From positions 1-37,877 of IMG/VR virus record IMGVR_UViG_3300036864_000076: a stretch of 37,877 nucleotides of DNA. One strand, 5' to 3'. The DNA comes from a virus. The notes beneath the pieces were generated by a model. It was not told the DNA's origin. It was given only the letters and a program-made list of their open reading frames with translations, and ran no database searches. Shown here piece by piece: positions 1 through 37,877 of the stretch (positions within the stretch are counted from its first letter, which is position 1; the number at the start of each line of letters is the position of its first letter). Position numbers and translations under genes: made by a program.

Positions 1-68
1 CCTGCCGGCCGCTTCTCTCCCCGTGATGGGTCGGAACGTGGTGCCGACGTTCCCGGTGACGGTGCGTG

Positions 69-227
69 ATGGCCGACCTGAGGGTGCTCGGTCAGCTGCT
101 CGAGACGATTAGCGGCGCCGTTGATGATGCGATGGCTGGCCGTCCTGCGGAGGACGTGCTTGGTGAGATCGGGGCGCTGGTTGATCGTGCCCTTGAGGTC
201 TTGCGGCAGTCTGAGGCCACGTCATGA
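69..227 (+). CDS. Hypothetical protein, 52 aa, first gene at the left end
   Basis: Short acidic helical protein (about 52 residues, rich in Ala, Leu, Glu and Asp) that I do not recognise. It starts at ATG 69, and its stop TGA overlaps the ATG of the next gene by 4 nt (ATGA), the coupling style used throughout this genome, which supports it as real. A different upstream frame ends in TGA at 67-69, giving a TGATG junction, so translation may arrive from sequence beyond the left end. No cysteine cluster, signal peptide or membrane segment is visible. Its place just before the terminase genes says nothing firm about function. Confidence 0.55.
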   Translation: MADLRVLGQLLETISGAVDDAMAGRPAEDVLGEIGALVDRALEVLRQSEATS

Positions 228-574
228 GCGATCTGGTGGCGTTCCTGACCGCTCGGCTGGACGAGATCGAATCCGGCTGGAAGGCCCACAGGCGTAGGGA
301 GCGCGAAGGCGACCTGGAGACGCTGTTCCACTTCGGCCGGCCGCTTGCTGAGGAGTTGCTCGCCGACATCGCAGCCAAGCGGCGCATCGTGGAGTTGCAC
401 ACCGACACCGAGAACCACGCGCACGGCTGCCCGGGCCGGGGCGCCCTTGATGACGAGTGGCACGTGATCGAGGCTGGGCAGCCACTCACCCTCGTGTACC
501 CCTGCCCGACGCTGCGCCTGCTTGCCTCGGTGTACGCCGACCACTCCGACTATCGCGAGGAGTGGAAGCCGTGA
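224..574 (+). CDS. DUF6221 family protein
   Basis: Protein of 116 residues matching the DUF6221 pattern: an N-terminal segment DLVAFLTARLDE, a central 'AKRRIVELH' stretch and a C-terminal tail of the form PC-TLRLLA-x-YADH-x-DYREEWKP. These conserved blocks are, from memory of the family, widespread in Streptomyces and related actinomycetes and in their phages; no function is established. A Cys/His set (H59, the HGC stretch, and the C-terminal PC) could bind metal, which is inference. It is coupled by a 4-nt overlap to the gene before it and by GTGA to the terminase small subunit. It probably rides as cargo next to the packaging genes. Confidence 0.8.
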   Translation: MSDLVAFLTARLDEIESGWKAHRRREREGDLETLFHFGRPLAEELLADIAAKRRIVELHTDTENHAHGCPGRGALDDEWHVIEAGQPLTLVYPCPTLRLLASVYADHSDYREEWKP

Positions 575-996
575 AGCTCTCGTGTCAGGGTCCGGGGTGC
601 GGGGTGTTGTTCGATTCGACGCGGAGCAATGCGCGGTTCCACTCGTCGGCGTGTCGTTCGCGGGCGTGGAAGGCGCGGAAGGATGCGAGCGTTGGCGCCC
701 GGGCGGAGAAGGCGAAGGCTGTGCCGGTGGCGCTGCGGGAGTCGTCGGGTTTGGTGGCTGCGGTCACTGCGGAGCTTGAGGCGGCGGGTCGTTTGGAGTC
801 GGTGCCGGGTCGGCAGGCGTTGGCGTTGGCTCGGGCGATGGATGATCCGTCGACGTCGGCGGCTGCGGTGGCATCGTCGTCGCGGGAGTTTTCGCGTGTG
901 CGTGAGCAGGCGTTGCGGGGTGCTGTGGTGGTGCGTGATGGGGTGGATGAGGTTGCTGCTCGGCGTGAGGCGAAGGTGAAGGCGGCGAGCGCGTGA
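571..996 (+). CDS. terS: Terminase small subunit (putative), with N-terminal zinc-finger-like motif
   Basis: Protein of 141 residues starting at GTG 571, which overlaps the preceding stop (GTGA). The N terminus has C5-x4-C10 and H24-x3-C28, a likely zinc-binding knuckle. The C-terminal half has the pattern of actinophage small terminases: a GRQALALARAMDD helix, a Ser/Ala loop, then an arginine-rich end with VDEVAARREAK. Small terminases bind the packaging site and pass DNA to the large subunit; the zinc knuckle may be the DNA-recognition part (inference). Third codon positions favour G and T, unlike the C-rich genes further right. Position one small gene upstream of terL supports the call. 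Confidence 0.68.
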   Translation: MKLSCQGPGCGVLFDSTRSNARFHSSACRSRAWKARKDASVGARAEKAKAVPVALRESSGLVAAVTAELEAAGRLESVPGRQALALARAMDDPSTSAAAVASSSREFSRVREQALRGAVVVRDGVDEVAARREAKVKAASA

Positions 997-1172
997 ACGC
1001 CATCGTCGTCATCAGCCTCAACCTGTCTGATGGTGAGCAGATCGCCAGCGTCCTTGACCACATCAACCCGCCGAGCATCCCGCACTTTGCTGGCCAGGTC
1101 CGGATTGCTGTCGGGTCGGATGCCCAGCGAGTCGTCAATTGGCTTGAAGGTGCCGTTGAGGAGTTGCCGTGA
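993..1172 (+). CDS. Hypothetical protein, 59 aa, between terminase genes
   Basis: A 59-residue protein starting at GTG 993, with GTGA overlaps at both its start (with terS) and its end (with terL), so it sits inside the packaging operon as a coupled gene. It begins with a beta-strand-like segment (IVVISLNL), continues DGEQIASVLDHI and ends in an acidic helix. No known family is recognised. Given the location it may be an accessory packaging factor, but nothing in the sequence proves that. Confidence 0.6.
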   Translation: MNAIVVISLNLSDGEQIASVLDHINPPSIPHFAGQVRIAVGSDAQRVVNWLEGAVEELP

Positions 1173-2719
1173 CGGCGCCTACTGCGGAGATCGTTCAACC
1201 GGCGCACTTGTGGGTGCCGCCGCGGGTCGGCTCGTACGGCGACGAGGCCGTCGACCTGGGCAGGCTGGCTGGCCGGGAGTTGGACCCGGAGCACGAGCTC
1301 GCGGTGGACGCGATGCTGTCGTACGGGCCGGAGGGTCGGTGGGCTGCGCTGGAGCAGGCGATCGTGGAGGCGCGGCAGAACGGGAAGACGTACGCCGTGC
1401 TGGAGACGGTGGTCATCTTCGACTTGTGGCTGCTGCCGCCGGACCGGATCGTGTGGACGGCGCACCTGTTCAAGACGGCGCGGGACGCGTTCAACGACTT
1501 CTGCATTGCGATCGAGACGGCGCCGGAGTTGTCGCGGCGGGTGAAGCGGATCAGCTACTCGCATGGCGAGGAGTCGATCGAGTTGCACAGCGGGGCGCTG
1601 CTGGTGTTCTTGGCCCGGTCGATGGGTGGTGGCCGCGGGCTGCGTGGGAAGCGGATCGTGTTCGACGAGGCGCTGATCCTGTCGGGTGCGTCGATGGGTT
1701 CGATTGGTCCGTTGTTGGCGGCTCGAGCGGATCCGCAGCTGACGTACGGGTCGTCGGCGGGGAATCTGGGGTCGGCTCATCTGCGGGCGTTGCGGGACCG
1801 GGGTCGTGCTGGTGGGGATCCGTCGCTGATCTGGGTGGAGTGGTGTGATGACGGGTCGTGGGAGGATCCGCCGTGCCGGTATGGCCGGGAGTGTTCGCAC
1901 TTGTACGGCGTGGAGGGGTGTGCGTTGGATGACGAGGCGCGGTGGCAGCGGGCGAGTCACAGTCTGGGGCGGCGCCGGTCGGACGGGTCGGGGATCAGCT
2001 ACGAGACGTTGCGGTCGTTCCGGCGGACGTTTGTGCCGTTGGAGTTCGGGCGGGAGTTCATGGGCTGGTTTGAGGATCCGCCGACGGAGGACGAATCGAA
2101 GGCGATCCCCGTGGAGCGGTGGGCGGCGTTGGCGGACCCGGGCGCACCGGCGCCGACCGGTGCTGTCGCGCTCGCGCTGGACGTCCCGCGGGACCGGTCG
2201 TCGACCGCGGTCACAGTGACGTGGCACACCGGCGCGCGGCTCATGGTGATGCTGCTGATGCTGCCGGGCACCTCGAGGGCGGTAGCGAAGGTGCGGGCGC
2301 TGTGCCTCGAGCACGAGGTGGCTGATGTGTCGCTGCATGCGGGTGGGCCGGCGGGGTCGTTCGTCGCCGAGCTCGAGAACGACTGGACTGATGACGATGG
2401 CGAGTTGCACGAAGGCCTCGACGTGCACACGGTGTCGACGGCGGACCTGGCGAAGGCGACGGGTGCGTTCCTGGATCTGATCGGCCCGCCGAAGGATGAC
2501 CACGGCAACCTTCTGCCGGACGACAAACCGTTGGGTCATCTGGGGCAGCTGGAGTTCGATGCGGCGGCCAGGGTGGCGAAGACGCGGAACCTGGGTGACG
2601 CGGTGATCTGGGACCTGGACGATGAGCTCGGCAACATCGCGCCGGTGCGTGCGGCATCGCTGTCAACGTGGGGTTACGTCCGATATGCCGGGAACCTGCC
2701 TGAAGCGGATATCTTCTAA
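1169..2719 (+). CDS. terL: Terminase large subunit (packaging ATPase/nuclease)
   Basis: Protein of 516 residues with the two-domain layout of large terminases. The ATPase domain has the Walker A variant ARQNGKT (K73, T74), usual in actinophage terminases, and Walker B IVFDEA with D166 and E167. The C-terminal RNase H-like nuclease starts near LALDVPRD with the first acidic residue D338. The enzyme cuts concatemeric DNA and drives it into the prohead through the portal. The start is GTG 1169, coupled to the upstream gene. Length is normal for the family, with no sign of truncation. Portal and protease follow after four small genes. Confidence 0.95.
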   Translation: MTAPTAEIVQPAHLWVPPRVGSYGDEAVDLGRLAGRELDPEHELAVDAMLSYGPEGRWAALEQAIVEARQNGKTYAVLETVVIFDLWLLPPDRIVWTAHLFKTARDAFNDFCIAIETAPELSRRVKRISYSHGEESIELHSGALLVFLARSMGGGRGLRGKRIVFDEALILSGASMGSIGPLLAARADPQLTYGSSAGNLGSAHLRALRDRGRAGGDPSLIWVEWCDDGSWEDPPCRYGRECSHLYGVEGCALDDEARWQRASHSLGRRRSDGSGISYETLRSFRRTFVPLEFGREFMGWFEDPPTEDESKAIPVERWAALADPGAPAPTGAVALALDVPRDRSSTAVTVTWHTGARLMVMLLMLPGTSRAVAKVRALCLEHEVADVSLHAGGPAGSFVAELENDWTDDDGELHEGLDVHTVSTADLAKATGAFLDLIGPPKDDHGNLLPDDKPLGHLGQLEFDAAARVAKTRNLGDAVIWDLDDELGNIAPVRAASLSTWGYVRYAGNLPEADIF

Positions 2720-2721
2720 CC

Positions 2722-2904
2722 ATGAAGGGCGACCTCATGCGGCAGGTACGCGAAGTTTGTAGCTCTGAGGTGGTGTTCACGACCACCGGTAGCGTTGAGG
2801 CCCGGCGTAGGTGCGATCTGGTCAAGGGTCACAGCGGGCCGCACGTATGCCGCACTATGTCATGGACTGGAGCGGTGAAGCCGAGCAGAAGGTCGGGTTG
2901 GTAA
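2722..2904 (+). CDS. Small Cys/His protein, 60 aa
   Basis: Sixty residues starting 2 nt after the terL stop. It contains C31-x5-H37-x3-H41-x-C43 (CDLVKGHSGPHVC), a motif resembling the CxL-x-x-GHxGPH element seen in many small actinobacterial and actinophage proteins and thought to bind zinc. No clear ribosome-binding site precedes it, so coupling to terL is likely. Function unknown; the metal-binding idea is inferred from the residues. Confidence 0.6.
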   Translation: MKGDLMRQVREVCSSEVVFTTTGSVEARRRCDLVKGHSGPHVCRTMSWTGAVKPSRRSGW

Positions 2905-2906
2905 CC

Positions 2907-2984
2907 ATGACAACTGAGGTGTTCCAGTGGCTGGTCGTCATAGGGCTTGCCGTCATCATCGCGTTGAAGATCGTTCGGGGTTGA
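2907..2984 (+). CDS. Single-span membrane micropeptide, 25 aa
   Basis: ATG 2907 opens a 25-residue frame made almost entirely of one hydrophobic helix (FQWLVVIGLAVIIALKIV) followed by a basic tail (K, R). It starts 2 nt after the previous stop, and its TGA overlaps the TTG start of the next membrane gene. The conserved coupling and clear membrane helix argue that it is real. Role unknown. Confidence 0.5.
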   Translation: MTTEVFQWLVVIGLAVIIALKIVRG

Positions 2985-3328
2985 TCCCGGTGCAGCGGCT
3001 GGTGGCGGTGGCGCTTCTGGTGGCTGGGGTGTTCGTGTTGGCGGGCCCGGGTTGGGCGTTGTTGGTGGCCGGTGGGTTGCTGTGGGTGCGGGATGACCGG
3101 GTCACCGGGTGGGTGTCGGCCCGGTGGGTGCGGGCCCGGGCCTGGTCGCGGGTGTCGTGGAGCCGGGTGCGTGAGGTGCCGCGGAAGACGATCGCGGCGA
3201 CCGGCATGGGTGTCGGGATGTTGACGGCGCCGTCGGGAACGCTGCTGATCGCCGGTCTGGGCACGGCTCTGGTGGTAGCTGCGGTGCTGCTGCTGGGCTT
3301 CTCGCTGCTGCTCGGCTGGGGCGCCTGA
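2981..3328 (+). CDS. Membrane protein, 115 aa
   Basis: Hydrophobic protein with one or two N-terminal membrane helices (about residues 7-35), an Arg/Trp-rich loop (WVRARAWSRVSWSRVREV) and further C-terminal hydrophobic segments ending LLLGFSLLLGWGA. I chose TTG 2981 because it overlaps the previous stop (TTGA); GTG 2990 is the alternative. It lies between terminase and portal. Membrane proteins here are seen in several actinophages without assigned roles. It could be holin-like, but two other holin candidates lie nearer the endolysin. Confidence 0.65.
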   Translation: MIPVQRLVAVALLVAGVFVLAGPGWALLVAGGLLWVRDDRVTGWVSARWVRARAWSRVSWSRVREVPRKTIAATGMGVGMLTAPSGTLLIAGLGTALVVAAVLLLGFSLLLGWGA

Positions 3329-3329
3329 C

Positions 3330-3494
3330 ATGGACTACCTGGACCGCGCCGTCCAGGCCATGCGTGACAACCTGTGCCTCGCGCTGGGGATGCCCGGTGC
3401 CGACCTTGAGCGGATCGACTCATTCATCCTCGCCGACGGCAGCACATACATCCGCCTACCGGACGGCACGTTCTCGGATCGTTGGGAGGCCTGA
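3330..3494 (+). CDS. Hypothetical protein, 54 aa, upstream of portal
   Basis: Fifty-four residues starting at ATG 3330, one base after the preceding stop. Sequence begins MDYLDRAVQAMRDNL and ends in a beta-hairpin-like segment with YIRLPDGTFSDRW. No family recognised. It ends 2 nt before the portal start, and its last codons carry the GGGAGG ribosome-binding site for the portal. Confidence 0.6.
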   Translation: MDYLDRAVQAMRDNLCLALGMPGADLERIDSFILADGSTYIRLPDGTFSDRWEA

Positions 3495-3496
3495 CT

Positions 3497-4909
3497 ATGG
3501 GCTGGCTGGACGGGTCGAACGCAGCCAAGCAAACCACCGTCCTCGACGGCACCCAGAACTTCATCAACCTCCCCGCCCTCGGCGGCCGCCCCAACCTATC
3601 CGGCGTGATCGAACCCGACGGCTCGTACGAGGTGTTCTCGTCGGCTGGATACGGCCGCAACGAGCTGGTGTATGCGTGCATCGCGCTGCGCGCGGAATCG
3701 CTGCCGCAGTCGCAGCTGAAGGTGTATCCGACCGGCCCGTCGAACCGGGCCCTCGATGACCATCCGATCCGCCGGCTGATCGAACGGCCGAACGAGCTCA
3801 TCTCCGAATTCGACCTGTTCGAGCTGCTGGTCACGTACCGGGATCTGGCTGGGATCTGTTACACGATGGTGGTGCCCGGTCGTGATGGGACACCGTCGGA
3901 GCTATGGCCGCTGCGACCCGACCTGGTCGGTGTGCTGCCGTCGAGCCGTGACCCCCGCGATTACACGTGGGTGTACAGGCCGAACCCTGAACGGCCCGAC
4001 ATTCAGGTGCTGATCCCGCGGCAGCAGATGATCGTGGCGAAGTACCCGAACCCGAACCCGTTCAACCCGGCCGACCGGTACTTCGGGAAGCCGCCGCTCC
4101 GGTCCGCGGCGCGGGCGATCAGCCTCGACAACGCGGCGACCGACTTCGTGGACCGGTTGCTCCGCAACGACGCGACCCCGACGACTGTGGTGACGACCGA
4201 GCAGGCCGTGACCGATGCACTGGTCGAGCGGCTCCGTGCGAAGTGGTTCCAGCGGCACGCCGGCCAGAACCGTGGCGGATTGGCGTTCCTGCAGAAGGGC
4301 ATGAAGGTTGAGGCGCTGGGCCTGAATCTGCGAGATCTGGAGTTCCCGGACCTCCGCACGATCAGCGAGTCGCGGGTGTGCATGACGATGGGCCGGACCC
4401 CGCCGATCCTGGTGGGCGCGAAGGTGGGCTTGGACCGGTCGACGTTCGCGAACTACCACGAGGCGGTCGAGTCGTGGTGGAACGGGCCGCTGTGGTCGTT
4501 GCAGCGCAAGTTCCGTGACGCGTTCAGCGGGGGCCTGTTGCCGACCCAGGTGGGCCGTAAGCGGGTCATGCTTGCCTGGGACAACAGTGAGGTGCCGTCG
4601 CTGCGTGAGGGTGAGTCGGCGCGGTGGGAGCGGGCAACGAACGCGCTCGCGCGGGGCGGGATCACACGGAACGACTTCCGCGAGGTTGTGGGCCTGCCGC
4701 CGGTCCCGAATGGTGACGTGTTCCTGACCCCGTCCGGTGTGCTCGCGGAGGACTCCGGTGTGGAGCCTGCGGGGGGTGCGCTCGAGTCGGTGGCCGCGGC
4801 GTACGCGTTGACGGCTGCCGAGTTCGGGATCGAACTGTCTACCGATGAGCTCGCTGTCTTGCGGGCCCAGCATTCTCAAGCACTGGAACTGGAAGGACGA
4901 CGAGCATGA
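3497..4909 (+). CDS. Portal protein, HK97 family
   Basis: Protein of 470 residues that forms the dodecameric ring at one capsid vertex, through which DNA enters and leaves. The N-terminal half shows the HK97-type portal pattern: NELVYACIALRAESLPQ, then HPIRRLIERPNE and a stem region with YRDLAGICY. The C-terminal part has the SEWARWERATNAL-like clip/crown helix and a GLPPVPNGDVFL segment typical of these portals. I place the start at ATG 3497 because GGGAGG lies 7-12 nt upstream; an in-frame earlier TTG at 3482 lacks support. Its stop overlaps the protease start (ATGA). Confidence 0.93.
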   Translation: MGWLDGSNAAKQTTVLDGTQNFINLPALGGRPNLSGVIEPDGSYEVFSSAGYGRNELVYACIALRAESLPQSQLKVYPTGPSNRALDDHPIRRLIERPNELISEFDLFELLVTYRDLAGICYTMVVPGRDGTPSELWPLRPDLVGVLPSSRDPRDYTWVYRPNPERPDIQVLIPRQQMIVAKYPNPNPFNPADRYFGKPPLRSAARAISLDNAATDFVDRLLRNDATPTTVVTTEQAVTDALVERLRAKWFQRHAGQNRGGLAFLQKGMKVEALGLNLRDLEFPDLRTISESRVCMTMGRTPPILVGAKVGLDRSTFANYHEAVESWWNGPLWSLQRKFRDAFSGGLLPTQVGRKRVMLAWDNSEVPSLREGESARWERATNALARGGITRNDFREVVGLPPVPNGDVFLTPSGVLAEDSGVEPAGGALESVAAAYALTAAEFGIELSTDELAVLRAQHSQALELEGRRA

Positions 4910-6117
4910 CTGATGGCCCGGAGCTGCTGCGGATCGGTGTCGATGGTGTTGTCCCGGTCCAGTGGGAAGCCGAGAAGAACGACGCGGACAACGGCATGCT
5001 GGTCGGGTGGGCGTCGGTGTACAACGTGATCGACCAGCAGGACGACGTCGTCATCCCCGGCGCGTTCCGCAAGACGATGAGCGAGTGGAACGCCGCGAAG
5101 GGTCAGCGGGTCATCGGCTTGACGCTGGACCACCAGAACACCGCTGAGGGTCTGATCGGGGCGCTCGCCAAGTTCGACGACACCGCTTACGGGTTGAAGA
5201 CCGGGTTCCGGTTCTCGTCGGTCGCGAAGGCGCAGGACGCCCGGGCGAAGGCCCGCGAGGGGATCCTCAACGGGCTGTCGATCTACGGCCCGATCTTCAA
5301 AAAGGCGTTCGACAACGTGGCCGGGAAGTCGGTGCGGATCCTGCAGGAGGTTGGGTTGGCGTTCGTCGGGCTGACCCCGATGCCGGCCAACACCGGTTCG
5401 CTGGTGCTCACCGCGAAGGCCGTCTCGGACAAGCCGTGGAGCCAGTTCACGCAGGCCGACTACACCGACGAGCAGTGGGCCCGGGCGTGCCTGGTGGACA
5501 CCGGCGAGGGTGAGGGCAAGCAGCGTTACAAGCTGCCCGTCAAGGAGCCGAGCGGAACGATCAGCCGCGCCGGCTGCCACGCCGCCGCGGCCCGCATCAA
5601 CCAGCTCGGCGTGTCGAGCGAACTCAGGTCGAAGGCCGCGCGGGCGCTGGTCCGGATCTACCGGTCGGACCTGAAGGAGGACCCGCCAGAAAGCCTGCTG
5701 CGGATGGCGGGGATGGCGTCGTCGGCGCTGCTGTCGCTGCCGGACGACTGGGTGACCGACATGCGGTCAGCGCTAGGCATCACGGTCCCGGAGGCGCGTG
5801 ACGCCGCGGTGGGTGTGCTGGTGAAGTCCCAGTACGGGCAGGTCCTCGCACCCCCGCCCGAGGCCGTGGACGAGCCGGACCCCACGAGCGGTGAGGGTGG
5901 AGTGGATGACGACCGCACTGCTGCCGAGTACGCTCTTGCTGTAATCGGTGAATCCGGGCCGGGCATGGACCCACCCGGCGGCGAGCCGAGTGACTCACTC
6001 GACGGACTGCTCGCGTCGTTGGACGCGGCAGACATCACCTCCGACCTCAATGCCCTAGAGGCTGAGCTCAGGAGTGTGTCGAGTGACCACGCAGACGCGT
6101 CAGAAGGATCTCGTTGA
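4906..6117 (+). CDS. Prohead protease, HK97/S78-like, with long C-terminal extension
   Basis: Protein of 403 residues. Residues 1-165 match the HK97-type prohead protease: 'GWASVYNVIDQQDDVVIPGAF', the histidine H76 in LDHQN and the nucleophile S125 in LNGLSIYG. It matures the head by cutting scaffold and capsid N termini. After it comes a conserved extension (about residues 180-265: ADYTDEQWARACLVD, then SGTISRAGCHAAAARINQ) resembling domains found in other actinophage capsid proteases, and an acidic Pro/Gly-rich tail. No separate scaffold gene is visible, so the extension or the capsid N terminus may serve that role (inference). It overlaps the capsid start by 35 nt. Confidence 0.88.
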   Translation: MTDGPELLRIGVDGVVPVQWEAEKNDADNGMLVGWASVYNVIDQQDDVVIPGAFRKTMSEWNAAKGQRVIGLTLDHQNTAEGLIGALAKFDDTAYGLKTGFRFSSVAKAQDARAKAREGILNGLSIYGPIFKKAFDNVAGKSVRILQEVGLAFVGLTPMPANTGSLVLTAKAVSDKPWSQFTQADYTDEQWARACLVDTGEGEGKQRYKLPVKEPSGTISRAGCHAAAARINQLGVSSELRSKAARALVRIYRSDLKEDPPESLLRMAGMASSALLSLPDDWVTDMRSALGITVPEARDAAVGVLVKSQYGQVLAPPPEAVDEPDPTSGEGGVDDDRTAAEYALAVIGESGPGMDPPGGEPSDSLDGLLASLDAADITSDLNALEAELRSVSSDHADASEGSR

Positions 6118-7357
6118 CAAGTCGCTCCAGTGCCTGACGCTGGCGCGCACGATCGAAGCCCGCTACCCCGACCCGACGAAGATCCCCGCCGAGCACGCGG
6201 TCAAGATCAAGGACCTCGTGCGGGAGGCGCGCCGGCTCAAGGAGCTCGCCGACGTCGCCAAGGAGCAGGACGAGATGGAGGCCTGGGCCGCGAACCCGGA
6301 CCAGGTGCCCGCCGCTCTGGCCGCCGAGGCCGCCACCGCCAGCAAGGTCGGCGACCTGAACCAGTTCAACGAGGTCGTGAAGCGTCGCCAGGTCGAGATG
6401 TTCGCGAAGGCAATGCGGCTCGGCGTGAAGGGTCAGCAGTGGGTTGACCAGCTGGACGTCGCCGAGAAGGCCGCCCTGATCGAGGACGCCACCGGTGAAG
6501 TCATCGTCCCGCATGACATCGCGGGCCCGATTTTCAAGTCGCTGCCGCACCTGGCCGTGTTCCGCGGCGCTGGCCCGACGATCCGGCCGACCACCTCGAA
6601 CAAGGTCGACCTGCGTTCGATGACCGGTGCGACAGCCGGCTGGGGCAAGCTCGAACTGAACACCGGCACGGTCGACGCCAACGTGGTCCCGAACACGCCG
6701 GTTGACACGATCGAGGTCCACGACCTGACCGCGATGTCGCGGATCGGTGTCGACGAGCTGGCCGACACCGACACGAACCTGATCACGCTGATCCAAGGCA
6801 TCGTCGGGCAGAAGGTCGCCGAGATGGAGGACGACGCGTTCGCGGCCGGCAACGGCGTCTCCAAGCCGTGGGGTCTGGCCGCCCGGGCGACGTCGGCCGC
6901 GAACCAGATCACCCAGGCTGTCACCGCGGCAGCGAACGCGACGCTGACCGGCGACGACCTGAAGAAGCTGCCGTACCGGGTCACGTCGCGTTACCGGTCG
7001 AACGGCGCATACTTCTTCAGCAATGACGCCGCGGAGGCGGCCGCGCTGCTGAAGGACTCCACGTCGAACTACCTGTGGCAGCCGTCCAACCAAGCCGGCC
7101 AGCCCGACGTGCTGTTCGGAAAGCGGGCGCTGACGCTGGAGGGGCTGCCGTCGATGACCGCGTCGACGGGCATCGTCGAACCGTCGGTGATCTTCGGTGA
7201 CCCCGAGCTCGGGTACCTGGTCGCGGACCGGCAGCGGATCACGGTGCAGCGCCTCGACGAGCGGTACGCCGAACTCGGTCTGGTCGCGTTCCTGTTCAAG
7301 ATGCGTGTCGGCGGGGACGTGATGCGCCCGCTCGCGTTCGCGAAGTACCTGCTCTGA
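6083..7357 (+). CDS. Major capsid protein, HK97 fold
   Basis: Protein of 424 residues. The first 110 or so are charged and helical with coiled-coil character (VREARRLKELADVAKEQDEM), as in HK97 delta domains that act as internal scaffold and are removed by the protease. The rest carries the HK97 capsid pattern: 'PHDIAGPIFKSLPHLAVF', an 'MEDDAFAAGNGVSKPWGL' segment around the E-loop/P-domain and a C-terminal RMRVGGDVMRP-like end. I chose GTG 6083 because AGGAG at 6070-6074 is 8 nt upstream; GTG 6074 overlaps that site. A hairpin follows the gene. Confidence 0.93.
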   Translation: MTTQTRQKDLVDKSLQCLTLARTIEARYPDPTKIPAEHAVKIKDLVREARRLKELADVAKEQDEMEAWAANPDQVPAALAAEAATASKVGDLNQFNEVVKRRQVEMFAKAMRLGVKGQQWVDQLDVAEKAALIEDATGEVIVPHDIAGPIFKSLPHLAVFRGAGPTIRPTTSNKVDLRSMTGATAGWGKLELNTGTVDANVVPNTPVDTIEVHDLTAMSRIGVDELADTDTNLITLIQGIVGQKVAEMEDDAFAAGNGVSKPWGLAARATSAANQITQAVTAAANATLTGDDLKKLPYRVTSRYRSNGAYFFSNDAAEAAALLKDSTSNYLWQPSNQAGQPDVLFGKRALTLEGLPSMTASTGIVEPSVIFGDPELGYLVADRQRITVQRLDERYAELGLVAFLFKMRVGGDVMRPLAFAKYLL

Positions 7358-7369
7358 CCCACGATCGAT

Positions 7370-7431
7370 CCGACCCCGGGCCAGGTTCGGTGGGTTCCCC
7401 CCCGTTACTGGCCGTCCCTTCCCGGGGTCGG
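7370..7431 (+). terminator. Inverted repeat after the capsid gene (possible attenuator or terminator)
   Basis: Arms CCGACCCCGGG (7370-7380) and CCCGGGGTCGG (7421-7431) are perfectly complementary over 11 bp with a 40-nt loop. Inside, GGCCAG and CTGGCC offer an alternative pairing. It lies in the 119-nt gap between capsid and the next gene. No U-tract follows, so it may only reduce readthrough after the highly expressed capsid gene or stabilise its mRNA. Confidence 0.5.
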
Positions 7432-7476
7432 GTCTCAACTCATCCGCAAGGGGAACCACGGAAGGATTGACACGCT

Positions 7477-7845
7477 GTGAACATCACCATCAACAACCAC
7501 GTCAGCGGTCGCACGTCGGACGGCCGGGCGTTCGCTGCCGGCGCGGGCACGAGGACGGTCGTCGAGGACGGCGACGAGCCGATGGTCGCGCTGATGCGGG
7601 AGTGGGCCGCGACCGGTGACGTGCAGATCCTCGACGACCAAGCCGAGAAGTCCGAGCCGGACGAGGAGGAGCCGGCCGCCGAAGCCGCCACTGCCGACAC
7701 CGGCGCGGAGGAGCCGGACCCGGAGGTCGTGCTCGCGGATCTGCGAGCCGAGGCTGAGGCTGCGGGTGTGAAGGTCGACGGCCGGTGGGGTGTCGACCGG
7801 CTCCGCGAGGAGATCGCCGCAGCGGGTGCCGAGGCGGCCGAGTGA
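7477..7845 (+). CDS. Head-region protein with acidic linker and SAP/HeH-like C terminus
   Basis: Protein of 122 residues from GTG 7477 with GAAGGA 10 nt upstream. The N terminus (ITINNHVSGRTSDGRAF) is beta-rich, the middle is an acidic Ala/Glu/Asp linker, and the last 35 residues (VVLADLRAEAEAAGVKVDGR, then WGVDRLREEIAA) look like the short helix-extended-helix or SAP-like modules found at the ends of phage head and connector proteins. It directly follows the capsid gene and couples by GTGA to the glycosyltransferase. A decoration or head-completion role is possible but inferred. Confidence 0.65.
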   Translation: MNITINNHVSGRTSDGRAFAAGAGTRTVVEDGDEPMVALMREWAATGDVQILDDQAEKSEPDEEEPAAEAATADTGAEEPDPEVVLADLRAEAEAAGVKVDGRWGVDRLREEIAAAGAEAAE

Positions 7846-9755
7846 CCCGCATCCTGTGGCACAGCGTCCACCCTGCGGTTGGTTCGGGGTACGGCGGACA
7901 GACCGCGACGTTCGCCCCGCGGATCAAGGCCGCAGGCCACGACATCGCCATCTCCGCCTACTACGGATGCCAAGGCTTCAAGACCCAGTACAAGGGGATC
8001 CTGTGCTACCCGGCCTACGGCAAGTCGTACGGCACGGACGTGATCATCCCCCACGCCGTCGACCACTTCGGCGGCGGCCCGGGCGTCTCATTCAGAGAGG
8101 TCGCCGACAAGGGCCTGATCATCACCCTCGGCGACGTGTGGACGTTCAACCAGCCGCTGCTGTCGGAGATGAACGTCGCAGCGTGGGTGCCGGTCGACCA
8201 CGAGGACGTCCCGCCGATGGTGGCCGGCTGGTTCGGGATGACGGGCGCCGTGCCGATCGCGATGTCCAGGTTCGGCGAACGGGCGCTGCAGCGCGCTGGC
8301 CTGGACCCGCTGTACGTGCCGCACGGCATCGACACCAGCGTGTTCTGCCCGGGCGACAAGGCCGAGGCCCGCGACCGGGCCGGGCTCCCCGAGGATGCGT
8401 TCGTGGTGGCGATGGTCGCGGCGAACGTCGGCCGCGACGGTGCACGCAAGGCGTTCTATGAGCAGATCCTCGCGTTCGGTGAGCTCCGCAAGAAGCACTC
8501 GGACGCGGTCCTCGCGCTCCACACCGACGTGACATCGGCGCAAGGTGTCGACATCCGGCACCTGCTGTCGGACTTCCCACCGGACAGCTACGTGTTCACC
8601 GACCAGTACGCGTACAAGGTGGGTATGTCGGCCGACAGGGTGGCCGACATCTACCGGGCCGCGGATGTCCTCACGAACACCAGTTGGGGTGAGGGGTTCG
8701 GTATCCCGATCGTGGAGGCGCAGGCCACCGGCTGCCCGGTCATCGTGACGGACACGACCGCGATGCCCGAGCTGGTGGGTGCCGGGTGGACGGTGCCGGG
8801 TGAGCGGATGTGGCACGACTCGCAGTCGGCGTGGGCGCGGCGGCCGCTGATCTCGGGGATCGTCGACGCGTACGAGCAGGCCTACGCGGAGGTGCGTGAC
8901 GAGCACATGCGGGCCCGTGCGTGGGCGTTCGCGCAGGACTACGACGCCGACCGGGTGATGCAGGAGTTTTGGAAGCCTGCGCTGGAGCGGCTTGAGACGG
9001 CGATGGAGAAGCGCCGGGCCGAGGCTGCGGCTCCGGTCCAGCCACGGCGGCCTTCGGTCCGGGAGGCGGATGGGCTGCTGTGGCTGGACCGGCCCGGCAC
9101 GGACGACTGGGTGGCATACAGCAGCCACGAGGCCGAGCTGTTGCCGATCGCAACAGACCTGCTGCCGGAGGATGGCGTGTTCCTCGACGTCGGCGCCCAC
9201 GTCGGTCACTGGGCGCTGCGGCTCGCAGGCCGGGCGTCGGCGGTGATCGCGGTCGAACCGAATCCGGCAACGGCCCGGACATTATGGAAGCACTGCCTAA
9301 TCAACGACATCGAAAATGTCTGGATCGAGCAGGTCGCGGCATGGGACTCCGATGAGGATCTGCGGCTGGAGGACCCGAACAACAAGATCGAGGGCGGCTC
9401 AACCCGCACGGTCCCGGCCGATGACGGCGATCTGCGGACGGTGTCCGGTGTCCGGCTGGACGAGCAGATCATCACCGATCGCCTCGATCTGGTGAAGATG
9501 GACGTGGAGGGCGCCGACCTCCACGCGCTGCGAGGCATGGCCGGCCTGCTCGAGCACTTCAAGCCAGCGCTGCTGATCGAGGACCACAGCATCTACGGCT
9601 ACTACGAGCGCGCTGAGCTCGAGGCCCTGCTCACCGAGCTCGGCTACACCAGCGAGGTCGTCCACACGTACTTCACGCAGTGGTCACCGGCCGGGCAGAC
9701 CGACGAAGTGCGCCGCGCCGACTACCTCGTCTGCAAGCCAGATGGGGCCGACTGA
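7842..9755 (+). CDS. Fusion of GT-B glycosyltransferase and FkbM-type methyltransferase
   Basis: Protein of 637 residues with two enzyme domains. Residues 1 to about 390 form a GT-B fold of the GT4 type: a Gly-rich N-terminal loop (SGYGGQT), a VPHGIDTSVF segment and the E-x7-E donor-binding motif with E284 and E292 (GEGFGIPIVEAQATGCPVI). After a charged linker, residues 430-630 are a class I SAM methyltransferase of the FkbM kind: motif I FLDVGAHVGHW (D449), VEPNPATA, and KMDVEGAD (D554). The likely job is to add a sugar to a virion or host target and O-methylate it (inference). It starts at GTG 7842, coupled to the head-region gene, and couples by TGATG to the connector gene, so it is made with structural proteins. 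Codon use matches its neighbours. Confidence 0.88.
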   Translation: MTRILWHSVHPAVGSGYGGQTATFAPRIKAAGHDIAISAYYGCQGFKTQYKGILCYPAYGKSYGTDVIIPHAVDHFGGGPGVSFREVADKGLIITLGDVWTFNQPLLSEMNVAAWVPVDHEDVPPMVAGWFGMTGAVPIAMSRFGERALQRAGLDPLYVPHGIDTSVFCPGDKAEARDRAGLPEDAFVVAMVAANVGRDGARKAFYEQILAFGELRKKHSDAVLALHTDVTSAQGVDIRHLLSDFPPDSYVFTDQYAYKVGMSADRVADIYRAADVLTNTSWGEGFGIPIVEAQATGCPVIVTDTTAMPELVGAGWTVPGERMWHDSQSAWARRPLISGIVDAYEQAYAEVRDEHMRARAWAFAQDYDADRVMQEFWKPALERLETAMEKRRAEAAAPVQPRRPSVREADGLLWLDRPGTDDWVAYSSHEAELLPIATDLLPEDGVFLDVGAHVGHWALRLAGRASAVIAVEPNPATARTLWKHCLINDIENVWIEQVAAWDSDEDLRLEDPNNKIEGGSTRTVPADDGDLRTVSGVRLDEQIITDRLDLVKMDVEGADLHALRGMAGLLEHFKPALLIEDHSIYGYYERAELEALLTELGYTSEVVHTYFTQWSPAGQTDEVRRADYLVCKPDGAD

Positions 9756-10291
9756 TGACGAACACGCTGGTTGACCCGCCCGACCTCGCCGACTACCCGG
9801 GTGCACCGTTCCCGGCCGCCGCGGTCGACGCCGCGGTCGCCAACCTGCGCGAAACCGTCGGCTGGCACATCGCACCACAGGTCACCGAGACCCTAACCGT
9901 GCACGGCAGCAACACCGAGCTGCTCGTACTGCCCACCCTGAAGATCGTCACCGTCACCGCGGTCCGCGACGTGTCCGGCACCACCCCTGTCACCCTGACC
10001 GGGTACCGGGTCAACTCCAAGGCCGGCCTACTGCAACGCGAAGAGGGTTGGCCGGACGGGTTCGAGGTCGTCGAGGTCGACCTGACCCACGGGCTCACCG
10101 AATGCCCGAAGGACCTGCTGCCAGCGGTGGCCTGGTTCTGTCAGCGGCAAACCGTGGACGCATCGGTGGCGTCGGAGTCGCTCGGGTCCTGGTCGGAGTC
10201 GTACTCCAACCCGGCGTCGTCGTTTCGTACACCGGTGGTGGAGTACCCGATTGAGACCATCGCCCGGTACACGGTGTGGACGGAGACCTGA
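9755..10291 (+). CDS. Head-to-tail connector (adaptor) protein
   Basis: Protein of 178 residues from ATG 9755 (TGATG with the previous stop). It has the layout of phage adaptor proteins: an N-terminal helix-rich part with DAAVANLRETVGWHIAPQV, a beta segment TELLVLPTLKIVTVTAVRD, and a C-terminal helix with LLPAVAWFCQRQ followed by SWSESYSNP. In HK97-like phages this protein sits under the portal. Assignment rests on pattern and on its place between capsid and stopper genes. Confidence 0.75.
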   Translation: MTNTLVDPPDLADYPGAPFPAAAVDAAVANLRETVGWHIAPQVTETLTVHGSNTELLVLPTLKIVTVTAVRDVSGTTPVTLTGYRVNSKAGLLQREEGWPDGFEVVEVDLTHGLTECPKDLLPAVAWFCQRQTVDASVASESLGSWSESYSNPASSFRTPVVEYPIETIARYTVWTET

Positions 10292-10294
10292 CCA

Positions 10295-10606
10295 ATGGGC
10301 CTTCCACTGCGCAAACGCACCCACACGATCACCGTGGAACCGTTCCAGGGTGACAGCGCGTATGGTCCGGTGTTCGGGGCGCCGGTCCAGGTGACGTGCA
10401 GGGTCGACGAGGCGCAGCGGCTAGTCCGGTCGAACACCGGCGAGGAGGTCGTGTCGTCATCGACGGTGTTCTGCGACCTGGACACGGTGATCCCGGCCGG
10501 GTCCCGGGTCACCGTCAACGGTCGTACGACGACGGTGCTGGCGCTGGCGGCGTTCGACACCGGCGGCCGGTCCCGCCTCGATCACAAGGAAGCGAGCCTG
10601 GCATGA
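10295..10606 (+). CDS. Head-tail stopper (head closure) protein
   Basis: Beta-rich protein of 103 residues from ATG 10295. The pattern 'RVDEAQRLVRSNTGEEVVSS', then TVFCDLDTVIPAGSRVTVNG and a hydrophobic strand, matches small barrel-like stopper proteins that plug the connector after packaging. It lies between adaptor and HK97 gp10-like genes, the normal place, and its stop overlaps the next start (ATGA). Confidence 0.72.
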   Translation: MGLPLRKRTHTITVEPFQGDSAYGPVFGAPVQVTCRVDEAQRLVRSNTGEEVVSSSTVFCDLDTVIPAGSRVTVNGRTTTVLALAAFDTGGRSRLDHKEASLA

Positions 10607-10953
10607 CGGTCACGGTCAAGTGGCACGGGGCGAAGGCGAAGGCAGCCGTCCACAGCGGCGCCGCCAGTGGGCTGCGGGATGCGGCTGACGACTGGTTCGA
10701 CGCTACCCAGCGCGCGGTGCCAGTGGAGACCGGTGCACTGAAGCGGTCCGGGAATCTCAATGTCGACGAGGCGACGCTGCACGCCGACATCACCTACGGC
10801 GGCGGCCTCAGCCGCGACTACGCCGGGATCATCCACGAGAAGCTCGAGATCCATCACGACAACGGGTCAGCGAAGTACCTCGAGAACCCGACCAGAGCCG
10901 CGGCCCCGCGGGTCGGACCCACCATCGCGGCGGCCATCCGCCGGAAACTCTGA
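10603..10953 (+). CDS. HK97 gp10-like neck/tail completion protein
   Basis: Protein of 116 residues from ATG 10603. The central 'AVPVETGALKRSGNLNVDEA' followed by a strand-turn region and YAGIIHEKLEIHHDNG is the hallmark of the HK97 gp10 family, which helps join tail to head. The C-terminal helix (VGPTIAAAIRRKL) is also typical. The start is fixed by the 4-nt overlap with the stopper gene. Confidence 0.82.
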   Translation: MTVTVKWHGAKAKAAVHSGAASGLRDAADDWFDATQRAVPVETGALKRSGNLNVDEATLHADITYGGGLSRDYAGIIHEKLEIHHDNGSAKYLENPTRAAAPRVGPTIAAAIRRKL

Positions 10954-10968
10954 CAGGGAGACCAACCC

Positions 10969-11301
10969 ATGGCACTGCTCACCGAACAGGACATCAGCAC
11001 GGTGGCCGGCGCGACCATCAACTACACCCAGGCGAACGCCTCCGACACGTGGAAGCACACCGGGCAGCCCGCCAAGCTGCTCGTGCGGACCGGCGCCACC
11101 GGCGCCATTCAGGTCACCATCACCACCTACAAGAACGTGCAGGGACTCACGGTCCCGAACCGGATCCTGGCCGGTATCGGCACCAACCAGGACCGGGCTT
11201 TCCCCCTCGACCAGAACCTGTACGCCAACCCGGCCGACGGCCTCGTCACGATCGCGATCACGCCGACCACCAACGTCACCACCGCCATCGTCGTCAACTG
11301 A
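10969..11301 (+). CDS. Beta-rich virion-associated protein, 110 aa
   Basis: Protein of 110 residues with an SD-like AGGGAG upstream of ATG 10969. Predicted all-beta with Thr/Val/Asn-rich strands (AIQVTITTYKNVQGLTVPNR, VTIAITPTTNVTTAIVV). Similar small proteins sit between gp10-like and tail terminator genes in other actinophages and have been called minor or decoration proteins, from memory. No enzyme motif is present. Confidence 0.62.
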   Translation: MALLTEQDISTVAGATINYTQANASDTWKHTGQPAKLLVRTGATGAIQVTITTYKNVQGLTVPNRILAGIGTNQDRAFPLDQNLYANPADGLVTIAITPTTNVTTAIVVN

Positions 11302-11316
11302 CCGAGGGGCTGTCTC

Positions 11317-11754
11317 ATGGGGTTCACGACCGACCTGCTGACCGGCATCGCGCAACGCCTCGATGCCGAGACGGCCGCGGTCTGGGAACCCCTCGGCGTC
11401 TACACCACCGACCAGATCGGGATCGTGCTCGGCGTCCCCACCCAACAGCCACCATCGCTGGTCGCGCTGGCCGCCTACGGCAACAGCGACGACCCGGCCC
11501 TGTCGGACTCCACCATGCAGATGCAGGTCCGGGTCCGCGCCCCGACCGCAGACCCGCGCCCCGCCGACGACCTCGCCGACGCCGTGTTCGACATCCTGCA
11601 GGGACTACACGGCGCCGACCTGATCAGCGGGGTCCGGCTCGTGTACGCCCGGCGCGTCTCGACCCTGCCGCTCGGCATCGACGGCAGCGGCCGGCAGGAA
11701 CGCGCCGACAACTATGACCTGATGGTTCACCGGCCGTCAGCGCACCGCGAATGA
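11317..11754 (+). CDS. Tail terminator protein
   Basis: Protein of 145 residues from ATG 11317. The segment MQMQVRVRAPTADPRPADDL followed by ADAVFDILQGLHG is the beta-strand plus helix pattern of tail terminators, which cap the tail tube and fix its length with the tape measure. Its place directly before the major tail protein agrees. Confidence 0.8.
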   Translation: MGFTTDLLTGIAQRLDAETAAVWEPLGVYTTDQIGIVLGVPTQQPPSLVALAAYGNSDDPALSDSTMQMQVRVRAPTADPRPADDLADAVFDILQGLHGADLISGVRLVYARRVSTLPLGIDGSGRQERADNYDLMVHRPSAHRE

Positions 11755-11765
11755 AGGAGTGACTC

Positions 11766-12263
11766 ATGCCTGCTACTACCAAGGTGCCGCTCGGCGCGTC
11801 GACGACCGTCAGGAAGTGGTACCTCGACGTCAACACCGGCACGTTTGCGTCCCCGACCTGGGTCGGTGTGTTCGGCATGACCGAGTTCAAGCCGGGCATC
11901 GAACCGACCCTGCAGGACGACTCTGACATGGACTCCGGCGGTTACAAGTCGCAGACCAAGACGGCCGAGTCGTGGGCGTTGGAGTGCAAGGTGGCGCGGA
12001 AGGTGACCGCGGCCAGCTCCACGGCGTACGACCCGGGCCAGGAGGTGCTTCGGCTCAAGAGCATCGGCACGTTCGGGCCGGCCAACTCCGTCGACATCCG
12101 GTACTACGAGATGGAGCCGTCCGGGCCCCGGATCGAGGCCTACCGCGGGAACGCCGCTGTCACTTGGTCCCCGGACGGTGGCGCGATGGACGACACCGAC
12201 AAGGTCTCGGTCACGCTGACCGGGCAGGGCAAGCTGACCCCGATCACCCACCCGTCGCCGTAA
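11766..12263 (+). CDS. Major tail protein
   Basis: Protein of 165 residues after a strong GAAGGAG ribosome-binding site. It shows the tail-tube pattern: a WYLDVNTGTFASPTWVGVFG opening, an acidic loop with DDSDMDSGGYKSQTKTAESW, long strands and a final 'KVSVTLTGQGKLTPI'. Many copies stack to form the tail tube. Location between terminator and chaperone genes is standard. It is a possible substrate of the upstream glycosyltransferase, which is only a guess. Confidence 0.87.
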   Translation: MPATTKVPLGASTTVRKWYLDVNTGTFASPTWVGVFGMTEFKPGIEPTLQDDSDMDSGGYKSQTKTAESWALECKVARKVTAASSTAYDPGQEVLRLKSIGTFGPANSVDIRYYEMEPSGPRIEAYRGNAAVTWSPDGGAMDDTDKVSVTLTGQGKLTPITHPSP

Positions 12264-12284
12264 ACCCACGAAGGGGAACCCGTC

Positions 12285-12800
12285 ATGGCGTTCAAGGATC
12301 TCGGCGACTGGACCGAGCTGGGTGGGCTGGAGCTCCCGATCAGCGGGAAGACGTACAGGCCGCCGCCGGTGTCGGCCGAGCTCGGTCCGCGGTTGCAGGC
12401 GCTGGTGTCGACCGGGATCAACATTGCGATCAGCGGCGGGGTCGGCGAGGACGACCGGGCGGTCCTCGACGACGCCGCGGAGATGGAGCTGTACAAGGAC
12501 GTTCTCGGTGAGGTGTACGCCGAGATGGTCGCGGACAAGGTGCCGTGGGCTGCGTTGAAGCATGCGGCGATGACGGTGGTGATCGACGCGGCAACGAACC
12601 GTGAGACGGCAGAGATGTTCTGGTTGAGGCAGGGAAAATCTCCGCGGCCGCGGAAGAGGCCGGCCGACCGTCTCCCGAAGGACCCCAAGGTTACGGCGAT
12701 CAGAACGCGGAAGGCCTCTACCGCTGGTATGACATCGGCCCGGAAGGCCGCAGCACCGCAGGCCCAGCGTGGGAGGAGATCCTCGAGCACTGGCGGCTGA
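12285..12800 (+). CDS. Tail assembly chaperone, unshifted product (gpG-like)
   Basis: Protein of 171 residues from ATG 12285, preceded by GAAGGGGAA. It is the shorter product of a frameshifted pair that coats the tape measure protein during tail assembly. The first 118 residues are helical with an 'AAEMELYKDVLGEVYAEM' stretch. The residues after the slippery site are low-complexity, Arg/Lys/Ser-rich and end SSSTGG, as is usual for the unshifted tail of such proteins. Confidence 0.88.
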   Translation: MAFKDLGDWTELGGLELPISGKTYRPPPVSAELGPRLQALVSTGINIAISGGVGEDDRAVLDDAAEMELYKDVLGEVYAEMVADKVPWAALKHAAMTVVIDAATNRETAEMFWLRQGKSPRPRKRPADRLPKDPKVTAIRTRKASTAGMTSARKAAAPQAQRGRRSSSTGG

Positions 12801-12976
12801 TCGAGGCCGACATGCATCAGATGTACGGCATCGACCTCGACGACCGTGACCTTCTCCGGGCCCGCACGTGGCGATGGTTGAAGGCCCGGATCCTGGGACT
12901 GCTGGATGAACCCGATTCCCGTCTGTACCGAACGCTGATCCCACAGCCGAAGTCGAAGGAGGAACCGTGGCGCTGA
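12285..12976 (+). CDS. Tail assembly chaperone, -1 frameshift product (gpGT-like)
   Basis: Reading to 12638, slipping back one base and continuing from 12638 to the TGA at 12974-12976 gives 230 residues with no stop. The extension carries the conserved GT-type block: WEEILEHWRLIEADMHQMYG, then IDLDD and RARTWRWLKARILGLL. This is far better protein-like sequence than the unshifted tail, which argues strongly for the frameshift. The end overlaps the tape measure start by 10 nt. The ratio of the two products matters for tail assembly in lambda-like phages; conservation of the arrangement is known, the ratio here is not. Confidence 0.9.
12632..12638 (+). other. GGGAAAA -1 ribosomal slippery sequence
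   Basis: In the zero frame the bases read CAG GGA AAA TCT, which fits the X-XXY-YYZ heptamer G-GGA-AAA. After the slip the tRNAs re-pair on GGG and AAA and the next codon is ATC at 12638. It lies 118 codons into the chaperone gene, directly where the conserved extension begins in the other frame. Confidence 0.92.
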
Positions 12977-15048
12977 AGGTTGGTGAACTGGTCGCCGCCC
13001 TCGACGTCGACGACGACGGATTCGTCCGGGGGATGCGCAAGGCAGAGACGGAGTTCAAGGCGTCCGGTCGGCGGATCGAGACCCAGGCGGGGGCCACCGC
13101 GGACGGTGTCGGTCGCGAGTTCAGCAAGGGCGGCGACAAGGCTGGCCGCTCCTTCGGCTCGACCTTGAAGCATTGGTTCACTGGTTCGGGCTCGAAGGAC
13201 ATGCAGACCTCTGGGTCGTTTGGTGCGTCGGTGTTCGGCTCGGGCTTTCTCGGTGCATTGAAGACGCCTGTCCTGGGCCCGGCGATCGCGGCGATTCTGT
13301 TGGCTGCGGTCGCAACGGCGCTGCCAGCGGTCGGTGCCGTCGCCGCCGGTGGGCTTGTCACCGGGTTCGGCGCCGGGCTCGCCGGTCTCGGCATCGTGTT
13401 CGCGGCCAAGAGCGAAGCCGTGAAGAAGGTATGGTCGGACACCCTGACGGCCATGGGTGCCGACATGCAGCTTCTCGCCCGTCCCTTCGAGAGCACCTTG
13501 ATCGTGATCGCCGGGATCTTCCGGCGCACCTTCGACGCGTTCAACCCGTACCTGGCGCGAGCGTTCGCGAAGATGGCCGGCCCCATTCAGAACTTCGTGG
13601 ACTCCGCGGCCCGGGCGCTGGAGGGTCTGATCCCGGCGATCGACCCGATCACCGACGCGTTCAACAGGGTGCTCGCGTCGCTGGGGCCGGCGCTGCAGTC
13701 CGCGGTGAGTGACCTGTCCGACGGGCTGATCGCGCTCGCCAAGAGTGTGGAGGAGAACCCGCAGGCCCTGGCGGACGTGGTCGAGGGTGTCGGTGGCCTG
13801 AGCCGTGAGGCGCTCGGGCTCATCACCACGCTGAACGACGTCAATGGCCAGTTCAGTGACCTGACCGGCGGCTTGTCGCTGGTGGAGATCACCATCGGAG
13901 CCGTCTCTGGTCCCATCATCGCGTTGAAGGCGGTGTTCGACGGGTTGAGTTTCACCCTCGGTCTGGTCAATGCGGCGTTCAGCCACTCGAGGACGGACGT
14001 CGACGCCAACGCGCACAGCATGCTCACCGCAGCCGATGCGGTCTCGGCCGCCGCGAAGGCTCACGGGGACCTGGGCCTGCAGGCGCAGCATGCCGGTCCG
14101 CCGATCAAGAGCGCCGCCGAGAAGATCCAGGCGGCAAAGGACGCGGCCGCCGCGGCAAAAGTGAACTTTGAGGCACTGATTACCTCCATGTTCCGGCTGC
14201 AGAACCTCGCCCTGGGCTTGAGTGGGGCGCAGATCAACCTTCAGTCCGCGTTCGATGATGCGTCCCAGGCGATCAAGGACAACGGCACGACCCTGAACAT
14301 CAATACCGAGAAGGGCCGGGCGAACAAGACGGCGCTTAACAACGTCGCGAAGGCCGCCAACGACCAGACCGAAGCGATCATCCGGGCCGGCAAAGGGTAC
14401 GTCGCGGCGGCGACCTCGGCTGAGTCGTCGCGGAGGAACTTCGTCAAGATCGCGATCCAGATGGGCATGAGTAAGACGGCGGCGCAGAAGCTGGCGGCGC
14501 AACTGATCGCGATCCCGAACGTGGTCCGGACGGCGAAGCTGCAGGCAGACAAGACCCAGCTGGAGTACAGGATCCGGCAGGCTAAGCAGGCGTTGGACTC
14601 CCCGAAGCTGACCGCCACCAAGAAGGCAAAGCTGACCGCCTACATCGGCGAGCTGCAGCGTCAGGTCAATGCGGCGCAGGCCAAGATCAACTCGCTGCGC
14701 GGCAAGACGGTGGTGATCCGGTACACGGCGACCGGGGTGAACCTGACGGCACCCTCGAGTGTCGGCCGCCGGCAGCACGGTGGCCCGGTCGCGGCCGCCG
14801 GTGCGTACCTGGTGGGTGAGCGTGGCCCGGAGATGTTCGTGCCGAAGACGGCCGGCGTCGTGGTCCCGAACACCCGGTTGAACACGGCGCCGCGCGCCTG
14901 GGGCGGCGGTAGCGGTAGCGGTGACATTCGGGTTGTCCTCGAGCTCCGGTCCAGTGGTTCCCGCTGGGATGACCTGCTGGTGCAGCAGATCGCCGGGGCC
15001 GTTAGGGTACGAGGCGGCAACGCGAAGATCCTCGGGATCAAATCATGA
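12967..15048 (+). CDS. Tape measure protein
   Basis: Protein of 693 residues from GTG 12967 with AAGGAGG a few bases upstream. The N terminus 'LVAALDVDDDGFVRGMRKAE' is typical of actinophage tape measures. Residues about 97-155 are strongly hydrophobic (membrane-insertion region), followed by long Ala/Gln/Lys helices and a C-terminal GGPVAAAGAYLVGERGPEMF motif common near tape measure ends. At roughly 0.15 nm per residue the tail would be near 100 nm (estimate from family behaviour). No lytic transglycosylase or peptidase domain is obvious. Confidence 0.93.
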   Translation: MALKVGELVAALDVDDDGFVRGMRKAETEFKASGRRIETQAGATADGVGREFSKGGDKAGRSFGSTLKHWFTGSGSKDMQTSGSFGASVFGSGFLGALKTPVLGPAIAAILLAAVATALPAVGAVAAGGLVTGFGAGLAGLGIVFAAKSEAVKKVWSDTLTAMGADMQLLARPFESTLIVIAGIFRRTFDAFNPYLARAFAKMAGPIQNFVDSAARALEGLIPAIDPITDAFNRVLASLGPALQSAVSDLSDGLIALAKSVEENPQALADVVEGVGGLSREALGLITTLNDVNGQFSDLTGGLSLVEITIGAVSGPIIALKAVFDGLSFTLGLVNAAFSHSRTDVDANAHSMLTAADAVSAAAKAHGDLGLQAQHAGPPIKSAAEKIQAAKDAAAAAKVNFEALITSMFRLQNLALGLSGAQINLQSAFDDASQAIKDNGTTLNINTEKGRANKTALNNVAKAANDQTEAIIRAGKGYVAAATSAESSRRNFVKIAIQMGMSKTAAQKLAAQLIAIPNVVRTAKLQADKTQLEYRIRQAKQALDSPKLTATKKAKLTAYIGELQRQVNAAQAKINSLRGKTVVIRYTATGVNLTAPSSVGRRQHGGPVAAAGAYLVGERGPEMFVPKTAGVVVPNTRLNTAPRAWGGGSGSGDIRVVLELRSSGSRWDDLLVQQIAGAVRVRGGNAKILGIKS

Positions 15049-17909
15049 CGTTCCCCTCTGATCCGCGCGGCGTCACCTTCGAGATGTACCTCAACGGCAC
15101 CTGGGTCGACATCACCGCCGACGTCGACCCGGAGACCGGTCGGGGCCCGGTCCTGGACCGCGACGACATCGTCATCACCTACGGCAGCCCCGACGAGGCC
15201 GGCACCGCGGCGCCGGCAACCTGCAACCTCACCCTGAACGACAGGCTGAAGAAGTACTCGCCCCGCAAAGCCACCAGCCCCTACTACCCCTGGCTGGGCC
15301 AGAACACCCCGGTCCGGGTCGGGATCAAAGGCCTGACCGAGACGGTCGACACGTTCACCCGCACCGTCGCGACCGGGTGGGGAACCTCCGACGAGGGCAT
15401 CGTCTGGTCGGTCGCGGGTGTGGGCGGCACGATCAGCCCGTCCGACCAGTCGGTCAGCGGCGGCAAGGGCCTGCACTCGGTGCCCGCTGCGAGCGCCTAC
15501 CGCAGCAGTCATCTCGCACCGGATGTCGCCGCGGTCGGCCCCGATGACAGCTACCTGAACCCGAACGTTGCGGTCACGGTGTCGGTCCCGTTCACCGATG
15601 TCACCGGGGGCCCGCTCGAACCTGCGAACATCATCCTGCGTGGCCAGTCCAGCTCGGACTACTACCTGGCCCGGGTGACGATCGAGACGAACGAGACGGT
15701 CACGCTGGCGATCCGGCGGGAGACCGCCGGCACGGTAATCGCCGGGCCGGTCACCATCAGCGGCCTGACCCATTCCGCTGGGCAGTCGCTGCGGGTCCGG
15801 TTCCAGGCACTCGGCACGACATTGCGGGCACGGGTGTGGAACGCCGCCGCGGCCGAGCCGGACACGTGGCACCTGTCGACCACGTCCAGCCTGATCAACG
15901 CCTCAGGGTTCGTCGGCGTCCGGTCTGGTATCGGGGCGGGGAACACGAACACGAAGCCGGTCGTGTTCAGCTATGACGAGTTCGAGGGGCCGGCGTTCCG
16001 GTTCACCGGTGAGATCGCGCAGCTGCCGCCCCGGTTCAACGACACGGGCAGCGACAGATGGGTTCCGCTGACCGCGGCGGGGATCCTGCGCCGCATCGGG
16101 CAGGGCTCCCAGCCGGTCGCCAGTGCCCTGAAGGCGTACTACCTGTCCGGCCAGCCGGTCACGTACTGGGCGCTCGACGAAGGCACTGACGCGACCGTCG
16201 GACATCCGACCGCCGGCACCTACATGTCGTCGCTGTTCAAGCGGGTGTACCTGAAAGGCGTCTACACCTTCGGGGACGGGCTCCTCGCCCCGCACCTCGA
16301 CATGGTGATGAGAATCGACGACCTGCAGCCCGCCGCCGGGTACGACTTCCTCGCCGGTGGCTGCGTCGGGTCGCAGGCCACTCCGAACGCATTCGCGTGG
16401 GAGTTCACCTACCGGCATATCCCGGCGACGAACGGCGGCGCCAACAACGTGCCGACCTGGTTCTTCCAGGCCGGTGTCGACGGCACTGCGGTCAACACCC
16501 GCGATGAGTGGCGGCTCATCATCCAGAACGGCAGTGGCGACTTCCAGCTTCAGCTTTGGTTGGACACCAACTTCGCCAACACCGGCGTGACACTCGGCAC
16601 GTCGGCGACGCTGGACGCGGTCACCGACGGGCTGCTCCACCACATCCGGATACAGGCCAACCAGGTCGGCGCCAACGTCGACTTCGCCGTCTACGTCGAC
16701 GGCGTCTCGGTCATCTCCGGCACCCGCAACACGCACACGCTGCGCCGCAGCCAAGACGTCCACGTCCACTACGACCGGTCCACCGGCCAGGACCTGCTGG
16801 CACTCGGCCACATCATCGTGTGGGAGACCACCGCGAACATCCCACCGGTCGCGACCACGGCCGGGCTCGCGCATGGGTTCGCCGGGGAGACCGCAGGCCG
16901 CAGGTTCGAACGGCTCTGCGGTGAGACGGGCACCCCGTTCGCCAGTATCGGCGACCTTGACGACACGCTGATGATGGGCTTGCAATACGAGGACTACTTC
17001 GCGAACCAGCTGACCGAGATCGAAACCACGGACCAGGGCCGCATCTACGAGCCGCGGAGTCGGCGCAGGGTCGGCTACCGGACCCGGACCAGCCTGTACA
17101 ACCAGGCGCCTGCCGCGGTGCTGTCGGTGACAGCGGGCCAGTTGGACGATCCGTTCGAACCGGTCGACGACGACCAGCAGCTCCGCAACGACGTGTTCGC
17201 TCAGCGGCGCAACGGCGGCTCGTACCAGGCGACACTGTTGACGGGCAGGCTGTCGGTGCTCGAGCCGGAGGCGGGTGGTGTCGGCCGGTACAAGGACGAG
17301 GTTCAGGTAAACGTCCAGACAGACGACATGCTGCCGGCGTCGGCCGGGTGGCTGTTGCACCTCGGCACGGTCGACGAGCCCAGGTATCCGCAGATCGCGG
17401 TCGACCTGGCCGGCAACGTGGCCGCGGACCAGGACCTGTCGAACGACGTGCTGAGCATCAAGGTCGGTGACCGGGTCGACATCACCAACCTCGCCGTGCT
17501 CGGCATCGACGATGATGCGTCGGTCATCGTGCTCGGCTACACCGAGACGCTGAACCACCACACGCACCGGATCGTCTTCAACTGCGCGCCAGCATCCCCA
17601 TACGAGGTGAACGAACTTGATGACGGGATCTCACGGATCGACCCCGACGACGGCTCCACCCTGGCGTCCGGGGTGACCAGCACCGCCACATCCCTGTCCG
17701 TGGCCAGCGCCGGGTTCCTGTGGACCACGGCCGGTGGCGACATGCCGATCCCGATCATGGTCGGCGGCGAGGAGATGACTGTCACCGCGATCAGCGGTGC
17801 GAGCTCACCGCAGACGTTCACCGTCACCCGCAGCGTCAACGGCGTGGTGAAGACCCATTCGACCGGTGCCGTGGTCCGCCTCAAGCGGCCTGGCGTCGTG
17901 GCGCTATGA
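15045..17909 (+). CDS. Minor tail protein with LamG/concanavalin-like region
   Basis: Protein of 954 residues coupled by ATGA to the tape measure. The first 120 residues (GVTFEMYLNGTWVDITADVD, GPVLDRDDIVITYG) are a distal-tail-like start common in actinophages. Residues about 110-310 form a first beta-sandwich region (jelly-roll like, with DTFTRTVATGWG opening). Residues about 370-590 form a second lectin-like sandwich with DGLLHHIRIQANQVGANVDF. The C-terminal part resembles tail-tip hub strands and ends in a Ser/Thr-rich beta domain. It likely forms the tail tip and carries sugar-binding modules (inference). Confidence 0.83.
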   Translation: MTFPSDPRGVTFEMYLNGTWVDITADVDPETGRGPVLDRDDIVITYGSPDEAGTAAPATCNLTLNDRLKKYSPRKATSPYYPWLGQNTPVRVGIKGLTETVDTFTRTVATGWGTSDEGIVWSVAGVGGTISPSDQSVSGGKGLHSVPAASAYRSSHLAPDVAAVGPDDSYLNPNVAVTVSVPFTDVTGGPLEPANIILRGQSSSDYYLARVTIETNETVTLAIRRETAGTVIAGPVTISGLTHSAGQSLRVRFQALGTTLRARVWNAAAAEPDTWHLSTTSSLINASGFVGVRSGIGAGNTNTKPVVFSYDEFEGPAFRFTGEIAQLPPRFNDTGSDRWVPLTAAGILRRIGQGSQPVASALKAYYLSGQPVTYWALDEGTDATVGHPTAGTYMSSLFKRVYLKGVYTFGDGLLAPHLDMVMRIDDLQPAAGYDFLAGGCVGSQATPNAFAWEFTYRHIPATNGGANNVPTWFFQAGVDGTAVNTRDEWRLIIQNGSGDFQLQLWLDTNFANTGVTLGTSATLDAVTDGLLHHIRIQANQVGANVDFAVYVDGVSVISGTRNTHTLRRSQDVHVHYDRSTGQDLLALGHIIVWETTANIPPVATTAGLAHGFAGETAGRRFERLCGETGTPFASIGDLDDTLMMGLQYEDYFANQLTEIETTDQGRIYEPRSRRRVGYRTRTSLYNQAPAAVLSVTAGQLDDPFEPVDDDQQLRNDVFAQRRNGGSYQATLLTGRLSVLEPEAGGVGRYKDEVQVNVQTDDMLPASAGWLLHLGTVDEPRYPQIAVDLAGNVAADQDLSNDVLSIKVGDRVDITNLAVLGIDDDASVIVLGYTETLNHHTHRIVFNCAPASPYEVNELDDGISRIDPDDGSTLASGVTSTATSLSVASAGFLWTTAGGDMPIPIMVGGEEMTVTAISGASSPQTFTVTRSVNGVVKTHSTGAVVRLKRPGVVAL

Positions 17910-17919
17910 GGGGACACTG

Positions 17920-18396
17920 ATGGCCTACGCACCGCACAATCCGTGGACTGCCGGAGAGAAGGACGCCGCGGCCAAGCTGCAGACCTTGACGGATGCGTTG
18001 AAGGCGATCGGTGACCCGTGGCAGTCGTGGACCCCGGTGCTCACCTCCAGTGGCACCGCTCCCACCTACAGCAGCAGCGGCACCTACGTCCACGCCGGCC
18101 GCTGGGTCGTGTTCGAGTTCAACATCACGATCACCACCGCGGGTACCGGCAACTACACCATCACTCTCCCGGTGACCGGTCTCAATCTGTTTCCCCGGTC
18201 GTTCGTCATCGCCGGATGCTATGACCAGAGCGCCGGGCTCGTGTATCCGCGGCACGGCGTGTCCACCGGTTCCAACACGGCGTTCGTGCTGAACAACACC
18301 GACTCCACCCGGGTCAGCGCAACCTCGCCGTTCACTTTTGCATCCCCTGACCAGATCGCTGGCTACGGCTCCTACCAGGCGGCGGCGAACCCCTGA
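17920..18396 (+). CDS. Small tail/fibre protein, 158 aa
   Basis: Protein of 158 residues with GAGGGG 8-13 nt upstream of ATG 17920. It has a short N-terminal helix (EKDAAAKLQTLTDALKAIGD) followed by a beta domain starting WQSWTPVLTSSGTAPTYSSS, which is the pattern seen in trimeric tail-fibre head or appendage proteins of actinophages. The Gly/Ser/Thr-rich C terminus fits. Likely an appendage of the tail tip. Confidence 0.7.
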   Translation: MAYAPHNPWTAGEKDAAAKLQTLTDALKAIGDPWQSWTPVLTSSGTAPTYSSSGTYVHAGRWVVFEFNITITTAGTGNYTITLPVTGLNLFPRSFVIAGCYDQSAGLVYPRHGVSTGSNTAFVLNNTDSTRVSATSPFTFASPDQIAGYGSYQAAANP

Positions 18397-18415
18397 TGAC
18401 CGGCCGGGGTGATGA

Positions 18416-18619
18416 GTGAATGGCCTTGAGATTGGTGCGGCGCTCACGGGTCTGGCGGCCTTGGTCACCGCCGTATTCGGGGGCATCGCCGCGCTACGGC
18501 AGGCCGGCCGCGAGGACCGCGCCTACGAGCGGCTGCGGGATCATGACATCGAACGGTTGCTGCGACTCCTGGAGGAACGGGACCGGAAATCGAGAAGTGG
18601 GGTGAACGGTGAACGGTAA
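18416..18619 (+). CDS. Single-span membrane protein, holin candidate
   Basis: Sixty-seven residues from GTG 18416, with GGGGT just upstream. One N-terminal hydrophobic helix ([20 protein letters not shown]) is followed by a strongly charged amphipathic helix ([20 protein letters not shown]). This outline fits small single-span phage holin-like or spanin-like proteins. Its last 11 nt overlap the collagen-like gene. The two-span protein at 20778, next to the endolysin, competes for the holin role. Confidence 0.6.
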
Positions 18620-19286
18620 CCACGTGCAGCATCGGCGGTGGCCGGCGGTCATCGTCGCCGTCGGGATCGCCTACCTCGCGATCCTCAGCACCGTGACACT
18701 GCTGTACGGGATCTCGCAGCGGGAGGACAAGGAAGCCTCCACCGCAGAGAAGGTCACCCTGGCCGAGCAGGTGAAGAAGGCATGTGATACCGGTGGCGCC
18801 GCGGCGAAGGAGCTCGGCGCCGCATGCGGGAAGGCGCAGGAGATCTCTCAGCGGGGCGAGAGGGGTGAGCCTGGGTCCACGGGCCCGGTCGGGCCGCGAG
18901 GCCCCAGAGGCCCCCAAGGACCGCCGGGCGCGAGGGGTCCAGCGGGTACGACCCCCCCGTGCATGCTGACCTCGTTCCACTGCCAGGGGCAGCCCGGCAA
19001 ACCCGGCCCGACGGGCCCCGCCGGCACTGATGGTGTGGATGGCACGGACGGCACGGACGGGGCCGCCGGTACGACCGGCCCCGAAGGCCCGGCCGGGCCG
19101 CAGGGACCAGAGGGTCCAGCTGGTCCGACCGGCCCGACCGGTGCCGACGGCCGCAGCATCGTCACCGTCACCTGTGACGCCAACCAGCCCATCACCTTCA
19201 CGTTCTCGTACAGCGACGGCACCACCCAGACTGTCAGCTGCGGCGACGGCAACCCACAACCAGCGTCGACGAGCCCGAGCCCCTAG
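18609..19286 (+). CDS. Membrane-anchored collagen-like protein
   Basis: Protein of 225 residues from GTG 18609. Residues about 11-35 are one membrane helix, with basic residues before it, so the rest probably faces outward. Residues 38-80 are helical and charged. Gly-X-Y repeats run from about 83-114 and 127-183 (roughly 30 triplets, with Pro and Thr at X/Y), broken by a [10 protein letters not shown] insert. A beta-like C-terminal tail with two more cysteines follows. Collagen-like repeats are known in phage tail fibres, but a membrane anchor plus collagen stalk next to lysis genes is less common. It could be an envelope-spanning or surface protein, or a fibre with a hydrophobic start. Confidence 0.85.
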
Positions 19287-19294
19287 GAGCCCTC

Positions 19295-19948
19295 ATGCGT
19301 CGAACCCCCAGCACGATCCTGGCTGTGCTCGCCACGGTTCTGTTCGCGATCCAGCCAGCACAGGCCGCCAAGCCGACCGGAACGGGATCAGATTCAACAG
19401 GTGCACCCGAGTCCACGGCTGTCGCCACGCAGACTCTCCCGCTATCAACTGACACGGCTGAGATCGGCCCCTATTGGAATCTCAGGTGGGGCAACGACTC
19501 GAACCCGCCTCACATCTGTGTCAACAACATGTCTCAATTCGCCATGCAAACCGCCACTGAACAGTGGGACTACCAGGCCCACGACCTGTTCCTTGTCTAC
19601 CAAGACACAGACGGCGACTGCCTGTTGTGGAGCGACAACGAACGCATCGACGTCGAAAACGGTTACAACCCCAGCCAGGCATGCGGATACACGTGGTACC
19701 AGTACAACTCCAACAACCAGATCACCCGGATGATTCTCTACCTGAACGCTACGCCGGAGAGAGCAAGCTGCTGGTCGAGCCAGATCCGCAAGAATCACTT
19801 CGCCTCGAAAACACTCGGTCTGGGGCTCGGGAATCGACTGATTACCACCTACTGCCCGTGTGACATCTACGTCATGCGTGCGGAGTCATTCGACTCGATC
19901 TCGTGGGCCCAGCCTGCCGACGGCCGCACCTTCGACTGGTACAACTGA
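19295..19948 (+). CDS. Secreted metzincin-like protein lacking the catalytic zinc motif
   Basis: Protein of 217 residues with a clear signal peptide (MRRTPSTILAVLATVLFAIQ, cleavage after PAQA-like residues near 24). The mature part aligns with the protein at 31609-32139: an ICV segment, a TA/EATEQWD helix, ACG/ACA cysteine, the RMILYLN strand, a CW pair, and near the end CPCDIYVM where the other has CVCVM. The zinc-binding block HExxHxxGxxH is replaced by SKTLGLGLGNR-type residues, so the histidines and glutamate are gone while the Met-turn-like YVM remains. It therefore looks like a non-catalytic relative. It overlaps the endolysin start (TGATG). Confidence 0.75.
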   Translation: MRRTPSTILAVLATVLFAIQPAQAAKPTGTGSDSTGAPESTAVATQTLPLSTDTAEIGPYWNLRWGNDSNPPHICVNNMSQFAMQTATEQWDYQAHDLFLVYQDTDGDCLLWSDNERIDVENGYNPSQACGYTWYQYNSNNQITRMILYLNATPERASCWSSQIRKNHFASKTLGLGLGNRLITTYCPCDIYVMRAESFDSISWAQPADGRTFDWYN

Positions 19949-20781
19949 TGGCTTGGTTCCCCGGCGCGATCCGCAAAGAAGTCACCCGGCACCGCACCCC
20001 GATGAGCCGCTACCGCGGCCACTGCCTCCACATCGCGGTCAGTGAAGGCTCAAGCCTGTTCAACTACTTCAACATCCCCGGCAACCCGACGTCCCACTTC
20101 TACGTCCGGTACACCGGGGTCGTCGAGCAATACGTCGACACCCGGTTCGTGGCACCCGCCCAGGTCGAGGGCAACCCGACGATGATCGGCACCGAGACCC
20201 AGGGCGGCACCACAAACCTGAACACGGTGGGCTGGACCGCCGCGCAGTTGGAGACGATCGCCCGGCTCAACGCATGGCTGCACGAGACCCATGGCGTCCC
20301 CCTCATGGCGATGCACGACTCGCTCCCGTCATCGACCGGCGTTGGCTATCACCGGCTCGGGATCGACCCGTGGCGGGTCGACGGCGGCGAGCACTGGTCG
20401 AACTTCTACGCGAAGGAATGCCCCGGCGACAAGCGCATCGCCGAAGTTGCCGGCACCATCACCCGCGCCATCCAAATCGTCCAAGGAGAACCCGTGGCAC
20501 TCACCCTCGAGGATGCCGATCTGGTCGTTGACCGGCTCCTGGCCCGCAAGCTCAACGACCAGACCGGGTCGGTCAACAACGTGCTCATCACCACGTTCGG
20601 CCGGCTCGGATTCCTCCAGAGCCTGTTCGCGGAAGGCGGCTCGATCGAGACCCAGCTCGACACGATCCAGGCCGCCATCGAGGGCCTGCCTGTCGGGACC
20701 GGTGGCCTGACCGAGGCGCAGGTCCAGGCGGCGTGCGATGCTGCGATCCGCGCCCGCTTCGCCGACGTGGACGGTGCATGA
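19948..20781 (+). CDS. Endolysin, N-acetylmuramoyl-L-alanine amidase (Amidase_2/PGRP type)
   Basis: Protein of 277 residues from ATG 19948. Residues 1-185 fit a zinc amidase: first ligand H28 in CLHIAV, second H135 in GYHRLGIDPWRVDGG, and C158 in ECPGDK. It would cut the amide bond between MurNAc and L-Ala in peptidoglycan at lysis. No signal peptide is present, so release depends on a holin. Residues 190-277 are helical (LEDADLVVDRLLARKLND, LTEAQVQAACDAAIRARF) and may be a wall-binding or oligomerisation part. The first motif, HIAVSE rather than HHT, is somewhat unusual. Confidence 0.85.
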   Translation: MAWFPGAIRKEVTRHRTPMSRYRGHCLHIAVSEGSSLFNYFNIPGNPTSHFYVRYTGVVEQYVDTRFVAPAQVEGNPTMIGTETQGGTTNLNTVGWTAAQLETIARLNAWLHETHGVPLMAMHDSLPSSTGVGYHRLGIDPWRVDGGEHWSNFYAKECPGDKRIAEVAGTITRAIQIVQGEPVALTLEDADLVVDRLLARKLNDQTGSVNNVLITTFGRLGFLQSLFAEGGSIETQLDTIQAAIEGLPVGTGGLTEAQVQAACDAAIRARFADVDGA

Positions 20782-21104
20782 TGACACCCCGCCCCGTCCT
20801 CACCGTCATGAGCATCCTCGCCGGCCTCCAGATCCTCGCCGGCGGCGCTGCTCTCGGTGACGTCGTCGGCGCCAAGACCGCCGGTCTGATCGTCGTCGGC
20901 ATCGCCGCCATCCAGGGCGGGGTGCAGTTCTGGGTCCAGGGCCAGGTCACGCCGATGTCGAACGTGGCCGCGCGCCGGGTCGACGACGGCCGGATCATCC
21001 TCGGCCCGGCCGCCACACCCGTCCTCGCGGGTGACGCGAACGCCGGGGAACCTGCGATCGTGAACCTGAAACCGTCGACATTTCCGGAAGGCTGGACACC
21101 ATGA
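20778..21104 (+). CDS. Holin (two-span), adjacent to endolysin
   Basis: Protein of 108 residues starting at ATG 20778 (or ATG 20781), overlapping the endolysin stop. Two hydrophobic helices near residues 8-27 and 31-50 (VLTVMSILAGLQILAGGAAL, then TAGLIVVGIAAIQGGVQF) are joined by a short turn and followed by a soluble tail. Size, topology and its place right after the amidase make it the best holin candidate. Confidence 0.75.
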   Translation: MMTPRPVLTVMSILAGLQILAGGAALGDVVGAKTAGLIVVGIAAIQGGVQFWVQGQVTPMSNVAARRVDDGRIILGPAATPVLAGDANAGEPAIVNLKPSTFPEGWTP

Positions 21105-21745
21105 CCAACGTCCTCCCCGACGCCACGAAGAACGCTCTGCTTGACTCCGCGGTCGCTGGCGGGCTCCTCACCACCCCGCACCTCAGCCTGCACACCGGGT
21201 TCCCACCGGCCGGCGGCAACGAGGTCACCGGCGGGTCCCCGGCCTACGCCCGGCAGCCGATGGCCTGGTCAGCTGCGTCCGCCGGATCCAAGGCGATGAC
21301 CGGCACCGAGATCTTCGACGTTCCGGCCGGCACCACCGTCCGGGCGATCGCGACGTACGACGCCCTCACCGCGGGGACACAAAAGGCGTGGTCCCCCGCA
21401 GGTGCCTCGGCCCGGATCTCGATCAACGTGCCCGACGCCGCAGCCGTCACCGCCAACACCATCTATTCCGAAGCGCACGGTCTGGCCTCCGGCAACTCGA
21501 TCCTGTTCTGGGCCACCGAGCAGGGCAACGCCGGCCTCCCCGCTGGACTCGCCGAGGACACCGAGTACTTCGTGATCGCTACCGGCCTGACCGCCGACGC
21601 GTTCCAGGTGTCGGCCACCATCGGCGGCGCCGCAGTCGACATCACCGATGAGGGTGTCGGCGACGCCCAGAAGTTCATCCCGGAGACTTACGGCGCGCAG
21701 GGCACCTACACCGCGTCCACGTTCACCGTCTCACTGCCGGGCTGA
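21101..21745 (+). CDS. Phage tail fibre-type protein, 214 aa
   Basis: Protein of 214 residues coupled by ATGA to the holin gene. The opening DATKNALLDSAVAGGLLTTP followed by HLSLHTGFPPAGGNEVTGG is the well-known start of actinophage tail fibre-like proteins. A second beta domain (ISINVPDAAAVTANTIYSEA, then AEDTEYFVIATG) is of a type often found in phage and surface proteins. It probably belongs to the tail tip or host-binding set, although it lies after the lysis genes. Confidence 0.75.
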   Translation: MTNVLPDATKNALLDSAVAGGLLTTPHLSLHTGFPPAGGNEVTGGSPAYARQPMAWSAASAGSKAMTGTEIFDVPAGTTVRAIATYDALTAGTQKAWSPAGASARISINVPDAAAVTANTIYSEAHGLASGNSILFWATEQGNAGLPAGLAEDTEYFVIATGLTADAFQVSATIGGAAVDITDEGVGDAQKFIPETYGAQGTYTASTFTVSLPG

Positions 21746-21759
21746 CAGGAGCATCCACC

Positions 21760-22341
21760 ATGAGCTTCAACACTGGCCAGCAGGTCGAACTCCTCTACAG
21801 CCTGCCCGGACCGATCACGAAGAACACCTGGACGACCATCGCCGCGTACACCGGCGTAGTCGGCACGAACACGGTCTGCTCGATCCCGGCCGGCTGGGCG
21901 ATGAACGAAGGAGTCAATCCGGTCGGCCGCGCCTTGCAACTGAAAGTGATGGGATCGATCGCCAACACTGCGGCGGCAACTTTCGCGAACGCCATCAACA
22001 TCAACCCAACGCCCGGAACCAGCACCGGAAACATCGCAATCAACACCGCGTACACGCCGACTGCTTCGGTCGTTGCTCAATGGGTGATCGAGGCGTGGTT
22101 CACGATCACCGCGTTCGCAACCAGCACGATGACGCTCCAATCCAACGGCACGGTCACCTACGGTACGGCCGCGACCGGCGGCGCGGTTTACACCGCTGCC
22201 CCACAGCAGATCTGGGGTGGCACCTGGACCGGGCTCGACCCGCGCGTCACCCAGTACGTTGAACTGTTCGGCACCTGGTCGGCATCGAACGTTGCGAACC
22301 AGACCGTCGTCCAGCAGATGCTGCTGTCGGGTTTGAACTGA
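21760..22341 (+). CDS. Tail-associated beta-sandwich protein, 193 aa
   Basis: Protein of 193 residues preceded by CAGGAG. It is Thr/Asn/Ala-rich and likely all-beta (WTTIAAYTGVVGTNTVCSIP; GGTWTGLDPRVTQYVELFGT). The pattern resembles capsid-spike or fibre tip beta sandwiches seen in actinophages, but I cannot name a family. Neighbours on both sides are fibre-type proteins, so a receptor-binding or tail-tip role is likely. Confidence 0.62.
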   Translation: MSFNTGQQVELLYSLPGPITKNTWTTIAAYTGVVGTNTVCSIPAGWAMNEGVNPVGRALQLKVMGSIANTAAATFANAININPTPGTSTGNIAINTAYTPTASVVAQWVIEAWFTITAFATSTMTLQSNGTVTYGTAATGGAVYTAAPQQIWGGTWTGLDPRVTQYVELFGTWSASNVANQTVVQQMLLSGLN

Positions 22342-22391
22342 GGTGCTCACCAACCCGAGAGGTATCGCCGCCTAGGCCGGGAGGCTGACCG

Positions 22392-24056
22392 ATGCCGATC
22401 ACCGAGGACGCCAGCGCGCCGGCAGCGGTCACCAGCACCACGAACGTCGCCACCACCGGGTCGTTCACCCCAGCTGCCAACTCACTGATCATCGCGATCG
22501 CCAACGCGGGCAACAACACCGGCGCCGGGACGATCACCTGCCCGGTCACCGACTCGCTCGGCAGCTCGTGGACGCTGCTGAAACGCAGCAACACCGACCC
22601 GGTCAACAGCGCCGGATCGTCCGAGGTGTGGGCGATGGACGCCGGCTCCTCACCATCGGCCCGGACTGTAACCGCGACCGGTACCGGCGGCGCCAACGCG
22701 GTGGGCACATCGCTGTGCGTGAAGGTTCTCACCGGGGCCAACCCGGTCGCATCCGTCCTCGGAGCATCCGCAAACCCCAATGGCGGCAACAACTACACGA
22801 TCGCGCTCACCACCACCACCGCCGGATCGCTCGTCATCGGCGGCCTGTCGCGACTCACCACGAACGTCACGCTGACCGCCAACGGATCAACCACGGCATG
22901 GCAGTCCGTCTCGGACGCAACCAACACCGAGACCTATGGGGCATGGCGAGCGGTTAACCTCACCGGCACACCGGGCGCGGATACCTACGGCTACACGAAC
23001 ACCACAGCCGCGGCCCAGGTCCTGGTTGCCGTCGAACTCCTCGCCGGTGCATCGACAGAGGTCTCACGTCCGTCCGCCCGCCCAGGAAAGACATGGAAAC
23101 GCCGGTTCAAGCATCGGCAGATCCTCGCGGCGGCCCCGGTTGTCGCGGCAGCGGGGGCCATCGGTGACGGTGTTGTCGCCCAGCGGTCCGCCACCGAGTC
23201 CACCGGGGTCAAGGCCATCAGCGGCGCAGGAATGGGCGCACAGCACACCTCCAGCGCCGCGGCCGGAAGCAAGCAGACCGCCGGGGTCGGTGCCGCCACG
23301 CAGCCGGCCGCCACTGGAACGACCGGGGCCAAGAACGCGTCCGGTGGCGCGGCCACCACCCAGGCAACGGCCACAGCATCAACCGGCCGGAAGAACGCGA
23401 CCGCCGCTGGCATCGCGGCACAACGATCGGTTACCTCGAGCACGGGACTGAAGAACGCCGCCGGGGCCGGCAGAGTCGAACAGGGCACTACGACACAGAG
23501 CACCGGGAGCTCCACCACGGTGATCAGTGGCGCCGGGCTCGCCGCGCAGCGAGCGTCGACCGCTTCCACGGGCACTAAGAACGCGTCCGGTGCCGCCGCA
23601 ACCCGGGTCCGGACCTCGACCGCCGGCACCGGCGTGCACGGCGGGATCGGCGCAGGTATGGCCGCCGTGCGTACCGCATCGCGCTCCATCGGGATCCATC
23701 AAGGCACCGGCACCGGGCTTGCAACCGCCCGCGTCAGCAGCCTAAGCACCGGCGTTCACCGCGGCACGGGCACTGCGCTCACCTCATCGCGAAACCAGCT
23801 GCTCGCCACAGGCGCCAAGGCCGCGTCCGGCGTCGCCCGCGTCCCGCAACGCACCACGACCATCAGCCTCGGTGAGCAGATCGCCCCATATTCGCCGCTG
23901 ATCGACCCGGTCACCATCCCCCGCAGCAACGCTGCGGCGGCCGCCGCACGCTCCAACGTTGCCGTAGCAGCAGCAGTCAACTCGGCAGGCGCGACCATAG
24001 ACAGCAACCAGGCGTCGGCCATCCCCCGACCCAACCTCGCGGAGGCCACCCCATGA
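22392..24056 (+). CDS. Fibre-type protein with beta domain and twelve 20-residue repeats
   Basis: Protein of 554 residues after GGGAGG. Residues 1-220 form a beta domain (PITEDASAPAAVTSTTNVAT, SSWTLLKRSNTDPVNSAGSS) like those in other phage tail fibres. A basic stretch KTWKRRFKHR at about 233-242 precedes a hydrophobic run AAAPVVAAAG. Residues 258-499 are twelve imperfect repeats of about 20 residues. A short Ala/Asn-rich tail closes the protein. It may be an elongated shaft or wall-binding protein. The gene couples by ATGA to the next. Confidence 0.72.
   Translation: MPITEDASAPAAVTSTTNVATTGSFTPAANSLIIAIANAGNNTGAGTITCPVTDSLGSSWTLLKRSNTDPVNSAGSSEVWAMDAGSSPSARTVTATGTGGANAVGTSLCVKVLTGANPVASVLGASANPNGGNNYTIALTTTTAGSLVIGGLSRLTTNVTLTANGSTTAWQSVSDATNTETYGAWRAVNLTGTPGADTYGYTNTTAAAQVLVAVELLAGASTEVSRPSARPGKTWKRRFKHRQILAAAPVVAAAGAIGDGVVAQRSATESTGVKAISGAGMGAQHTSSAAAGSKQTAGVGAATQPAATGTTGAKNASGGAATTQATATASTGRKNATAAGIAAQRSVTSSTGLKNAAGAGRVEQGTTTQSTGSSTTVISGAGLAAQRASTASTGTKNASGAAATRVRTSTAGTGVHGGIGAGMAAVRTASRSIGIHQGTGTGLATARVSSLSTGVHRGTGTALTSSRNQLLATGAKAASGVARVPQRTTTISLGEQIAPYSPLIDPVTIPRSNAAAAAARSNVAVAAAVNSAGATIDSNQASAIPRPNLAEATP
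23163..23888 (+). repeat. Twelve tandem 60-nt (20-residue) imperfect repeats in the fibre-type gene
   Basis: The translated repeats follow roughly G-A-G-x-A-A-Q-R-x-x-T-x-S-T-G-x-K-N-A-S, each 20 residues (one is 22). Copies differ by many substitutions, so this is an old or selected repeat rather than a fresh expansion. Copy number could vary between relatives. Confidence 0.8.
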
Positions 24057-24397
24057 GCACCCCCGTCATCGCCCGGCCGTTCGAGATCAAACAGCACGAC
24101 CTCGAGCCGCCGCTGATCATCGACCTCTCAGGTTCGGCCGGCGACCTGTCCACCGTGAGCTCATGGAAGGTAATCGGCTCCCGCGCCGGCACAGTCGTGT
24201 TCACTGACACGGCCCCGACCGTGACCGTGGGCTCGCCAGTCACGACTGCGGCGGTCAAGCACACTTGGACTGCGCCGCAGACCGACACCGCTGGCAAGCT
24301 GCAGGTCGAGGCTGAGGCGACATGGCCCGGCGGCCGCAAACAGACCTTCCCCGCCAACGGGTACGTGATCGTGAACGTGGTTCCCGATCTGGCCTGA
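24053..24397 (+). CDS. Baseplate/BppU-like N-terminal domain protein, 114 aa
   Basis: Protein of 114 residues, ATGA-coupled to the repeat protein. The FEIKQHDLEPPLIIDLSGSA opening, then WKVIGSRAG and VKHTWTAPQTDTAGKLQVEA, fit the small beta domain found at the N terminus of BppU-like upper baseplate and many actinophage late proteins. It is the last gene of the late operon and is followed immediately by a strong hairpin. Confidence 0.68.
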   Translation: MSTPVIARPFEIKQHDLEPPLIIDLSGSAGDLSTVSSWKVIGSRAGTVVFTDTAPTVTVGSPVTTAAVKHTWTAPQTDTAGKLQVEAEATWPGGRKQTFPANGYVIVNVVPDLA

Positions 24398-24401
24398 AGC
24401 C

Positions 24402-24438
24402 CGGAAGGCTCCCGCAATCCAACAGCGGGGGCCTTCCG
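24402..24438 (+). terminator. Strong hairpin between convergent operons (late operon end)
   Basis: CGGAAGGCTCCCGC (24402-24415) and GCGGGGGCCTTCCG (24425-24438) form a 14-bp stem with a single T/G wobble and a 9-nt loop. It begins 4 nt after the last late gene and faces the end of the minus-strand lysogeny genes, so it could stop transcription from both sides. There is no long U-tract, as is common in actinobacteria. Confidence 0.82.
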
Positions 24439-24469
24439 CCGGAGAGCCTATCCCCGGACCGGGCTGGAT

Positions 24470-24667
24470 CTATCGTTCCTCGATGTGCTCGGATATGACC
24501 TGCACCGTGACGGTGAAGCCAGCATCGCGCAGGCCCTTAGCCATCGCATCGGCCATAACCTCAGCCTCGTGCGATTCGACACTGTGTAGGGACAACTCGA
24601 AATGGCCACCACGGAAGTACCCATCACGCACCACCAATAGCCGGGTGGTTGGTTCACTGCCAGTCAT
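24470..24667 (-). CDS. Hypothetical protein, 65 aa, end of lysogeny operon
   Basis: Sixty-five residues on the minus strand, its ATG overlapping the stop of the gene before it. Alternating strands and helix (TRLLVVRDGYFRGGHFELSL, then EVMADAMAKGLRDAGFTVTV) suggest a small alpha-beta fold. No family is recognised. As the last gene of the repressor-integrase operon it is probably expressed in the lysogen. Confidence 0.6.
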   Translation of the reverse strand: MTGSEPTTRLLVVRDGYFRGGHFELSLHSVESHEAEVMADAMAKGLRDAGFTVTVQVISEHIEER

Positions 24668-25149
24668 CAGAACGTTGCCTCCGCCGTGACCCGATCGAAC
24701 GACTGACTGGCATCACCATCCGGGATGCAGTTCAGCGTCCCGATCTGACGGGGTTCGAGATCACTGCTGTTGCACATCACATTCCCGACGACCTCATCAC
24801 CGTGTAAGAGCTTGACGTGGAAGAACGCGGTTGATGTCCGATCCGAGATGTTCTGGACTTTGCCGGTGACGTCAAACTCTCCGGCCGTGTTGATGACCTT
24901 CCATCCAGCGAGTGTCTGATGCTTCCCGATCGTGAACGCCTGGCCCACCACCACCGACCGCGGCGTACTCCTACCAGGCGTTGCCTCGGTGTCCTTCGCG
25001 GCCTCGTTGCCCACTGCGACGATGAACGCCACACACCCGCCCATCATCACCACGAAGATGACAGCGAGGACGATGAACACGTTGCGGACGCGATGGCCTT
25101 TCTTGGCCGGCGGCGCCGGCTGATATGGGTACTGCTGCTGCTCTGTCAT
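24667..25149 (-). CDS. Membrane-anchored protein with DUF4352-like extracellular domain
   Basis: Protein of 160 residues. A Pro/Gln/Tyr-rich N terminus (MTEQQQYPYQPAPPAKKG) precedes one membrane helix (NVFIVLAVIFVVMMGGCVAF); the MGGC could be a weak lipobox. The outer part (about 60-160) has a beta pattern 'GWKVINTAGEFDVTGKVQNI' and 'FFHVKLLHGDEVVG', like DUF4352/FxLYD immunoglobulin-like domains. Such proteins are common in actinobacteria and in the lysogeny region of their phages. A superinfection-exclusion or surface role in the lysogen is possible (inference). Confidence 0.75.
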   Translation of the reverse strand: MTEQQQYPYQPAPPAKKGHRVRNVFIVLAVIFVVMMGGCVAFIVAVGNEAAKDTEATPGRSTPRSVVVGQAFTIGKHQTLAGWKVINTAGEFDVTGKVQNISDRTSTAFFHVKLLHGDEVVGNVMCNSSDLEPRQIGTLNCIPDGDASQSFDRVTAEATF

Positions 25150-25364
25150 GGCGTCTCTTCCTCGGTGCCGTTGACCGGATGGGAGTCGACCTCGATGGTC
25201 AACTCGACCGATGTGCCGTCAGGGCTGACGACTGCGCCACGTACGACACCCTCGCGTGCAGAACCATCCGGCATGTTGACCCTGATCGTCTTACCAATCT
25301 GCGAATCGAACGCCGTCGAGTCGAACCGCTCGCCGGGACTTGCTGGATATGTGAAGGTCATCAT
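25146..25364 (-). CDS. Hypothetical protein, 72 aa, downstream of integrase
   Basis: Seventy-two residues, ATG 25364 overlapping the integrase stop (ATGA), with a second ATG 3 nt later. Mostly beta-like with the acidic end VNGTEEETP. No domain is recognised. The tight coupling to integrase and to the membrane protein after it supports a real gene in one lysogeny operon. Confidence 0.6.
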   Translation of the reverse strand: MMTFTYPASPGERFDSTAFDSQIGKTIRVNMPDGSAREGVVRGAVVSPDGTSVELTIEVDSHPVNGTEEETP

Positions 25365-26173
25365 GCTGACAGTCTCCTGACCGCGGACGTCTTTGCCCGC
25401 GACTCGACCTGCGTGTAGATCTGCGTGGACGCCACCGAACGGTGACGCATCAACTCCTGAACAACCCTCAGATCACCGGACTGCCGCAGCGTCTCGGTGC
25501 CGAACCAGTGCCGCAGCTGGTGGGCGGTGACGTGATACCCGGCGCGGGTGAACGCGGCCGCTATCGTCCTCGACACCGCCTTCGCCGCCACATGCCCATG
25601 ATCACGGCCGGGGAACCACCATCCGACCACTGGGTAGCCGCGGGTCAGTTGCGCGACCAGTGGATGCACCGGCATCCACTCACCGCTGCCACCCTTCCCG
25701 ACCACGTAGAACCGGTCCCCGTCGAAGTCTTGTCCGGTGACGCGGGCGATCTCGCAGCAGCGGAGCCCGGCGTACAGGCCGAGGACGATGTAGGCGCGGA
25801 CCCGGCGCGGCGCCCCGGTGAGGACCGCGTGGATCGCGTCGCCCGGCGCCGGGCGTGGTACCGCCCGCGGTGTCCTCGGCGAGCGCAGCAGCGTCGTCGG
25901 GTCATCGGCGCGTAGGCCTTGTTCGAGCAGCCACCGGTGCCATTGGCGGGCGGTGATCAGGTAGGTGCGGCGGGTCCAGTCGTTGTGGCAGTCGGCGAGC
26001 CACGCGACGATCTGGGCGGTGGTGAAGGTGACCGGATCGGGGTTGCCGCTGTGGTTCATCAGGGCGCGGATGCCGTAGAGCCGGGTGGTGACGGTGTTCT
26101 CACTGCCGCCGTTGGCTTGGATCCACTGTGTCCAGGCGATCAGGTACTGCGTGTGCATGGTGTTCCCCCTCAT
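25361..26173 (-). CDS. int: Tyrosine recombinase (integrase)
   Basis: Protein of 270 residues from ATG 26173, which overlaps the repressor stop and has GGGGGGAG 8 nt upstream. An alternative start 5 codons in (26158) also has a good site (GAGGGGGAA). Residues 10-85 form the SAM-like core-binding domain. The catalytic set is R138 (LRCCE), K160, H218 and R221 (HQLRH), H244 and the nucleophile Y253 (QIYTQV). It inserts the phage at a host attB and, with an excision factor, removes it. It lacks the N-terminal arm-type domain of lambda integrase, so it may use a short attP. No attP could be identified. Confidence 0.94.
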   Translation of the reverse strand: MRGNTMHTQYLIAWTQWIQANGGSENTVTTRLYGIRALMNHSGNPDPVTFTTAQIVAWLADCHNDWTRRTYLITARQWHRWLLEQGLRADDPTTLLRSPRTPRAVPRPAPGDAIHAVLTGAPRRVRAYIVLGLYAGLRCCEIARVTGQDFDGDRFYVVGKGGSGEWMPVHPLVAQLTRGYPVVGWWFPGRDHGHVAAKAVSRTIAAAFTRAGYHVTAHQLRHWFGTETLRQSGDLRVVQELMRHRSVASTQIYTQVESRAKTSAVRRLSA

Positions 26174-26508
26174 GCTGCTCGCTCCCCCCGAGCGTCAAGG
26201 TCACTCACGCTAGTCCGGTGGTGACTGGTTGTGAAGGGGATGACGTTAGAACTACCGGTACTCCCTTGTGCCGCGATCTCTCCGCCACGGAGCCATTCGT
26301 AGGGCACGCCGGTGCGCAGTGCCCAGAGGCGGATGGTCTGGGTTGAGGGTTCGATGCGGCCGTTGATCCATGTGGACACGGTGTTGCGGGCGACGCCGAG
26401 GTAGTCGGCCATCTCTTGGACCCCGACGCCTGATGTGCGTAGGGACTTGCGCATGCGGTCCGCCAGATCCCATTCAGGTGGCGCACCCCCGAAGGCACTA
26501 GTGCTCAT
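26170..26508 (-). CDS. XRE-family HTH repressor (immunity repressor candidate)
   Basis: Protein of 112 residues. A helix-turn-helix lies at about 28-51 (VGVQEMADYLGVARNTVSTW). The following IEPSTQTIRLWALRTGVPYE fits XRE domains, and the last 35 residues are flexible. It is divergent from the early operon across a 90-nt region with repeated half-sites, the classic place for a lysogeny repressor. No peptidase or dimerisation domain of the LexA type is present, so induction by RecA self-cleavage is unlikely. It is cotranscribed with the integrase (4-nt overlap). Confidence 0.86.
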   Translation of the reverse strand: MSTSAFGGAPPEWDLADRMRKSLRTSGVGVQEMADYLGVARNTVSTWINGRIEPSTQTIRLWALRTGVPYEWLRGGEIAAQGSTGSSNVIPFTTSHHRTSVSDLDARGERAA

Positions 26509-26515
26509 GCACCGA

Positions 26516-26590
26516 GTGTTGCACTATCACGCCTAGTAGTGCAACACCAGATGACACCAAGGGTTGTGCACCATCTGACATTGTGCAACA
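26516..26590. promoter_or_regulatory. Divergent control region with repeated TGTTGCAC/GTGCAACA half-sites
   Basis: An 11-bp perfect inverted repeat GTGTTGCACTA (26516-26526) and TAGTGCAACAC (26537-26547), 10 nt apart, is followed by GTGCACCA (26566-26573, one mismatch) and GTGCAACA (26583-26590, exact). The sites lie between the repressor (minus) and the first early gene (plus), so they are likely operators. I cannot assign the -10 and -35 hexamers with confidence. Confidence 0.75.
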
Positions 26591-26598
26591 GTCGTGGC

Positions 26599-26802
26599 AT
26601 GACAGACCGTGAGCCGAAGTACATCCCGACCGCCGAGGTCTGCGCTCGGCTCGGCATCGACAAGAGCACCGTCAGCCGGTGGGTGGCGTCCGGGAAGCTC
26701 ACCCCCGCGCTTCGCTCGCCGGCAGCGATGTGGTTCGACCCCGCCGATATCGACAAGGTCAAGGCCGAGCTCGATGCGGCCGCGAACGGGGCCAACGCAT
26801 GA
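26599..26802 (+). CDS. Small HTH protein (excisionase- or Cro-like)
   Basis: Sixty-seven residues from ATG 26599. It is a winged-helix/MerR-like DNA-binding protein: IPTAEVCARLGIDKSTVSRW as the helix-turn-helix, then VASGKLTPALRS and a wing with MWFDPADIDKVKAEL. Size and layout fit phage excisionases and small regulators. Being the first gene opposite the repressor, it may be a Cro-type regulator, an excisionase, or both. The start is 8 nt after a half-site, so its transcript would have a very short leader. Confidence 0.78.
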   Translation: MTDREPKYIPTAEVCARLGIDKSTVSRWVASGKLTPALRSPAAMWFDPADIDKVKAELDAAANGANA

Positions 26803-27494
26803 GCGCCGACTACCCGTCCGCCAGGAAGCGCACGGAAGCATGGATCGATCGAATCAAGGCCGCTGGGGCTGACAAGGCTAAGTGGGACGTTGCCATCGAT
26901 GCCGACAGCTTGGCGCGGGCCGCCGATCTCAACTACATCTACGCCGAGATGTCTTGGGTACGCGACATGCCAGTTTCGAAGCCGAAGCGGCGAGGTCGCC
27001 GAGTGGACCCGAAGTCCCGCGAGCAGTTCGCGAAGTGGGTCAAGCAGACCTATGGCTGGGGCAGTAAGCAGCGGTTGAACCAGTTGCAGGCCGCGCACGA
27101 ACTCCTGCCTATTCTGTCCACCGCGGTGGACAGAATACGGCCCACTGGCGAGCGCTGTCTTCGTCCTCTCGGCCGGCTCCGCGCTCAGGGCTATGGTGCT
27201 CAGCAAGCCCAGGTGTGGGCTGCGGCATGCGAGATGGCCGATGGCGAGTGCCCGACACCAGCGCAGGTCAGCCGTGCGGTGAGTGAGTTCCTCGATCGAT
27301 TCAAGCCGACCGTCAACACAGCGGCCGACCCGCGGACTCCAGCCGAGAAGCGTGCCGCCCGCCGCGCCCGGCTCGTCGCCGAGTTCGACGCCATCCTCAG
27401 CGAGGACAACGCGCTCGCCGACGCCACCGTCAAGGAACTCATCCGCCACTACAACGACCACCAGAAGGTTCTGCGCGCGGAGAAGTCCGCATGA
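26799..27494 (+). CDS. Putative DNA-binding protein with ParB-region-like segment
   Basis: Protein of 231 residues, ATGA-coupled. The middle (about 68-95) is a Lys/Arg-rich stretch with FAKWVKQTYGWGSKQRLNQL. Residues about 110-165 contain RCLRPLGRLRAQGYGAQQAQ, VWAAACEMADGECPTPAQV and 'SRAVSEFL', which resembles the segment following the ParB nuclease-like domain in many phage and mobile-element ParB-type proteins (RPL-x-x-L ... VW-x-x-A-x-E ... TPAxV). The ParB catalytic domain itself is absent. The gene carries a perfect 28-bp palindrome at 27110-27137. A segregation, regulator or replication role is possible; I am not sure. Confidence 0.6.
   Translation: MSADYPSARKRTEAWIDRIKAAGADKAKWDVAIDADSLARAADLNYIYAEMSWVRDMPVSKPKRRGRRVDPKSREQFAKWVKQTYGWGSKQRLNQLQAAHELLPILSTAVDRIRPTGERCLRPLGRLRAQGYGAQQAQVWAAACEMADGECPTPAQVSRAVSEFLDRFKPTVNTAADPRTPAEKRAARRARLVAEFDAILSEDNALADATVKELIRHYNDHQKVLRAEKSA
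27110..27137. repeat. Perfect 28-bp palindrome inside coding sequence
   Basis: TATTCTGTCCACCG is followed directly by its exact reverse complement CGGTGGACAGAATA, with no spacer and no mismatch. It encodes ILSTAVDRI within the ParB-like gene. A perfect 28-bp palindrome is not expected by chance in 38 kb, so it is likely a protein-binding site or a strong RNA hairpin. Confidence 0.92.
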
Positions 27495-27808
27495 CGTTCC
27501 TCGACGGGACCTGTCAGTTCTGCCACCGCTCCTACCGGACTGTGCAGTGCAGCAGGAGCGACCACTATCGGACCTGTCTTGATCTGGCGTGGGACGCAGC
27601 CGAGAAGGCCTTCGTCTCCTATGCCTGTCAGCATCCCGACCAGCAGCAGGCGCCCATCAGTCCGGCACAGCAGGGGCGCCGCCATCCCTATGAGGACGTG
27701 CGTCCCGAGTACAGCGGCTACTGCGTCATCGACGGATGCGCGTGCCCCTGTCATCGCAATGAGGTGCGCGACGAGATCCAGCTTGAGGAAGTGGGCGCGG
27801 ATGGTTGA
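27491..27808 (+). CDS. Small Cys-rich protein, 105 aa
   Basis: Protein of 105 residues coupled by ATGA. It has C8-x2-C11, then C20 and C29, and a second group near residues 77-87 (GYCVIDGCACPCHR), so it may hold two zinc sites. The rest is helical and polar. No family is recognised. One of several Cys-rich early proteins in this operon. Confidence 0.62.
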   Translation: MTFLDGTCQFCHRSYRTVQCSRSDHYRTCLDLAWDAAEKAFVSYACQHPDQQQAPISPAQQGRRHPYEDVRPEYSGYCVIDGCACPCHRNEVRDEIQLEEVGADG

Positions 27809-28139
27809 CGACATCCGCACACGCCTTCAACGCAACCGCGCATACGGACTCACGAGACGCCACCAAGAACGACTGGAACGACACCGAGCGAAGGAAGAGG
27901 CAGCACACATGGCCGAGAAGTCGAAGCGTGACCCATTTGAACCCTGGATGAACGGCTTCAACTACGACCAGGCGTTCGATGGCAACACGTGGACGCTGAC
28001 CAAGGGCGAGGATTTCGACCAGTCGCCCTCCACCGTCGCGGCCAAGCTGCGCAGTGAGTACGAGCGTCGGTTCGGGTCCTTGGAGATCAAGGTCGACGGC
28101 GACGCCATCTACGTGCGCCGGATCGCAGCAACCCGCTGA
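27801..28139 (+). CDS. Hypothetical basic protein, 112 aa
   Basis: The N-terminal third is strongly basic (TRLQRNRAYGLTRRHQERLE), followed by an acidic/aromatic middle with PFEPWMNGFNYDQAFDG and an alpha-beta end. ATG 27801 overlaps the upstream stop. A second start at ATG 27909 has the better GAAGGAAGAGG site, which would drop the basic part and give 76 residues. Unknown family. Two hairpins follow the stop. Confidence 0.58.
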   Translation: MVDDIRTRLQRNRAYGLTRRHQERLERHRAKEEAAHMAEKSKRDPFEPWMNGFNYDQAFDGNTWTLTKGEDFDQSPSTVAAKLRSEYERRFGSLEIKVDGDAIYVRRIAATR

Positions 28140-28146
28140 CCCGGGG

Positions 28147-28179
28147 CGGCCGCCCGGTGACCCCTCCCCCGGGCGGCCG
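28147..28179 (+). terminator. Hairpin 1 of a tandem pair in the early operon
   Basis: CGGCCGCCCGG (28147-28157) and CCGGGCGGCCG (28169-28179) are perfect complements over 11 bp with an 11-nt loop. It starts 8 nt after a stop codon. Very GC-rich, with no U-tract. Confidence 0.6.
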
Positions 28180-28197
28180 GCCCGCACCACAAGAAAC

Positions 28198-28234
28198 GGT
28201 CCCCCGCAGCCTGCCTGGCCGAACGCGGGGGACC
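28198..28234 (+). terminator. Hairpin 2 of the tandem pair
   Basis: GGTCCCCCGC (28198-28207) and GCGGGGGACC (28225-28234) pair perfectly over 10 bp with a 17-nt loop. With hairpin 1 it fills the 120-nt gap before the next gene. The pair may terminate or attenuate early transcription, or the downstream genes may have their own promoter. Confidence 0.6.
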
Positions 28235-28259
28235 ACGAAAGAACAAGGGGAGTGTAGCA

Positions 28260-28406
28260 ATGAGGTACCACAATCCGATGCTCGGCGCGGATGACCCGTC
28301 CTGGTACGACTGCGGCATCCGGGTGTTGACCGGGCTGCTGCTCGTCATGGCTGGCGCGGTTGGGGCGCTCCTGGCCCTGTGGCTGCGGTTCGGCGGCGCA
28401 TCATGA
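28260..28406 (+). CDS. Single-span membrane protein, 48 aa
   Basis: Forty-eight residues from ATG 28260, with AAGGGGAG about 9 nt upstream. Residues 22-42 are one hydrophobic helix (VLTGLLLVMAGAVGALLALW) and the end is short and basic. Coupled by ATGA to the next gene. First gene after the paired hairpins. Function unknown. Confidence 0.55.
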   Translation: MRYHNPMLGADDPSWYDCGIRVLTGLLLVMAGAVGALLALWLRFGGAS

Positions 28407-28660
28407 CCGGCGTTCGGACGGGCGGCGACCTGGCCGACCTGCCGCACTCGTTCGGCGTGCACTGTACGGCGAACGCCAAGCGCAGACACAAGGTATGCCC
28501 CGGCTGCGACGGGGACTGCTCACCTGTTGGCCTGCCTCGGTTGGCTTACACGTTCGAGCTCTGCGATTGCGGCGGTACGGGGCCATCAGGCGGGCCGCCG
28601 TTCACGCACCTGGTCGAGCAGATCTGGCATCGCAATTGCCTCACCACCGAGAACGGCTGA
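28403..28660 (+). CDS. Cys-rich protein, 85 aa
   Basis: Eighty-five residues with cysteines at the CPGCDGDC and CDCGG clusters plus H/C residues near both ends (FGVHC, HRNC), so one or two zinc sites are likely. ATG 28403 overlaps the preceding stop. No family is recognised. It resembles the many small zinc-ribbon-like proteins of actinophage early regions. Confidence 0.6.
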   Translation: MTGVRTGGDLADLPHSFGVHCTANAKRRHKVCPGCDGDCSPVGLPRLAYTFELCDCGGTGPSGGPPFTHLVEQIWHRNCLTTENG

Positions 28661-28665
28661 CCACG

Positions 28666-28908
28666 ATGATTACCATCGCGCAGGTCGCGAACCTGGAAGT
28701 GAACGTCGCCCGCTGGGCAACCCGCAACGTCGACGTCCCACAGCCCGACGTGTGGAAGGCCGCGACCGCGATCATCGAGGGCATCGACGAAATCCTCGCC
28801 GCGCTGTACCTGCTGCGGGGTCGGACGTGTTCGGAGATCCGGCAGCACCAGGACTTGTATCACGCGCGGGTGGATGCGCTGGCAGCCGAGAGGCAGGCCC
28901 TGCCGTGA
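28666..28908 (+). CDS. Hypothetical helical protein, 80 aa
   Basis: Mostly helical (VWKAATAIIEGIDEILAALY, SEIRQHQDLYHARVDALAAE) and begins 5 nt after the preceding stop. GTGA overlap with the next gene. Coiled-coil potential in the C-terminal half. No family recognised. Confidence 0.6.
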   Translation: MITIAQVANLEVNVARWATRNVDVPQPDVWKAATAIIEGIDEILAALYLLRGRTCSEIRQHQDLYHARVDALAAERQALP

Positions 28909-29174
28909 GCCATCGACTGGACCCGCAGGAACTGTTCGACGATGCGGCCGCGCTGCTCGCCCATAACGCCGACCCGCAACGGCTGGTGGCCGACCTCTTA
29001 AAGACGATCCGCCAGCAGGACAACCGGCTGAACGCAATCCATGACAGCTACTCGCACAACGACAAGGTGGCATGGGAGCGCGTCGACGTAGCGGAGAAGG
29101 AGCGCAACGAGTACCGCGAGGCGCTGCGCGTCGTCAAGCGAGCAGTGCGCGACATCCGGTTGGGGCGGGACTGA
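28905..29174 (+). CDS. Hypothetical coiled-coil protein, 89 aa
   Basis: Starts at GTG 28905 inside the GTGA overlap. The sequence is charged and helical (QELFDDAAALLAHNADPQRL, WERVDVAEKERNEYREALRV), ending in an arginine-rich run. It may oligomerise. No known family; gene coupling supports it. Confidence 0.58.
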   Translation: MSHRLDPQELFDDAAALLAHNADPQRLVADLLKTIRQQDNRLNAIHDSYSHNDKVAWERVDVAEKERNEYREALRVVKRAVRDIRLGRD

Positions 29175-29398
29175 TGCGCATCTTCGAGCTGGTGCGGCAT
29201 GAGGACGTCACCGGCCTGTCCGGGACCGGCGTCATCGCCGAGGGCGTCGCCTTCACCGACGGGACCGTGGTCCTGCGCTGGGTCACCGAGCACCGGTCCA
29301 CCGCGGTCTGGCCGTCCATCGCCGACGTTGAAGCGGTCCACGGGCATCAGGGGATGACCGAGGTCCACTGGCGATCCAACGGAAGGCCCTTCTCATGA
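29174..29398 (+). CDS. Hypothetical protein, 74 aa
   Basis: Starts at ATG 29174 in a TGATG junction. The pattern 'VRHEDVTGLSGTGVIAEGVA' then 'FTDGTVVLRWVTEHRSTAVW' recalls small actinomycete proteins of the 'HxxDVSGxSGTGxVAEG' type seen in both hosts and phages, so it is probably a member of that uncharacterised family (from memory). Beta-strand rich. Function unknown. Confidence 0.68.
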   Translation: MRIFELVRHEDVTGLSGTGVIAEGVAFTDGTVVLRWVTEHRSTAVWPSIADVEAVHGHQGMTEVHWRSNGRPFS

Positions 29399-29706
29399 GC
29401 GAGACGGAGAAGGCGGCCATGCTCGCCACCGCGATCCGCCGCTACCGCCGCGCCCGCGTCGCCGAACACGGCATGGCCGTCAACGTGTGGCGCAGCAGCG
29501 AAGACGTCGAACCCGCCGAGACGATTTGGCTGCCCGACGACATGTTCGACCACTACACGTGGGGCCTAGGCGGGTTCCCACTCCAGACGGCACCGGGTCA
29601 CATCGGGTACGACGTGCTGGCCCGCATGATCGACAGGGCCCTGCCGGCGGCGACTGTGCCGCTGGACGACGAGGCCCGCTACCTGGGAAGCGAGGTGGCG
29701 GACTGA
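29395..29706 (+). CDS. Hypothetical protein, 103 aa
   Basis: Helical N terminus (TEKAAMLATAIRRYRRARVA) followed by an aspartate- and tryptophan-rich middle (ETIWLPDDMFDHYTWGLGGF) and an acidic end. ATGA overlap with the previous gene. No family recognised. It sits mid-operon among other small early genes. Confidence 0.58.
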   Translation: MSETEKAAMLATAIRRYRRARVAEHGMAVNVWRSSEDVEPAETIWLPDDMFDHYTWGLGGFPLQTAPGHIGYDVLARMIDRALPAATVPLDDEARYLGSEVAD

Positions 29707-29912
29707 TGGGGCACCGCAAGCGTGTCGTCCTGGGCCCGGACGATTTCCAGCCGGATCCGGTTGACCTGCCGTATGAGCCGCGGCCGTTGAAGCCGGGCGA
29801 GGAGCCCTGCGGATATGCCGGGTGTCTTGTGCCGATCACCCGGATCGGCGGTCGCGTGTTCCATGTCGCGAAGCCTGCTCATCCACATCGACCACGGCGG
29901 GCGGCCCACTGA
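29706..29912 (+). CDS. Hypothetical protein, 68 aa
   Basis: TGATG start. Polar and proline-rich; a CGYAGC pair plus histidines near the end (HVAKPAHPHRP) could bind metal. Ends with a TGATG overlap to the next gene. No family recognised. Confidence 0.5.
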   Translation: MGHRKRVVLGPDDFQPDPVDLPYEPRPLKPGEEPCGYAGCLVPITRIGGRVFHVAKPAHPHRPRRAAH

Positions 29913-30142
29913 TGGCTGAACAGGGCCCACCATCCTCAGAGCTTGATGAGGTCGCCGGCATCATGCGGGTCATCCTCCGCGACACGGATGCGCGGCGACG
30001 CAGCGAACACATGGAGACCGCCGTTCTAGCTGCGGCGTTCGCGCTCGCGTTCCCTGGCGAGCTGTCCCGCCGGGTGCTGGTCGACACCCTGCGCACGTTG
30101 CGCGACGACATGCCCCACGGGGACAGCGAGGACCACCGATGA
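29912..30142 (+). CDS. Hypothetical helical protein, 76 aa
   Basis: Helical and charged (ELDEVAGIMRVILRDTDARR, ELSRRVLVDTLRTLRDDMPH). TGATG start and ATGA overlap with the Erf-like gene, so it may act with it. No family recognised. Confidence 0.58.
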   Translation: MAEQGPPSSELDEVAGIMRVILRDTDARRRSEHMETAVLAAAFALAFPGELSRRVLVDTLRTLRDDMPHGDSEDHR

Positions 30143-31026
30143 CCGACAGCCTCGCCGCCGCGCTCGCCGAGTTCCAGACCCAGCTGCCCGAGATCCAGAA
30201 GTCCCAGACCGCGAAGGTCGACACTAAGCAAGGCCCCGGCTACAGCTACACCTACGCCGACCTGGCCGGGATCAGCAAGATCGTCATGCCACTGCTCGGC
30301 AAGCTCGGGCTGTCGTTCACGTGCAAGCCGACCTATGCCGGGGAGCCGCCGCGGTTCGTCCTCGCCTACTCGCTGCTCCACCAGTCGGGTGAGTCGATCG
30401 ACGGCGAGTATCCGCTGCCGACCGGTGGCACCCCACAGGCACTCGGCTCAGCGATCACCTACGGCCGCCGCTACTGCTTGTGCGCGGTGACCGGTGTCGC
30501 TCCCGAGGACGACGACGACGGGGCCCGGGCGGCCGGTGCGCAGGCTGAGGAGGGCGCGAGCGAGCTGCGTGACGCGCGTGACGCGGTCCGCGGTGCCTGG
30601 TCCGTCACCTTCGGCGGATGGAACCAGGATGAGGCTGTCGCCTATTACGGGAAGTGGCAGGCGCGGAAGGCGAAGTCGCTGCTTGCTGCTGATGCTGCCG
30701 AGCTGCGCCGGTTCGCCGGGTTCCTCTATGCGCTGCCACCGGCCGACGCTGGCAGCGACCCCACCACCCACGAGCCCACACCGCCGGCAGGCGACCAGCC
30801 GCAGGCCGAGACCAGTCCACCACCGCTCACATCCGAACAGCGCACCAAGATCAACGCGATCATGACCAAGCTGTACGGCCGTGATAGGGCAGCGCGGATC
30901 GGCGCCCTGTCGGCCATGGTCGGCCGCGACATCAAATCCTCCTCGGACCTGACGAAGGCCGAAGCGCGGCAGGTCATCGACGAACTCGAAGGTAAAGAGG
31001 TCGGAGCCTGGCGGGGTGAATCATGA
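30139..31026 (+). CDS. erf: Erf-family single-strand annealing protein
   Basis: Protein of 295 residues. Residues 1-140 match the ERF domain: AAALAEFQTQLPEIQKSQTA, 'GYSYTYADLAGISKIVMPLL' and the diagnostic 'ALGSAITYGRRYCLCAVTGV'. ERF proteins anneal complementary single strands during phage recombination and circularisation. After a Pro/Thr-rich linker, residues 230-290 (KINAIMTKLYGRDRAARIGA, LTKAEARQVIDELEG) form a helical domain common at the C terminus of actinophage annealing proteins. The two ends overlap the neighbouring genes by 4 nt. Confidence 0.9.
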   Translation: MTDSLAAALAEFQTQLPEIQKSQTAKVDTKQGPGYSYTYADLAGISKIVMPLLGKLGLSFTCKPTYAGEPPRFVLAYSLLHQSGESIDGEYPLPTGGTPQALGSAITYGRRYCLCAVTGVAPEDDDDGARAAGAQAEEGASELRDARDAVRGAWSVTFGGWNQDEAVAYYGKWQARKAKSLLAADAAELRRFAGFLYALPPADAGSDPTTHEPTPPAGDQPQAETSPPPLTSEQRTKINAIMTKLYGRDRAARIGALSAMVGRDIKSSSDLTKAEARQVIDELEGKEVGAWRGES

Positions 31027-31340
31027 GCCGCGCGACGGATCTGCTCGACGACCTGCCCGACCTCCCGGCGTTCCTCGCCGCCCGCGCATGCCAGGAACGG
31101 ACCGACCAGCTGCTCGCCGCAGCCGGATGGGACGCATGGCACATCGTCCGCACCGAGCTCCGCGACGTCATCGACTGGCTCGAAGCCGCCGAGAAGAAGG
31201 GGAAGCGGCCGACGCCGGCCGAGGTCGCCAAGGACGAGAAGACGATCCGGGACATGCGCCGGTTCGGGAAGCCGACCCCGAAACAGCAGCAGGACGCTGC
31301 CCGGCTACGGCAAGGCAAGAAGAAGGGAGGCGGCAAGTGA
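31023..31340 (+). CDS. Hypothetical basic protein, 105 aa, next to Erf
   Basis: Protein of 105 residues, mostly helical, acidic at the start (TDLLDDLPDLPAFLAARACQ) and strongly basic at the end (KQQQDAARLRQGKKKGGGK). The basic tail could bind DNA, and its place after the annealing protein suggests a partner role (inference). Start by ATGA overlap, end by GTGA-type coupling. Confidence 0.6.
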   Translation: MSRATDLLDDLPDLPAFLAARACQERTDQLLAAAGWDAWHIVRTELRDVIDWLEAAEKKGKRPTPAEVAKDEKTIRDMRRFGKPTPKQQQDAARLRQGKKKGGGK

Positions 31341-31612
31341 TCGATGATGTGGACTTCTTGGAAGCGGTTGCCCGGCTCGATCGTGAAGAGGCCCGGGTCG
31401 CCGCGCTGGAGGCGAAGCTCGCCGCGGCCTGCGACGTCGTACGCGACCTTGAACGCCGCGCCAACGACCGCCTGTCCGGCAGCCCCGCCCGCGACGCAGG
31501 CCTACACATCCAGGCCGTCATGACCGCTGCGCAGCTGCGCCGTGCATTGGGGATGCCTGAGCGCATCAACAGCAGGCCAGGCTGGCAACTGCGCGAAGCG
31601 TGGCGACCATGA
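31337..31612 (+). CDS. Hypothetical coiled-coil protein, 91 aa
   Basis: Starts at GTG 31337 overlapping the previous stop. The first half is a coiled coil (AVARLDREEARVAALEAKLA), the second half polar and helical (VMTAAQLRRALGMPERINSR). It overlaps the start of the secreted metzincin (ATGA). No family recognised. Confidence 0.6.
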   Translation: MIDDVDFLEAVARLDREEARVAALEAKLAAACDVVRDLERRANDRLSGSPARDAGLHIQAVMTAAQLRRALGMPERINSRPGWQLREAWRP

Positions 31613-32139
31613 GACGCGCCTTGGCGCTGTTCGCGGCCGCAGCACTCGCGTTCATCCCGGCGTCTATCCCGGCGCCGGCTCACGCGGACACGTACATGAA
31701 CTGGCAGTTCAGGCCCGGCCGCATCTGCGTCGACTACCACGGCTGGCAGTTCTGGCCCACCGCCGAGGCCACCCGCCGTTGGGATGCGTCGAAGCTGTGG
31801 CTGGTGGCGTGGTGGTCGTGTTCGTCGCAGCCGCGCAACATGACCGTCGTGCTCCGCACTTATCAGGACGCCGCGGTGCACGCTTGTGCGACGACCGACC
31901 CCGGGCCTGCGCTGGACGCCGGCGGCTACGTGCGGCAGATGAGCATCTGGTTGAACACAGCGCCGCAGGCCAAGGCCGGATGCTGGGCCACCTACGGGAT
32001 GCGGGCCCACGTCATCTCACACGAACTCGGTCATGCGCTGGGGCTCGGCCACCCGGACCCGCGGTGCGTGTGCGTCATGTCGTACTGGGCGTACCAGTGG
32101 GCGACGCGGCTGGACATCTACCACGTCAACGCGCGATGA
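31609..32139 (+). CDS. Secreted zinc metalloprotease of the metzincin type
   Basis: Protein of 176 residues with a signal peptide (MRRALALFAAAALAFIPASI; cleavage near 23-26 after AHA). The mature part is small and ends with HELGHALGLGH, the HExxHxxGxxH zinc motif of metzincins, followed by CVCVMSYW as the Met-turn. Size and motif fit matrixin/snapalysin-like small secreted proteases of actinomycetes. Two CW/C-x-C cysteine pairs recur in the related protein at 19295-19948, which lacks the zinc motif. It is unusual to find a secreted protease in the replication/recombination operon; its substrate is unknown. Confidence 0.85.
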   Translation: MRRALALFAAAALAFIPASIPAPAHADTYMNWQFRPGRICVDYHGWQFWPTAEATRRWDASKLWLVAWWSCSSQPRNMTVVLRTYQDAAVHACATTDPGPALDAGGYVRQMSIWLNTAPQAKAGCWATYGMRAHVISHELGHALGLGHPDPRCVCVMSYWAYQWATRLDIYHVNAR

Positions 32140-32465
32140 GGACGCCGCTTGCGCCACGATCTGTGTCGCGGGCTGGACATCGAAGGTGCGGCCGCCGGCG
32201 TCCCTACACCAGCGCGCTGGAGCGGCGCCAGATCCGCGAACTTGGGCTGCCTGGTGGGCCGGCCGACTACGAAGAGGACCACCTGATGCCGCTCGCGTTG
32301 GGTGGTGCACCCCGCGACCCGGCGAACCTGCGACCGGTGCCACTCGCCGTCGCCGAACAGCACGACCTGTGGGAGACGCGGCTCCACAAGGCCGTGTGTG
32401 ACGGCAGCCTGACACTGGCTGCGGCGCAACACCGGATGAGCGAGACCAAGACGGGCCTGCGATGA
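32136..32465 (+). CDS. HNH-like protein (DH-x-PL-x-LGG type)
   Basis: Protein of 109 residues, ATGA-coupled to the protease gene. It contains 'YEEDHLMPLALGGAPRDPAN' followed by LRPVPL, then AVCDGSLTLAAAQHRM, a pattern shared by a group of HNH-fold proteins with a DH pair and Asn but no zinc cysteines. The start is rich in Arg (GHRRCGRRRPYTSALERRQI), matching the RPYT-x-x-L region seen before this motif in bacterial relatives. No signal peptide is evident. Nuclease activity is likely but not certain. Confidence 0.7.
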   Translation: MRTPLAPRSVSRAGHRRCGRRRPYTSALERRQIRELGLPGGPADYEEDHLMPLALGGAPRDPANLRPVPLAVAEQHDLWETRLHKAVCDGSLTLAAAQHRMSETKTGLR

Positions 32466-32524
32466 GAGCGGCGCTTGCCTCAGACAACGTTGACCTAAGC
32501 AACCAGAACGGAGAAACCCTGTGA
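32462..32524 (+). CDS. Micro-ORF, 20 aa, coupled at both ends
   Basis: ATG 32462 overlaps the stop of the gene before it (ATGA), and its own TGA overlaps the GTG start of the next gene (GTGA). The product is 20 residues, polar and acidic. The double overlap suggests a translated leader that couples the two flanking genes rather than a protein with a function. I would not rely on it without ribosome data. Confidence 0.35.
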   Translation: MRAALASDNVDLSNQNGETL

Positions 32525-32787
32525 CACAAAGCGAAAACCTCCCCGACCTTGAGAGCACCAAGCTCAGGTTCACCGGCGTCAAATACCAGAGCCTCAACCG
32601 CAACTTCAAGCGCGGCGACGAGCACGAGTTCATCGTCAGAGGCACCGTGGTCATGGTCGGTGAGGAGACCTTGAAGGACGGTCATGCTGGGCAGGTCGTC
32701 AAGCTCGACGTGCTGTGGATCCGGCCGACGTCGTTCGAGGAGCCCGAGGACCCGAACCAGCCGACCCTGCTCGGAGCCGACGACTGA
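32521..32787 (+). CDS. Hypothetical protein, 88 aa
   Basis: Starts at GTG 32521, with GGAGA 6-10 nt upstream. A likely small beta-barrel (KLRFTGVKYQSLNRNFKRGD, EFIVRGTVVMVGEETLKDGH, VVKLDVLWIRP) with an acidic end. The layout recalls small phage DNA-metabolism or recombination accessory proteins that follow Erf-type genes, but no family is certain. Confidence 0.62.
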   Translation: MTQSENLPDLESTKLRFTGVKYQSLNRNFKRGDEHEFIVRGTVVMVGEETLKDGHAGQVVKLDVLWIRPTSFEEPEDPNQPTLLGADD

Positions 32788-32834
32788 TGGCCAAGCCGAT
32801 CCGCATCGCCCGCGATCTGTCACAAGGCCTCTAA
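32787..32834 (+). CDS. Micro-ORF, 15 aa
   Basis: ATG 32787 in a TGATG junction opens a 15-residue basic frame ending TAA at 32832-32834, just before the AAGGGAG site of the next gene. It may be only a spacer read through by coupled ribosomes. Weak support. Confidence 0.25.
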   Translation: MAKPIRIARDLSQGL

Positions 32835-32845
32835 GGGAGCGAGCA

Positions 32846-33034
32846 GTGGCGCACGTCTGCCGGCCACCCGGCGAACAACCCCCAGGCACCGTGTGGGCGT
32901 GCACCATCTGCCACCTCAACTACCAGTACGGGCCCGTCGCCGTCTCCGAGCTCGGCGGCCGTGTCCTCCACCTGTGGGTACGGATCGGGCGACCCTTCTG
33001 GACCCCTTACGGCAACCCCAAGGCGGCACCATGA
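32846..33034 (+). CDS. Small zinc-knuckle-like protein, 62 aa
   Basis: Starts at GTG 32846 with a strong AAGGGAG site. It contains VCRPPGEQPPGTVWACTICH, a Cys-Pro-rich pattern followed by C-x2-C, which resembles short actinomycete zinc-ribbon proteins. The end is aromatic and basic (WVRIGRPFWTPYGNPK). No function known. ATGA overlap with the next gene. Confidence 0.65.
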   Translation: MAHVCRPPGEQPPGTVWACTICHLNYQYGPVAVSELGGRVLHLWVRIGRPFWTPYGNPKAAP

Positions 33035-33234
33035 CCGACGATATTGCTGCTCTAGAGGCCCGTTGGCACGAGGCAGCCCGAAAGGAAGGGCCGAAGTCCT
33101 GGGCAGCGGAGAATGCGGCCTGGGATGCCATGGAGACTGCCAAACGAGCAGCAGGTATGTGCATCGAACCCGGCTGTCGTTCAGCTGGGTTCGATGCCGA
33201 CGGCCGCTGCAGCGAGCATCCCGTATTCCCATGA
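33031..33234 (+). CDS. Hypothetical protein with C-terminal Cys/His motif, 67 aa
   Basis: Sixty-seven residues, helical at the start (ALEARWHEAARKEGPKSWAA) with a Cys/His group at the end (MCIEPGCRSAGFDADGRCSE, then HP), a possible zinc site. ATGA coupled on both sides, including to the RusA-like gene. An 11-bp inverted repeat lies in its C-terminal codons. Confidence 0.6.
   Translation: MTDDIAALEARWHEAARKEGPKSWAAENAAWDAMETAKRAAGMCIEPGCRSAGFDADGRCSEHPVFP
33161..33197. repeat. 11-bp perfect inverted repeat within a small gene
   Basis: GCATCGAACCC (33161-33171) and GGGTTCGATGC (33187-33197) pair exactly, with a 15-nt loop. It contains GGTTCGAT, the consensus of a tRNA T-loop, but no tRNA fold surrounds it. 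It could be an RNA hairpin upstream of the RusA gene. Confidence 0.55.
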
Positions 33235-33740
33235 CCACGCTGGAGCAGACGACGTGGGGCGTGTGGGTGCCCGGCATCCCCCGCCCCAAAGGCTCCATGA
33301 AATGTGTCGGGCGCCGCGGCCCCATCAAACACGCCCTCGTCGAGCAAGTCGACAACGAGGCATGGCGCCGCCAAGTCACCGCCGCCGGCCGCGCCCTCCC
33401 CGTCCACGGTCTCACCTGCCCCGTCGCGCTCTCCGTCACCTTCACACTGCCCCGCCCCACCTCGCACTACGGCACAGGCCGCAACGCCGGCCGGGTCCTC
33501 GACACGGCCCCCGCATGGCCCACAGGCCGCGGCACAGGCGACTGGGACAAGTACGCACGCATCATCGGCGACGCCTGGCAGATCAAAGGCGGAGCCGGCG
33601 TCATCGTCGACGACAGCCAAATCGTCAACGGCGTGGTGTGGAAGTGCTACCCGGACACGCCCGGCTGCCCAGACCGCAGGCCCACCCCTGGCGCCGTCAT
33701 CCGCCTCTACCTCATCGACGAAAGGGAGACCCTGCTGTGA
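33231..33740 (+). CDS. rusA: RusA-family Holliday junction resolvase
   Basis: Protein of 169 residues. It starts WVPGIPRPKGSMKCVGRRG, then has a long strand-turn region 'SVTFTLPRPTSHYGTGRNAG' and the acidic core 'GDWDKYARIIGDAWQ' followed by VIVDDSQIVNG, which carries the conserved aspartates of RusA. RusA dimers resolve four-way junctions made during recombination, which fits the Erf-type annealing protein upstream. The start is fixed by a 4-nt overlap. Confidence 0.9.
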   Translation: MTTLEQTTWGVWVPGIPRPKGSMKCVGRRGPIKHALVEQVDNEAWRRQVTAAGRALPVHGLTCPVALSVTFTLPRPTSHYGTGRNAGRVLDTAPAWPTGRGTGDWDKYARIIGDAWQIKGGAGVIVDDSQIVNGVVWKCYPDTPGCPDRRPTPGAVIRLYLIDERETLL

Positions 33741-34405
33741 GGCCACGCCTGCTCGACTTGTTTTGCGGCGCTGGCGGCTGCTCAGTCGGGTACGACCGCG
33801 CAGGGTTCGAAGTGTGGGGAGTCGATGTCTACTACCACAAGGACTACCCGTACCGGCTCACCGTCGCCGACGCTCTGGACGTCCTTCAAGACAAGGCGTT
33901 CCTCGACTTGTTCGAGGTCATCCACGCATCCCCACCCTGCCAGGAGCACACTCGCGCAAAGCATCTCCGAGCAGCGCAGGGCAAAGTTGTTCGCGAGGAT
34001 GCGCAAGACCTCGTCGTCCCCGTCCGGGCCGCCCTGATAGAAGGCTGGCGCGGCCCCTACGTCATAGAGAACGTTGAGGGCGCCCCCATCCGCTCCGACG
34101 CGTTGCTCTGCGGGTCAGCGTTCGGGTTGAAGGTGCGCCGGCACCGCTGCTTCGAGACGAACGTGCCACTGGGGCTCCAGCTCGGGTGCCGGCATGCTGA
34201 GCAGGGCCGCCCTGTTGGTGTCTACGGCTCCGCAGCCGATGACATCCCCGCTGGTGGCCGCACCGCCCGGACAGTCAAGGAAGCCGGCGAGGCCATGGGC
34301 ACCGAGTGGATCACCCGATGGGCCGACCAGGTAGAAGCCGTCCCGCCGGCATACACGCAGTTCATCGGCGAGCAGCTGCTGACCCAAGTCCGGCAGGTGG
34401 CCTGA
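33737..34405 (+). CDS. DNA cytosine-5 methyltransferase
   Basis: Protein of 222 residues, small for the family, starting at GTG 33737 (GTGA overlap). Motif I is LLDLFCGAGGCSVGYDRAGF, motif IV ASPPCQEHT with catalytic C68, motif VI VIENVEGAP, and motif VIII RRHRCFE; the end has AYTQFIGEQL (motif X). The target-recognition region between VIII and IX is short. It methylates cytosine C5 in a site that cannot be predicted. No restriction enzyme gene lies next to it, so it may protect phage DNA. Confidence 0.92.
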   Translation: MRPRLLDLFCGAGGCSVGYDRAGFEVWGVDVYYHKDYPYRLTVADALDVLQDKAFLDLFEVIHASPPCQEHTRAKHLRAAQGKVVREDAQDLVVPVRAALIEGWRGPYVIENVEGAPIRSDALLCGSAFGLKVRRHRCFETNVPLGLQLGCRHAEQGRPVGVYGSAADDIPAGGRTARTVKEAGEAMGTEWITRWADQVEAVPPAYTQFIGEQLLTQVRQVA

Positions 34406-34776
34406 TGGACATCGTCCGCATCACTAAACACCCCCACGACCACAGCATCGTCCTCCTCCACGTCCCCCACTCCTGCAACGAGCTCATGGGCCGTTACGAG
34501 CCCGCCCAACTCGTCCCCGACTTGAAGGCCTACCTGCTCCACATCGACCAGCTCGACAGCCTCGAACGGTTCGCCACCTACACCGGGCTGTACCTCATCG
34601 ACGAACGCGGCCAGACCCCCGCCCAACTCCACCGCGGCCAGCTGTGCGACATCTGCCAGAAGCCCCGCAAAGCCTGCCAGGAAGCCGCCGGCAACACCGG
34701 CAATCTCCACGACCACGACTACATCCCCACTGCCCGAGCCGACCTCCAACGAGCCCTGACACCTCCGGAGAGCTGA
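34405..34776 (+). CDS. Hypothetical His-rich protein, 123 aa
   Basis: Protein of 123 residues with an unusual His-rich start (VRITKHPHDHSIVLLHVPHS), then helices and a C-terminal CDICQKPRKACQEAAG cluster followed by HDHDYIP. It could bind metal through its Cys/His residues. TGATG start between the two methyltransferase-region genes. No family recognised. Confidence 0.58.
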   Translation: MDIVRITKHPHDHSIVLLHVPHSCNELMGRYEPAQLVPDLKAYLLHIDQLDSLERFATYTGLYLIDERGQTPAQLHRGQLCDICQKPRKACQEAAGNTGNLHDHDYIPTARADLQRALTPPES

Positions 34777-35174
34777 TGCGCACCTATGACGAAATGTGGG
34801 CCAGCGCTCGTGAGGAGAGCGCATTCAGCAACGGCACCGAGTGGGAATGCTGGTCAGCGAACTGGTGCGACCGCTGCATCCACGATAAGCCCGCGCGGCA
34901 AGGCGACGAGGGCAATGGCTGCCCACTGATCCTGATCGGCTTCTGCGGGCGCACACCGCTGGAATGGATGGAGCACGAGAGATTCAGCCTCGGCGACCGG
35001 TACCACTGCATCGAGTTCCGCGACGAAGACGATGGCCCAACCGAGCCTCCCGGTCCGTCGCCGCAGTGCCCAGGACAGGGCGAGCTGTTCGACCCGGCGC
35101 CGTACGAGGGTGTGCGCATGTTCGCAGACATCGTCCCCGTCCGGGCCGCCCTGACACCCGTGGATGAGCAATGA
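34776..35174 (+). CDS. Hypothetical Cys-rich protein, 132 aa
   Basis: Protein of 132 residues. The middle has EWECWSANWCDRCIHDKPAR and NGCPLILIGFCGRTP, with four or more cysteines and aromatic residues, a pattern I have seen in other actinophage early proteins but cannot name. The last third is acidic and proline-rich. Overlaps the amino-methyltransferase start. Confidence 0.6.
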   Translation: MRTYDEMWASAREESAFSNGTEWECWSANWCDRCIHDKPARQGDEGNGCPLILIGFCGRTPLEWMEHERFSLGDRYHCIEFRDEDDGPTEPPGPSPQCPGQGELFDPAPYEGVRMFADIVPVRAALTPVDEQ

Positions 35175-36349
35175 TGCGCTCCCACCTCGGCACGGCAGCT
35201 GTCATCCGCGGCGACGCCCGGGCCCTGCCGCTCGCGGATAACAGCGTCGACTTGATCGTGTCCAGCCCGCCTTACTTCGCGCTCCGCTCCTATCAGGATG
35301 GCGGCGAGCACTACGCCGGCCAAATCGGCAGCGAGCCCACCCCGGCCGAGTTCGTCGACTCGCTGATCGAGGTGACACGCGAGTGTGTGCGGGTGTTGAA
35401 GCCGTCGGGGTCGCTGTGGATCAACCTCGGCGATACGTACTCGGCGTACAACCGGAACCGTGGCGCGGGCGGCACATTATCGGCCCGGACTGATGGCGGC
35501 CGCGGATCCGTGACCGAACGCGGTCTACCTGCTGGTGCCCCGCGCGCCAAGTCCCTGATGGGCATCCCGTGGCGGTACGCGCTGCGCTGCATCGACGACC
35601 TCGACCTCATCCTCCGCGCCGAGATCATCTGGTCCAAACCGAACGGGCTCCCCGAATCCGTCACCGACCGGGTCCGCCGCTCCCACGAACAGTGGTTCCA
35701 CTTCACGCTGGAGCCGCGGTACTACAGCGCCGTCGACGAGATCCGCGAACCGCACGCAAGGAACGGGATGCAGACCACAGAGCCGAATCCGCTCGGGAAG
35801 CTGCCCGGCAGCGTCTGGAGCATCCCCACCGAACCCCTCACCGTCCCCGCCCACCTCGGCATTGACCACTTCGCCGCGTTCCCACTCGAATGGCCCCGCC
35901 GCATCATCCAAGGCTGGTCACCACCCGGCATCTGCACCGCCTGCGGCGAAGGACGACGGCCCATCAGCGACGCGCAGACTTACCCGACACAAGGCCCAAA
36001 TCGCGCCGTGAAACACAATGTTGACCGCAAAGATCATGGCGGTAGTGACGGGCGGCTCGCGACAGTGCGGTCGATCACCGGCTACGCCTGCGCCTGCCCC
36101 GAACCCACCGCCCCCACCCGCCCCAGCGTCGTTCTTGACCCGTTCGGCGGGACCGGCACTACCGCCCTCGCCGCCCGCGCCCTCGGCCGGCACGGCATCA
36201 GCATCGACATGTCCGCCGACTACAGCAGCCTCGCCTGCTGGCGCACCACCGACGAACGCGAACTCGCCAAAGCCATGCGCGTCCCCAAACCGGCGGTCCA
36301 GGTCGACGGGCAAGCATCCATGTTCGACTTCCTTGAGGAGGCGCAGTGA
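35171..36349 (+). CDS. DNA N4-cytosine or N6-adenine methyltransferase (beta class)
   Basis: Protein of 392 residues (ATG 35171, or ATG 35174). Motif IV SPPY is at residues 32-35 (DLIVSSPPYFALRSY). The SAM-binding motif comes later (VLDPFGGTGTTALAARALGR, D323), the order of beta-class enzymes. The SPPY form fits N4-cytosine methyltransferases, though adenine cannot be excluded. A long middle section (about 60-300) should recognise DNA; the CTACGEG pair in it could bind zinc. No paired endonuclease is seen, so a solitary, anti-restriction role is likely (inference). Confidence 0.9.
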   Translation: MMRSHLGTAAVIRGDARALPLADNSVDLIVSSPPYFALRSYQDGGEHYAGQIGSEPTPAEFVDSLIEVTRECVRVLKPSGSLWINLGDTYSAYNRNRGAGGTLSARTDGGRGSVTERGLPAGAPRAKSLMGIPWRYALRCIDDLDLILRAEIIWSKPNGLPESVTDRVRRSHEQWFHFTLEPRYYSAVDEIREPHARNGMQTTEPNPLGKLPGSVWSIPTEPLTVPAHLGIDHFAAFPLEWPRRIIQGWSPPGICTACGEGRRPISDAQTYPTQGPNRAVKHNVDRKDHGGSDGRLATVRSITGYACACPEPTAPTRPSVVLDPFGGTGTTALAARALGRHGISIDMSADYSSLACWRTTDERELAKAMRVPKPAVQVDGQASMFDFLEEAQ

Positions 36350-36684
36350 CGTGGTTCCGGGTAGACGACAACCTCGCCTTCCACCCCAAAGTCCTCCAAG
36401 CCCAGAACGCCGCCATGGGCCTATGGGTCCGCGCCGGCTCATGGTCATCGCAGCAGCTCACCGACGGCTACATCCCAACGGAGATCGTCCGTAGCATCGG
36501 CAGCACCACACAAGCTGGTGCACTCGTCCGATCCGGGCTGTGGATCCCCACCGGAGACGGCTACGAGTTCCACCAATGGGAAGAGCGGCAACCCACCCGC
36601 AAGACCATCGAGGACCAACGCGCCGCCACCGCTGAACGTGTCCGGAAGTGGCGTGACAAACGGCGTGACGAACATGACGAGTAG
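36346..36684 (+). CDS. DnaD/replication initiator-like protein, possibly shortened by a frameshift
   Basis: Protein of 112 residues from GTG 36346 with GAGGAG 6-11 nt upstream. It contains 'WFRVDDNLAFHPKVLQAQNA', AMGLWVRAGSWSSQQLTDGY and GLWIPTGDGYEFHQWEERQP, a winged-helix type N-terminal part found in actinophage replication initiators. It ends abruptly after the KWRDKRRDEHDE run. In the +1 frame the sequence goes on as GVTN/ACSNGVTNAAPYPTRPVP to a stop at 36829, which looks like the family's usual variable tail, so a 1-nt indel near 36670-36690 is suspected. Confidence 0.7.
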   Translation: MTWFRVDDNLAFHPKVLQAQNAAMGLWVRAGSWSSQQLTDGYIPTEIVRSIGSTTQAGALVRSGLWIPTGDGYEFHQWEERQPTRKTIEDQRAATAERVRKWRDKRRDEHDE

Positions 36685-36707
36685 CGCGTGTAGTAACGGT
36701 GTTACTA
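36650..36707 (+). repeat. Tandem 12-bp repeat and 7-bp inverted repeat at the end of the DnaD-like gene
   Basis: GGCGTGACAAAC (36650-36661) and GGCGTGACGAAC (36662-36673) are adjacent and differ at one base. A bit later TAGTAAC (36691-36697) and GTTACTA (36701-36707) form a 7-bp inverted repeat with GGT between. The first repeat codes in the end of the DnaD-like gene; the rest is at or after its stop. Confidence 0.6.
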
Positions 36708-36864
36708 ACGCCGCCCCCTACCCTACCCGACCCGTACCCAAAGTACTTAAGGGCTGGTGCCGTCTCTCAGTGCACGCACTAGCACTAGGGCCGAAGATGG
36801 ATCCGCCGGCTGGCTGGTACAGGCCCTAACGCGCGAGCCCCTGTGAAAAACCCAAGGAGACCCT
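36685..36864 (+). other. 180-nt gap without an independent gene
   Basis: No independent ORF is supported here. The first 145 nt are open in the +1 frame of the preceding gene and may be its displaced C-terminal coding sequence. After that come a stretch with GTGAAAAACCC and an AAGGAGA ribosome-binding site that serves the next gene. Confidence 0.5.
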
Positions 36865-37041
36865 GTGGACAACCCACACAGCTACGAAGCACGGATGATG
36901 CGCGAGAGCAATCCGCGGATCCTAGCCCTGCTGGAGGAAGCGAAGAGGCTGCACGACGAATGGGGCTGTGACTGCGATCCGAAATACACGACAGTATGTC
37001 CACGATTCCAGAAGGCAATCCTGGAGGCGAACCGACGATGA
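36865..37041 (+). CDS. Small protein with Cys cluster, 58 aa
   Basis: GTG 36865 follows an AAGGAGA site by 4 nt. Helical start (ESNPRILALLEEAKRLHDEW), then GCDCDPKYTTVCPRF with three cysteines that may bind metal, and a helical end. ATGA overlap with the next gene. Confidence 0.58.
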   Translation: MDNPHSYEARMMRESNPRILALLEEAKRLHDEWGCDCDPKYTTVCPRFQKAILEANRR

Positions 37042-37244
37042 GGGCATTCCTGACCGGCGCCATCATCGGACTCACCGGCTACACACTCGGCATCATCGCC
37101 GCACGCTACTTCGCCCGCCACAGCGATCCAGTCGGCAATGAGCAGGCTGGCGTCGAGCGTTACCGCCGGATAGCCGGACTGAACTTGACCCCCGAGGAAC
37201 GTCTGCGGCAGGCCAAGGACGCGCACACCAACCCCGAGACCTGA
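37038..37244 (+). CDS. Membrane protein, 68 aa
   Basis: One N-terminal hydrophobic segment (FLTGAIIGLTGYTLGIIAAR) followed by a charged soluble tail with an LTPEERLRQAKDAH helix. ATGA start. It lies just upstream of the HNH gene. No family recognised. Confidence 0.6.
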   Translation: MRAFLTGAIIGLTGYTLGIIAARYFARHSDPVGNEQAGVERYRRIAGLNLTPEERLRQAKDAHTNPET

Positions 37245-37258
37245 GGCACACTCAGACC

Positions 37259-37585
37259 ATGGCCAACGACCCACGCACCGGACGCGCCTGGACCCAACTC
37301 CTCGCCCTGTGCAAAACCAGCTACCCCTGGATCTGCCACCTCTGCGGCCAAGCCATCCCACGCGGACTACCCCCCAACCACCCACTCGCCTACGAAGCCG
37401 ACCACGTCCTCACCGTCAAAGCCAGACCAGACCTCGCACACAACATCCACAACCTCCGCCCGTCACACCACCGCTGCAACCGGTACCGCAACGACCGCCC
37501 CCTCACACCCGCCCTCATCGCCGAGATCACCGCCCGCTATACACCCACCCGACCAGCACTCACGTTCTTCCAGGGGAACCCATGA
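37259..37585 (+). CDS. HNH endonuclease next to the genome end
   Basis: Protein of 108 residues with a complete HNH motif: C26-x2-C29 (WICHLCGQA), D48-H49 (EADHVL), N65 (HNIHNLRP) and H70/H71-x-C73 (SHHRCN). In many tailed phages an HNH protein encoded beside the terminase genes helps packaging cleavage. Here it sits at the right end while terminase starts the left end, so they would be neighbours once the genome is circular. Confidence 0.92.
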   Translation: MANDPRTGRAWTQLLALCKTSYPWICHLCGQAIPRGLPPNHPLAYEADHVLTVKARPDLAHNIHNLRPSHHRCNRYRNDRPLTPALIAEITARYTPTRPALTFFQGNP

Positions 37586-37877
37586 ACCAGCTGATCTACG
37601 CCGCCATCGGCTCCATCACCGTCCTCATCACCTGGACCATCGCCACCCGAACCGAACGACGCAAGCAAGAACACAGGCGCAGCCGACTCCTCGAGCACAG
37701 CGGTGGAGCTATGCGCCGCTCGCAGGCCGAGCCATGGTGCGGACTCTGCGGCGGCGGACACCACACGGAGGACTGCGACCAGGACATCCACCCGGATCTC
37801 AATGGGATCGATGCCCGAAGCAATGAAGCCGATGGGGGAGGGAGGGTCGATGACCTGACGTCATCATCGCCGGAAGG
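37582..37877 (+). CDS. Membrane-anchored zinc-knuckle protein, runs off the right end
   Basis: ATG 37582 overlaps the HNH stop. The visible 98 codons encode one N-terminal membrane helix (LIYAAIGSITVLITWTIA), a basic helix (RTERRKQEHRRSRLLEHS), and CGLCGGGHHTEDC, a C-x2-C-x3-H-x4-C knuckle close to the retroviral CCHC type. No stop is reached. If the ends are joined, the frame continues from base 2 of the window to TAG at 110-112, giving about 135 residues; the part after the knuckle is low-complexity, so the true end is unclear. Confidence 0.55.
   Translation, partial: MNQLIYAAIGSITVLITWTIATRTERRKQEHRRSRLLEHSGGAMRRSQAEPWCGLCGGGHHTEDCDQDIHPDLNGIDARSNEADGGGRVDDLTSSSPE

Follow-up and report, generated by a model that had tools for sequence, protein, structure and literature searches.

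Organization of the head operon

The window, a 37,877-base virus contig analyzed over its whole length, has a GC content of 67% and carries an integrase gene (25361-26173), so that the phage is probably temperate. The nearest isolate matches of its largest tail protein are in Streptomyces phages which, together with the GC content, leads to an actinobacterial assignment; this soil phage is probably a temperate siphovirus and an actinophage. A prophage-host scan of genome contigs gave just two weak domain-level matches. Elsewhere in the window, a 954-aa tail protein (15045-17906) matches phrog_5313 and, in three stretches, the phrog_24476 'phosphodiesterase', and is possibly a tail component that degrades wall polymers. 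In the early region, a gap of about 0.8 kb divides two separate DNA methyltransferase genes (33113-34405 and 35171-36349).

The head genes run in the order portal, prohead protease, major capsid protein (MCP), a 122-aa protein, a glycosyltransferase-methyltransferase fusion, head-tail adaptor and connectors, followed by the tail genes (Table 1). The fusion gene overlaps its neighbors at both ends: its GTG start overlaps the upstream stop codon (GTGA at 7842), and its stop codon overlaps the next ATG (TGATGA at 9753). These overlaps uphold the claim of an earlier note that the gene is coupled to head genes on both sides, with the nuance that the gene directly upstream encodes the phrog_10035 protein and the MCP gene is one further back. 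The location of the fusion between the MCP and neck genes also places a glycosyltransferase (GT) within a virion structural module, as is characteristic of actinophage glycosylation systems. No promoter-like site was found between positions 5900 and 11000; two terminator-like sites occur in the same range, both on the other strand and in a number that matches shuffled expectation. Because of the gene overlaps and the lack of a promoter-like site there, expression of the fusion should be late. The acidic phrog_10035 protein could conceivably be a decoration or acceptor protein.

Table 1. Features of the head region and of the fusion gene, in window positions
Feature	Positions	Strand	Basis
Portal protein	3482..4909	+	Phage_portal, E 4.8e-53
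Prohead protease	4906..6117	+	Peptidase_S78, E 3.4e-11
Major capsid protein (MCP), HK97 type	6074..7357	+	Phage_capsid, E 1.5e-42; proposed acceptor
122-aa acidic protein between MCP and GT	7477..7845	+	phrog_10035, E 1e-08; overlaps GT start
GT4 glycosyltransferase-FkbM methyltransferase fusion	7842..9755	+	Pfam and PHROG matches, shared start, purifying selection
GT4 domain, GT-B fold	7842..9026	+	Residues 1-395; AlphaFold2, Foldseek, motif counts
FkbM (Methyltransf_21) domain	9117..9656	+	About residues 426-605; Pfam, motif counts, BFVD matches
Head-tail adaptor (neck)	9755..10291	+	phrog_442, E 2e-23; start overlaps fusion stop

The reading frame of the fusion encodes 637 residues from a GTG start. 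A longer in-frame reading frame from 7785 was rejected because the homologs share a start at the equivalent of 7842, and the recurrence of the same fusion in dozens of separate contigs rules out an artefact of assembly or of a frameshift. Relative to the nearest relative (L007), the dN/dS of the window's gene is 0.23 overall, with 0.22 in the GT half and 0.28 in the FkbM half; the value for the MCP is similar (0.27). Both halves are under purifying selection, and both seem to be maintained as functional.

Domains and predicted structure of the fusion

The N-terminal half has the characteristics of the GT4 family of retaining glycosyltransferases, namely profile scores above the curated cut-offs, a predicted GT-B fold, and an E-x7-E motif together with basic phosphate-binding residues. 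In particular, it matches Glyco_trans_1_4 at residues 203-319 (E 9.5e-13; 49 bits against a cut-off of 27) and Glycos_transf_1 (42.5 bits against 26.4), and the PHROG 2170 glycosyltransferase profile spans residues 4-377 (E 1.6e-31). Its motifs are GYG at 16-18, N195 followed by R202-K203, and E284-x7-E292. Across all 71 GT homologs, G16, G18, N195, R202, K203 and E284 are invariant, while position 292 is a glutamate in 64 and a glutamine in seven.

The C-terminal half matches Methyltransf_21/FkbM at residues 449-602 (E 2.2e-15; 57.7 bits against a curated cut-off of 22.7) and the PHROG 8156 methyltransferase profile at residues 430-605 (E 3.8e-21). It contains the motifs LDVGAHVG (448-455), VEPNP (471-475), KMDVEGAD (552-559) and IEDH (579-582). 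The motifs expected of the FkbM family (DxGAHxG, VExNP, KxDVEGAD and E580/H582) are kept in the 45 fused homologs, where E472, D554, E556 and H582 are invariant and position 449 is an aspartate in 42 and a glutamate in three. The reading frame and the Pfam and PHROG matches confirm the earlier description of the gene as a 637-residue GT4-FkbM fusion, and the residues that it singled out (E284/E292, D449 and D554) are all present at those positions.

The AlphaFold2 model, calculated from an alignment of the 71 sequences, has a mean pLDDT of 93.5 and a pTM of 0.71; the mutual placement of the two domains is therefore less certain than each domain itself. Foldseek searches of the PDB with this model place GT-B glycosyltransferases on top, including a chlorovirus enzyme (3oy2), MshA and PimB', with BshA also matched. 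Against viral models (BFVD), the matches are phage RfaG-type glycosyltransferases and phage FkbM proteins; one 936-aa phage protein named FkbM covers most of the query, with a poor superposition (rmsd 26.6). The earlier note had made its reading depend on a GT-B plus Rossmann pair, and such a pair is predicted by AlphaFold2, Foldseek, the profiles and the motif conservation. Overall, the assignment as a predicted GT4-FkbM enzyme is very likely.

Linkage of the glycosyltransferase to the capsid gene

The 71 GT homologs come from a survey of IMG/VR viral contigs, and 70 of their loci had an upstream reading frame that could be assessed by plus-strand gene calling and profile tallies. The nearest upstream reading frame of at least 250 aa matched Phage_capsid in at least 61 of these 70 loci; Phage_capsid_4 matched in three, some of which may already be counted among the 61. 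Clustered at 40% identity, the 70 upstream proteins form 15 groups; a median of 440 bases separates upstream protein and GT. Single upstream frames of about 860-890 aa occur at L012, L047, L048, L065, L066 and L069; as eight of the 70 upstream reading frames match prohead protease, several look like protease-MCP fusions.

The reverse survey, starting from the MCP, gave the same association. Among loci whose MCP is at least 50% identical to that of the window, a GT lies within 2.3 kb downstream in 30 of 30 that were informative, a count that includes near-duplicate contigs, as do the other linkage counts, so that the independent number is lower; three more such loci were left out as their contigs end too early. 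The GT is accompanied by an FkbM half in 24 of the 30 and by a CmcI-like half instead in one (L046), and the contig ends inside the GT in the other five. For distant MCPs (26-33% identical), a GT homolog was found downstream in two of the 11 loci tested. In the surveyed contigs, all 30 loci on the MCP side carry the GT, which therefore counts among the core genes of this MCP clade rather than being stray cargo. The same linkage disfavors a stray moron gene.

This linkage bears on which molecule is modified. The fusion gene also abuts the neck gene, and glycosylation of mycobacteriophage tail tubes is cited in PMC12363180, so that the acceptor might be a different virion protein, such as the tail tube, the neck or the 7477-7845 protein, instead of the MCP, or the glycan might first be built on a carrier. 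Such an acceptor is quite unlikely, as conservation of the fusion follows the MCP: tblastn matches to the neck and tail-tube proteins occur only in the closest relatives, and the MCP and GT remain together further out.

A different possibility is that the enzyme modifies a glycopolymer of the host surface (wall teichoic acid or some other glycan of the wall) and so alters the receptor, which would keep competing phages out or free the progeny and would make the fusion a gene for lysogenic conversion or late exclusion. The integrase of this phage is consistent with such a role, as is the presence of PimB' and other bacterial cell-envelope and small-molecule glycosyltransferases among the best solved-structure neighbors; in some bacteria, wall polymers are substrates of soluble GT4 enzymes. 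Conversion genes typically have a sporadic distribution, whereas this gene is tied consistently to a capsid lineage, overlaps the head operon on both sides and has no promoter-like site of its own, which makes modification of the host wall unlikely. The earlier note had suggested decoration of the virion first, with host-wall modification as its alternative. The former is strengthened by the two-direction linkage to the MCP, the overlaps on both sides and the precedents for capsid glycans, with the acceptor still putative, and the latter is weakened.

Modular variants downstream of the capsid gene

Comparison of these contigs shows a modular region after the MCP gene, in which four types of fusion occur: GT4-FkbM, GT4-FkbM-CmcI-like, GT4-CmcI-like and GT4-GT2. 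FkbM is carried by 45 of the 71 homologs and Methyltransf_24 by seven. A local profile places the CmcI-like domain within the fusion in seven loci, of which six also have FkbM and one lacks it; in 14 others the domain has its own reading frame, which begins no more than 0.5 kb from the GT stop. The three-domain GT4-FkbM-CmcI-like chains are 824-872 aa long (L024, 8001-10496; L034, L012, L042, L043 and L045), and the GT4-CmcI-like fusion without FkbM (L046:4176-6008) belongs to the same MCP clade. Further, one GT4 is fused to a GT2-type domain (L014:1020-2879), and one locus has a separate FkbM gene with a four-base overlap with the GT stop (L094). Among the 63 reading frames that follow stand-alone GT4s are 13 GT2 proteins, six NDP-sugar epimerases and three Methyltransf_24 proteins. 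The third domain or neighbor gene of the relatives is matched by the profiles for CmcI/rhamnosyl O-methyltransferase (PF04989) and Methyltransf_24; these domains are found only in the relatives, and none is present in the window.

On a quick, unrooted GT tree, three changes suffice to explain the distribution of the FkbM label. One homolog with a divergent FkbM (L068) is nested among unfused GTs, suggesting at least two fusion events.

This modularity raises the alternative that the two halves are functionally separate, where the GT builds a glycan, FkbM transfers methyl groups to something unrelated, and the fusion is only a means of co-expression. Accordingly, FkbM and CmcI-like domains are gained, lost or split in the relatives, as in the GT4-CmcI chain (L046), the separate FkbM gene (L094) and the distinct FkbM (L068). 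The swapped domains, however, are of sugar-modifying types, and the fused methyltransferase of chlorovirus A064R acts on the sugar that its own chain adds (PMC9614988). Separate functions are therefore very improbable.

Proposed function

The proposal of a virion-modifying enzyme draws directly on the domain identity, motifs, predicted fold, purifying selection, operon position and MCP-clade linkage of the fusion. A soluble single enzyme probably adds an O-methylated sugar to the capsid or to another virion protein. The fusion enzyme would be soluble and produced late together with the head proteins. Using a nucleotide sugar of the host as donor, the GT4 half would attach a sugar to a virion protein, most likely the MCP encoded two genes upstream, or would alternatively extend a glycan already on that protein. 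The window genes that were scanned include none for sugar-nucleotide synthesis, so that the enzyme would rely on host donors. The FkbM half would then O-methylate that sugar with S-adenosylmethionine as the methyl source; that both halves act on one sugar is suggested by their fusion alone. In the relatives, a CmcI-like methyltransferase, either as a C-terminal fusion or as the next-door gene, would place a second methyl group on a different hydroxyl. Catalysis, the order of the steps, the sugar and the acceptor are putative at each of these points, and the benefit to the phage may be masking of the particle, stability or altered adsorption. Adjacency of the genes does not by itself establish the MCP as the acceptor, and the substrate could instead be in the tail, the neck or the wall.

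Comparison with known systems

Glycosylated proteins are reported for the mycobacteriophages Che8, Corndog and Myrna, and phage GTs decorate the capsid and tail tube, according to PMC12363180; the Freeman 2023 study of mycobacteriophage glycosylation is cited there and in PMC13313380. In Corndog, the O-methyltransferase gp35 adjoins the GT genes gp36-38 in the head module, and capsid modification was proposed (PMC4351075). Corndog resembles the window in encoding GTs and a methyltransferase within the head module. By its published description, however, it has separate GT and methyltransferase genes in the portal-protease interval, whereas the window has one chain after the MCP. A tblastn search of public isolate phages with the fusion protein (E <= 1e-5) gave no mycobacteriophage match, the Corndog record itself not being compared.

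The A064R protein of PBCV-1 is a 638-aa chain with GT and methyltransferase domains that completes the MCP glycan, where it adds a rhamnose and O-methylates it; A061L adds another methyl (PMC9614988). Like the window fusion, A064R combines a GT and a methyltransferase in one chain, and it may be regarded as a functional analog; as precedents for the window, both it and the mycobacteriophage systems serve by analogy. In contrast to the single GT-B/GT4 domain and FkbM domain of the window, A064R carries a pair of GT domains, of which one, at the front, has a GT-A fold and the second is a rhamnosyltransferase, and its virus has a eukaryotic host. Homologous GT4 genes also lie downstream of the MCP in Pontimonas phage phiPsal1 (35% identity), alongside a GT2 and a methyltransferase, and in Microcystis phage Mae-JY09 (42% identity), alongside an epimerase. 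In both of these phages the GT4 is a stand-alone gene without a fused methyltransferase, unlike the fused GT4 of the window.

The earlier note had called a single enzyme of this kind less usual. This holds among public isolate phages, where no full-length fusion was found, but not among uncultured viral contigs, where the fusion is common. Literature searches on phage GT-FkbM capsid enzymes returned nothing relevant. The kind of system is known; what seems not to have been described in the searchable literature is that it is built as a single chain, comes in modular variants and is consistently tied to one capsid lineage.

Taken further, with the odds about even, a clade of uncultured, probably actinobacterial phages would have an obligatory capsid glycan that a single-chain enzyme builds and O-methylates and that is co-inherited with the MCP. 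The modular slot after the capsid gene would fuse, split and swap GT and methyltransferase domains, diversifying the coat sugar in parallel to chlorovirus A064R. Phage virion glycosylation is known from few isolates and, if this proposal is true, it would be among the core traits of a capsid lineage that is both widespread and uncultured. The fusion would then offer a compact bifunctional enzyme for producing methylated glycoproteins in bacteria, and its relatives would form a natural domain-swap series that could reveal the rules by which coat sugars diversify.
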